This document shows, one piece after another, positions 1-39,581 of a DNA stretch of 39,581 nucleotides. How positions within the stretch are numbered: position 1 is the first letter of the stretch; every line of letters begins with the position of its first letter. The notes under the pieces are model-generated. The model was not told the DNA's origin. It saw only the letters and a list, made by a program, of their open reading frames with translations, and did not search any database. Origin of the DNA: Myxococcales bacterium (GTDB taxonomy: Bacteria; Myxococcota_A; Polyangia; Polyangiales; Polyangiaceae); NCBI GenBank assembly GCA_947473045.1, contig CANJCO010000047.1, forward strand, positions 1 through 39,581, read 5' to 3'. The translations under genes and the position numbers were made by a program.

Positions 1-1115
1 CCGGGCGCCGGCTCCTCGTCGCCGGTGAGCACCACGGCCACGAGCACCTCGTGGCCGGGCGGACAGCCCGGGGGCCGGGTTCGCTGCAGGTGAACGGCGG
101 TCCCTTCGCCCTCGGGCAGGATGAACGACTCGGTCGCGAGGGCAGCCGGGATGCCCTCGCTGCGCACCAGCATCGACACGACGAACCGAAACGCCGTCGC
201 CACAACTGCGGGCATCGCGAGCTCCGCGCTGCGCGACAGGTCGAAGTCCTCCGCCAGATCGAGCAGCTCGCGCGTGGTGCGATCGGTCACGAGAAACTGC
301 GCTCCGGTGGGCGCGTCGTCGCTCGCGAGCGTGACGCCCGCCACCCGCTGAAATTTGACGTTGATCGCATCGACGCGCTCGTGAAGGCGCACGTCTGCGC
401 CGTGGGCGCGCGCGCGGCCCAGCAGAAACTCGCTGAGCTCCGTCTCGCCGTGCTCGAGCTCGACGAGTCCGCGCGTCCAGGCGCCGTGCAGCCGCGCGAG
501 GGCGAGCGATGGAAGCGGGCCGCCGAGATCGCTGGCGAACCGCGCGCTGGTTTGGACGAGGTCGCGGATGGCGTGCGCGCGTGGCAGCTCGGCGAGCCAG
601 TCGTGGTCGGGATCGGAGAGGTGCGGCAACGCGGCCAGCGCGCTGGCGGTCGCGCGGCGCTCCCAAAAACCCGCCGGAGACCAGCTCACGTCCTGCCGCA
701 GGGCCGCGTCGGCGTCGGCGTTGACGTTGCCGAGCGCCGCGTAGAGATCTTCGACGACCCGGCGGACCTCGGGATATTCGCGCTCGACTTCCCTTAGAAA
801 GAGCGCGGTGTCGGGAGGCAGATCGACGCGCCGCCCCGGCAGCAGCGCCGCGAGCATCGGATCGAGCGCCCGCGTGCGGCGTCGAAACGTCTGCGCCTGG
901 GCGAGCTCGCCCAGCAGCTTGGTGAACGCCGGCGACGACGCCGACAGCAGCGAAAACGAGCGCCGCGCGCACGGCAGTCCCTGATAGGTGTAATATGCAC
1001 GCTTGTGGCCCTGACCGACGATGAGCACGCGCCACCCGCGGCGCGCGAGCAGGGCCGAGCACGCGAGCGCCCCCACGCTGGCTCCAACCACCACCACGTC
1101 GTAGTGCCGCGCCAT
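1..1115 (-). CDS. FAD-dependent oxidoreductase, phytoene-dehydrogenase-like (3' end cut by window)
   Basis: The reading frame starts at an ATG (1115-1113) and stays open to the left edge, so about 371 residues are visible and the C-terminus is missing. The N-terminus reads MARHYDVVVVGASVGALACS, a beta-strand plus dinucleotide-binding loop (GxSxG form), followed by ALLARRGWRVLIV, the usual Rossmann start of FAD-dependent amine-oxidase/phytoene-dehydrogenase-like proteins. The rest fits a large flavoprotein with no signal peptide. It lies 18 bp after purN on the same strand, so it may be the third gene of a purM-purN operon, although no role in purine synthesis is implied. The substrate cannot be told. 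The long plus-strand frame covering 51-797 is its antisense shadow. Confidence 0.72.
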   Translation of the reverse strand, partial: MARHYDVVVVGASVGALACSALLARRGWRVLIVGQGHKRAYYTYQGLPCARRSFSLLSASSPAFTKLLGELAQAQTFRRRTRALDPMLAALLPGRRVDLPPDTALFLREVEREYPEVRRVVEDLYAALGNVNADADAALRQDVSWSPAGFWERRATASALAALPHLSDPDHDWLAELPRAHAIRDLVQTSARFASDLGGPLPSLALARLHGAWTRGLVELEHGETELSEFLLGRARAHGADVRLHERVDAINVKFQRVAGVTLASDDAPTGAQFLVTDRTTRELLDLAEDFDLSRSAELAMPAVVATAFRFVVSMLVRSEGIPAALATESFILPEGEGTAVHLQRTRPPGCPPGHEVLVAVVLTGDEEPAP

Positions 1116-1133
1116 CGCCGGCAGAGCCTCGCG

Positions 1134-1796
1134 CTACGTGTTCTGCGGCGTGGCCGCGAACGAAAACGTTTGAGCCCCGGCCACCGTTACGCGCGCGCGC
1201 CGGGGCGGATCGCGCGGCTCGACCGTGACCCGCCCTTCGCTCAGCCATTGCAGCGCACGGGTGAGCAGTTTGTGCTCCTCGTGGAGGATTCGCGCGCGAA
1301 GGGACGCGTCGTCGTCGCTGGCGAGCACGCCCACGGCGCACTGTGCGATCACCGGGCCGGTGTCGGTGCCCTCATCGACAAAATGGACGGTGCAGCCCGC
1401 GATGCGCGCGCCGTACGCGAAGGCCTGCGACTGCGCATCGATGCCGGGAAATGCGGGCAGAAGCGAAGGGTGAATGTTGATCACGCGCATCGGAAACGCG
1501 CCGAGCAGCGCCCCCGTGACCACGCGCATGAAGCCCGCGAGCACCACGTACTCAGCGCCGCGTGCTACGAGCAGTTTGGCGACGTGCGCGTCGAAGTCGG
1601 CGCGGCTGGCGAACCCGCGATGATCGACCACAATCGCCGGGATCCCGGCGGCGCGCGCGCGGTCGAGCCCACGCGCGGAGGCGACGTTGGAGACGACGAC
1701 GGCGACGCGCGCGTCGAGCTCGCCGGCTGCGATCGCGTCGATGATCGCCTGAAAATTCGAGCCGTTGCCCGAGAGGAGCACGCCTAGCGCGATCAC
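1134..1796 (-). CDS. purN: Phosphoribosylglycinamide formyltransferase PurN
   Basis: PurN transfers the formyl group of 10-formyltetrahydrofolate to GAR, the third step of purine synthesis, in the cytoplasm. The 220-residue protein has the family length. It begins with the GAR-binding loop LLSGNGSNFQAI, and the catalytic trio known from E. coli (Asn106, His108, Asp144) is present as Asn107 and His109 in INIHPSLLPAF and Asp145 in HFVDEGTDTGPVI. The start is a GTG (1796-1794) that overlaps the TGA of purM by 4 bp (GTGA), which implies translational coupling. The last 25 or so residues (after EPRDPPRR) extend slightly past the usual fold. The family call is secure. Confidence 0.96.
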   Translation of the reverse strand: MIALGVLLSGNGSNFQAIIDAIAAGELDARVAVVVSNVASARGLDRARAAGIPAIVVDHRGFASRADFDAHVAKLLVARGAEYVVLAGFMRVVTGALLGAFPMRVINIHPSLLPAFPGIDAQSQAFAYGARIAGCTVHFVDEGTDTGPVIAQCAVGVLASDDDASLRARILHEEHKLLTRALQWLSEGRVTVEPRDPPRRARVTVAGAQTFSFAATPQNT

Positions 1797-2872
1797 GGGA
1801 GGTCCCAGATGACGCGGGCTTCGAACTCAGTGTCGCCCGCCACGCGCACCACGTCTCCCAGGGCGATGGGCGACTCTCCGAGCTCGCCGAGCACGCGCAT
1901 CGCCGCCGCAGCGCTGCTCTCCGAAACCACAAAAACGAAGCCGACGCCGCAGTTGAAGGTGCGCCGGAGCTCGGCTTCAGCGACGGGGCCGCGGCTTGCG
2001 ATGAGGTCGAAGATCGCGGGGCGGGTGAAGCCCTCCGCGCGCACCTTCACGCCGAGCCCGTCGGGCAGCACCCGGGGCAGGTTGCCAGGAATTCCGCCGC
2101 CGGTGATGTGGCTCATGGCGTGAACCTCGACGTCGCCCGCTGCGAGCATGGCGCGAACGTGGCGCGCGTAAAGCCGTGTGGGCTCGAGCAGCGCTTCGCC
2201 GATCGACCGCCCGCCGAGCTCGGCGGGGCGCTCTTTCAGCGCGTCATCCGACGTCAAGAGCACGCGACGCGCGAGCGAATAGCCGTTGGAGTGCAGGCCT
2301 GACGATCGCACTCCGATCGCCACGTCGCCCGCTACGGCGCGCTTGCCGTCGATGATCGCGGGGCGCGAAACGACGCCGACCGAGAAGCCCGCCAGGTCGT
2401 ATTCGCCCTCGTGGTACATGCCGGGCAGCTCCGCCGTCTCGCCTCCGAGCAGCGCCGAACCTGTCTCTTTGCACGCGTCTGCGATGCCGGCGATCACCGA
2501 CTCAGCGACCGCGACGTCGAGCTTGCCCGTGGCGAAGTAGTCGAGAAAAAACAGCGGCCGCGCGCCGCAGGTGATCACGTCGTTGACGCACATGCCGACG
2601 AGATCGTGGCCAATGGTGCGGTGGTCGTTCATGGCGAAGGCGATCTTCAGCTTCGTGCCGACGCCGTCTGTCCCGCTCACGAGCACCGGCTCGCTCACGT
2701 CTCCGGGGACGGCGCACAGCCCGGCGAAACCGCCGACGTCGCCGAGCACTTCCTTGATGCGCGTGGCCTTCGCGAGCGGCTTGATGCGCTCGACGAGATC
2801 ATCGCCGGCGTCGATGTCGACGCCCGACTGCTTGTACGTGACTGGCGCTCCGGGGCGGCTCGGTTCGGACAT
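1793..2872 (-). CDS. purM: Phosphoribosylformylglycinamidine cyclo-ligase PurM (AIR synthetase)
   Basis: PurM closes the imidazole ring of aminoimidazole ribonucleotide with ATP (step five of purine synthesis). The 359-residue frame matches the family length. Signature stretches are YKQSGVDIDAGDDLVERIKP at the N-terminus, the ATP/substrate loop SGTDGVGTKLKIA (about residues 66-78), CVNDVITCGARPLFFLDYFA, GGETAELPGMY and the C-terminal HITGGGIPGNLPR. It is followed by purN with a 4-bp overlap. Its ATG abuts the possible ATG of the divergent MarR gene, so the purM promoter must lie inside that gene's 5' part, or the MarR gene starts farther downstream. Confidence 0.97.
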   Translation of the reverse strand: MSEPSRPGAPVTYKQSGVDIDAGDDLVERIKPLAKATRIKEVLGDVGGFAGLCAVPGDVSEPVLVSGTDGVGTKLKIAFAMNDHRTIGHDLVGMCVNDVITCGARPLFFLDYFATGKLDVAVAESVIAGIADACKETGSALLGGETAELPGMYHEGEYDLAGFSVGVVSRPAIIDGKRAVAGDVAIGVRSSGLHSNGYSLARRVLLTSDDALKERPAELGGRSIGEALLEPTRLYARHVRAMLAAGDVEVHAMSHITGGGIPGNLPRVLPDGLGVKVRAEGFTRPAIFDLIASRGPVAEAELRRTFNCGVGFVFVVSESSAAAAMRVLGELGESPIALGDVVRVAGDTEFEARVIWDLP

Positions 2873-3491
2873 GGCGCAGGAACGTAGCCCGGCGCCGCCC
2901 TCGCGAGAACACCGTAGCGACGAGCGGCCCTCACCGAACTTCGACGTTGACGGCAGGCCTTTCGTGCTGAAGTATTTCGCACACGAAAGTTACGAAGGTC
3001 GAAACAACTTGCCCTCGCACCTCTCCCCCGAGCTCAAGGCCGACGTCGACTCGACGCTCGAGGCCATTATTTACCTCTATACAGAGGGCCGTCGCATCAC
3101 GAAGGAGTTCGCCCGCCGAGCGAACCTCACCGGGCCGCAGCTCACTGTCATCAAGATGCTCGAGCAGATCGGCGACCTGTCGCTGAGCGAGCTCTCCGAC
3201 CGCATCCGCGCGCAGAACAGCACCGTCACGGGCATCATCGACCGCATGGAGCGCGAGGGCCTCGTGCTGCGCGAGCGATCGACCGAGGACCGTCGCGTCG
3301 TGCACATTCGCCTCACGCCCAAGGGCGCCGAGCTCGCGCGGGACATCCCGGTGGAGCCGATGGAAATTCTGCGGCGCGCGCTGTCGAGCCTCTCGGCGAG
3401 CGAGGCCCGCGATCTGCTGAAAATTGCCACCAAGCTCGCGAGGCGCGTTCGCGCGCTGGTGAGTGAGTCTGAAAGCCGAGTGAAGGAGTAA
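2871..3491 (+). CDS. MarR-family transcriptional regulator (start uncertain)
   Basis: A winged-helix regulator of about 206 residues from the first ATG. The core DSTLEAIIYLYTEGRRITKE is followed by the helix-turn-helix LSLSELSDRIRAQNSTVTGI, a recognition helix running into IDRMEREGLVLRER, and the wing STEDRRVVHIRLTPKGAEL, all typical of MarR proteins. The ATG at 2871 lies against the divergent purM start and would encode about 46 poorly structured residues. A GTG at 2964 or a TTG at 3009 (preceded by GAAGG) are alternatives that would leave room for promoters. It ends 3 bp before the beta-keto acid cleavage gene, so it probably controls the acyl-CoA operon it heads, with an acyl-CoA or aromatic ligand as a guess by analogy with BadR-like members. 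Confidence 0.85.
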   Translation: MAQERSPAPPSREHRSDERPSPNFDVDGRPFVLKYFAHESYEGRNNLPSHLSPELKADVDSTLEAIIYLYTEGRRITKEFARRANLTGPQLTVIKMLEQIGDLSLSELSDRIRAQNSTVTGIIDRMEREGLVLRERSTEDRRVVHIRLTPKGAELARDIPVEPMEILRRALSSLSASEARDLLKIATKLARRVRALVSESESRVKE

Positions 3492-3494
3492 ATC

Positions 3495-4367
3495 ATGGCG
3501 TTCGAGCGTGACCCCGATGTGTGCGTGATCACCTGTGCGCTCTCGGGTGTGCTGGCCACTCGGCAGCAGTGCCCGGGTATTCCGTATACGCCCGTGGAAA
3601 TCGCCGAAGAGGCGAAGCGCGCCTACGACGCGGGGGCGAGCGTGGTGCATATTCACGCCCGAAACGACGACGGCTCGCCGACGTTCGACCCGGCCACCTT
3701 CGCGGCCATAAAAGCCGAGATTCGTGCGCGCTGCCCGGTGATCCTCAACTTCTCAACAGGCACCATCACGGACGACGTGAGCCAGCAATGCGCTTACATC
3801 CGGGAGAGCAAGCCCGAGATCGCCGCCCTGAACATGGGCACGATGAACTATTCGAAATACTCCGATAAGCGAAAATCATTCGTATTCGATATGATCTTCC
3901 CCAATACGTACGAGAAGATCATCAAGCTGCTGACTGCCATGAACGAAAGCGGCGTAAAGCCCGAGCTCGAGTGCTTCGACACGGGCCACACGCACGGCAT
4001 CTGGCCGCTGCTCGACATGGGCGTGCTCAAAAAGCCTCTGCAGTTTTCGTTTATCGTCAATGTGCTGGGAGGCATTCCGCCCCTCATCGAGAGCCTGCAG
4101 CTTCAAACGCGCATCATGCCTCCGGGCAGCGAGTGGGAGGTCATTGGCATATCGAAATGCCAGTGGCGCATGATCGGCGCGGCGCTCGCCCTCGGGGGAA
4201 ACATCAGGGTCGGACTCGAGGACAACCTCTACCTTCCCGGCGGCGAGATGGCGCGCTCCAACGCTGACGTCGTCGAGATCGCCGCGCGCATGACCCGCGA
4301 CGTGGGCCGCAAGGTGGCCAGCGTCGACGAGGCCCGGCAGATCCTGTCGCTGGGCGCCGCGAGCTGA
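3495..4367 (+). CDS. Beta-keto acid cleavage enzyme (BKACE/Kce family, DUF849)
   Basis: Members condense a beta-keto acid with acetyl-CoA to give acetoacetate and a new acyl-CoA; the founding member, Kce, acts on 3-keto-5-aminohexanoate in lysine fermentation. The 290-residue length is typical. Visible hallmarks are the N-terminal CALSGVLATRQQCPGIPYTP, the zinc-binding HIHAR (about residues 53-57), NFSTG, LNMGTMNYSKYS, ECFDTGHTHGIWPLLDMG, FSFIVNVLGGIPP and the GLEDNLYLPGG loop that carries the third metal ligand. A ribosome site (AAGGAG) at 3483-3488 overlaps the end of the MarR gene. Substrate specificity cannot be read from sequence; the neighbouring hydratase and carboxyltransferase suggest acyl-CoA catabolism. 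Confidence 0.93.
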   Translation: MAFERDPDVCVITCALSGVLATRQQCPGIPYTPVEIAEEAKRAYDAGASVVHIHARNDDGSPTFDPATFAAIKAEIRARCPVILNFSTGTITDDVSQQCAYIRESKPEIAALNMGTMNYSKYSDKRKSFVFDMIFPNTYEKIIKLLTAMNESGVKPELECFDTGHTHGIWPLLDMGVLKKPLQFSFIVNVLGGIPPLIESLQLQTRIMPPGSEWEVIGISKCQWRMIGAALALGGNIRVGLEDNLYLPGGEMARSNADVVEIAARMTRDVGRKVASVDEARQILSLGAAS

Positions 4368-5146
4368 TGAGGGCGTATTCGAAGATCGCCGTGTCGCACG
4401 ACGGCCCGGTGTGCCGCATTACGCTCAATGCGCCCGAGCGGCGAAATGCCATTGGCCCCGTCATGGTAAACGAGCTTCTGCATGCGCTGTCCGACGCGCG
4501 TGACGAGGCTGCCGTGCGCGTGGTCGTGCTCACTGGCTCAGGCAAGGCGTTCTGCGCGGGCGGTGACTTTCAGCAGATGACGGCAGGCGGAGACGTCGCC
4601 GAGCTGCCGTTCAAAGGCGACTATGCCGATTTGCTCCTCGCGATGACCCAGTTCGACAAACCTGTTGTCGCGCGCGTGAACGGAGCCGCGATGGGGGGCG
4701 GGCTCGGGCTCGTCGCAGCGAGCGCGTTCGCCATCGCCCAAAGCGACGCCGCGCTCGGCACTCCCGAGATCAACGTGGGCTTGTTTCCCATGATGATCAT
4801 GGCGGTTTTGGTCCGCGTGGTTCCGCGGCGCAAGCTGCTCGAGATGATGCTTACCGGCGACAGGCTCACCGCCGACGAGGCGCTCGCGGCGGGCCTCGTC
4901 AATCGCGTGGTGGCGCCTGACGCGCTCGATGCTGCCGTCGACTCGCTCGTCGCGAAGTTGGCGTCAAAGAGCCCGAAGACCCTGGCGCTCGGGCTTAATG
5001 CCTTCGCAGCGCAGGACGACCTCGATCTCGCCGCGGCGCTGCCGATGCTGCGCGCCCGGCTCGCGGAGTGCCTCGCGACCGACGACGCGCGCGAGGGTCT
5101 CATGGCGTTTGTCGAAAAGCGCACTCCGGTTTGGACTGGCAAGTAG
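4367..5146 (+). CDS. Enoyl-CoA hydratase/isomerase (crotonase family)
   Basis: A 259-residue crotonase-fold protein whose ATG overlaps the preceding stop by one base (TGATG). The oxyanion-hole segments are GSGKAFCAGGDFQQM and RVNGAAMGGGLGLVAASAFA; the second acid region is LGTPEINVGLFP. Of the two hydratase glutamates (rat Glu144 and Glu164), the second is present in TPEINVG, while the first position is Gly in GGGLGL. The same change, as I recall it, occurs in methylglutaconyl-CoA hydratase-like members, so the protein may be a hydratase of that type, an isomerase, or another crotonase activity. It shares an operon with the BKACE gene and the carboxyltransferase gene. Confidence 0.92.
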   Translation: MRAYSKIAVSHDGPVCRITLNAPERRNAIGPVMVNELLHALSDARDEAAVRVVVLTGSGKAFCAGGDFQQMTAGGDVAELPFKGDYADLLLAMTQFDKPVVARVNGAAMGGGLGLVAASAFAIAQSDAALGTPEINVGLFPMMIMAVLVRVVPRRKLLEMMLTGDRLTADEALAAGLVNRVVAPDALDAAVDSLVAKLASKSPKTLALGLNAFAAQDDLDLAAALPMLRARLAECLATDDAREGLMAFVEKRTPVWTGK

Positions 5147-5182
5147 ACCGGATCTCCCGAACGAAAACAGGAAACGAAGATC

Positions 5183-6754
5183 ATGCCGACGATGCGTGAA
5201 ATGGTCGCCGACCTCGAGCGACGAATCGAAGAGCTGCGCAAGATGGGCGGCGACGACAAAGTCGCCAAGCAACACGCCCGAGGCAAGCTCACTGCGCGCG
5301 AGCGACTGGCGCAATTTTTTGACGAGGGCACGTTCTTCGAGATCGGCGCCCACGGCACGCAAATGGGGCTCGCGGCCGGACCCGCCGGCACCGACAAGCC
5401 GGCGGCCGATGCTGTCGTGGTCGGCTTCGGAAAGGTCGATGGCCGCATGGTCTGCGCCGCGGCTTATGACTTTACCGTGAAGGGCGGCAGCATCGGGCAC
5501 ACCGGCGAGGAGAAGGTCACCCGGCTGCGCCAGATGAGCCTTCGCGGGCGTTGGCCGATCGTGTGGTTCATCGACTCGGGAGGCGCGCGCATCGACCCGG
5601 GATCCAGCCACGCCGACGCCATCTCGCTCTTCGCCGGAAGCGGGCACCTCTTTCGCGAGCAGGTGCACATGAGCGGCGTGGTTCCCCAGGTGGCGGCGAT
5701 GGTCGGCCCCGGCGCAGCGGGCACAGCCTATATTCCGGGACTCGCGGACTATGTTCCCATGGTCAAGGGAGTCGGATCGCTCGCGCTCGGCGGGCCCGCG
5801 CTCGTAAAGGCAGTGACGGGGCAGGAGATCTCCGAGCAGGATCTGGGAGGCTCGAAAGTTCACTCCGAAATCTCGGGTGTCGCTGACGGCGAGTTCGAGG
5901 GGGACGCAGCGTGCATCGCGGCCGTCAAAAAGTACCTGTCCTACTTCCCGTCGAGCTGCGACGAGGCCCCCCCGGCGCGCCCGGTCACAGACCCCGTCAG
6001 CCGCCGCGACGAAGCCCTGCTCGACTTGCTCCCCGAGTCGACCCGCAAGCCGTACGACATGTACAAGCTCATTCGGTCGATCGTCGACGACGGCGACTTC
6101 CTCGACATCAAGCCCCGCTTCGCGCGCAGCGTGATCACGTGCCTCGCGCGCGTGGGAGGTCGGAGCGTGGGCGTGGTGGCGAACCAGCCCAACTATCTGG
6201 GTGGCATTCTCGACGTCGACTCCAGTGACAAAGCGGCGCGGTTTATTCAGATCTGCGACGCCTTCAACGTGCCGCTGCTCTTCTTGCAGGACGTCCCAGG
6301 CTTCATGGTCGGCAGCAAGGTCGAGCACGCGGGCATCATTCGTCACGGCGCGAAGTTGCTTCATGTCATGAGCGCCGCCACCGTGCCGAAGCTCACCGTC
6401 GTGGTGCGCAAGGCTTATGGAGCGGGCTACTATGTGATGTGCGGACGGGCCTACGAGCCGGACTTGATCGTGAGCTGGCCGTCGGCCGAAATCAGCGTGA
6501 TGGGCGCCGAGGGAATGGTCGGAATCGCGGCGCGCAAATTGTTTGGCGACGCGCCTCCGCCCCCCGAAATGCGCAAAATGATCGTCGATCAGATTCAGAA
6601 GAACATAGATATCTACAAAGTCGCCGGGTGGGGCCTCATCGACGACGTGATCGATCCCCGCGATACCCGAAAGATCATCGCGATGGGGCTCGAGCTGGCG
6701 AGCCACAAGCGCGTCGAGCGCCCGTCGCGCAAGCGGGGGATCATCCCGGTTTGA
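5183..6754 (+). CDS. Acyl-CoA carboxylase carboxyltransferase (beta) subunit
   Basis: The carboxyltransferase subunit moves CO2 between carboxybiotin and an acyl-CoA (propionyl-, methylcrotonyl-, acetyl- or glutaconyl-CoA type enzymes). The 523-residue protein has the N-terminal KLTARERLAQFFDEGTFFE, the first crotonase-like half with IDSGGARI (about residue 131), GPGAAGTAYIPG and GSLALGGPALVKAVTGQ, and the second half with NQPNYLGGILDVDSSDKAAR, FLQDVPGFMVG and the AYGAGYYVMCGRAY loop. No biotin carboxylase or biotin carrier gene lies in the window, so the partner subunits are elsewhere, or this belongs to a decarboxylase-type complex. It is the last gene of the plus-strand cluster, 36 bp after the hydratase gene. 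Confidence 0.94.
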   Translation: MPTMREMVADLERRIEELRKMGGDDKVAKQHARGKLTARERLAQFFDEGTFFEIGAHGTQMGLAAGPAGTDKPAADAVVVGFGKVDGRMVCAAAYDFTVKGGSIGHTGEEKVTRLRQMSLRGRWPIVWFIDSGGARIDPGSSHADAISLFAGSGHLFREQVHMSGVVPQVAAMVGPGAAGTAYIPGLADYVPMVKGVGSLALGGPALVKAVTGQEISEQDLGGSKVHSEISGVADGEFEGDAACIAAVKKYLSYFPSSCDEAPPARPVTDPVSRRDEALLDLLPESTRKPYDMYKLIRSIVDDGDFLDIKPRFARSVITCLARVGGRSVGVVANQPNYLGGILDVDSSDKAARFIQICDAFNVPLLFLQDVPGFMVGSKVEHAGIIRHGAKLLHVMSAATVPKLTVVVRKAYGAGYYVMCGRAYEPDLIVSWPSAEISVMGAEGMVGIAARKLFGDAPPPPEMRKMIVDQIQKNIDIYKVAGWGLIDDVIDPRDTRKIIAMGLELASHKRVERPSRKRGIIPV

Positions 6755-6762
6755 CAGGGCGG

Positions 6763-7773
6763 CTACGGGGTGCGCGTGGCGACATACACGTCCCTGTCGC
6801 CAGTGCGATCGCTCGTGAGGTAGAGCCGGCAGCGATCGGCTGAGACCCAGTCGGGGAAGTCGTCGTCGGCCGAGTTGAGCTCGGCGACGGCGACTGGCGT
6901 GCTCCATGTCGACTGCGCCGCGGTCGAGGGGCGCGTGGTGACCCAGACGTCGCCCTTGCCCTTGCCGCCCGCGCGCGACGAGCTGAAATAAAGCGTGAGG
7001 CGGTCGGCCGTCATCGCGCCGAAGCGGTCGTCGGAGAGCGACGTCTTGCCGTCGTACGGGGTGGGTGAGGCGAAGCCTCCGTCGATCGGTGCGGCGACGA
7101 AGAGGTTCGAAACGCCGCCGTCGGCGCTGCCGCGCGTCGAAGACAGCAGGACGCCCACCATTGCGCCGAGATCGTAGGGGGCGAAGTCGGACCCCGTCGA
7201 TTTCAGTCCGGCCACGCTGACCGCGCTGCCGAACGGGTCTGTGAGCTTCGCGCGCGTGGCGACCACGATGCCGAATTCGCCGACCAGCGACTTGCCGCGC
7301 GACGTATAGTAGAGTGACAGGCCGTCGGCGCTGGGCGATGGGTCGCGCTCCTCGAAGATTGTGTTGAGCGGCGCGAGGCTGGTCGGCGCGCCGAAGGGAT
7401 CTGCGCGCGTCAAACGCGTCGCCGTGTACAGGTCGTTTTGTCCGACGCCGCCTGATCGGTTGCTCTGAAAAAACGCGATGCGCTCGTCGGCCGTGAAGCG
7501 GACATGGGCGTCGATCGCGGCCACCACGTTGAGCGCGCTGAGCGGGGCGGGGGCACCGAACGGCTTGCTGACGTCACAGCCTGTCGGGCCGGCCTCCGGC
7601 GTGACGGCGTCGCGGGCGGCGTCGGGCGCAGCGTCAGGCGGAGCGATCGGGGCGCCCGCCTCGCGCTCGATTCCGTCTTCGAGGCCCAATACGGCAGCGC
7701 ACGCGGATAATGCGCCCGCGGCGATCGTCAGGGCGAATCGGATCCTTCCGGTCATACCTCCCGACGCTACCAT
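6763..7773 (-). CDS. Probable lipoprotein with WD40/PD40-like (TolB-type) repeats
   Basis: The 336-residue protein begins with a signal sequence and a lipobox (GALSAC), then an Ala/Pro/Asp-rich linker (about residues 35-62). The body contains repeated blades of the form FTADERIAFFQSNRSGGVGQ, PSADGLSLYYTSR, MTADRLTLYFSSSRAGGKGK and VSADRCRLYLTSDRTGDRDV, the pattern of PD40/TolB-like beta-propellers. It is expected in the envelope; no enzymatic role can be assigned. An internal ATG (7755-7753) starts a tighter signal peptide (MTGRIRFALTI) and is an alternative start. It is transcribed toward the carboxyltransferase gene, with only 8 bp between the two stops. Confidence 0.8.
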   Translation of the reverse strand: MVASGGMTGRIRFALTIAAGALSACAAVLGLEDGIEREAGAPIAPPDAAPDAARDAVTPEAGPTGCDVSKPFGAPAPLSALNVVAAIDAHVRFTADERIAFFQSNRSGGVGQNDLYTATRLTRADPFGAPTSLAPLNTIFEERDPSPSADGLSLYYTSRGKSLVGEFGIVVATRAKLTDPFGSAVSVAGLKSTGSDFAPYDLGAMVGVLLSSTRGSADGGVSNLFVAAPIDGGFASPTPYDGKTSLSDDRFGAMTADRLTLYFSSSRAGGKGKGDVWVTTRPSTAAQSTWSTPVAVAELNSADDDFPDWVSADRCRLYLTSDRTGDRDVYVATRTP

Positions 7774-7873
7774 GCCGCGGCGGGGCGCGGGAGCGACGGG
7801 GCCGGCGAAGCGCGCGCGGTCGCCCGAGCGGATGGGGCGCGCGGCAACGGCCCACTCGCGCTAGCATTCGATC

Positions 7874-8359
7874 ATGGCCGTTCGCGTCTACACCGTCACC
7901 GTCAGCGACTCGCGCACCCAGATCAACGATGTCGCGGGCAGGATGCTGGGTGCCGAGCTCAAAAAAGTCGGCTTTGAAGTGGCCCGGCACGTCATCCTCA
8001 AAGATGACGCCGCGCACATTCAGGAGTTGGTGCGTTCGGTATCGACTGAAAATCTCGCCGACGTGATCGTGCTCACGGGCGGCACCGGCATCGCACCCCG
8101 CGACGTGACGACCGAGGCGCTCGAGGCCATTTTCGACAAACGCATCGACGGCTTCGGCGAAGCGTTTCGCAGGCAGTCGTGGGAGAAAATTGGCGCTCGC
8201 GCGATGCTCTCGCGCGCCACGGCGGGGGTGGTTTCAGGCTGCGTCGTGTTCGCGATACCCGGCAATCCAAAGGCGGTACCCGTCGCCGTCGAGCTGATCT
8301 GGCCGGTGCTGGAGCACGCGGTCGACCTCGCGACCGGTCGGCGCACGGCGCACGTATGA
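7874..8359 (+). CDS. moaB: Molybdenum cofactor biosynthesis protein MoaB/MogA family
   Basis: The 161-residue protein has the MoaB/MogA fold: the start VYTVTVSDSRTQINDVAGRM, the molybdopterin-binding VLTGGTGIAPRDVTTEALEA, and the C-terminal SGCVVFAIPGNPKAVPVAVE. In this family, MogA adenylates molybdopterin before molybdenum insertion; MoaB does the same job in some organisms and is dispensable in E. coli. It overlaps moaD by 4 bp (ATGA) and sits among moaE, modABC, moaC and moeA, which supports the call. MoaB and MogA cannot be separated reliably by eye. Confidence 0.92.
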   Translation: MAVRVYTVTVSDSRTQINDVAGRMLGAELKKVGFEVARHVILKDDAAHIQELVRSVSTENLADVIVLTGGTGIAPRDVTTEALEAIFDKRIDGFGEAFRRQSWEKIGARAMLSRATAGVVSGCVVFAIPGNPKAVPVAVELIWPVLEHAVDLATGRRTAHV

Positions 8360-8607
8360 CAGCGCTGCGCGTGCTGTATTTTGCGGCCGTCCGCGATCTC
8401 GCGGGGGTCGACGAAGAAGCGGTGACGGTACCGGACGACGTGACGAACGTAGCGGAGCTGCGTGCGTGGCTCGAGCAGCACCGTGAGGCTTTCTCGGGCC
8501 GCCTCGTCGCCACGCGATTCGCGCGCAACGAGACCTTTGCCCAGGACGGCGACGCGATCGCCACGGGCGACGTGATCGCGATCATCCCGCCAGTCGCGGG
8601 CGGCTGA
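8356..8607 (+). CDS. moaD: Molybdopterin synthase sulfur carrier subunit MoaD
   Basis: An 83-residue ubiquitin-like protein: LRVLYFAAVRDLAGVDEEAV at the start, a central segment ELRAWLEQHREAF, and the end ATGDVIAIIPPVAGG with the C-terminal Gly-Gly that is thiocarboxylated and donates sulfur for molybdopterin. The start ATG (8356-8358) overlaps the TGA of moaB. Its partner, the large subunit MoaE, is encoded about 2 kb away on the other strand. Its stop lies 2 bp from the stop of the convergent modC. Confidence 0.93.
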   Translation: MTALRVLYFAAVRDLAGVDEEAVTVPDDVTNVAELRAWLEQHREAFSGRLVATRFARNETFAQDGDAIATGDVIAIIPPVAGG

Positions 8608-8609
8608 TT

Positions 8610-9251
8610 TCAGGCCTGCGCGTCGAACCCTTCGACGCTGCGCGCGACGCCGTCGCAGGCCCGTACGAACGCGTCGGCGTGGCGCTCGGCCTCGGCGCGA
8701 TCGTGCGTGACCAGGAGCACGACGGCTCCGTACTCGGCGGCGTCGCGCTTGATGGCGTCGCCGATCGCGATTCGTGAAGCGCGGTCAAGCGCGCTGGTGG
8801 GCTCGTCGAGCAGCAGCAGCAGCGGGCGTCGCGCCATCGCGCGGGCCAGCGAGACGCGCTGGCGTTCGCCCCCTGACAGCGAGCCGGGGCGCCGCTCCAG
8901 CAAGTGCGCGAAGTCGAGCCGCCCAGCGAGCGCGTCGATGCGCGCCGCGTCGCAAAACGGCAGCAGATGCTGGCGTACCGTGCGGTGGGGCCACAGCGAG
9001 GTCTCCTGCGGCGCGTAGCCGGCGTCGCGCTCGCCAGCAGGCACGCCTGCGCCGTCTTTGCTGAGCACGCGACCGGCAAACGAGATGGTGCCCTCGCGGA
9101 GCGGGGCGAGTCCTGCGATGGCGCGCAGCAAGGTGGTCTTGCCGGCCGCGGAGGGGCCCGCGATCGCGGTGATGCCTGCTGCGGCTTCGAACGCTGCGCG
9201 CAGCGTCGCCCCGCCGATGCTCACCGTGCATGCGACCTGCAGCAGCTTCAT
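8610..9251 (-). CDS. modC: Molybdate ABC transporter ATP-binding protein ModC
   Basis: ATPase subunit of the molybdate importer. From the ATG at 9251 the protein has 213 residues: Walker A GPSAAGKTT (about 32-40), Q-loop YAPQETSLWPH, ABC signature LSGGERQR, Walker B LLLLLDEPTSALD and the switch His in VTHD. It lacks the C-terminal molybdate-sensing TOBE/MOP domain of E. coli ModC, making it a short form that may not sense substrate. The start at 9251 is preferred over an upstream in-frame codon at 9278 because it gives a 4-bp ATGA overlap with modB. Confidence 0.93.
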   Translation of the reverse strand: MKLLQVACTVSIGGATLRAAFEAAAGITAIAGPSAAGKTTLLRAIAGLAPLREGTISFAGRVLSKDGAGVPAGERDAGYAPQETSLWPHRTVRQHLLPFCDAARIDALAGRLDFAHLLERRPGSLSGGERQRVSLARAMARRPLLLLLDEPTSALDRASRIAIGDAIKRDAAEYGAVVLLVTHDRAEAERHADAFVRACDGVARSVEGFDAQA

Positions 9252-9910
9252 CGCGTGCTCCCCGCGCGCCGTCCCCACACGCCGAGGCTGAGCGCGGCCA
9301 GCGCCGATGCAATCACGAGCAGCAGCGAAAGGCGCCCGGCCCGCGCCTCGTCCCCGCTCTGCAGCGCGACGTAGAGCTCAAGGGGAACCGTTGAGGTCTC
9401 TCCCTTCGCGTAGCCGGCAAATGTAAGGGTGGCGCCAAACTCGCCGAGCGCCCGCACGGCAGTCACGGCGAGCGCCACGGCGAGGCCGGGCGCAGCGAGC
9501 GGCAATGTCACGATCCAAAACGTGTAAGATGCACTGAGTCCGTTTGCGCGCGCGACCTCTTCAAGTCCGCGATCGACGCGCGCGAAGGCGGCCTCGGCGC
9601 CCTTGGCCATGAGCGGGAGCGCGACTACTGCGGCTGCGACTGCGGCGCCTGTTTGGGTGAACACGAGGCGCAGGCCCACCGCGCGCTCAAGCCACGCGCC
9701 CGCCCACGACCGCGCTCCGAGCGACAGGAGCAAATAGTAGCCCGTCACCGATGGCGGCAGCACGAGCGGCACCAGCACGGCAGCGTCGAGCGCCGCGCGC
9801 ACGGGACCGCGCCCGCGTGCGAGTGCGAAGCCGGTAACGGCTCCGAGCGGCGCCGACAGCGCCAGCGCGATCAGGGTGACGCGCAGCGATACGACGAGCG
9901 CGTCGCTCAC
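9248..9910 (-). CDS. modB: Molybdate ABC transporter permease ModB
   Basis: Inner-membrane channel subunit of 220 residues with about five hydrophobic segments. It shows the ModB start LVVSLRVTLIALALSAPLGA, the segment DAAVLVPLVLPPSVTGYYLL, and the EAA loop ARANGLSASYTFWIVTLPLA followed by RALGEFGATLTFAGY, which are highly typical of molybdate and tungstate permeases. The start codon is GTG (9910-9908), overlapping the modA stop by 4 bp; the end overlaps modC by 4 bp. Confidence 0.95.
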   Translation of the reverse strand: MSDALVVSLRVTLIALALSAPLGAVTGFALARGRGPVRAALDAAVLVPLVLPPSVTGYYLLLSLGARSWAGAWLERAVGLRLVFTQTGAAVAAAVVALPLMAKGAEAAFARVDRGLEEVARANGLSASYTFWIVTLPLAAPGLAVALAVTAVRALGEFGATLTFAGYAKGETSTVPLELYVALQSGDEARAGRLSLLLVIASALAALSLGVWGRRAGSTR

Positions 9911-10662
9911 GGCGGCCCGAAGCCTCGCGCGGCGAGCGCGTCGCGCGCCGTGTTCGAGCAGAGCAGCGCGGCGAATTCGCGCGCCTCGGGGCCGGCGGCC
10001 GGCGCGACGACGAGCGGATAGGTGATGCGCGGGCGGGCGTGCTCGGGAGGCTCACCGACCACCACCACGTCCGCGCGTGCGACTGCGTCCGTGGCGTAGA
10101 CGACGCCGGCGTCGGCCTCTCCGCGCGCGACCCAGTCGAGCACTTGCCGCACATTGGCGCCGCGCACGAGCTTCGGGGCTACGGCGCCGAGAACTCCGAG
10201 CGCCGACAGGGCCTGCTCTGCGTAGGCGCCCGCGGGCACCGAAGGCGACAGGCCGAGCGCGATGCGCTTCACGCGCGGATCGCTGGCGAGCGTCGCCCAC
10301 GACAGGCCCGAGAGCGAAGCGTCGGCGCGCCGAATGAGCACGAGCCGGTTGCTCGCGATCGTGCACGAGGGCTGCGCGAGGCGTGCTTCGATGAGGCGCG
10401 TTGCCGGAGCCTGCGCTGCGCTCGCGAACAGGTCGGCCGGCGCGCCGCGCTCGATCTGCGTCGCGAGATCGCCGCTGGCGCCCAGGCTCAGTCGTATCTG
10501 CGTCTCGGGGTGGGCCGCTTCATAGATTTGGGCGAGCGCTTCGATGGGCTCTTTCAGACTGACGGCCGCCGAGACGTGGACGACGCGTATCTTCGGCGAC
10601 GCGCCCGAATGACACGCGACCGAGCCGGCGATGATCGCAGCGGCGGCGCGCGACAGCGTCAT
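9907..10662 (-). CDS. modA: Molybdate-binding protein ModA (probable lipoprotein)
   Basis: Extracytoplasmic solute-binding protein of the molybdate importer, 251 residues from the ATG at 10662. It has a signal sequence ending in a possible lipobox (GSVAC), so it may be membrane-anchored. ModA hallmarks are HVSAAVSLKEPIEALAQIYE, the oxyanion-binding LGASGDLATQIERGAPADLF and VLDWVARGEADAGVVYATDA. The start is set by a 4-bp ATGA overlap with moaE; the longer frame to 10791 is not needed. Its end overlaps modB by 4 bp. Confidence 0.94.
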   Translation of the reverse strand: MTLSRAAAAIIAGSVACHSGASPKIRVVHVSAAVSLKEPIEALAQIYEAAHPETQIRLSLGASGDLATQIERGAPADLFASAAQAPATRLIEARLAQPSCTIASNRLVLIRRADASLSGLSWATLASDPRVKRIALGLSPSVPAGAYAEQALSALGVLGAVAPKLVRGANVRQVLDWVARGEADAGVVYATDAVARADVVVVGEPPEHARPRITYPLVVAPAAGPEAREFAALLCSNTARDALAARGFGPP

Positions 10663-11120
10663 CGAGCGGCCTCTCCGTGCTCGCCGCTGCAGCGCGCGTC
10701 GACCCAGCCGACCCAGTACGCGCCGTCGGGGCCGTGCTCGCGCTTCCAGATGGGCACGCGGTGCTTGATGGCGTCGATGAGCCGTCGGCACGCGACGAAC
10801 GCCTCTCCGCGATGCGCGGCGCTCGCAGCGCAGACCACTGCGGCGTCGCCCACCGAAAGCGCGCCGGTGCGATGCGCCACCGCGACGCGAACGCCGGGCA
10901 TTTCGTTCTCGATTTCAGCGCCTATGCGCTTCATTTCGGCGATCGCCATCGGCGCATAAGCTTCGTACTCGAGCAGGGTCACGGCGCGCCCGTCGTTGTG
11001 GTCGCGCACCAGCCCGATGAACGCGTCGACCGCGCCGGCGCCGGCGTGAGTGACGCGGGCCATGACCGCGGCGGCGTCGATGGCGGAGCCCGTCAGATCG
11101 ACCCACATGACTGTAGCCAC
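10659..11120 (-). CDS. moaE: Molybdopterin synthase catalytic subunit MoaE
   Basis: MoaE inserts two sulfurs from MoaD thiocarboxylate into cyclic pyranopterin phosphate. The protein (153 residues from a GTG at 11120, or 149 from the ATG at 11108) contains the family blocks GAVDAFIGLVRDHNDGRAV, LEYEAYAPMAIAEM, VAVAHRTGALSVGDAAVV and, near the end, DAIKHRVPIWKREHGPDG with the catalytic lysine region. It is the first gene of the moaE-modA-modB-modC run, in which every junction is a 4-bp overlap. The tail DARCSGEHGEAAR is slightly longer than usual. Confidence 0.94.
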   Translation of the reverse strand: MATVMWVDLTGSAIDAAAVMARVTHAGAGAVDAFIGLVRDHNDGRAVTLLEYEAYAPMAIAEMKRIGAEIENEMPGVRVAVAHRTGALSVGDAAVVCAASAAHRGEAFVACRRLIDAIKHRVPIWKREHGPDGAYWVGWVDARCSGEHGEAAR

Positions 11121-11636
11121 CTAGCACGTTTGCGACGGCAGACTGCGGCCTCTCGCGCCCGATGGGCGTTAGCGGCCGAGGCGCCCGTGAGCGGGCAAAC
11201 AGCCGCACGCGCCCCCGCTAGGGTGCGCGCGGCGCAGCCCAGTTCGGAGATCCGAATTGGCGCGCCGGCGCTGAGCCATACGCGCTCGCGAGCGATGAAA
11301 CATGGCTCGTCGCGCACGCGGACGGATGCGCTTCACGCAGCGGCCGCAGGGGCGCCGGCGATCGCCTGCGGCTGGCCTGCATGCGCTGCTCGAACGCGTA
11401 GCGCCCGCGCGCGTCGCGCAGAAAGAGCTGACGAGGGCCAGGCAACATTTCCTCGGAGACCACGTCGTGTGCCCCGCGCGCGAGATGGCGGCTCGGGGCA
11501 CTGTTTGTGCCTGAGCCTCGTGGCGCCTGCGGCTCGCGAGTCGTGCGACGGGCACCCCCTGGGTCGAGCCGAGCGGCATCCGATTGGATGATTTTGCCCG
11601 CGCTATAGCATCCCAGGCGCTGGCGTTCGCGCGCAG
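11121..11636 (-). other. Intergenic region with palindrome and weak ORF relic
   Basis: About 515 bp between moaE and the FHA-LuxR gene. It must hold promoters for both divergent genes. It contains the dyad TTCGGA-N2-TCCGAA (11244-11257), which also occurs near 31463. A minus-strand frame (11463-11218) opens with DVVSEEMLPGPRQLFLRDA and continues as RGRYAFEQRMQAS before turning Arg-rich; its beginning reads like a real protein and may be a gene remnant, but I recognise no family. Nothing else is supported. Confidence 0.3.
11244..11257. repeat. Palindrome TTCGGA-N2-TCCGAA (copy 1)
   Basis: A perfect 6-bp dyad with a 2-bp spacer, extended outward by further complementary bases (CCA on the left, TGG on the right after one mismatch). 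It lies in the gap between two divergent genes, moaE and the FHA-LuxR regulator, so it could be an operator. The same core recurs at 31463-31482. Confidence 0.4.
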
Positions 11637-12239
11637 ATGGTCAAGGGGAACTTCCGCATCGTCCACGAAGGCACCGAGCTTGCCGTGAAGCCGGCCGGCT
11701 TGTTGGTCGGTCGAGCCGAAGACGCGGACATCCGACTGTCGGGCGGCCTCGTGTCTCGGCGCCATGCCCGCGTGTTCGCCATGGGCGGCCGGCTTTGGGT
11801 CGAGGATCTCGGGAGTCTCAACGGCGTAGGCGTGAACGGCGTCAAAATATCGCAGAAGGCGGAGCTGTCGCACGGCGACGCGATCGCCGTCGGCCTGTCA
11901 GTCTTGACTGTCGCGCACGAGGCGTTCCTGGAGCGCGCCTCGCGCGTGCCGACGATCCCGCCGCCTCCCGGCGCTGACGGTGACTTTCTCCCCGACAACG
12001 GTGACGAGGAGGCCACCCGCCGTGCGTCGTTGGCGCCGCTCAGCGAGCGCGAGCGCGAAGTGCTCTCGCTCATCGTGCTTGGTCACACGCAGGCCGAAAT
12101 CGCGCGCCGCCTGTCGATCAGCGTCAAGACTGTGGAGACGCACCGTGCGCACGTCGGCACAAAGCTCGGCTGCCGATCGCGCGCGGAGCTGGTCGCCTAC
12201 GCAGTCGCCGCCGGCATCCTCAGGCCTTGCCGGGAATAA
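11637..12239 (+). CDS. FHA domain - LuxR-type helix-turn-helix fusion regulator
   Basis: A 200-residue cytoplasmic protein with two domains. Residues 1-95 form an FHA phosphothreonine-binding domain: Gly25-Arg26 in LLVGRAEDADIRL, Ser40 and His43 in LVSRRHARVF, and Asn62-Gly63 in DLGSLNGVGVNG, all key FHA residues. A Pro/Asp-rich linker follows (about 104-130), then a LuxR/GerE helix-turn-helix (about 134-195): LAPLSEREREVLSLIVLGHT, AEIARRLSISVKTVETHRAH, LGCRSRAELVAYA. There is no receiver or kinase domain, so control would come through binding of phosphothreonine proteins, perhaps substrates of a Ser/Thr kinase such as the one at 23740-25152. Target genes are unknown. Confidence 0.88.
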   Translation: MVKGNFRIVHEGTELAVKPAGLLVGRAEDADIRLSGGLVSRRHARVFAMGGRLWVEDLGSLNGVGVNGVKISQKAELSHGDAIAVGLSVLTVAHEAFLERASRVPTIPPPPGADGDFLPDNGDEEATRRASLAPLSEREREVLSLIVLGHTQAEIARRLSISVKTVETHRAHVGTKLGCRSRAELVAYAVAAGILRPCRE

Positions 12240-12255
12240 CCCTGATCAGTAAATC

Positions 12256-12290
12256 CGGGGAAACCCCGATGGTCGCAGGTGCGCCGCACC
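12256..12290 (+). terminator. Possible terminator hairpins after the FHA-LuxR gene
   Basis: Two short dyads follow the stop codon: CGGGG-AAA-CCCCG (12256-12268) and GGTGC-GCC-GCACC (12278-12290). There is no T-run, so this is a weak call; they may simply be stable stem-loops. Confidence 0.3.
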
Positions 12291-12346
12291 GGCTACGGTC
12301 ACCAACACGAGTCACGAAGCGCCAGTGTCGCTAACGCCTTCGGTGA

Positions 12347-12830
12347 GCGGCTGCGCCGTCCGTCGCCTCTGCGTCCGCCGCAGCGCTGCCCGTCGCCCCC
12401 GCGTCCGCCGTCAGCGTAGCCCAGCCTGCGCTGGCGCAGCCCCCGACGCCGAGCGCTTCACCGACGAAACCACCAGCGGCGACGACCGCGCCGCGCCTTG
12501 CCGTCGCGGCGCCTTCCCCGCAGGCCCCGACGGCGCCTCAGAAGCCCGCCGCAACTGCGCCACCGGCCGCCGCGTCGCCGCCGGCCCGCGCGTGGGATCC
12601 GAACAGCCCCCTGCCACCCCCATGAGCTCGCACAACATGCCGAAGTCCCGAACAGCCCCTACGAGGCCGATCCGAAGCCGGACGCGATGTTCATGCTCGC
12701 GCAGGCTCCGCGGCTGTCGGGAGACTGCGCGTCGGCCATCGGCTCCTACCAGGCGTTTCTGCGCACGCCGGGCCCGGCCTCGCCGTCTCCCGTCACTGTT
12801 CCGACGCGCGCCGACTTTCCCTGCCCCTGA
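12347..12830 (+). pseudogene. Relic of a Pro/Ala-rich TPR-type protein, broken by frameshifts
   Basis: No intact gene is present, but two pieces of protein-like sequence lie in different frames. From 12347 to about 12625 one frame encodes a Pro/Ala/Ser/Thr-rich linker ending ARAWDPNSPLPPP and a stop, with no start codon. From about 12640 another frame reads NSPYEADPKPDAMFMLAQAP then RLSGDCASAIGSYQAFLRT, very like a TPR unit of the kind common in Myxococcota envelope proteins. The arrangement fits a decayed gene with at least one frameshift and truncated ends. Length and function of the parent are unknown. Chance ORF structure is the alternative, but the TPR-like stretch argues against it. Confidence 0.45.
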
Positions 12831-12942
12831 CGCAGCGCGTTTGCCGAGGTCCGCGAGGCGCGCGTCGCTGCGCGGGTCGGACGTCGACCCGACGCTGACC
12901 ACACGCGAGTCTCGGGCAACGCGTCAGCTGCGGATCGACGGC

Positions 12943-13708
12943 TCAATGCACGCGCGTGATCTCGGCAATTGCGTGCTTCATCGCGCTCGGCGAAACACGA
13001 ACAATCTTCGATTGCGGGTTGTCGATTTCGAGCACCAGCAGCACTGCAGAGCCGAAGGCCACTGCGCTCAGGAAATAGATCGCGGCTGTGGCCGGCGTAA
13101 GCGGAGCGAACAGGCCGCGGCTGAAGTAGACCAACGCCAGCCACGCAATCAGCGTGTACAAAAAGGCTCCCGGGACATTTTCGTCAGCCACTTTGTCGAG
13201 CGAAAAACGCGCCTGCGCCAGCCTGTCCATCAGGACAAGCGCGTCGCCGCGGGCGAGCTTCTGAACCTCGCTGCCTGTCGGAAGTTCGGCCACGGTTATC
13301 CATAGCGCCTCAAACAAGTTCGACACCTCGTCGCTGTTGGGCTTCGGCTCGCCAGGCTCGGGAAACACCTGCTTGTATCGCAACTGCACGAGCGCCTGGA
13401 GCTGCGCGCGCGCTGTGGGCCGGGAAGATACCGGACAGAAATATCCGGTTTAGTCGCACCCAGTTGACGCTGATTTGGGCAATCTGGCGTCCGCGCTCGG
13501 CGCGCGCATCCTTGGCAGTCGACACCATGAGCCCGAGCACGAGCGCGGCCAGCGTGCCGATGATCGAGATGGGCAGCGACGCGGCATCGCGAACGTCGCT
13601 TGTGAGATGTCCCGCGGGCAACACCCGCGCCACCTCCATTCCGATGAGCGCAGCGCAGATGAGCGACGCGGTCGTCGTTACGCCGATGATCAGGCTGAAT
13701 TTGCGCAT
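12943..13708 (-). pseudogene. DUF4239 (bestrophin-like) membrane protein gene with frameshift
   Basis: Two overlapping minus-strand frames together make one DUF4239-like membrane protein of about 250 residues. The first half starts at 13708: MRKFSLIIGVTTTASLICAA, SLPISIIGTLAALVLGLMVS, KDARAERGRQIAQISVNWVR. The second half, in another frame, contains RAQLQALVQLRYKQVF, a long helical part, and two membrane segments (AFLYTLIAWLALVYFSRGLF and IYFLSAVAFGSAVLLVLEID). The switch falls in a (GC)n run near 13396-13404, where a one-base length change would restore the frame. It is either a recent pseudogene or a sequencing error in a low-complexity run. The family has no settled function. Confidence 0.7.
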
Positions 13709-13926
13709 GCAGTGAGTCCTCGCTTGCAGCAACGTCGCCGGCGGATGCGGCGCGCGTCAGTCGCTTATGGGGGCAGGAATTGCAGCGTTCGATGATGCAC
13801 GAGGCGCGCGCCGGGCGAAACAGCGGCGCACCGCGGACGCGAAATCCGAACACTGCGCGCCGCAAGGTTCAGCGGCAGAACCTGCGCCAAACGCCATGCG
13901 CCCAGCCGCGCGCTACAGGTTCGAGC

Positions 13927-14427
13927 ATGGGTCCGGCTGCGGCGCCCGCCTACGTGAGTCTCGAGGACTGCTTCGAAGCCGAAGTCAGCGCCGCGGCCGA
14001 GGCTCCGAAACACGAGTGGTTCGACGGCGTCGTCTACGCGATGTCACGGGGGACGCCTGAACATGGCCGCCTCACGTCCCGCGCGACGATCGTCCTGGGC
14101 AATGCGCTGCCGGCCGATTGTCAGGTCTACTCGTCCGAAACGATGCTGTTTATCGAGCCGGCCGACCTCGCGCCCTGCGCAGACGTGACGGTCGTGTGCG
14201 GAATGACTGTGCGCATCCACGGCTGCTCGGTCGACGTCGACGCGATCTACGCGCGTTCGCAAGCGGCGCGCTGCAAATGCCGTCGCGTCGCCAGTCGTCG
14301 CGCGGCTTCGTCCACGTGCGGTGCGCGGCGTGTAGCGAGGACATGGCCGTCGCGTCCTCGCGCAAGTTGCGCGCGCGTCAATCGCGATCGGGATGGGCGT
14401 CGAGCAGGCCCTCGGCCAGCATCGTGA
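13927..14427 (+). pseudogene. Uma2-family (PD-(D/E)XK nuclease-fold) gene with internal deletion
   Basis: From the ATG at 13927 the protein matches the N-terminal half of Uma2 proteins: PAYVSLEDCFEAEVSAAAEA, KHEWFDGVVYAMSRGTPEHG, LGNALPADCQVYSSETMLFI, ADVTVVCG. It then jumps directly to VRIHGCSVDVDAIYARSQ (ending near 14265), which resembles the extreme C-terminus of the family (normally GxSVxVDEIYA). Roughly 90-100 residues are missing, including the expected VEVLSxST strand and the catalytic Lys. The frame then runs on without its own stop to 14427, antisense to the ArsA gene. The product is most likely inactive. Uma2 function is unclear; the fold is shared with restriction-like nucleases. 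Confidence 0.68.
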
Positions 14428-15505
14428 GCCCGGCGAAGTCTTCGATGGCGGCGCCAAGATGCGGCGTGGCGGTTGCCTCGGATTGACCCCCGTTTTTGAG
14501 CGCCTGCAAGATGTCGCGATCACGTGCGGCCAGCGCGCTCTCGTGCGCGGCGAGGGCCTCGAGCTTGCGGAGCGCGCTCGCGGTATCGGGCGTTTGCGGC
14601 GCGCCCGCCGTGTCGGGAGGCGTCAGGCCGCGCGTATACGCCCAGCTTCGGTTGAGCACGTAGCCGGCGAACGGCAAGTGCATCTCGCGGAGCTTGTCTT
14701 CGAGGAATCGGGCTTCGGTGCGCGCGGCGGGGTCGGGGCTGGTGACCACGAGGAAGCTCGCCGACTCGCCCGTGAGCAGGGCGCGGACGCTCTCGGCGTG
14801 CTCGCGCATGGCCGAAAACATGCCTGAAAAACCACCCAAAAACGCCCCGAGATCGCCCATGAAGCCTTCGCCGAAGATGCGATCGAAGACGCTGGTGACG
14901 AGCCCGCGCGCGCGGCTCCAGAAGAGCCCGCCGGCCCCGCCTCCGCCGTGCGGCAAAAATACGCCGATGATCTTCTCGTCGAGAAACAGCGCCAGCTTTC
15001 GCGGCGCTTCGAGGAACTCGAGCGCGTTGCGCGACGGCGGCGTGTCGAGCACCACGAGGTCGTAGTCGCCGCTCACATGAAACATGTGGAGCGCCTCCGC
15101 GGCGGTGTACTCCTGCATGCCGCCGATGAGGTCGCGCAGCGCGAGGTAGAGCTTGTTCGACAGGGCGCGATCGGCCCGCTCGGGCGAGTCGCTCATGCGG
15201 CGCACCATGCCCTCGAACACCACGCGCGGATCGAGCATCCACGCCGACAATTCGCCGCCGCCGGAGAGCAGCGCAGCGGGTACGCGCGCGGGCTTTGCCC
15301 CGCCGGCAGGGATGCTCATCGCCTCGGCGAGTCGGCGGGCCGGATCGATGGTGAGCACGAGCACACGTCGCCCTGTCATCGCGGCCGCGAGGCCGATCGC
15401 GGCAGCGGTGGTGGTCTTGCCTACGCCGCCCGCGCCGCAGCAGACGATGACGCGCTTGTTCCGCACCAGCTCACTGGTGAAAGGCTCGTCGGGCGAGCGC
15501 CTCAC
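14378..15505 (-). CDS. ArsA/GET3-family ATPase, second of a pair
   Basis: A 375-residue P-loop ATPase. It carries the deviant Walker A GAGGVGKTTTAAA (about residues 24-36), switch/Walker-like VLTIDPARRLAEAM, and VVLDTPPSRNALEFLEAPRK, matching the ArsA/GET3 class that includes anion-pump ATPases and tail-anchored protein targeting factors. A Gly-rich insert (HGGGGAGG) precedes FWSRARG. There is no ArsB or metal-resistance gene nearby, so arsenite export is unlikely. The start is GTG (15505-15503), overlapping the stop of the upstream ArsA-type gene by 4 bp; the two are probably translated together and may form a complex. The 3' end overlaps the run-on frame of the decayed Uma2 gene. Confidence 0.88.
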   Translation of the reverse strand: MRRSPDEPFTSELVRNKRVIVCCGAGGVGKTTTAAAIGLAAAMTGRRVLVLTIDPARRLAEAMSIPAGGAKPARVPAALLSGGGELSAWMLDPRVVFEGMVRRMSDSPERADRALSNKLYLALRDLIGGMQEYTAAEALHMFHVSGDYDLVVLDTPPSRNALEFLEAPRKLALFLDEKIIGVFLPHGGGGAGGLFWSRARGLVTSVFDRIFGEGFMGDLGAFLGGFSGMFSAMREHAESVRALLTGESASFLVVTSPDPAARTEARFLEDKLREMHLPFAGYVLNRSWAYTRGLTPPDTAGAPQTPDTASALRKLEALAAHESALAARDRDILQALKNGGQSEATATPHLGAAIEDFAGLTMLAEGLLDAHPDRD

Positions 15506-16419
15506 GCTGCACCCGCGAGCGCAGTGATCGCTGCAAAAACGCGGGCCTCGACTTGCGCCTCGTCGATGATTTCGGGCAAGATCATGGGCGGTCGGCCGAG
15601 CTCGCTCTCGATGCGCGCCAGCGACTCGCGGGCGCGATCGAGGCGGGGCAGGGTGCGCGCACCGAGCGTGCGCTGCGGGTCGAGGGCGAGCGCATCGACG
15701 ACGGCGCGCTCGGCGGGTGAAAACGGATTGTGCGGCACGCGGTTGACCACGATGCCCGCCAGCGGAACATGGTGCGTCGCGATGCCGCGCGCGAGCTCGA
15801 TGGCCTCGCTGGTCGGGAGGGTCTCGGGGAGGGTCACGAGCAGGGTGCCCGTTCGCAGCGGATCGCGCATCATCGCAAGTCCATCTTTCACCGCATCGTA
15901 AACGGGGCCCCGCGTGATGACCTTCAAGATCGCGCTCGGCACCTGGGCGAGGCCCAGCGCGTGGCCGGTTGCAGGCAGATCGATGACGAGCACGTCGAAC
16001 TCGAACGAGCCGTCGGAGCGGGTGCGACGCAGCAGGTTGAGCATGCGGTAGAGCAGCCCCATTTCTGCGAGCGAGGGCGCGGCGAGCAGAAACCGCCGGA
16101 TGGCGGCGCTCTTCATGGCGGCATCGGCGAGCATGCGCATGGGCAGGGCGTCGCGAAGAAAGTGAAGGTGCCCCGCGTGCGGCGTGAGCAGCGCCATCGA
16201 GAGGTTGTCGCTGACGCGCTGCGGATCGTCGGTCGCGTGCTTGACGCCGAGAAGGTCGGCCAGCGGGGTGGGCGAGTCGGTCTCGTAGGCGACCTCGGTG
16301 GCCAGCACGCGCTTGCCCGCGGCTGCGGCGGCCCGTGAAAATGCAGCCGCTACGGTCGTCTTGCCAACGCCGCCTTTGCCCGAGACGAGCACCGTGCGTT
16401 TGTCGAAAATATCCTTCAA
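15502..16419 (-). CDS. ArsA/GET3-family ATPase, first of a pair
   Basis: A 305-residue P-loop ATPase with the deviant Walker A SGKGGVGKTTVAAAF at the N-terminus (signature Lys plus GKT), a switch region, and VLVIDLPATGHALGLAQVP, characteristic of ArsA-related proteins. It is shorter than its downstream partner and differs from it throughout, so the pair is a heteromeric set rather than a recent duplication. It follows moaC by 28 bp and is probably co-transcribed. Role unknown; handling of membrane proteins or coupling to surface motility complexes are possibilities only by analogy. Confidence 0.88.
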   Translation of the reverse strand: MKDIFDKRTVLVSGKGGVGKTTVAAAFSRAAAAAGKRVLATEVAYETDSPTPLADLLGVKHATDDPQRVSDNLSMALLTPHAGHLHFLRDALPMRMLADAAMKSAAIRRFLLAAPSLAEMGLLYRMLNLLRRTRSDGSFEFDVLVIDLPATGHALGLAQVPSAILKVITRGPVYDAVKDGLAMMRDPLRTGTLLVTLPETLPTSEAIELARGIATHHVPLAGIVVNRVPHNPFSPAERAVVDALALDPQRTLGARTLPRLDRARESLARIESELGRPPMILPEIIDEAQVEARVFAAITALAGAA

Positions 16420-16447
16420 CCGATGGCTCCCGCTGAGGGCCGCGATG

Positions 16448-16954
16448 TTACTTCACCTGCGCTCGTTTCGCGCCGCGTTTGGGCGCGCGCGTCCAAATAC
16501 CCGAGCGGCCGCCGCGTTTTTCCGCCAGCTCAACCTCGAAGCGCATCCCGCGATCGATGGCTTTGAGCATGTCGTAGAGCGTGAGCGCCGCCGCGCTCGC
16601 GGCCACGAGGGCTTCCATCTCGACGCCGGTTTTGTCGACCGCGCGCGCGGTGGCCGTGATCTCGACCGAGGCGCGCTTGACCTCGAGATCGACCGTTACG
16701 CTCGTGAGCGCGATGCCGTGACAGAGCGGGATCCACTCGGGGGTGCGCTTGGCAGCCTGAATGCCGGCGATGCGAGCGGTCGCGAGCACGTCGCCCTTGG
16801 GCGTGTCGCCAGCGCGGAGCCTGCGCGCCGTCGCCTCTCGCATCGTCAGCGTCGCAGTCGCGACCGCCTCGCGCGCGGTCACCTCTTTGTCGCCGACATC
16901 GACCATTCGCGCGGCGCCTTTTTCATCGAGGTGCGTGAGGGGTTTTTGGTTCAT
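16448..16954 (-). CDS. moaC: Cyclic pyranopterin monophosphate synthase MoaC
   Basis: MoaC converts 3',8-cyclo-GTP (from MoaA) to cyclic pyranopterin monophosphate. The 168-residue protein shows the family blocks [57 protein letters not shown] and the active-site region [20 protein letters not shown] followed by [11 protein letters not shown]. The start at 16954 is fixed by the ATGA overlap with moeA. The tail [17 protein letters not shown] is basic and a little longer than usual. moaA is not in the window. Confidence 0.96.
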
Positions 16955-18147
16955 AGGCCGAGCTCCGAAAAAGCAATCAAGTTGAGCGGGTCGCCGCGGC
17001 GCAGCTGCGCCACGTCGGGTGGAATGAGCGCGAGGGCGTTGGCGCTCGCGAGGCCGAGCGCTGCGCCGCTGGCCTGATGGCGTACGAGCGTGACGTCGCC
17101 GCCGCCCACCACTGCCCGCGCGAACTCGAGGCGGCCCGGCGCGCGCGCGTGGTCGTGCGTGAGGGTGCCGCGCCACGGCTTCGGATGAGGCGCGCGATCG
17201 CCCTGCATTTTGCGTATCAGGGGCACTCCGAACAGCGCGAAGGTCACCATCGCGCTGGCGGGATTTCCTGGCAGTCCGAGCACGATCTTGCGTCCTGCGC
17301 GCCCGACGCAAATGGGCTTGCCCGGCTTGATCGCCACCTTCCAGAAGTCGAGCGTGGCGCCCGCGGCCTCGAGCGCAGGCCGCACCACGTCGTAGTCTCC
17401 GACGCTCACGCCGCCGATCGACACGAGCACGTCGCAGCTCTCGAGCGCGCTCGCGATCGCGGCGGTCACCTCTGCGAGCACGTCGCGTGCCCGCGGGAGA
17501 AGGATCGCCGTGCCCCCCGCGCGAGCGATCATCTCTGCGATGGCGACGCCGTTCGACTCTGGAATCGAGCCGTCCGGTCCGGCGCAGCCTGGATCGCGCA
17601 GCTCGTCGCCGGTGGCCAGCACCGCCACGCGGGGGCGCGTCGCGACGAGCAGATCGCGGCGGTCGAGAGTGGCCGCGAGCGACAGGTGCGCGGGCCCGAG
17701 GCGCGAGCCCCGCGGCGCCGCGATTTCCCCCGCGCGCAAGTCTTCGCCGCGCTTGCGGATGTGCTGACCGGGGCGGGCCGATCGCCCGAACGCGGCGACG
17801 CCCGATGTGACTTGTACGTCCTCCTGCATCACCACGGCGTCGGCGCCCTCGGGGAGCATCGCGCCTGTGAAAATGCGGCAGGTCGTGCGCGGCAGCATCG
17901 GCTGCGCGAGCGGCGCGCCGGTGCGGCTCTCTCCGGCGATCGGCAGCGACGCGGCGGCGTCTGCGAGGTCACTCGCGCGCACCGCGTAGCCGTCCATCGC
18001 GCTTGCGTCGAACGCGGGCCAGTCACGTCCCGCCACCAGATCTTCGGCGAGCACGCGGCCCCCGCACAGGGCCACCGCGACCCGCTCGTGGCTCGACGGC
18101 TCCGCCATGGCCAGCAGCGCCTGTTGCGCCTCTTCGAACGTCAGCAT
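16951..18147 (-). CDS. moeA: Molybdopterin molybdenumtransferase MoeA
   Basis: MoeA inserts molybdenum into adenylated molybdopterin. The 398-residue length is typical. Hallmarks: [39 protein letters not shown], the MogA-like core [10 protein letters not shown] ... [48 protein letters not shown] and [14 protein letters not shown]. It is coupled to moaC by a 4-bp overlap and follows the EpmA-like gene after a 52-bp gap, in which the operon could begin. Confidence 0.97.
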
Positions 18148-18199
18148 GGCTCGTTATACATCGGGCGGCGCCGGCAGCGCCTGCCGCGCGACAATTCGC

Positions 18200-19111
18200 C
18201 TACAGCTCGCCCCAGCCGAATGCGATGACCTCGCCGATCGACGATGCGCCGCACGCGAGCATCGCGAGGCGGTCGACGCCGAGCGCGTTTCCTGCGGCGG
18301 GCTCGAGCCGGCCAAGCGCCTCGATGAGCTTGTCGTCGATCGGATAGACCTCGGCGCCCCGTTCAGCGCGCGCGGCCTGATCGGCCACGAAGCGCGCGCG
18401 CTGCTCGATCGGGTCGACCAGCTCGCCGAACCCGTTGCACAGCTCGACGCCGGCGGCATAGAGCTCGAAGCGCTCGGCCACCCTGGGATCTCCGGGCTTT
18501 TTTCGCGCGAGCGACGCCATGCACGCGGGGTAATCGGTGAGAAAAACAGCGCTGCCGAGCGTCGCCAGCCCGGGCTCGACTTTCTCGATGAGCAGCCTGA
18601 AAAAAAGCTCCTCTTCGTGCTCTGCCATCGCCAGCGTCTCGCGCTCGTCGCGGCCCGCGAAGCGCTCGAAGGCCTCGAGCACGGTGACGCGCGGGAAGGG
18701 CGGAAGCGTCGTGATGGTGGCGCCTCCCGCGCGGATCGCGCCGCCGGTGACGCGCGCGACGAGCTGTTCGGTGTCGCGCATCACGTCCTCGACCGAAGCC
18801 CGTGCCCGGTACCACTCGAGCATTGAAAACTCGGGGTTGTGGAGGTGCCCCTCTTCGTCGCGGCGGTAGGCTTTGCAGAGCTGGTAGATGCGCGGAAAGC
18901 CGTCCGCGAGCAGGCGCTTCATTTGGTATTCGGGGCTGGTCGCGAGAAAGCGCCGACCGCGCGCGCCGAGGTCGACGCCGAACGCGTCGAGGTGCGCGTC
19001 CATTCCGGGTGACGGCACAACGGCGGGCGTCTCGACGCGCAGAAAGTCGCGCGACTCGAAGAACGACGCGATGGCGGCCACCACGCGCGCGCGCTCCGCG
19101 AGGCGCTTCAT
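18200..19111 (-). CDS. epmA: EpmA/GenX-like EF-P lysyltransferase (LysRS-related)
   Basis: A 303-residue stand-alone class II lysyl-tRNA synthetase catalytic core without the anticodon-binding domain, the build of EpmA (PoxA/GenX), which attaches beta-lysine to a lysine of elongation factor P. Visible are the start ARVVAAIASFFESRDFLRVE followed by TPAVVPSPGMDAHLDAF, motif 2 CKAYRRDEEGHLHNPEFSML followed by EWYRA, VELCNGFGELVDP, and motif 3 GNALGVDRLAML near the C-terminus. EpmB and efp are not in the window. The ATG (19111) overlaps the stop of the upstream TetR gene (ATGA), an unusual pairing. Confidence 0.9.
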   Translation of the reverse strand: MKRLAERARVVAAIASFFESRDFLRVETPAVVPSPGMDAHLDAFGVDLGARGRRFLATSPEYQMKRLLADGFPRIYQLCKAYRRDEEGHLHNPEFSMLEWYRARASVEDVMRDTEQLVARVTGGAIRAGGATITTLPPFPRVTVLEAFERFAGRDERETLAMAEHEEELFFRLLIEKVEPGLATLGSAVFLTDYPACMASLARKKPGDPRVAERFELYAAGVELCNGFGELVDPIEQRARFVADQAARAERGAEVYPIDDKLIEALGRLEPAAGNALGVDRLAMLACGASSIGEVIAFGWGEL

Positions 19112-19752
19112 GTGGACGACAGCCCGCGCAGGAGCACGTCGGAGAGCTGCGTCGAGGCGCGCACGAGGCCGCCGCGATCGGCCTTGCCCAGCGCCCACGT
19201 GAGGGCCAGGCCGTCGAGCGCGCCGAAGATGGCGCGGGCGATCAGGTGCGGCGAGACGTCGGAGCGGAACTCGCCGCGGCGCTGGCCCTCGAGCACCACG
19301 TGCGCGATGACCTCGAGGTACGCCGAAAACTTGGGCGCGGCGTACTCTTTGAGCAATCGCGTCGATTGGCGCAGGATCACCGTCATGACCTCGGCCAGCT
19401 CGCGCTCGCTTTCGAGCAGGCCGAGCTGCAGCTCGATGATACGCCGCAGCCGGGCGCGCGCGGTCTTCAGCTTCGGCAGCTCGGCGCTCACGAACGCGAT
19501 GAGGCGCTCGACGCGATCTTCGAAGAGCGACACGAGCAGGTGCTCTTTCGATGTAAAATACAAATAAATCGTGCCGTCGGCGACCCCGGCCGCTTTCGCG
19601 ACGTCGCTCACGCGCGTGGCGTGAAAGCCGCTCCTGGCGAAGACTTTTACCGCGGCGTTCAAGATGCGTTCGCGCTTGTCGCTCCGCGCGCGCGGGGCCA
19701 CGGGCGCGGCACCCTTCGCGCGCGTATTTTTTTTCAGCGGAGCATCAGCCAT
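19108..19752 (-). CDS. TetR-family transcriptional regulator
   Basis: About 214 residues from the ATG at 19752 (an in-frame ATG at 19770 is also possible). A basic N-terminal tail leads into the TetR helix-turn-helix DKRERILNAAVKVFARSGFH ATRVSDVAKAAGVADGTIYL YFTSKEHLL. The C-terminal domain (LPKLKTARARLRRIIELQLG, PHLIARAIFGALDGLALTWA) resembles the FadR/YsiA-like regulators of fatty acid metabolism. It is translationally coupled to the EpmA-like gene; whether it controls that gene or itself is unknown. Confidence 0.9.
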   Translation of the reverse strand: MADAPLKKNTRAKGAAPVAPRARSDKRERILNAAVKVFARSGFHATRVSDVAKAAGVADGTIYLYFTSKEHLLVSLFEDRVERLIAFVSAELPKLKTARARLRRIIELQLGLLESERELAEVMTVILRQSTRLLKEYAAPKFSAYLEVIAHVVLEGQRRGEFRSDVSPHLIARAIFGALDGLALTWALGKADRGGLVRASTQLSDVLLRGLSST

Positions 19753-19807
19753 CGGGGCCGCCGCCATCAAAGGCCCGAGGCCCGGTCGACGCGCGGATCC
19801 CGGCGCA

Positions 19808-20068
19808 CTACTGCCCGGCGAGCAGAAACATCCGCTCCGCGAAAGATGCGATTTCCCGGCCGATCCACGGCCCGAGCGCCACGAGCGTGGCGGTCACGGC
19901 GAGCAGGCGGGGCAAGTGCGCGAGCGTCGCGTCCTGCACCTGCGAGGCCGACTGAAGCGCGGCCACGATGAGACCGACCAGCGCCGCCACGGCCACGACT
20001 GGCAGCGAGAGCGCGACCATCAACAGGAGCGACGCCTGTGCGTGCTGCACGAGGGTCGCGGCGGGCAT
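19808..20068 (-). CDS. SctS/FliQ-family export apparatus protein (orphan)
   Basis: An 86-residue protein with two membrane helices: ASLLLMVALSLPVVAVAALV running on as GLIVAALQSASQVQDATLAH, and LPRLLAVTATLVALGPWIGR. The block (LP)-V-GL-I-ALQ-A-Q-Q(D/E)-TL-P-LL matches FliQ/SctS, the small export-gate subunit of flagellar and type III secretion systems. No other secretion gene (SctR, SctT, SctU, SctV, ATPase) is in the window, so it is an orphan or belongs to a scattered system. Its ATG lies 4 bp after the stop of the lipoprotein gene, suggesting co-transcription. Confidence 0.75.
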   Translation of the reverse strand: MPAATLVQHAQASLLLMVALSLPVVAVAALVGLIVAALQSASQVQDATLAHLPRLLAVTATLVALGPWIGREIASFAERMFLLAGQ

Positions 20069-20072
20069 CGCT

Positions 20073-20501
20073 TCAGCCGCCGTCGGAGGGCGCGTCGGCG
20101 ATGGCGTCGGCAGCGCTGGCCGCGTCAACACTGGCCGCGTCGGGTGCGACCGAAGCATCGGGGCCGGCGGCGTCGGGTGCGACCGAAGCATCGGCGGCGG
20201 ACGTGTCGGCGGAGGAGTCGACCGCAGGCGGCGCCGCGTCGAAGGGAGCCTGCCCGTTGCGGATCTGACAAAGCGAAGACGACGCGCTCTGGCCCTTGGG
20301 CGGGCAGCAGAGGTCGGCGTTGGACTGACCCTGAAAATCAGAGGCCGGAGCGCACTCAAAGCCGTCGCTGCAGTCGTCGTTGCCGTTGAGGGTCGAGCAG
20401 CGCTCGCCCTCCGCCTGCTGGCTGCACCCGCCGAGGCCTGTGACGCTGCCGAGGGTCACGAGCGCCGTTACGGCCAGCCATTTTCCAATCGCGATTCGCA
20501 T
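20073..20501 (-). CDS. Small lipoprotein with Cys-rich domain and Ala/Asp repeat tail
   Basis: 142 residues. The N-terminus is a lipoprotein signal with lipobox GLGGC (Cys about 26). A middle part with paired cysteines (GERCSTLNGNDDCSDGFECA, ADLCCPPKG, SLCQIRNG) looks like a small disulfide-stabilised domain seen in Myxococcota lipoproteins. The C-terminal 45 residues are Ala/Asp/Ser/Pro-rich with an 11-residue repeat (ASVAPDAAGPD). It precedes the SctS-like gene by 4 bp. Function unknown. Confidence 0.75.
   Translation of the reverse strand: MRIAIGKWLAVTALVTLGSVTGLGGCSQQAEGERCSTLNGNDDCSDGFECAPASDFQGQSNADLCCPPKGQSASSSLCQIRNGQAPFDAAPPAVDSSADTSAADASVAPDAAGPDASVAPDAASVDAASAADAIADAPSDGG
20137..20194. 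repeat. Two 25-bp direct repeats, 33 bp apart, in the lipoprotein tail
   Basis: A 25-bp stretch starting GCGTCGGGTGCG is repeated exactly with a 33-bp period (starts at 20137 and 20170), so each unit adds 11 residues to the Ala/Asp tail. This looks like in-frame tandem expansion within the coding sequence. Confidence 0.7.
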
Positions 20502-20586
20502 GAGGCCGCGAAAACCTACTCGATATGGCCGGCCGAAGGAGCCTTTTTTTTGGCCATCGCCGGGCGGCCGGTGTCAACTGGTGCCG

Positions 20587-20838
20587 ATGCTCGTTATGGC
20601 CCCCGAGGCGCACCTGCCCGCGTCGGTCGTGGCCGCGTGGCACTCCTGCGCCGGGTTCTTCAAGGCGGGCGTGCAGTACAGCTCGGCCCACACGGGCGTG
20701 CCGGCCGTGGTCGTGGCGGCTGCGCTGCTCGTGCTGTCGTGGCGGCTTTTTAAAAGGGCGCTTCGGTTCGCGGTCGAGCTGGCGGCGGCGATCGCGCTCG
20801 TGCTCTTCGCCACGCAGATGGGCTGGATCACGTTCTGA
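20587..20838 (+). CDS. Small membrane protein of unknown function
   Basis: 83 residues from the ATG at 20587 (a GTG two codons upstream is also possible). The first third is soluble-looking (MLVMAPEAHLPASVVAAWHS), followed by two hydrophobic segments (PAVVVAAALLVLSWRLF and FAVELAAAIALVLFATQMGW) and a short end. No family recognised. It precedes the SDR gene by 42 bp on the same strand and may be co-transcribed with it. A run of eight T lies upstream at about 20544. Confidence 0.55.
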   Translation: MLVMAPEAHLPASVVAAWHSCAGFFKAGVQYSSAHTGVPAVVVAAALLVLSWRLFKRALRFAVELAAAIALVLFATQMGWITF

Positions 20839-20880
20839 CGCGCGAGTAACGTCCCGCGGCTCTTCCAAGGAGAACGTGGC

Positions 20881-21645
20881 ATGAAGCTCAGCGACTTGAA
20901 AATCATCGTGACCGGCGGCGCCGGCGGCATGGGACGTCACTTCGCGTTGCGACTCGCCGAGGCTGGCGCGCAGGTGGCCATCGGTGACGTAAACGAGGCG
21001 GGGCTCGCCGAGACGGTCGCCCTCGCGACCGGCCCGGGCAAAGTGCACGCAAAGACGCTCAACGTGGCCGACGAAGCCGAAGTCGGCGCGTTCGTGGCGT
21101 GGGCCAACGGCGCGATGGGCGGTCTCAACGGTCTCATCAACAACGCCGGAATTTTGCGCGACGGCCTGCTCGTTCGCAAAGACCGCGAGACCGGCGCCGT
21201 GAAAAAGCTCACCAAAGATCAGTGGGACGCCGTCATTGGCGTCAACCTCACGGGCGCGACGCTGATGGTGCGCGATGTCGTCGCCACCATGGTCGAGACC
21301 GGCCAGAAGCCCGGCGTCATCGTCAACATGTCGAGCGTCGCCCGTCACGGCAATCGTGGTCAGTCGAACTACGCGGCCGCGAAGTCGGCGCTCGCAGCCA
21401 ACACCGTCACGTGGTGCCGCGAGTTTGCGCCCTTCGGCATTCGCGTGGGGGCGGTCGCTCCGGGCATGGTTGAGACCCCGATGACGCAGGGCATGAACCA
21501 AAAGGCGCGCGATGCGCTGGTCGCCGCCATTCCGGTGGCCCGCATCGGTCTGCCCGAAGATTTGTGGCTCGCGGTGAAGTTCGTGCTCGAGTGCGACTAC
21601 TTCAACGGACGCACGATCGACGTCGACGGCGGCCTCACGATGTGA
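20881..21645 (+). CDS. SDR-family NAD(P)-dependent oxidoreductase (FabG-like)
   Basis: A 254-residue classical short-chain dehydrogenase: cofactor loop IIVTGGAGGMGRHFAL, NNAGIL, the catalytic Ser in NMSSVARHGNRGQSNYAAAK with Tyr and Lys of YxxxK, the PGMVETPMTQ segment, and the C-terminal FNGRTIDVDGGLTM. Asp after the second strand (AIGDVNEAG) suggests NAD preference. A strong ribosome site AAGGAG is 8 bp before the ATG. It could act as a 3-ketoacyl reductase or 3-hydroxyacyl-CoA dehydrogenase; the substrate is unknown. Confidence 0.94.
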   Translation: MKLSDLKIIVTGGAGGMGRHFALRLAEAGAQVAIGDVNEAGLAETVALATGPGKVHAKTLNVADEAEVGAFVAWANGAMGGLNGLINNAGILRDGLLVRKDRETGAVKKLTKDQWDAVIGVNLTGATLMVRDVVATMVETGQKPGVIVNMSSVARHGNRGQSNYAAAKSALAANTVTWCREFAPFGIRVGAVAPGMVETPMTQGMNQKARDALVAAIPVARIGLPEDLWLAVKFVLECDYFNGRTIDVDGGLTM

Positions 21646-21662
21646 GGCTTCGTCAGGTGGGT

Positions 21663-21686
21663 GCAGTCTGCATGTATGCAGGCTGC
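21663..21686. terminator. Hairpin between convergent genes
   Basis: GCAGTCTGCAT at 21663-21673 and ATGCAGGCTGC at 21676-21686 pair at 10 of 11 positions around a 2-base spacer, lying between the SDR stop (21645) and the lipoprotein stop (21689). It could terminate transcription from either side, though it lacks a clear T-run. Confidence 0.4.
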
Positions 21687-21688
21687 AT

Positions 21689-22750
21689 CTACTTGGCGAT
21701 CTTGTAGACCCCGCCTTTTCCGATGTTTCCGGCCTCGGTCCAGTACGCCGCGACCGCGTCCGTGACGATGCGCTTCGGCGCATCGCGCAGAGGCGCGATC
21801 AAGGTCGGGGTGCACTGGGCGAGGGAGCACCGCTCGACGGTGCCGTCGACGTTGAGGCTCCCCTGCGTGACCCAGAACAGGTCTGCGCCGTCGCTGGTGA
21901 TTCCGAACGGCACCGCCTGATTGAGCGCCACCGGGTTGCTCCCGCCGGCGCTCAGGTCGGTAAACGCCACGTTCGCGGGGTTGCCAAACTCGGTGAAGTA
22001 GACGCGCCCGCCAACCGGCGTCATGCCGTACGCTGGCTTGCCTCCAGCCTTGACGAGCTCGGTGACAGCCCCGCCCGACTTCGGCAATTTCACGATCGAC
22101 CCGTCTTCAAAGCTCACGACGAGATCGGCGCCGACGACGAGCGGCGCGATCGGTTTGGCGGCAAACGTCGCGACGAGCACAGGGTCGCCGCCCACTTTGG
22201 GGACGCTCCACAGCGAGTTCGACGCGGCCGTGGTGACAAAGACGTTGGTGGCGTCGAGCGCCACATAAACGCCCGAATTTGGGAGCGTTCCAATTTTGGT
22301 TGGGGCGTTCGAGCACCCGGCGAGCGAGCACCGGTACACGCTGTCGACCGAGCACCAGAAGATATCGGCGCCGTCGGTCGCGAGATCCTGCGTGCCGAAA
22401 GTGGCGGTCCCGGACGCGAGCGTCGTGACGTTTGCGCCGGTTTTGTCGGCGCGTCCGATGCGCGGCGAGAACGGCTCCGACCAGAAGACGTGGGTTGCGT
22501 CGAGCGCGATTCCCCAAGCCTTGGTGTCGGGCACGATCGCGACGATCGCAGGCGCAGCGTCGGCGCTGGCGTCTTGCGCCACGGCGCTGTCGGTCGCAGC
22601 GGCCGCATCTGCCTGGCTTGCGTCGGTCACGGCCGCCGCGTCGCCGATGTTTGGATCGAGCGCAGGGTTGGGCAAATCGAGCAGCGCCCCGCACGCGAGG
22701 GTGACGCCCGCGGCGACGGCAGCGATCACAGCGAGCCTGCGCTGCTTCAA
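21689..22750 (-). CDS. Probable lipoprotein with beta-propeller-like repeats
   Basis: 353 residues. A signal sequence ends in a possible lipobox (VTLACG), followed by an Ala/Asp-rich linker (about residues 36-66) and a body of repeats such as AWGIALDATHVFWSEP, LATDGADIFWCSVDSVYRCS, VALDATNVFVTTAASNSLWS and ITSDGADLFWVTQGS, a low-density propeller of the type common in Polyangia lipoproteins. The start appears to be TTG (22750-22748), overlapping the stop of the TPR gene (TTGA). It is the last gene of the kinase-TPR-lipoprotein operon and may be an extracytoplasmic partner of that system; this is inference. Confidence 0.78.
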   Translation of the reverse strand: MKQRRLAVIAAVAAGVTLACGALLDLPNPALDPNIGDAAAVTDASQADAAAATDSAVAQDASADAAPAIVAIVPDTKAWGIALDATHVFWSEPFSPRIGRADKTGANVTTLASGTATFGTQDLATDGADIFWCSVDSVYRCSLAGCSNAPTKIGTLPNSGVYVALDATNVFVTTAASNSLWSVPKVGGDPVLVATFAAKPIAPLVVGADLVVSFEDGSIVKLPKSGGAVTELVKAGGKPAYGMTPVGGRVYFTEFGNPANVAFTDLSAGGSNPVALNQAVPFGITSDGADLFWVTQGSLNVDGTVERCSLAQCTPTLIAPLRDAPKRIVTDAVAAYWTEAGNIGKGGVYKIAK

Positions 22751-23739
22751 AACGCACCTCCGACCGACACGCCAAGGTTGGCGCCGGGCGCTCCGAGGCG
22801 CGCCTCGACAGCGGCGGGTTTGCCTGCGCCGCTCGGCGCCGTGAGCGCGAGGGCGAGGCCGCCGGCGGCGAGAACGCCGCCTCCAATCAGCGAAACGGTG
22901 GACAGCGCGCCCATGGCCTTCGCGCTGTTCACGAGGTCGATGCCAGTCTGGTTGCAGCGCTGGTAGTCGCCGGAGCAGTTCGCTGCGGCGTCGGTTTTTT
23001 TGCCGAGAGCGACCACGCCGATCACGCTGCCGACGCCGAGTCCGATGACTCCGGCGGCGCCCAGGACGAGGCCGACGGTTCGCTGCGTGGAGGTCGCCGG
23101 CCGCGGCGCGACAGCCACGCCAGTCGCGGTGGGCACGGCGAGGGAAGCCGCCGGCGCGTCGCTTTCGAGCAGCGGAACGGTAATCGTCTGCGCCTCGCCG
23201 GCGGCGGTGAGCCTGATCTTGGCCGTGAACGGCTTTCGCCCGATGGCGCGCGCGACAACGGTGTGCTCGCCTTCGTCGACGGGCAGGGCGGTTCCAAACA
23301 TCGCTTCGTTCATCGGCTGCTCGTCACGCGTGACCTCGAGACCGGCTGTGGGCGAAGTGATCGCGACCGTAAGGTGGCAGAGCAGCGGCTCGAGCTCGGT
23401 GGCCTTGCGGCTCGCCTTCTCGGCCCAGTCGGGGTGCCGATCGCGGCTCGCGGCTGCTGCGTCGCGGTAGGTGACCCATGCGCTTGCCAGCTGCCTGTTG
23501 CGCTCGTAGCACGCGGCGAGGTTGAGCAGCGTGCCCGCTCCCGGGTCGAGTTTTTGGCTCCCCGCGAGCTTTTTGCAGGCCTCGGCGAGATCGCCCGCGG
23601 CCATCAGGCGCCGGCCTTCGGTGAACAGCGTCTCGGCGGCGGCCTTGTCGGCGGGGCTCTGCGCGTAACAAACCGGAGCGGCCAGCAGCGCGCTCGCCGC
23701 GACGCCGCACGCCAGGTAGCGGGTGTACAGTGCATGCAT
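22747..23739 (-). CDS. TPR-containing secreted/membrane protein
   Basis: 330 residues. A signal peptide ends near APVCYAQ. TPR-like helices follow (DKAAAETLFTEGRRLMAAGD, GTLLNLAACYERNRQLASAW), then a PEGA-like beta region (VAITSPTAGLEV, DEGEHTVVARAIGRKPFTAK), and a C-terminal pair of hydrophobic segments (GLVLGAAGVIGLGVGSVIGV and STVSLIGGGVLAAGGLALAL). This architecture is frequent next to Myxococcota Ser/Thr kinase genes. The start directly abuts the kinase stop (TAAATG), so the genes are coupled. Function unknown beyond a probable envelope scaffold. Confidence 0.85.
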   Translation of the reverse strand: MHALYTRYLACGVAASALLAAPVCYAQSPADKAAAETLFTEGRRLMAAGDLAEACKKLAGSQKLDPGAGTLLNLAACYERNRQLASAWVTYRDAAAASRDRHPDWAEKASRKATELEPLLCHLTVAITSPTAGLEVTRDEQPMNEAMFGTALPVDEGEHTVVARAIGRKPFTAKIRLTAAGEAQTITVPLLESDAPAASLAVPTATGVAVAPRPATSTQRTVGLVLGAAGVIGLGVGSVIGVVALGKKTDAAANCSGDYQRCNQTGIDLVNSAKAMGALSTVSLIGGGVLAAGGLALALTAPSGAGKPAAVEARLGAPGANLGVSVGGAF

Positions 23740-25152
23740 TTAGTTTCGCTCGCTCGGCAGATCGTCGGAGGTGGCCTTTAAGACTGGCTTGGGCTTGCCC
23801 GCGTCGATCGGCGCCAGCGGCGCAGTTGGCTTGGCTGCCGCCGCGGAAGCTGAAGTTGCAGGCGCGAAGCCAGGCGGAGGCGGGCGTTCGGAGTCGCCCG
23901 ACGCGGCCACGGGCGGTGCGTTGATCGGCTCGCGCGCGGTGGGAAGCGGCGCGACCGTGGGCGGTGAGCCGCCGGGCGAGACCAGCGCTCCTGTGCTTGC
24001 AGCGTGCGGGGGCGTCGTCGTCACGTGTCGAAGCGCGACGAACGCGGCCGCAGCGACTGCCGCTGCAGCAACGCCGGCGAGCGCGACGTGGCGCCAATCG
24101 CGGGGCGCGCGCGCCGCCGAACCGCTCGGCGCGAACTCGGTTTTGTCCCACGCGACGTCGGTGCTCGAGCTCGCCGATGACAGCACGCGGACGCTCACGC
24201 GCTCGCGCAGGGGCGCGGTTGTCGCGGACGACATGGCTGCCCCCGAGGCCATGTGCGCGGCAGCCGCGGCGGCCTCGGGCGACGCGAAAGCGGACAGCGC
24301 CTGTGCGAGCGCCGCGACGCTCTCATAGCGGTCTTCGCGGCGCTTTTCGAGGCACTTGAGCACGACGCGCTCGAGCGCCTCGGGCACGTCGGCGCGCAGC
24401 GAGCGCAGCCCCATGGGCGCGTCTTGAATGACCATCACCGTCAGCTGCGTCACCGTGTCGGCCGGAAAAGGCACCCGGCCCGAGAGCAGCTCATAGAGCA
24501 CCACGCCGAGCGCCCACACGTCGGACCGCGCGTCGACGTCGCGGCTGGAGCGAAGCTGCTCGGGAGACATGTAGTTCGGCGAGCCCATCACCGCCGAAGT
24601 GGAAGTGAGCGACAGCTCGTCGTGCCCGCCCGCCTTCGAGATGCCGAAATCGAGCACCTTCACGAGCGGCTTCGCGTTGACGCCCGTGGTGAGAAACAAG
24701 TTTTTCGGCTTGAGATCGCGGTGCACGATGCCGAGCGCGTGCGCCTCTGCAACCGCCTCGCAGGCTTGCAGCACGTAGTCGGCGGCCAAGGCGATCGGTA
24801 GCGCGCCATCGCGCACGAGCACCGCGTCGAGGTCGTCGCCCTCGAGGAACTCCATGACCATGAACGGTGCGCCGTCTTCGAGGCGACCGACGTCGGTCAC
24901 CCGCGCGACGTGCTCGCTCTTGAGCTTTACTGCCGCCCGCGCCTCGCGCTCGAAGCGCGCGACGGCCTCGGCGTGCCGCGGGGAGGCGCCGAGCATGAGC
25001 TTGATCGCGACGCGGTGGCCGAGACCGAGGTGGGTGGCGCCCACGACGATGCCCATGCCGCCCTCGCCGAGCACGCTGTCGACGCGAAAGCGCCCCGCGA
25101 TCACGTCGCCACGCTGCACGGGGAGTCGGCTGTCGCGCTCCGGATCAGTCAT
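23740..25152 (-). CDS. Transmembrane Ser/Thr protein kinase (Hanks type)
   Basis: 470 residues. The kinase domain (about 21-290) has the Gly-rich loop LGEGGMGIVV, Lys51 in VAIK, catalytic HRDLKPKN (144-151), DFG (168-170) and GSPNYMSPEQL. It is complete and expected to be active. A Ser/Ala-rich stretch and one membrane helix (VALAGVAAAAVAAAAFVALR, about 350-375) follow, then a Pro/Ala-rich extracytoplasmic tail without a recognisable sensor. It heads the operon with the TPR and lipoprotein genes. Its substrates could be read by FHA proteins such as those at 11637 and 34132; that link is inference. Confidence 0.94.
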   Translation of the reverse strand: MTDPERDSRLPVQRGDVIAGRFRVDSVLGEGGMGIVVGATHLGLGHRVAIKLMLGASPRHAEAVARFEREARAAVKLKSEHVARVTDVGRLEDGAPFMVMEFLEGDDLDAVLVRDGALPIALAADYVLQACEAVAEAHALGIVHRDLKPKNLFLTTGVNAKPLVKVLDFGISKAGGHDELSLTSTSAVMGSPNYMSPEQLRSSRDVDARSDVWALGVVLYELLSGRVPFPADTVTQLTVMVIQDAPMGLRSLRADVPEALERVVLKCLEKRREDRYESVAALAQALSAFASPEAAAAAAHMASGAAMSSATTAPLRERVSVRVLSSASSSTDVAWDKTEFAPSGSAARAPRDWRHVALAGVAAAAVAAAAFVALRHVTTTPPHAASTGALVSPGGSPPTVAPLPTAREPINAPPVAASGDSERPPPPGFAPATSASAAAAKPTAPLAPIDAGKPKPVLKATSDDLPSERN

Positions 25153-25203
25153 CGGTGAGCCCGAGCGTATCAGACATGCGCGTTTGACGGACGATCGCGT
25201 CGC

Positions 25204-25524
25204 TTACTTCAGGCCGGCGGCGAGCAGCTCTTTGTCGAGCTCTCCCGTGGCGGCCATTTCGCTCACGATGTCGCAGCCGCCGATGAACTTCCCCTTGATG
25301 TAAAGCTGCGGAATCGTGGGCCAGTTCGAAAAGGCCTTGATGCCGTCGCGCACGGCGGGATCGGCCAGCACGTTCACGGTCTCGAAGGTGACGCCTTCGC
25401 GCTTGAGGACATCGACGACCTTGGCCGAAAAGCCGCACTGCGGAAAGCTGCGCGTGCCCTTCATGAACAGGAGCACGGGCGTCTGCTCGACGAGGTCTTT
25501 GATGCGGGTGGTGGCGTCGCTCAT
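25204..25524 (-). CDS. grxD: Monothiol glutaredoxin (CGFS type, Grx4/GrxD)
   Basis: 106 residues with the family blocks [20 protein letters not shown] (Cys30), [48 protein letters not shown] glutaredoxins bind [2Fe-2S] clusters and pass them on, usually together with BolA. The bolA-like gene directly upstream overlaps it by 4 bp (ATGA), a well-known pairing. Confidence 0.95.
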
Positions 25525-25763
25525 GCTGTGTGCTCCTCGGGGGTCTTCGTGACGAGTGACAGTGCGTGAATGGGGCCCTTCATCTCTTCGTGCAGGGCGG
25601 CATAAACGAGCTGGTGGCGCTCGATGCGGCTCTTGCCGGCGAATTGCGGCGCGACGATGAGCGCCTTGAAGTGGTCGCTCGTGCCGGTCAGGTCTTCGAC
25701 CTCGACGCGCGCGCCGGGCAGGGCGTCTTGCAACAGCGTGCGAACTTTGTCAGCGGCGATCAT
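25521..25763 (-). CDS. BolA-family protein
   Basis: 80 residues. The BolA fold is visible in [40 protein letters not shown] with the FxGxxxxxR block, [20 protein letters not shown]. BolA proteins form [2Fe-2S]-bridged complexes with CGFS glutaredoxins, encoded next. It lies 31 bp after argF on the same strand. Confidence 0.93.
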
Positions 25764-25794
25764 GGGGGCTTTAGTAGAACGTGCTCGCGCGCTG

Positions 25795-26712
25795 TCAAGC
25801 CGCGCCCATCAGGAACATGAGCAGGGCCTTCTGCACATGGAGCCGGTTTTCGGCTTGATCCCACACGCGCGAGCGCGCGCCCTCGATCACGGCGTCGGAG
25901 ATCTCCTCGCCGCGGTGCGCCGGCAGGCAGTGCAGCACGATGGCGTGATCGGCGACCTCGGCGAGCATCGCGTCGTCCACCGTCCAACCGGCGAAGGCGG
26001 CGACGCGCTTCGCGTTTTCCTCTTCCTGACCCATGCTCGTCCACACGTCGGTGTTGACTACGTCAGCGCCCCGCGCGGCCGACCGCGCGTCGCCTCCAAA
26101 GCTTGCGCAGCCGATCGCGACTGCGCGGCGCATCTCTTCGGCCGGCGGAAGAAAGCCCTCGGGCGAGGCCACGCGAAGGTGGAATCCGAACAGCTCTGCG
26201 GCCTCGACAAAGCTGCGCGCCATGTTGCTCGAACCGTCGCCGATCCACGCGACCTGGAGGCCCTGCACGCTGCGACCGAGCGCCTCCTCGATGGTGAACA
26301 TGTCGCAGAGGATTTGAATCGGGTGACCGTCGTCGCTCAGCGCGTTGACGACCGGCACGCTCGCCGCTTTCGCCATGCCGAGCAGGCGATCGGTGCCAAA
26401 CGTGCGAAACACGATCGCGTCGCAGTAGCGCGACAGCACGCGCGCCGTGTCGGCGATCGGCTCGCCGCGGCCCAGCTGGCTGCCCTGCGTGGTGAGCACC
26501 ACCGGGTGACCGCCGAGCTGGGCGACGCCGACCTCGAACGACACGCGCGTGCGCGTCGAGGCTTTTTCCATGACCACCGCGACGGCTTTGCCCGCGAGGG
26601 TTTGCAGCCGCGAGCCTTTCGCTTCGTCCTTGAGCGTGCTGGCGAGGGCCAGCACTTGACGTGCTTCGGCGAGCGAGAGGTCACGGAGCGAGAGAAAATC
26701 ACGTTTGGTCAT
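25795..26712 (-). CDS. argF: Ornithine carbamoyltransferase ArgF
   Basis: Makes citrulline from ornithine and carbamoyl phosphate. From the ATG at 26712 the protein has 305 residues. Carbamoyl-phosphate site STRTR (52-56), second-site HPIQ (130-133), ornithine-site DVWTSMGQEEE and HCLPAHRGEE (261-268) are all present. The ATG overlaps the argH stop by one base (TGATG). An open frame continues far upstream through argH but is a frame coincidence. N-acetylornithine carbamoyltransferase is an alternative but the motifs favour ArgF. Confidence 0.94.
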   Translation of the reverse strand: MTKRDFLSLRDLSLAEARQVLALASTLKDEAKGSRLQTLAGKAVAVVMEKASTRTRVSFEVGVAQLGGHPVVLTTQGSQLGRGEPIADTARVLSRYCDAIVFRTFGTDRLLGMAKAASVPVVNALSDDGHPIQILCDMFTIEEALGRSVQGLQVAWIGDGSSNMARSFVEAAELFGFHLRVASPEGFLPPAEEMRRAVAIGCASFGGDARSAARGADVVNTDVWTSMGQEEENAKRVAAFAGWTVDDAMLAEVADHAIVLHCLPAHRGEEISDAVIEGARSRVWDQAENRLHVQKALLMFLMGAA

Positions 26713-28157
26713 CACAGGGTCTCCTGAGCGATCGCGCGGGCGATCTGGTCGAGCGAAGGAACGGCTTCCGCGCGCGCAGCGAGCGCCGTCAGCTCGCTGC
26801 GGAGCGCCGCGATTTGGCGCGCGATCGACGCCGGCCCCGTGCCTCCGAGGCTCTCTTTCGCGGCTACGGCCCGCGCCGGGTCCAGCACCGCCAGCGCTTC
26901 CGCATCGAAGCCCGCGTGCGCTGCGCGAGCCTGCTCGAGGGTGAGCGCGCGCAGGGGCGTGCCGGCGTCGACCGCCTGCCGTACCAGCGCGCCGACGGCT
27001 TTGTAAGCCTCCCGAAAGGGCACGCCGCGCTGCACGAGCGCCTCGGCGAGATCGGTGGCCTGCGTGAAGCCGTCGGCAACCGACGCGAGGCCCCGCGCGC
27101 GGTCGAAGTGAACGTGCGGCAGCGAACGCGCGACCGCGTCGAGCGCGCCCAGCACGAGCGGCGGCGACGAAAGCAGCGCGCGACGGTCTTCCTGCTGGTC
27201 GCGGTTGTAGCCGCTCGCGAGGCCCTTCACGAGCATCAGCAGGTGCGTCACGTTGGCCACGGCGTGCGCCGATTTGCCGCGCACGAGCTCGAACACGTCG
27301 GGGTTTTTCTTCTGCGGCATCATGCTCGAACCGGCCGCGATCGAGCCGTCGAGCCGCACGATGGCAAACTCGCTGGTGGAGAAATCGACCAGATCGGTCG
27401 ACATTTTGCCCAGCGCGAGCATCACGCGGGCCGACGCCCAGGTGAGGTCGAGCGCGAAATCGCGATCGCCGACGGTGTCGAGCGCGTTGTGGGTGATGCG
27501 CGGAAAGCCGAGCAGCCGGGCGGTGAGCGTGCGGTCGATCGGCAGCGACGATCCCGAGCAGGCCCCCGCCCCCAGCGCCAGCTCGTTGCATCGACCCAGC
27601 GCGAACGCCATCGTCTCGGCGGCGCGGGTGAGCTGCGCCGTCCACGCGCACAGGAGAAACGCGGCGCTGATCGGCTGCGCGCGCTGTCGATGCGTGTAGG
27701 CTGCAAGTAGCGTCGCCGTCTCGGCTTCGGCGCGCTCGACCATCGCGAGCCCGAGCGCCGTCGTGGCGCGCAGCATCGTCGCCGCGCGATCGCGCGCGAA
27801 CAGGCGCAAGTCGAGCGCGACCTGATCGTTGCGCGATCGCGCAGTGTGAAGCCGGCCCGCGACGTCCGGCCCCACGGTGCGCGTGAGCAGCGCCTCGACC
27901 GCCATGTGCACGTCTTCTTCGCCGGTCATCGGAACCGTAGCGCCGGCGCTCGCGTCGAGCGCGAGCAGGGCGCCGCGAAGGCTGCGGGCGGCCTCGACCG
28001 GAATGATGCCCGTTTTGCCGAGCATCGTGGCGTGGGCGGCGCTGCCGAGCAGGTCCTCGCGCACGAACGCGGCGTCGTCGTCAATCGACGAAGACCACGT
28101 GATCAGCGCTTCAATCATGGCCCCGCCGGTGGCCTGCGTTCTCGCGATTCCGCTCAT
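26712..28157 (-). CDS. argH: Argininosuccinate lyase ArgH
   Basis: Cleaves argininosuccinate to arginine and fumarate. 481 residues from the ATG at 28157; an in-frame ATG at 28115 (MIEALITWSSSIDDD) is a credible start that would give 467 residues, closer to the family length. Typical blocks: EDVHMAVEALL, the substrate loop TARSRNDQVALDLRLFARD, THRQRAQPIS (usually THLQRAQP), and the fumarase/ASL signature GSSMMPQKKNPD. It heads argH-argF-bolA-grxD and diverges from argG, sharing a 48-90 bp promoter region. Confidence 0.95.
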   Translation of the reverse strand: MSGIARTQATGGAMIEALITWSSSIDDDAAFVREDLLGSAAHATMLGKTGIIPVEAARSLRGALLALDASAGATVPMTGEEDVHMAVEALLTRTVGPDVAGRLHTARSRNDQVALDLRLFARDRAATMLRATTALGLAMVERAEAETATLLAAYTHRQRAQPISAAFLLCAWTAQLTRAAETMAFALGRCNELALGAGACSGSSLPIDRTLTARLLGFPRITHNALDTVGDRDFALDLTWASARVMLALGKMSTDLVDFSTSEFAIVRLDGSIAAGSSMMPQKKNPDVFELVRGKSAHAVANVTHLLMLVKGLASGYNRDQQEDRRALLSSPPLVLGALDAVARSLPHVHFDRARGLASVADGFTQATDLAEALVQRGVPFREAYKAVGALVRQAVDAGTPLRALTLEQARAAHAGFDAEALAVLDPARAVAAKESLGGTGPASIARQIAALRSELTALAARAEAVPSLDQIARAIAQETL

Positions 28158-28205
28158 GGGTTTTGGCTTCTACCATCCTGCGATCAAATGCTGTAGAGCG
28201 GCCGC
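28158..28205. promoter_or_regulatory. Divergent argH/argG promoter region
   Basis: Only 48 bp separate the two starts (about 90 bp if argH begins at 28115). Promoters for both arginine operons should overlap here, inferred from the divergent layout. I did not find a clear ARG-box palindrome. Confidence 0.4.
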
Positions 28206-29537
28206 ATGTCGCGCATTCACAAGTCGGTTCCCAGGCCCCCCGCTCGCATCGGCATCGCCTACTCGGGCGGCCTCGACACACGCACCGCGGTGGCCTGGCT
28301 GGCGGCGCAGGGCCTCGACGTCTACGCCTACACGGCCGATCTCGCGCAGCCCGACGAGGCGACGCCCGCCGACATTCCGCCGACTGCGCTCGCGCACGGC
28401 GCCCGCCGCGCCCGCCTCGTCGACTGCAAGGAAGACCTCGCCCATCAGGGCATCGTCGCCATTCAATGCGGCGCGTTTCATCTCTCAACGGGGGGGCGCC
28501 GCTACTTCAACACGACGCCGCTCGGCCGCGTGTCGACGACGACCGCCATCGTGCGCGCGATGCGCGAAGACGGCGTGGGGATCTTCTCCGACGGCTCCAC
28601 GCACAAGGGCAACGACATTCAGCGCTTCTTTCGCTACGGCGTGCTCGTGCACCCGGGCCTCGAGATCTACAAGCCGTGGCTCGACACCCGGTTCGTCGGC
28701 GAGCTCGGCGGCCGCAAGGAGATGAGCGAGTACCTCGAGCGCATCGGAAAGCCCTATAAAATGGGCACCGAAAAGGCCTACTCGACCGACAGCAACTTGC
28801 TGGGCGCAACTCACGAGGCCAAAGACCTCGAGCACCTCGACAAGGGCATGACGACAGTCGAGCCGATCATGGGCGTGGCGTTCTGGAAGCGCGACGTGGT
28901 GATCGAGCCCGAGACCGTGACCGTCGCCTTCGAGCGCGGAAACCCGGTGGCCATCAACGGCGAGCGCTTCGAGTCGCGCTACGCGCTCATGCACGCCGCG
29001 AACGTGATCGGCGGACGCCACGGCCTCGGCATGAGCGACCAGATCGAAAATCGCGTGATCGAGGCCAAGAGCCGCGGCATCTACGAGGCGCCCGGCATGG
29101 CGCTGCTGCACGTGACCTACGAGCGGCTGCTGTCGTCGATTCACAACGAGGCCACGACCGATCTCTACGCCACGCTCGGCCGCAAGCTCGGGCGGCTGCT
29201 CTACGAGGGCAAGTGGTTCGATCCCGAGGCCCTGCTGCTCAAAGACAGCCTCGTGCGCTGGGTGGCTTCGGCCATCACAGGCGAAGTCACGCTCGAGCTT
29301 CGTCGCGGCGAAGACTATTCCATCCTCGCCACGCGCGCGCCGCACATGGCCTACGATCCCGACAAGCTCTCGATGGAGCGCTCGGCCACTGCGTTCACCC
29401 CCGAGGACCGCATCGGCGCGCTCGAGATGCAGGGCCTCAGCGTGACCGACAACCGGGCGCTGCTCATTCACATGCTGAGCGACGCCGCGGCGCTGCCGAA
29501 CGAAGAACTCGCAGGGTTGCTCGGCCCGAAGGAGTGA
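28206..29537 (+). CDS. argG: Argininosuccinate synthase ArgG (long type)
   Basis: Couples citrulline and aspartate with ATP. The 443-residue protein is of the longer E. coli-like subfamily. Signature SGGLDT in [20 protein letters not shown] near the N-terminus is the ATP pyrophosphatase loop. Also clear: [80 protein letters not shown] and the C-terminal [20 protein letters not shown]. It is divergent from argH-argF and completes the last three arginine steps. Confidence 0.96.
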
Positions 29538-30535
29538 GCCGCGCCTCGAACAAGCTGGTTCGAGTCGCGCCAAAACGGAGCAAGCTCTTGCGGACGTCAA
29601 GTTCGGGCCGGGCGCTTCGTCTCCGCGCGCATGCGTTCGCCGCGTTCGCTGCGGTCGGCGTCGTGAGGCTCGCTGAGCGCGATGCCCTGGCGCAGGCGTG
29701 TTGTTCGGGGGCGGCGACCCTCGCTCCCGGGCGGCTCGGACCCGCCGAGTTTGCCCTTGTGGGGGTGCAGGCAAAAGCGGGCTGGGTCCACGGCGCCTAT
29801 GGCAATCGCGGCGCTTACGCAGGCTCCGGGTCCGGTGCGCACGAGGCCGATCTCGAGCAGTCGGTCGTCGGGACCGTGAGGGTGGCGCGGCGGGGGCAGC
29901 TGTCGCTCCTCGTGCCCTTCGCCGAGACGTGGCGCACGACGCCTGCGACAGGCAGCGAGGTCGGCGCGGGGCTCGGCGATCTCGCCCTGTCGGGCCGCTA
30001 CGACTTTATTCTCGCGGGCACGCGCGCGGCGCCCGGAGTGGCGCTGCTCGCCGGCGTCACCGCTCCGACCGGTCGATCCGCCGACACCTCGACCCGGCCG
30101 CTCGCGACCGACGCCACGGGCACGAGCGTGTGGCAGGCGGCCATGGGTCTGGCGATCGAGCAGTCGTTCGGTCCGTGGCTTCCGGCCATCGCCGTCACAG
30201 GCGCCCTTCGCGCGCCGCGCATGCTCGGCGCGATCGACAGCCAGCTCGGACCGCAGGTCAGCGCGGCCGCGTCGCTTGGATATGCGTTCTTCGGCGCCGG
30301 AGCCGTGGGTGCTTCACTGGCGTACTCCTGGGAGGCCGACGCCTCGGCGAACGCAGTCCCGGTGTCGTGGTCGGGGCGACAGCTTCTGCGCGGCAGCGTC
30401 TCGGGCATGCGCGCGCTCGGCGAGACGTGGCGCCTTCAGGGCACCTTTTATGGCGATCTCCCAGTCGACCACCTCGGGCAGAACTATCACGCGTCGATCG
30501 GCCTCACCCTCGGCGTGATGCGCTCGTTTCTCTGA
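29534..30535 (+). CDS. Probable outer-membrane/secreted beta-rich protein
   Basis: About 333 residues from a GTG (29534-29536) that overlaps the argG stop by 4 bp (GTGA). A basic N-terminus and a hydrophobic stretch ending ALAQA look like a signal peptide with CC just after it. The remainder has many alternating short strands and aromatic ends, e.g. [26 protein letters not shown] and [16 protein letters not shown], like an outer-membrane beta-barrel. No family recognised with certainty. An open frame upstream through argG is coincidence. Confidence 0.6.
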
Positions 30536-30669
30536 TCGCGCGGGAGACTGCGGTCTGCAAGCGCGACGCAGCAGTGCGATTGCCGACCCGTCTCGCGATT
30601 GCCGGGCTAACGTCCCCGCTGCGAACTGCCCGCGGCCTGGTCGCGACAACCGGCGGCGCGGGAGCAACC

Positions 30670-31446
30670 ATGGGCGTAGCAGCATTGATCACGGGCGCAT
30701 CGGCCGGACTCGGACTCGAATTCGCGAAGCGCTTCGCGGCCGACAAGATCGACGTCGTGCTGGTCGCGCGGCGCAAGGACCGGCTCGACGCCCTCGCCGC
30801 GGAGCTCGTCGCCGCGCATGGCATCAAGGCGCACGTGATCGCTGCCGATCTCATGGAGCCCGCGGGCGCGCGCCAGCTGGTCGCGGACGTGAACGCCCTC
30901 GGCGTCGACATCGGCTGGCTCGTCAACAACGCCGGCTTTGGCACTGCCGGCGCGTTTCATGAGCTCGACGCCGCAAAAGAGGCTGCCGAAGTGCAGCTCA
31001 ACTGCGTCGCCCTCATCGAGCTGACGCGCGCGTTTGTTCCGGGCATGATCGCCCGCAAAAAAGGCCGAATCCTCAACATCGGATCGACGGCCGGGTTTCA
31101 ACCTGGTCCCTTCATGGCCACCTACTACGCGACCAAGGCGTTCGTGAACTCGTTCACCGAGGCGCTCGCGTACGAGCTGCGCGGCACCGGGGTGACAGCG
31201 ACGGTCAGCTGCCCTGGGGCGACGGCCACCGAGTTCGCCGCGGTCGCCGGCACCGACAAATCCAAGCTCTTCGCGGGCACCGTCGCGACCGCCGATGAGG
31301 TCGCCGGCGAGGCCTACGACGCGATGAACGAGGGCCGAGCGATGATCGTCCACGGCCTTCAGAACAAGCTCACGGCCTTCGCCTCAGGCGTCACGCCGCG
31401 GGCGCTCGTGCTGTCGATGGTTGCGGACATGAACCGCCGCGCCTGA
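30670..31446 (+). CDS. SDR-family oxidoreductase (DltE/YqjQ-like)
   Basis: 258 residues from the ATG at 30670. Cofactor loop LITGASAGLGLEFAKRF, Arg-rich cofactor segment VVLVARRKDRLDAL (fits NADP), LVNNAGFGTAG, active site NIGSTAGFQPGPFMATYYAT with YxxxK, and CPGATATEFA. The C-terminal half lacks the FabG-type DGG end and resembles the DltE/YqjQ group of SDRs. Substrate unknown. It stands alone and converges with sdpB. Confidence 0.93.
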   Translation: MGVAALITGASAGLGLEFAKRFAADKIDVVLVARRKDRLDALAAELVAAHGIKAHVIAADLMEPAGARQLVADVNALGVDIGWLVNNAGFGTAGAFHELDAAKEAAEVQLNCVALIELTRAFVPGMIARKKGRILNIGSTAGFQPGPFMATYYATKAFVNSFTEALAYELRGTGVTATVSCPGATATEFAAVAGTDKSKLFAGTVATADEVAGEAYDAMNEGRAMIVHGLQNKLTAFASGVTPRALVLSMVADMNRRA

Positions 31447-31462
31447 GCGGCCCCTCGGCCAG

Positions 31463-31482
31463 AAATTCGGAGGTCCGAATTT
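31463..31482. terminator. Perfect 9-bp dyad between convergent genes (palindrome copy 2)
   Basis: AAATTCGGA and TCCGAATTT are perfectly complementary around a 2-bp spacer (GG), with T-rich sequence on the right. It sits in the 76-bp gap between the SDR stop (31446) and the sdpB stop (31523), so it may act as a bidirectional terminator, but it shares its 14-bp core with the palindrome at 11244 and may instead be a protein site or a repeated element. Confidence 0.5.
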
Positions 31483-31522
31483 TCACGCGCGACGCAAGTC
31501 GCAGGTGCGGCGATGGCCTCGT

Positions 31523-32494
31523 TCAAGGTGCGGAGGACGCGACCGTCGGGGTTGCCGCGGTTGCCGACGCGGCGTCGCCGGCGACGATCGCCGCACGACG
31601 CTCAGGCCGCGTGAACGGGCGCTCCCAGGGGCGCAGGTACAGGATGAGCGCGGCGAACATCACCATGCCGAAGCTGAAGAGCCCGTGGATGAGCACGATC
31701 CCCGCGTGCAGGCCGAATCCGCCGACGAGAAGGAACGGCCAAAAGCGTTTCGGCATGAAGAGCGCCGCGCTCAGCAGGTACTCCAGAGCGATGACGCCCC
31801 ACGTGAGCATGGCGACGAACGCGCCGTTCTTGAGCGACCACGAGACGACGGGCGAGAGCCAGTGCGGGGCGCCGAACGTCGGGTGAAGCAGCCAGTAGTA
31901 GAGCACCGTCCCGTCCTTCCACTCTTCGACGCCGAGCTTGCCGACGGCGGCGTGGAAATAGACGACCGCGACTTGAAGCTGAATGAGCAAGCGCGCTGTG
32001 ACGGCGACGAGCTTCGCGGCGTCGGAGCCCAACGAGTCGCTTCGCGTGGGCGCCGGCTGCCAGTGCCACTTGCGAGGGTCGGTGAGCGCGATGGGAATCA
32101 TCAGCAGCGCGAGGTTGGCGGTGAGCTGATCGCCGCCTTCGATGAGCGTCGCGTTGTCGCTGATGCTGAGCGCAATCCACCAATGCGGGATGGCTGTCCA
32201 TCGCGGGCGAAAACCGGTCGCGACGACGAGCAAGATACCGATCGCCAGCCATCGCGCGAAGCCCATGTGGTCCTGCGCCTGGCAGAACAGGCCCATGCGT
32301 TGGGCGCCCAGCACGCACGACGGGTGCACGCCGGATCCCCCCGCTATGGGATGAAACAGCGCGGCCAGCGGCGTCGACAGCAGCGTCATGGCCGACGACA
32401 GGGCGAGGATCGAGCGCGCAGTGCCGTAGATGTTCGTCCACGGTGACGCGTTTTGAATGGTGCGCTGGGCGCGCCTGCCGAGAGCTACAAGCAT
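31523..32494 (-). CDS. sdpB: SdpB-family (HTTM-like) maturation membrane protein
   Basis: A 323-residue polytopic membrane protein, very near the length of B. subtilis SdpB, which with SdpA is needed to convert pro-SdpC to the SDP toxin. Typical features: the start SPWTNIYGTARSILALSSAM, about six hydrophobic segments such as HMGFARWLAIGILLVVATG, LLIQLQVAVVYFHAAVGKLG and FLLVGGFGLHAGIVLIHGLF, and conserved YWLLHPTFGAP. The family is related to HTTM/vitamin-K-dependent carboxylase-like proteins; SdpB chemistry is not settled. Two Cys (CVLGAQRMGLFC) lie in an extracytoplasmic-looking loop. Its ATG overlaps the end of sdpA by 10 bp, and it ends the operon. Confidence 0.85.
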   Translation of the reverse strand: MLVALGRRAQRTIQNASPWTNIYGTARSILALSSAMTLLSTPLAALFHPIAGGSGVHPSCVLGAQRMGLFCQAQDHMGFARWLAIGILLVVATGFRPRWTAIPHWWIALSISDNATLIEGGDQLTANLALLMIPIALTDPRKWHWQPAPTRSDSLGSDAAKLVAVTARLLIQLQVAVVYFHAAVGKLGVEEWKDGTVLYYWLLHPTFGAPHWLSPVVSWSLKNGAFVAMLTWGVIALEYLLSAALFMPKRFWPFLLVGGFGLHAGIVLIHGLFSFGMVMFAALILYLRPWERPFTRPERRAAIVAGDAASATAATPTVASSAP

Positions 32495-33066
32495 GATACC
32501 GACACCCTAACTACGCGCGAAGGCATGGTGACGTGTTTGACGGCCCGCGCCCAGGCCCAGGGAACAGGCTTCTGCAGAACGATCCCAACCGATCCACACA
32601 GGGTGGGCAGCGGGCTCGTGTTTTCAATCGGGATCTCCCCGGTCGCGTCGCGGAGGCACTCAACCGGCTCGCGATCACAATCTTGATAGGAGGCCACCGG
32701 AATCGACGGGGCGAGATTGCCGAATTCGACGCCCTGCGCCCGACTGGCTCGGTTCCAGCCGAAAAAATGGGAGGGGTCGGCGTTGGGGGCTTGCGAGACC
32801 GATCGCCACTGGCCGCCGTCGTTGGGCTGGAAGAAGAACGCGACCTCCTCGCGCGGATCGCGGGTGAAGAACTTCCACCCCTGCGGCATCCACAGAATGG
32901 CATTTACCTGTTTGGCAAACGGAAGCTCGAGCGCAGTCGTGCCCATACCACTGGACCCTGCGTAGGCACACAGCACCATGGCTCCCGAAAAGAGGGCCAC
33001 CTGGAGCAGCCCGAGCGCGCGGAGGCGTTTGTCGGCAGTGGCCCTGTTTTCGTTGGAGTCGGTCAT
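32485..33066 (-). CDS. sdpA: SdpA-family antimicrobial peptide system protein
   Basis: A 193-residue protein from the ATG at 33066: a short charged N-terminus, one membrane anchor (about residues 17-37, LGLLQVALFSGAMVLCAYAG), then the SdpA signature PQGWKFFTRDPREEVAFFFQ (61-80), followed by SHFFGWNRASRAQGVEFGNL. Several cysteines occur in the C-terminal part (CDREPVEC and a later Cys). In B. subtilis, SdpA is required with SdpB for production of active SDP. Here it lies 29 bp after sdpC and overlaps sdpB by 10 bp. The longer frame upstream to 33258 runs into sdpC and is not used. Confidence 0.86.
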   Translation of the reverse strand: MTDSNENRATADKRLRALGLLQVALFSGAMVLCAYAGSSGMGTTALELPFAKQVNAILWMPQGWKFFTRDPREEVAFFFQPNDGGQWRSVSQAPNADPSHFFGWNRASRAQGVEFGNLAPSIPVASYQDCDREPVECLRDATGEIPIENTSPLPTLCGSVGIVLQKPVPWAWARAVKHVTMPSRVVRVSVSCL

Positions 33067-33095
33067 GATGAGCTCTCGCGGGTGGACTGCCTGAG

Positions 33096-33866
33096 TTACT
33101 TGAGGATGCTCGGGTTGAGGCGACCCGCGACGCTGAGCACGAACTGATCGTTCTGCAGGCCACCATCGGAGCCTCCGGCCTTGCCGAAGAATGCAAACAC
33201 GACGGCGACCGCGACCGCGACGATTTCGACCGCCACGGCGACGTCGAGGTACTTCCACCAGCCGCCGGCCGGATTGATTTGCCCGGTCGCCTTCTTCGAC
33301 GAAACCGCGGCCATCGAAGCCGCCTCATCCATCGCCTTCGCCACCGAAGCGAGGTTGCCGCTCTGCATCGCCGTGGCGAAGCGCGTGAAGAAGGTTGAGT
33401 CGATGGCGGCGATGGCGGCGATCGCGGCCGTCTGAGCGCTCGCGACCTGTTCAGCCGTCGGCCGTACCTTCGTCTCGGCGTAGCTCGCGGTATTCGTCGC
33501 GGAGACGGTCGTGGCGACTTCGCTCATCGTCGAAGCGGCTTCGGTGAAACCCTTGGCTGCGAAGCTGCTCGACGCTGTCTTGAGGCTGGAGACGATCTGC
33601 TCTTTCGTGACGCCCGGCATCGTCCCGGTGCGAACGAGCTCGGGATAAATCGCAGTGGCGGCGGGCCCGGTGCCGAAGATGAGGCCGGCGAACAGCGTCT
33701 GCCCGTCCCACTTGCCCGGTGCCGGCAGCGGGGCGAGCGCGGCGGACGCCGACTGGCTGTCGTCGCTGCTGGCGACGTCGCTGCCGTCAGCGACGACGCA
33801 GCCGGTGAGGGTGGAGGTGTAGGCGGCGAGAACGATGGCGCTGATGGTGCTGTAGAAGGTACGCAT
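33096..33866 (-). CDS. sdpC: SdpC-family toxin precursor (antimicrobial peptide), predicted lipoprotein
   Basis: 256 residues. After the signal comes a lipobox (TLTGC, Cys23). The family signature WDGQTLFAGLIFGTG (53-67) corresponds well to B. subtilis SdpC (FSGEDYFRGLLFGQG). A long helical Ala/Ser/Thr-rich middle follows, then the C-terminal hydrophobic toxin-like segment after GGWWKYLDVAVAVEI, about residues 206-228, and a tail ending SILK (QNDQFVLSVAGRL). The mature region would be cut from the C-terminal part by analogy with SDP. Cys23 is the only cysteine, so the disulfide of Bacillus SDP cannot form. The ribosome site AGGAG lies 8 bp before the ATG. A sigma54-type promoter precedes it. 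Confidence 0.88.
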   Translation of the reverse strand: MRTFYSTISAIVLAAYTSTLTGCVVADGSDVASSDDSQSASAALAPLPAPGKWDGQTLFAGLIFGTGPAATAIYPELVRTGTMPGVTKEQIVSSLKTASSSFAAKGFTEAASTMSEVATTVSATNTASYAETKVRPTAEQVASAQTAAIAAIAAIDSTFFTRFATAMQSGNLASVAKAMDEAASMAAVSSKKATGQINPAGGWWKYLDVAVAVEIVAVAVAVVFAFFGKAGGSDGGLQNDQFVLSVAGRLNPSILK

Positions 33867-33945
33867 GGTCGGACTCCTGAGGTGGCGGCAGTGGGTTTGG
33901 CGGGGCGCACCACGCTGGTGGCCGCTCGCTCGTACTGACGACCTT

Positions 33946-33961
33946 TGCGAGGCGCGTGCCA
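33946..33961 (-). promoter_or_regulatory. Sigma54-type -24/-12 promoter of the sdpCAB operon
   Basis: On the minus strand the sequence is TGGCACGCGCCTCGCA. The consensus is TGGCACG-R-N3-TTGCW. The invariant GG (-24) and GC (-12) have the correct 10-base gap, and 14 of 16 positions agree; mismatches are C for R and C for the first or second T of TTGC. Transcription would start about 12 bases downstream (near 33935), leaving a leader of about 69 bases before the sdpC ATG at 33866. The gene next upstream encodes a sigma54 activator. Confidence 0.75.
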
Positions 33962-34031
33962 CGGTCGCGTTTGCGCGAATACGGCCCGATTTGCCGCGTT
34001 TTTCGCCTTTGCGAGCGTGGGGGCTCCGGGC

Positions 34032-34090
34032 TGTTGCACCTGTTGCACCTGTTGCACCTGTTGCGGGTGCAACGCCGTGGGTGTTGCAGG
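34032..34090. repeat. TGTTGCACC tandem array with inverted half-site (enhancer candidate)
   Basis: Three perfect 9-bp units TGTTGCACC (34032-34058) are followed by a fourth TGTTGC joined to its reverse complement (GTTGC-N4-GCAAC, 34060-34073) and a fifth TGTTGCAGG (34082-34090). The array lies about 71-129 bp upstream of the sigma54 -24 element, in the gap between the activator gene and sdpC, the normal place for binding sites of enhancer-binding proteins. The spacing of 9 bp puts units close to one helical turn apart. Confidence 0.65.
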
Positions 34091-34131
34091 TGGAGGCGCT
34101 TCGCGCGGCGCTGCGTGGCAGCGACGGCCCG

Positions 34132-35697
34132 CTATGAGCGAAAGTCGTCGGGACCGACGCCGTAGCGCTTCATCCAACGTTGAATCTGCATGCGCGCCTT
34201 GCCCATCGCGCGCGCGACCTCGCTGACGTTGCCGCGGTGCGCACGCAGCTGGGCCACCAGCTCGTCGCGAAGGGGATCGACCGCGCTCGGGTCGATGGGG
34301 CGCGAGGGCGGCTCGCTCGGCGACGACAGCGGCGCTGCGTCGACGACCGAGGCCGGGAGGTGGTGCGCGTCGATGACGCCGCCTTCGGCGAGCACGATCG
34401 CGAGACTGATGCACTGCTCGAGCTCGCGCACGTTGAGGGGCCACCGATGCCGCAGCAGCGCGCGGCCCGCGCCGGGCGTGAAGCACGCGCCATCGTGACC
34501 CGGGGAGCGCTGGCGCCGCAGCAGGTCGGCGATGAGAACGCCGAGGTCTTCGCGGCGCTCGACCAGCGGGGGCAGGTGATGGACGAAGCCCGCGAGGCGC
34601 GCGTAAAGGTCGCTTCGGAACCCGCCCGTCGCTTGCAACGCCACGACGTCGCAGTGGGTCGCAGACACCACGCGGATGTCGACCTCGACGCTTCGGCTGC
34701 TCCCGACGGGCGTGACCTCGCGCTCTTGAAGCACGCGCAGCAACGCAGGCTGAGAGGCGAGCGGCATGTCGCCGATTTCGTCGAGAAACAGAGTGCCGAG
34801 GTGCGCCGATCGGACGAAGCCGACCTCGTCGCGCACGGCCCCCGAGAACGCGCCCCGCATGTGTCCGAAGAGCTGCCCCTCGACGAGCGCGGCGGGCAGG
34901 GCGCCGCAGTTGACCGGCACGAGCGCGCCGCTCCGCCCGGCGAGCGCGTGAATGGCTTGCGCGAGCACCTCCTTGCCGGTGCCTGTTTCACCGAGCAGCG
35001 TCACCGGTACGGCCGATGGCGCGATGCGCGCGAGGGCGGCCAGGTCCTTCGCGTAGCCGGGCAGCAGCGTGAACATGCCGCGCGGAGCCTTCGCGTGCTC
35101 GCTGTCGACGTCGGCGGGCGTCTGCCACGGAGTGGGCACCTGGGCGCGGAACACGAACAGGGTGTGCCCGAGCTCGAGGATGTCGCCGTCTTCGAGGCGC
35201 CGCTCGCGAATGACCTCTCCGTTGACCAGCGAGCCGTTCTTGGACCCGTCATCGCGCAGCACGTAACCTGAGCCGCTGCGCTCGATGCGCGCGTGTCGCG
35301 ACGACATGTGCCGATCGGGCACGCGCACCTCGAGCTGTCGACCGGTCGCGTTTCGGCTGCGTCGCGCAGAGCGCTCGCGGCCTCGCCCGATGGTGACTTC
35401 GTCGACGTCCGACAGGCAGAAGCGCGCGCCGCCGCCGCTCAGCCGCGCGCACTCGAGCACCAAAAACAGCTGCGCGCGGTGCTCCTCCCGACCTTCGAGC
35501 TTCTGCATCACGTTGGCAACGGCGCCGGTGAGCGTCGGATCGGTCGGCGCGGCGAGGTCGGCAGGAAGCACGGGGCCCGCGTGCGCGATCGCCCGGCGGG
35601 GATCCTCGCCAGCGCGCGTAGCGCCCGGCCGCTCGCTCGAGCTGCCGCTCATCGGATGCCGCGCGCGGGGCCGCAGGTGGTGAGGGAGCTGGCGCAC
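34132..35697 (-). CDS. FHA-AAA+-Fis sigma54-dependent activator (enhancer-binding protein)
   Basis: 521 residues from the first ATG; an internal ATG (35652, MSGSSSERPG) is an equally good start. Domains: a leader of about 70 residues, an FHA domain (about 80-185) with VTIGRGRE (Arg105), SSRHAR (132-137) and DDGSKNGSLVNG (Asn154); an AAA+ module with Walker A GETGTGKE (236-243), the sigma54-contact loop GAFSGA (282-287, usually GAFTGA), Walker B LFLDEIGD; and a C-terminal Fis-type helix-turn-helix (DELVAQLRAHRGNVSEVARA, IQRWMKRYGV). FHA-linked activators in Myxococcus read phosphothreonine. It lies directly upstream of the sdp operon and is the probable local activator. Confidence 0.94.
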   Translation of the reverse strand: MRQLPHHLRPRARHPMSGSSSERPGATRAGEDPRRAIAHAGPVLPADLAAPTDPTLTGAVANVMQKLEGREEHRAQLFLVLECARLSGGGARFCLSDVDEVTIGRGRERSARRSRNATGRQLEVRVPDRHMSSRHARIERSGSGYVLRDDGSKNGSLVNGEVIRERRLEDGDILELGHTLFVFRAQVPTPWQTPADVDSEHAKAPRGMFTLLPGYAKDLAALARIAPSAVPVTLLGETGTGKEVLAQAIHALAGRSGALVPVNCGALPAALVEGQLFGHMRGAFSGAVRDEVGFVRSAHLGTLFLDEIGDMPLASQPALLRVLQEREVTPVGSSRSVEVDIRVVSATHCDVVALQATGGFRSDLYARLAGFVHHLPPLVERREDLGVLIADLLRRQRSPGHDGACFTPGAGRALLRHRWPLNVRELEQCISLAIVLAEGGVIDAHHLPASVVDAAPLSSPSEPPSRPIDPSAVDPLRDELVAQLRAHRGNVSEVARAMGKARMQIQRWMKRYGVGPDDFRS

Positions 35698-35945
35698 GGG
35701 ACGACCCGACCAACGAACTGTGCGCGGCTGCTACGGCTGTGCAAGACCAGAACCTCAATCGCTCGACCTGCTGGCGAGCCTCGCCATTATGCCGCAATCG
35801 CGTAGCCGGGGGCCGTCAATTCGCCCGCGGCGCCGCACACGCGGACGGTAAGCGTGCATCCCCGGGCTGGCGACTGCCACGCGCGCGCCGCGCTTGCTGG
35901 CAACGCGGCCGTACGCGTGCGACCCTCGCGCGCGGAGGCGGCGTC

Positions 35946-36146
35946 ATGGGAAGCATCGGCATAAGCGAAATGCTCGTCGTCGCCGCGGCGCTGGGCGTGC
36001 CGCTGCTGATCGGCGTGGGCGCTGCCCTGATAGCACTCGCGACCGCGCGATCCGCGGGGTTCACGACCTGCGGAGCCTGCAACCAGCGCATCTCACGCCG
36101 CGCCCCCGCGTGTCCCATGTGCGGAGCGCCGCGATTGGGAGGTTAG
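35946..36146 (+). CDS. Small membrane protein with C-terminal zinc ribbon
   Basis: 66 residues. One membrane helix (EMLVVAAALGVPLLIGVGAA) is followed by CGACNQRISRRAPACPMCGA, a CxxC...CxxC zinc ribbon. A ribosome site GGAGG lies 7 bp before the ATG, which supports it as a real gene. It is divergent from the sigma54 activator with roughly 250-300 bp between them. Function unknown. Confidence 0.7.
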   Translation: MGSIGISEMLVVAAALGVPLLIGVGAALIALATARSAGFTTCGACNQRISRRAPACPMCGAPRLGG

Positions 36147-36426
36147 GGACGTTGATGGGGATATCGACCTCGACGCGGAGGCCGCCTGCGGATTGCCGAT
36201 GACGGTTACCGTGGCGAAGGGCGACGTCACGATGCGGTGCCGAGCGGGCGCTTTCCGTGCTTTGGGCGAATGTTTTCGTTACGTGCCTATCGAAGCGCGC
36301 GCCCCAACGGTGCTCGCGGCCATGATGCCGCGCGCCGAACACCTGCACAAAAAAGAACCGAGCTGTGCCGCGACCAAGAGGGGCACCGATCGAGGACGCG
36401 CAGCGATTTGAATTTCGAAGCCGTGC
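36147..36426. other. Intergenic stretch with no clear gene
   Basis: One plus-strand frame ending at 36411 contains a protein-like piece (AACGLPMTVTVAKGDVTMRC) but has no good start or family match. I see nothing else supportable. Confidence 0.25.
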
Positions 36427-36960
36427 TCAATCCGCGGCGCAGTATTGTTCGGGCGTGCGAAGGTCCGTCGCCCGGATCGTCACGTCGACGTTGACCCCCG
36501 CGAACGCCGGACCGTTGAGGTGCACCACGACGTGTCGCACGAAGTCGTCGCCAGCAGCGGAAGGAAGAGGCGCTGCACCCCCGACAGCCTGGAGGAGCTC
36601 CAGCGTCGCGCTGACAGGGCCGCTAGAAACACCCTCGCTGACGGTCACCGTCACGGCGGACGATGCATCCAGCGTGCGGGGATCGGGCAGCTGGACTGAA
36701 AGGGTGTACGACGGCGCGGAGCGAGGGTCAGCTACGTTCGGCGCGCCGCACCAAACGGAAACGCTCGTTCGACCGCTGCCGTTGCCAACGGCTCCACCAA
36801 CATCAGCAACACAGCTTTTCCCCGAGGCGGTTCCCGTTGCGATGCCCTTGACGCTGTTCTGACCTGTCAAGGTGCAAGGTGCTGGACGGCACCCAATGAG
36901 GTGCAAGGCGAACGCGAGAGGAAGAAAGCGGCAAGGACCACGAAGGAGCAACTGGACCAT
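36427..36960 (-). CDS. Probable small lipoprotein of unknown function
   Basis: 177 residues from the ATG at 36960, with a lipoprotein signal (HLIGC lipobox). The mature part is rich in Ser, Thr, Val and Gly and has regular strand-like stretches (SYTLSVQLPDPRTL, SAVTVTVSEG, VVVHLNGPAFAGVNVDVTIR) suggesting a beta-sandwich, plus Cys at several positions. No family recognised. The longer open frame to 38235 is antisense to the zinc-ribbon gene and not credible. Confidence 0.6.
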   Translation of the reverse strand: MVQLLLRGPCRFLPLAFALHLIGCRPAPCTLTGQNSVKGIATGTASGKSCVADVGGAVGNGSGRTSVSVWCGAPNVADPRSAPSYTLSVQLPDPRTLDASSAVTVTVSEGVSSGPVSATLELLQAVGGAAPLPSAAGDDFVRHVVVHLNGPAFAGVNVDVTIRATDLRTPEQYCAAD

Positions 36961-37419
36961 GACTCGCGCATCTCCACGAAATATGCCATTCGCACATTTC
37001 GTGGGGCGTTCAGTGCTGCGGGGGAGCGCTGTATGGCAGCGGTGTCGTGGCGCGAGAGAACGACCGCACTTTTTGCATTTAGGCTCGCGCCGCGCGGCTT
37101 CGGCGGAGCCGCCGTTCATCAAGGGGGAATGCAACTCTGGGAGACGTGCATCCGTTGGATTAGCGCCCCTCAACCCCCATCGACGCGCGCGATGGAATCC
37201 GAGCGAACGCAACGGGATCGACACAGATCGCCGACTGTAAGCAAAGCGGGTCAATGGTCGTTCCGAGCGTGGACCATGCGTGCTCTCTGATGGGGTTCGT
37301 GACCAAGGTCGACGACCGGCCAGCTCAGGGCGACGGGGACCATCGACCGCGTCTTGTTGGCCCGGTCGCGCGGCTGGACCGCGCCCCATCGCCGATTGGC
37401 AGCTGCTATCCTCCCGCGC
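36961..37419. other. Intergenic region, no supported gene
   Basis: About 460 bp between the divergent lipoprotein and zinc-ribbon genes. No frame shows a family signature on either strand. It presumably holds promoters for both flanking genes; no clear repeats or hairpins seen. Confidence 0.3.
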
Positions 37420-38298
37420 ATGGCGCGCATCGTATTGGCCAAGTGCCCGCAGTGTGGGGCCGGGCTGCCGGTCGCGGCGCACGACGACCTCGTGACCTGC
37501 CGCTTCTGCAACCACGTTTCGGTCATCGAGCGCGAGCCGCGGAGGATGGCGACTGCGCTGCAGCAGCACCCGGAGTGGGCGCAGTTCCAGCGCATCAAGG
37601 TCTCCGCGCGCCCGCCCGGTTGGGTCATCGCAGCGCTGGTCCTTTCGGTCGTCGTTCTGCCGCTGGTCGCGGTCATCGCGGTCGCTGTCCATGGAGCGAC
37701 GAATCCTGTGAAGATCGATGGGTTCAACGCGGCTGCCGGCGTCGTCCCCGGGGCGTCGACCATGGACCTGCGGGGCGAGGCGCTCGTGGGAGATCACCTC
37801 GACCGCGTCGAGCTCGGCGACTTGCTCAAGCAGACGCAAGCGATCGCGCTGGCGCGTCAACCCAACGCGAAGCTCACGTCGCTGGTGGGTACGGAGACCC
37901 GCGCTGGGCTGGTTGACGCCACGCGAGCGAACGCGGCGACAGTGATGTTCGAGTACAAGTTTGCCGACGCGTCCAAGCCTGCGGGCAAGGACGTCGTACA
38001 AGGCAGGCTGCTGCTGGTCGTCGGCAGTGGACGCGTGCTTACCATCGAACAACCCTCGTATTCCGCGACGAGCGAGGTGCTCGAAGCTCCGAAGTGTGCG
38101 TCGACCAGTGCGTGGGCTTCCGCGGTGCAAAGCGGCGTGCCCTCGGACGCAGTAGCGAAGTTCCTCTTGTACGACCAAGCTTGGAGCATTCGCGTGGAGG
38201 GACACGACGAGTACCGTCGCGAGATCGACGCGCAAACCTGCAAAGTCGTCAAGAGCTGGGGCCCCACGACCGACGAGGCGCCGCGACGCAAGAGGTGA
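37420..38298 (+). CDS. Membrane protein with N-terminal zinc ribbon
   Basis: 292 residues from the ATG at 37420. It opens with KCPQCGAGLPV and CRFCN (CxxC-N14-CxxC zinc ribbon, residues about 9-33), then one membrane helix (WVIAALVLSVVVLPLVAVIA, about 68-87) and a 200-residue extracytoplasmic part (e.g. VMFEYKFADAS, DVVQGRLLLVVGSGRVLTIE) of unknown fold. The N-terminal ribbon resembles those of Myxococcota proteins of unknown function. It is the second zinc-ribbon membrane protein in the area. Confidence 0.75.
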   Translation: MARIVLAKCPQCGAGLPVAAHDDLVTCRFCNHVSVIEREPRRMATALQQHPEWAQFQRIKVSARPPGWVIAALVLSVVVLPLVAVIAVAVHGATNPVKIDGFNAAAGVVPGASTMDLRGEALVGDHLDRVELGDLLKQTQAIALARQPNAKLTSLVGTETRAGLVDATRANAATVMFEYKFADASKPAGKDVVQGRLLLVVGSGRVLTIEQPSYSATSEVLEAPKCASTSAWASAVQSGVPSDAVAKFLLYDQAWSIRVEGHDEYRREIDAQTCKVVKSWGPTTDEAPRRKR

Positions 38299-38445
38299 CG
38301 ACGCGCCGAATCGCGGGCGAGCGCTACCGCCGCACCTTCCTGCAGGGCGATCCGGCCGACGCGCGAATCATGGGGTTCGCGCCGCGGGAGGGCGCTGCCG
38401 CGCGGGCCTCCGCCGCGCCTGTGGTGTGCGGGCAGGGGCGCGGGC

Positions 38446-38511
38446 GGTGTTCAGGCGTGTGAACACCGGTGTTCAGACGTGTGAACACCGGTGTTCAGAC
38501 GTCTGAACGCG
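38446..38511. repeat. Three tandem 22-bp palindromic units
   Basis: Three head-to-tail copies of a 22-bp unit built on GGTGTTCA-N6-TGAACACC at 38446-38467, 38468-38489 and 38490-38511. Units 1 and 2 differ at one base; unit 3 has a changed right arm and contains the 16-bp palindrome GTTCAGACGTCTGAAC. Each is a full dyad, so the array looks like a cluster of operators or stable stem-loops. It lies 10 bp after the stop of the minus-strand gene ending at 38522. Confidence 0.75.
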
Positions 38512-38521
38512 AGGGAAGCGG

Positions 38522-38785
38522 CTACGTCCCGTCCAGGTGAGCCCGGCCCACGGTCAGCGGACCTCGGGGCGTAAGGCGCCTGACGCGGCGGCAGCGCTGT
38601 TGGCGCAGGCGCGACCAGGCGGCCTCATCGGTCACCCGTGGCACCTCCGACGGCCCGGTAACCAGCAGCCGCGCCAGCGCGGGGCCGACCCCGGGCCACG
38701 CGGCGACGCGCGCGAAAACAAGGAGGTCGCGCCGTGACGCGCTCGATGGCGTGGGCGTGACCGATCGCTGGCGCTCGCAGCTCAC
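38522..38785 (-). CDS. Small basic protein, unknown, coupled to TrmH-type gene
   Basis: 87 residues, Arg-rich, with a central helical segment (LLVFARVAAWPGVGPALARL) and no family match. Its ATG overlaps the TrmH-type stop by 4 bp (ATGA), the main reason to treat it as real. It ends 10 bp before the palindromic array. Confidence 0.45.
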   Translation of the reverse strand: MSCERQRSVTPTPSSASRRDLLVFARVAAWPGVGPALARLLVTGPSEVPRVTDEAAWSRLRQQRCRRVRRLTPRGPLTVGRAHLDGT

Positions 38786-39240
38786 CCCTGCGCCGGGCCA
38801 GGTGATCGCTTGAGCATCCGGTCGTAGAGCACGACCGTGGCGGCCATCGCCACGTTGAGCGGGTAGGCGCCCGGAAGGATGACCGTGTCGTGCTGGCGCA
38901 TGATCGACGACGGCAGCGCGCCGTCCTCGGGCCCGAGCAAGTACACGGCCTGGTCGGGGTGCTGATAGGCGCGCACGTCGACTGCGGCGGCCGCGAGCTC
39001 GACGCAGACGAGGCGCGCGTTGACCGGAATGGAGGCGACGAGCAGCGCGAGGGTGTCGAAGTGAAAGAGGGGAATCGACAGCTCCGAGCCGACCGAGCTC
39101 GCCTCGCCGGGATTTCGTCGCCCCACGCTGAACACGAAGTCGGCACCAAACACCCGCGCTGTGCGCACGAGCACCCCAAAGTTGTAGGTGCGCTTGCCGC
39201 TGTAAATCCCGATGCCCACGTAGCCACGTTCACCGGTCAT
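38782..39240 (-). CDS. TrmH/SpoU-family RNA methyltransferase
   Basis: 152 residues from the ATG at 39240 (a GTG at 39261 is possible). A SPOUT-fold methyltransferase without an extra RNA-binding domain: NFGVLVRTARVFGADFVFSV carries the motif 1 Arg, AVYLLGPEDGALPSSIMRQH is motif 2 and PGAYPLNVAMAATVVLYDRM is motif 3, the SAM-binding knot. It probably methylates a tRNA or rRNA nucleotide (2'-O position for most relatives); the target is unknown. It is followed by a small coupled gene. Confidence 0.88.
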   Translation of the reverse strand: MTGERGYVGIGIYSGKRTYNFGVLVRTARVFGADFVFSVGRRNPGEASSVGSELSIPLFHFDTLALLVASIPVNARLVCVELAAAAVDVRAYQHPDQAVYLLGPEDGALPSSIMRQHDTVILPGAYPLNVAMAATVVLYDRMLKRSPGPAQG

Positions 39241-39528
39241 CACAGCGCCCGTCACTACCACCGATGCGCGCGCGGCGCGGCGCTCGCTCGAAATGGCACC
39301 GTGACTCCGCGAAAGTCGCGCACGGAGCCGCCGTGACGGCCCACCTCGGCCTCAGTCGACGACGTGCTCGCGGGCCGAATCGGCAACGCGTCGGCAACGC
39401 GTCGCCGCGGTCGCCGCGAATTGGCCCGAGGACGGCCCCGCGCTGGCCCGGCCACCCTCCCAACTCGCGATCTGCGTGAATTCAGCCACATCGCCCATGG
39501 CACGCGCCCTGCTCAGTCTCCGAGCGCC

Positions 39529-39581
39529 ATGCCGAGTCTCGAACACGATGCGCTCATCGAGCTGATCCGCAGCGATCCGTC
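39529..39581 (+). CDS. Start of an unidentified protein (cut by window end)
   Basis: An ATG at 39529 opens MPSLEHDALIELIRSDP and runs off the right edge. Similar short starts occur in hypothetical proteins of actinobacteria and myxobacteria, but 17 residues do not allow a family call. The 267 bp before it (39262-39528) show no other supported gene; a TCGGCAACGCG unit is repeated twice near 39380-39400. Confidence 0.4.
   Translation, partial: MPSLEHDALIELIRSDP

What the first reader, a model, noticed from the sequence alone, without database searches (positions are those of the whole stretch)
33946..33961. Near-consensus sigma54 promoter ahead of sdpC
TGGCACGCGCCTCGCA on the minus strand keeps GG and GC with correct spacing and matches 14 of 16 consensus positions. 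It is 80 bp upstream of the sdpC ATG and faces it, and the neighbouring regulator is a sigma54 activator.
Basis: seen in the sequence. Interest (0 to 1): 0.72.

Follow-up and report, generated by a model that had tools for sequence, protein, structure and literature searches.

The report
Sigma54 promoter driving an SDP-toxin operon
A myxobacterial relative of the Bacillus "cannibalism toxin" operon sits behind what looks like a genuine sigma54 promoter plus a DNA repeat array that its neighbouring activator most likely binds, and the same array-plus-promoter unit recurs in front of unrelated exported-protein genes in related bacteria.

Summary
The element is real. TGGCACGCGCCTCGCA (33961-33946, minus strand) keeps GG and GC at the right spacing and matches 11 of the 12 specified bases of TGGCACG-N4-TTGCW. 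It lies in the 265-bp gap between an FHA-domain sigma54 activator (EBP) gene and sdpC-sdpA-sdpB; chance of so good a sense-strand match there is about 0.001.

At 34033-34073, 79-112 bp upstream of the -24 element, lie three tandem GGTGCAAC half-sites (9-bp period) and one inverted half-site. The tandem occurs nowhere else in this genome. In 184 genomes of the order it occurs at 21 places; 15 of them have a 10-11/12 sigma54 site on the same strand 63-152 bp downstream, about 100-fold over background. Eight of the 15, window included, have a homologous EBP gene nearby with a near-identical recognition helix. In one genus the EBP tail, array and promoter were copied in front of a peptidase gene, and homology ends near the predicted +1.

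Other sdpCAB loci lack both element and adjacent EBP, so this control is lineage-specific. It is a new member of a known kind (FHA-EBP/sigma54 promoters), with an enhancer I found no description of. No transcript data were available.

The parts
33946..33961 (-). sigma54 -24/-12 element TGGCACGCGCCTCGCA (GG at 33960-33959, GC at 33948-33947)
   Evidence: 11/12 of the consensus; same-strand downstream position relative to the GGTGCAAC tandem conserved in 14 other places
33935..33935 (-). predicted transcription start (+1), 12 nt downstream of the -12 C
   Evidence: inference from sigma54 geometry; no transcript data. In the duplicated promoter copies of genus g15 homology ends close to the equivalent position
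34033..34058 (-). three tandem GGTGCAAC half-sites, 9-bp period (34058-34051, 34049-34042, 34040-34033): proposed enhancer (UAS) of the adjacent EBP
   Evidence: only copy in the genome with up to 1 mismatch; recurs upstream of sigma54 sites elsewhere
34060..34073 (-). inverted half-site GTTGCACC (34073-34066) within GTTGCACCCGCAAC; a further lone TGCAAC at 34088-34083
33874..33878 (-). AGGAG ribosome-binding site of sdpC
   Evidence: read from sequence
33096..33866 (-). sdpC: SdpC-family toxin precursor, 256 aa, N-terminal signal with a lipobox-like LTGC and a C-terminal hydrophobic stretch
   Evidence: TIGR04032 E 2.6e-13, 50 bits, below the curated cut-off of 99; conserved D.TFF.RF core with other SdpC-like proteins
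32485..33066 (-). sdpA
   Evidence: PF17418 E 6.6e-43, TIGR04034 over cut-off
31523..32494 (-). sdpB (overlaps the sdpA end by 10 bp)
   Evidence: TIGR04033 E 2.2e-74, over cut-off
34132..35652 (-). sigma54 activator (EBP): FHA domain, AAA+ with GAFSGA, C-terminal Fis-type HTH
   Evidence: PF00498, PF00158, AAA_lid_14; GAFSGA and HTH GKARMQIQRWMKRYG

Best explanation
33961-33946 is the -24/-12 element of a sigma54 (RpoN) promoter that transcribes sdpC-sdpA-sdpB from about 33935. The FHA-domain EBP encoded immediately upstream binds, through its C-terminal Fis-type helix, the GGTGCAAC tandem array at 34033-34073, contacts the closed sigma54 holoenzyme by looping, and opens the promoter by ATP hydrolysis. 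The EBP is probably switched by a Ser/Thr kinase through its FHA domain. Shown by computation: the element, the array, their order and spacing, their joint recurrence across genera, their link to homologous EBPs, and the presence of RpoN. Inferred: that the EBP binds the array, that the start is at about 33935, and that a kinase controls it.
For: 11/12 match with GG/GC and spacing, p about 0.001 for this gap. One RpoN gene in the genome. The adjacent co-directional EBP has FHA, AAA+ and HTH and GAFSGA, listed in PMC4641369 as a variant that keeps activity. The tandem GGTGCAAC array is 79-112 bp upstream of the -24 element; EBP repeats typically lie 80-150 bp upstream (PMC7910581). Unbiased test: all 21 places with GGTGCAACNGGTGCAAC in 184 genomes of the order; 15 have a sigma54 site of 10/12 or better on the same strand 63-152 bp downstream, 6.25 per kb against a background of 0.067 per kb, and one hit in all other offset bins within 1 kb on the same strand. 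The composite pattern matches 5 of 379 genomes of the phylum, its reversed control none. EBP genes beside the array carry GKARMQ(I/V)QRW. In genus g15, 189-232 bp of EBP tail, array and promoter are about 80-84% identical between two unlinked loci with different downstream genes, and homology stops near +1.
Against: No transcript or binding data. Twelve other sdpCAB loci lack the element. The 15 positive places are not independent: about 5-7 locus types, with 10 of 15 in one genus. The window EBP is not the closest relative of the other array-linked EBPs in a tree. Several equally close EBPs have no such array. The Ser/Thr kinase genes found next to other modules were not seen beside this EBP.
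Confidence: 0.88

Rival explanations
1. The sigma54-like element is a chance match, and sdpCAB is transcribed from a housekeeping or ECF-type promoter, or by read-through from the EBP gene.
For: The strict pattern is not enriched in the genome as a whole (8 against 7 for the control). Three sdpC loci of genus g5 have a different conserved upstream block, CGATCCATGT-N5-GAGTCGTCTCATCCC, which looks unlike sigma54. EBP and sdpC are co-directional, so read-through is possible.
Against: No sigma70-like promoter was found in 33000-34400. The array-to-element geometry recurs at 14 other places, with none in the reversed control of the composite pattern.
Confidence: 0.06
2. The promoter is sigma54-dependent, but the GGTGCAAC array is not the EBP's enhancer. 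It is a hairpin at the end of the EBP message, a site for another factor, or a minisatellite.
For: GTTGCACC and GGTGCAAC can pair as an 8-bp stem. Tandem GGTGCAAC also occurs inside Gly-Ala-Thr coding repeats that have nothing to do with promoters (L121, L083).
Against: The RNA fold is no better than shuffled sequence (z -0.99) and no T-run follows. The array keeps its side, strand and distance relative to the sigma54 site, also where no EBP gene precedes it (L068, L072, L076, L116). In the duplicated copies the array travels with the promoter.
Confidence: 0.1
3. The EBP at this locus acts elsewhere and a different EBP uses this promoter.
For: The genome encodes other EBPs (a second full-length match in G000). 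At about half of the array-promoter places in other genomes no EBP gene was found in the stretch examined, so the activator can act from a distance.
Against: In this genome the tandem occurs only beside this EBP. Its HTH is nearly identical to those of the array-linked EBPs of other genera.
Confidence: 0.08

Closest known systems
FHA-domain EBPs and the sigma54 regulon of Myxococcus xanthus (Jelsbak, Givskov and Kaiser 2005, cited in PMC12288465; paper itself not read)
   Same: An activator with an FHA domain, an AAA+ domain and an HTH; sigma54-dependent targets; myxobacteria.
   Different: Different lineage, and the target is an sdp toxin operon. I found no description of the GGTGCAAC enhancer.
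Nla28 and sigma54 promoters of M. xanthus natural-product genes (PMC7910581)
   Same: TGGCACG-N4-TTGC(T/A) elements with upstream tandem 8-bp half-sites of an EBP; control of antimicrobial production.
   Different: The Nla28 half-site is CT(C/G)CG(C/G)AG and most of those promoters lie inside genes; here the half-site is GGTGCAAC and the promoter is intergenic.
sdpABC of Bacillus subtilis
   Same: SdpA, SdpB and SdpC families in one operon.
   Different: Gene order is C-A-B. No SdpI (PF13630) was found anywhere in the genome. In Bacillus the operon answers to Spo0A/AbrB (from general knowledge), not to sigma54.

Membership tests
sigma54-dependent promoter | GG at -24 and GC at -12 with 10 bp between, near-consensus flanks | tested here: met
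   11/12 specified positions
sigma54-dependent promoter | RpoN present in the organism | tested here: met
   one gene over the TIGR02395 cut-off
sigma54-dependent promoter | activator site roughly 80-150 bp upstream | tested here: met
   GGTGCAAC array 79-112 bp upstream of the -24 element, recurrent geometry; binding not tested
sigma54-dependent promoter | RpoN- and EBP-dependent transcription from +1 | not testable with these tools
   needs transcript mapping and mutants
FHA-type bacterial enhancer-binding protein | FHA, sigma54-interacting AAA+ and HTH domains | tested here: met
   PF00498, PF00158, PF25601, HTH
FHA-type bacterial enhancer-binding protein | GAFTGA loop or a tolerated variant | tested here: met
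   GAFSGA; listed as tolerated in PMC4641369
SDP (sdpABC) toxin system | SdpA and SdpB over the curated cut-offs | tested here: met
SDP (sdpABC) toxin system | SdpC over the curated cut-off | tested here: not met
   TIGR04032 50 bits against a cut-off of 99; a divergent relative by position and by its C-terminal hydrophobic region
SDP (sdpABC) toxin system | SdpI immunity protein | tested here: not met
   no PF13630 in this genome or in 8 other sdp-bearing genomes

The most novel reading that the evidence does not exclude
The GGTGCAAC array plus sigma54 element, often with the EBP gene or only its tail, is a transferable promoter cassette of Polyangia that captures genes for exported proteins (lipoproteins, an S37 peptidase, an SDP toxin operon), placing them under one FHA/kinase-linked signal.
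Probability: 0.4. Interest if true: 0.62.

Novelty: new member of a known kind. Interest (0 to 1): 0.5.

Why it matters
It gives a concrete, testable regulator, binding site and start point for an SDP-type toxin operon outside Bacillota, where its control is not described in the papers I found. It also assigns a candidate DNA motif to a group of FHA-domain activators, most of which have unknown targets, so their regulons in Polyangia can be read from sequence. The duplicated promoter in one genus shows how such control can be moved to a new gene.

Tried and rejected
Conservation upstream of other sdpC genes: 12 loci (11 in Polyangia, 1 in Pyxidicoccus) scanned; no comparable element in the expected position. 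The 8-10/12 hits seen there (for example L035 at +57, L033 at -91) are not conserved sigma54 sites; the aligned GG-AT...TGCA in three g5 species sits in a generally conserved leader. NtrC site: the dyad resembles TGCAC-N7-GTGCA, but the spacing here is 9, so rejected. Terminator or hairpin reading of the array: no energy signal and no T-run. EBP homologs in general: most close homologs (L040-L058) have neither array nor strong sigma54 site next to them, so the association is with the array, not with the whole EBP group. Literature search for GGTGCAAC with sigma54 gave only unrelated papers.

Full report
Observation. The minus-strand sequence 33961-33946 is TGGCACGCGCCTCGCA. Against TGGCACGNNNNTTGCW it has one mismatch in 12 specified positions. 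GG and GC are kept with correct spacing. With GG/GC fixed, a match of 11/12 or better falls on one strand of a 265-bp stretch of this composition with p about 0.001. Genome-wide the strict pattern is no commoner than its reversed control (8 against 7), so the site must be judged by its context.

Context. All relevant genes lie on the minus strand: EBP 35652-34132, gap of 265 bp, sdpC 33866-33096, sdpA 33066-32485, sdpB 32494-31523. SdpA and SdpB pass curated cut-offs; SdpC is a divergent member, 50 bits against a cut-off of 99, sharing the D.TFF.RF core with other SdpC-like proteins. The EBP has FHA, sigma54-activator AAA+ and HTH domains. Its GAFSGA loop is among the variants regarded as functional in PMC4641369. 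The genome has one rpoN. No sigma70-like promoter was found at 33000-34400.

The missing piece. Between the EBP stop and the sigma54 element lie three GGTGCAAC half-sites with a 9-bp period, at 79, 88 and 97 bp upstream of the element, and an inverted half-site at 112 bp. EBP repeat sites are typically 80-150 bp upstream of the -12/-24 regions (PMC7910581). Allowing one mismatch, the tandem occurs nowhere else in the genome.

Test. A DNA search with the gap hit similar arrays in other genomes, one of them 1.8 kb from an EBP homolog. I then searched 184 genomes of the order with GGTGCAACNGGTGCAAC alone, without reference to sigma54. It occurs at 21 distinct places. In 15 there is a sigma54 site of 10/12 or better on the same strand, 63-152 bp downstream of the start of the last tandem. 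That is 6.25 per kb in that zone against 0.067 per kb overall, with one hit in all other same-strand zones within 1 kb. At least three of the six places without a site (L118, L121, L083) read as Gly-Ala-Thr-type repeats in an open frame; only in L083 is that frame long. The composite pattern of tandem, gap and sigma54 element matches 5 of 379 genomes of the phylum, and its reversed control none. The 15 places fall into about five to seven locus types, ten of them in one genus (g15), so binomial figures overstate significance; the enrichment is nevertheless clear across the window's genus, g15, g20, g21 and g41.

Link to the activator. Eight of the 15 places, the window included, have a homologous EBP gene in the stretch examined: in the window and in six g15 genomes it precedes the array, in G020 it follows the target gene. 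These EBPs share the C-terminal helix GKARMQ(I/V)QRW(M/L)KRY. A tree does not place the window EBP as sister of the others, so the shared motif reflects either an old shared site or conservation of the helix. Ser/Thr kinase genes lie near the module in G056, G020 and G059, which fits an FHA-read phospho-signal; none was seen beside the window EBP.

A natural experiment. In g15 a second locus carries the array and sigma54 site in front of a gene for an S37 peptidase. About 190-230 bp, from the tail of the EBP gene through the array to about 11 bp past the sigma54 element, is 80-84% identical to the EBP-linked locus; homology then stops (shorter, 155 bp, in G415). The copied block is the promoter unit.

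What it is not. The element is not a conserved feature of sdp operons: 12 other sdp loci lack it and lack an adjacent EBP. Three g5 loci have a different conserved leader. No SdpI-type immunity gene was found in nine sdp-bearing genomes, so how the producer protects itself is open.

Verdict. Sigma54 promoter: very likely (about 0.95). Use by the adjacent FHA-EBP through the GGTGCAAC array: likely (about 0.85). Kinase input: plausible (about 0.6). The kind is known from M. xanthus (FHA-EBPs, cited in PMC12288465; Nla28 promoters, PMC7910581). The enhancer sequence and the toxin cargo are, as far as the held papers show, not described.

Noticed in passing
39498-39513 (+): A second 11/12 sigma54-like site, TGGCACGCGCCCTGCT, 68 bp before the end of the contig; the gene it would serve is not in the window.
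   Followed up: no
L072, L073, L074, L070 (genus g15): EBP gene tail plus array plus sigma54 promoter duplicated in front of an S37 peptidase gene; homology to the EBP-linked copy ends near the predicted +1.
   Followed up: yes
L031, L032, L033 upstream of sdpC: A conserved block CGATCCATGT-N5-GAGTCGTCTCATCCC upstream of sdpC in three g5 species, possibly another promoter type.
   Followed up: partly
window genome and 8 other sdp-bearing genomes: No SdpI (PF13630) immunity family member found although sdpA is present, so immunity must be of another kind.
   Followed up: partly
sdpC 33096-33866 and targets in L067, L071, L072, L076, L068: Products directly downstream of array-sigma54 promoters mostly begin with signal peptides, often lipobox-like (LTGC, IGGC, LVAC, LMAC).
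   Followed up: partly
L121, L083: Tandem GGTGCAAC can also arise as Gly-Ala-Thr coding repeats, a source of false hits for this motif.
   Followed up: yes

Follow-up and report, generated by a model that had tools for sequence, protein, structure and literature searches.

A lineage-specific family of tandem 22-bp palindromic units, often placed at gene ends, in a Polyangiaceae genome

The window, a stretch of 39,581 nucleotides, is contig C47 of a Polyangiaceae genome (G000; 5.15 Mb in 138 contigs, 99.98% complete). Placement in this family follows the organism names of the best hits of one of its proteins, which are Polyangiaceae/Myxococcales. Between two of its genes lies a short run of tandem palindromes (38446-38511). 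The run consists of three head-to-tail units in exact 22-bp register (Table 1). Units 1 and 2 match the dyad GGTGTTCA-N6-TGAACACC exactly. The third has two mismatches to this dyad and ends TGAACGCG, so the initial annotation, which described three perfect 22-bp palindromes, was right about the three units and their register and wrong about the third. Among the three cores, only that of unit 3 (its inner 16 bp, GTTCAGACGTCTGAAC) is fully symmetric. When the window was shuffled 100 times, the mean was 0.07 dyad matches (up to three mismatches) and no shuffle contained three or more. No Rfam family matches the window at the gathering score.

The nearest confirmed stop codons are 150 and 273 nt from the array, and a candidate 87-aa open reading frame ends 11 nt from it. 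This frame had been called a small TrmH-coupled gene; its start does overlap the TrmH stop, but its codon signal is about -0.01 per codon as compared to 0.38 for TrmH and it has no Pfam match, leaving the gene itself doubtful. The gene to the left has no Pfam match either (a longer 314-aa form was scanned). Between that gene and the array, positions 38302-38382 encode the 27-codon C-terminal tail of a paralogue of P0005, starting 3 nt after the stop of an unrelated gene; this tail, which intergenic DNA separates from the array, is probably the remnant of a gene that either travelled with the array or was left beside it.

Table 1. Features in and around the palindrome array of the window
Feature	Position	Strand	Remark
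Unit 1, GGTGTTCAGGCGTGTGAACACC, core 38449-38464	38446-38467	+	Exact dyad match; core is the family consensus
Unit 2, core 38471-38486, GTTCAGACGTGTGAAC (G7 to A)	38468-38489	+	Exact dyad match
Unit 3, core 38493-38508, GTTCAGACGTCTGAAC, outer arm decayed (GCG)	38490-38511	+	Two dyad mismatches; symmetric core
Spacer ACCGGT between cores 1 and 2; again at 38487-38492	38465-38470	+	Array-specific 6-nt AYNNRY type
Neighbour gene, 292 aa	37420-38298	+	Stop 150 nt before first core
SpoU/TrmH-type RNA methylase gene	38782-39261	-	PF00588, E 4e-12; convergent with the left gene of the array
Left flank, homologous to left flank of the C121 (L050) array	38302-38445	+	75% identical over 217 nt, array included
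87-aa open reading frame	38522-38785	-	GTG overlaps TrmH stop codon

The palindromic unit and its family

Across the genome, each strand carries 88 copies of the open dyad GTTCA-N6-TGAAC, as compared to one for a reversed control. The motif GTTCAGNCGTNTGAAC gives 79 strand-wise matches, with three palindromic sites counted twice, and thus 76 places, of which 72 belong to 16 arrays spread over 12 contigs and four are single sites (on C4, C14, C45, and C67). In-register extension allowing up to five mismatches adds five edge, variant, or cut-off units, for 77 in all. The arrays hold three to eight units each, all head-to-tail, and the 22-bp step is exact in all 16. Repeats commonly break assemblies at contig ends, and one array (C102) runs into such an end. 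In 400 kb of other DNA from the same genome, no near-matches (up to two mismatches) were found.

The unit reads RY-GTTCAGNCGTNTGAAC-RY plus two free bases, 22 bp in total. The 16-bp consensus core GTTCAGGCGTGTGAAC, with a symmetric CG at its centre, is common to all 16 arrays. Twelve of the 18 changes seen in the 77 units fall at core positions 7 and 11, and the other six are in first or last units. The purine-pyrimidine flanks are retained on the left in 77 of 77 units and on the right in 73 of 76. The 6-nt spacer, A-Y-N-N-R-Y, is near-constant inside an array and differs between arrays, with some types common to several loci (ATGCGT at three, ATACGT at two). Among array consensuses, five of six spacer columns vary as compared to none of the 16 core columns (Fisher p 2e-4). 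A near-fixed core with freely varying spacers is what would be predicted for a bound site, and the symmetric half-site RYGTTCANRC with the CG centre would fit a protein dimer. Gene conversion or recent spread could alternatively account for the identity of the core between arrays.

All four single sites are RYGTTCAGRCGTCTGAACRY, of the form GTTCAGRCGTCTGAAC and flanked by RY to the left and right; the 107 relatives together contain two single-core matches, one each in two genomes. Three of the four lie inside predicted coding sequence, where they contain seldom-used codons: AGA makes up 1% of Arg codons and TCT 3% of Ser codons. The C4 single, which uses the rare AGA codon, aligns without gaps to the orthologues of the same-genus genome G001 and of other relatives and is therefore not an insertion; it appears to have arisen by ordinary substitutions. 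With seven differences in 20 nt, a level that 191 of 880 windows also reach, this site is not unusually diverged, which supports neither overwriting nor selection there.

Position relative to genes and transcripts

Genes at the array loci were called with a simple codon-based finder trained on those loci, which places starts roughly. Nine of the 16 arrays begin at most 14 nt from a stop codon. Seven junctions are convergent, six codirectional, and one divergent (L048); two are unclear, L049 lying at a contig end and L050 facing a gene remnant. In 400 kb of other DNA of this genome, 58 of 316 junctions are convergent, and these make up 10% of the intergenic length. With L049 left out and L050 counted as non-convergent, seven of 15 arrays are at convergent junctions, an enrichment with p 0.011 when junctions are counted and 3e-4 when intergenic length is used. 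The neighbours include Mur ligase, OmpA, N-glycanase, AMP ligase, peptidase, FtsH, and TrmK, with no functional theme among the flanking genes.

The initial annotation had proposed a multi-operator control site. Dyad symmetry and multiple sites would suit clustered operators regulating the adjacent genes, but the arrays are at gene 3' ends with only one of 16 at a divergent junction, their neighbours have no common function, and three singles are inside genes. A promoter operator array was rejected on the same divergent count and on the lack of any promoter-like site in 37900-39581. We consider regulation of adjacent genes by clustered operators very improbable.

The arrays might instead act as RNA: transcription running on from the gene upstream would yield a long hairpin that shields mRNA 3' ends or terminates transcription, bidirectionally between convergent genes. 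The folding energies agree with this: the window array has z -9.1 on the plus and -7.5 on the minus strand, and two further arrays have -9.4/-5.8 and -7.3/-4.1 (three of 16 arrays were folded). With all three far beyond their shuffles, and with 16 arrays and four singles genome-wide, the earlier suggestion of an intergenic stem-loop family was borne out. The closeness of nine arrays to a stop codon also points towards an RNA element. However, five T in the eight bases beyond the array are found at 0 of 15 right-hand ends and at one of 16 left-hand ends (other strand); the hairpins lack the T run of an intrinsic terminator, a role that was rejected, and the window array has no such terminator site. 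The C12 array lies between two ordinary intrinsic terminators, both facing it, and because these enclose the array it is probably outside both transcripts. Of the remaining 15 array loci, only L046 has a facing terminator, on one side. In codirectional pairs the arrays are oriented four sense to two antisense, which makes no case for a bias relative to transcription. One array sits 5' of a gene, three singles are inside predicted genes, and a loop would need no conserved central CG. An RNA element seems unlikely to us. The C12 terminators, the absent T tracts, the 5' array, and the coding singles moderately favour a site that acts at the DNA level.

Distribution and copying of the arrays

The family is real and specific to its lineage. 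Paired units are present in none of 107 other genomes of the family, same-genus G001 included (1 of 108, the one being the genome itself). They are found in no record of the GTDB species collection, from which records of this genome are possibly excluded, and in no viral contig. A 221-base query from one array has no match in phages or plasmids, and with the viral contigs this led us to reject a viral, phage, or plasmid origin. In open-access papers we found no report of the palindrome family or of the core letters. The G001 genome (89% complete) has no core. The two convergent genes that bracket the C51 array are also present in G001, where their stops lie about 19 nt apart and no array intervenes; in the array-bearing genome, the stops are separated by about 15 nt plus a 104-nt array. 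Ten gene pairs were compared, and at loci beyond C51 the relatives also have no core behind the orthologous gene; these loci are less telling because gene order is not visibly conserved there. The initial annotation had held that a unit unique in the genome and absent from sister strains would speak against its reading; the unit is not unique, but the one genome of the same genus that was compared lacks it. Restriction to a single genome would be odd for a housekeeping role.

The left flanks of the window array and the C121 array are 75% identical over 217 nt including the array, with an 80-nt stretch at 81%. The right flank of C121 is 73% identical to that of the array at C1:133058 (a decayed Mur ligase-like tail). 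Because the C121 array has diverged flanks in common with two other arrays, array segments have evidently been copied between loci. The C121 array either keeps the ancestral arrangement or is a recombinant. At this locus (L050), flanks that resemble those of two different arrays hint at possible recombination between arrays. The window and C121 arrays have the same order of unit variants, G7 then A7, the A7 form of window unit 2 recurring in unit 2 of C121, so the array was probably in place before the copying event. Afterwards the flanks have diverged by 19-25% and cores 1 and 2 not at all (32 of 32 positions agree); the chance of this is about 1e-3 to 1e-4 if cores drifted as the flanks did. 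Gene conversion could alternatively have kept these cores unchanged. The window and C121 arrays, with their shared, diverged flanks, amount to an internal natural experiment.

Comparison with known repeats and a proposed role

What REP, STAR, and similar dispersed repeats do has long been debated. In behaviour the arrays come closest to the STAR elements of Staphylococcus, given in PMC3532100 as intergenic direct repeats with a short, conserved core, locus-distinct spacers and a copy number variable per locus; species differ in their loci, and function and spread are described there as unknown. The arrays likewise combine a constant core with a locus-specific spacer. However, according to the same source, the STAR core T(G/A/T)TGTTG(G/T)GGCCC(C/A) is GC-rich, 14 bp long, and not palindromic, and its spacers measure 40 bp or more, as compared to a 16-20-bp palindrome and a 6-nt spacer in the arrays, which also differ in their exact 22-bp period and preference for gene ends. 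Membership of STAR was rejected on consensus sequence and spacer length.

REP and BIME elements are short palindromes that lie near 3' ends, mostly where neighbouring genes converge or run in the same direction, and those of E. coli bind gyrase, Pol I, and IHF (PMC3733652 and PMC1525189). The arrays are also extragenic and between convergent or codirectional genes. In contrast to REP/BIME, the units of the 16 arrays lack the tag GTAG (or CGTC) at one end, and they are all head-to-tail where REP/BIME units alternate. The Y1_Tnp domain (PF01797) has no match in the genome, while controls match in 5 of 14, and RAYT-type mobilisation was rejected on this ground. Membership of REP/BIME therefore fails on tag, unit arrangement, and the RAYT-type Y1 transposase.

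A palindrome of REP or STAR type could nonetheless have spread, expanded by slippage, and been tolerated at gene 3' ends with no host function. Confinement to one species, array-specific spacers and variable copy number as in STAR (PMC3532100), 3' and convergent placement as for REPs (PMC3733652), the empty syntenic site in G001, and shared diverged flanks from copying between loci are all consistent with this. Against it, the core has hardly changed at loci whose flanks and spacers have, the 22-bp period is exact in every array, 400 kb of the genome contain no decayed copies, the genome has no Y1 transposase, and the C4 single is not an insertion. Such a functionless repeat is a possible explanation and ranks close behind the binding-site reading.

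The function that we infer is that the arrays are sites for a dimeric DNA-binding protein, acting at gene ends and not as promoter operators; we would give this roughly two chances in five. Each 20-bp site would be bound by a dimeric, sequence-specific protein. The 22-bp step, about two helical turns, would line the dimers up on one face, and the array would thereby form a compact protein-DNA block between transcription units. This block might serve as a boundary, chromosome-organising, or anchoring site. Copy number would shift by slippage or unequal recombination, and array segments would be copied between loci. A bolder version, to which we give little credence, is a bacterial analogue of satellite DNA: a lineage-specific DNA-binding protein with a role in chromosome organisation or partitioning would keep the core fixed, spacers would drift, copies would turn over, and point changes would create singles within genes. 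No DNA-binding family was found among 20 genes around the group of four arrays on C1. Within one genome the family separates a near-fixed core from free spacers, and most arrays sit where operator action is impossible. The 16 arrays and four singles make a small, exactly defined set for pull-down or binding tests.

Centromere sites of a ParABS system are a related possibility. The parS of M. xanthus, TGTTCCACGTGGAACG, is clustered in 22 copies (PMC3899335) and, like the arrays, consists of many clustered short palindromes with TGTTC half-sites. The array unit, however, has two extra bases between the outer half-sites relative to this 16-bp consensus. The arrays are also dispersed on 12 contigs rather than in one cluster, and they are confined to one species and absent from relatives although parS is widely conserved. 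No canonical parS was found in about 657 kb of this genome, a part of the whole. We regard a parS role as the least probable of the readings.

A CRISPR array was rejected, as the spacers have only 6 nt and are near-identical within an array instead of being unique and tens of bases long. The dRS3 repeats are inverted repeats of about 20 bp in clusters, with a variable centre. In the arrays the variable part is the spacer that separates the units, and the centre is conserved. LexA boxes of myxobacteria contain GTTCAG, but their spacing and position do not fit the array unit. Neisserial dRS3 is named in PMC3733652, and the CdbA motif, as given in PMC7156744, is a direct repeat that differs from the array palindrome.

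Other tandem palindromes in the relatives form GC-rich arrays of a chance-like kind, and the periods of most are multiples of 3; the scan was coarse, its arm criterion being reached by only some of the arrays of this genome (12 of 19 listed). At L208 (G001:C94), a different tandem repeat, CCTTTCACCTCTCG in about three copies, directly follows the stop of an OmpA-like gene, the gene that carries a palindrome array in the genome studied here. A 26-nt GC-rich tandem repeat outside the palindrome family lies near a contig end (L179 144-225, G000:C9). Four of the 16 palindrome arrays are within 48 kb of each other (G000:C1:106542-154276; simulated P 0.006).
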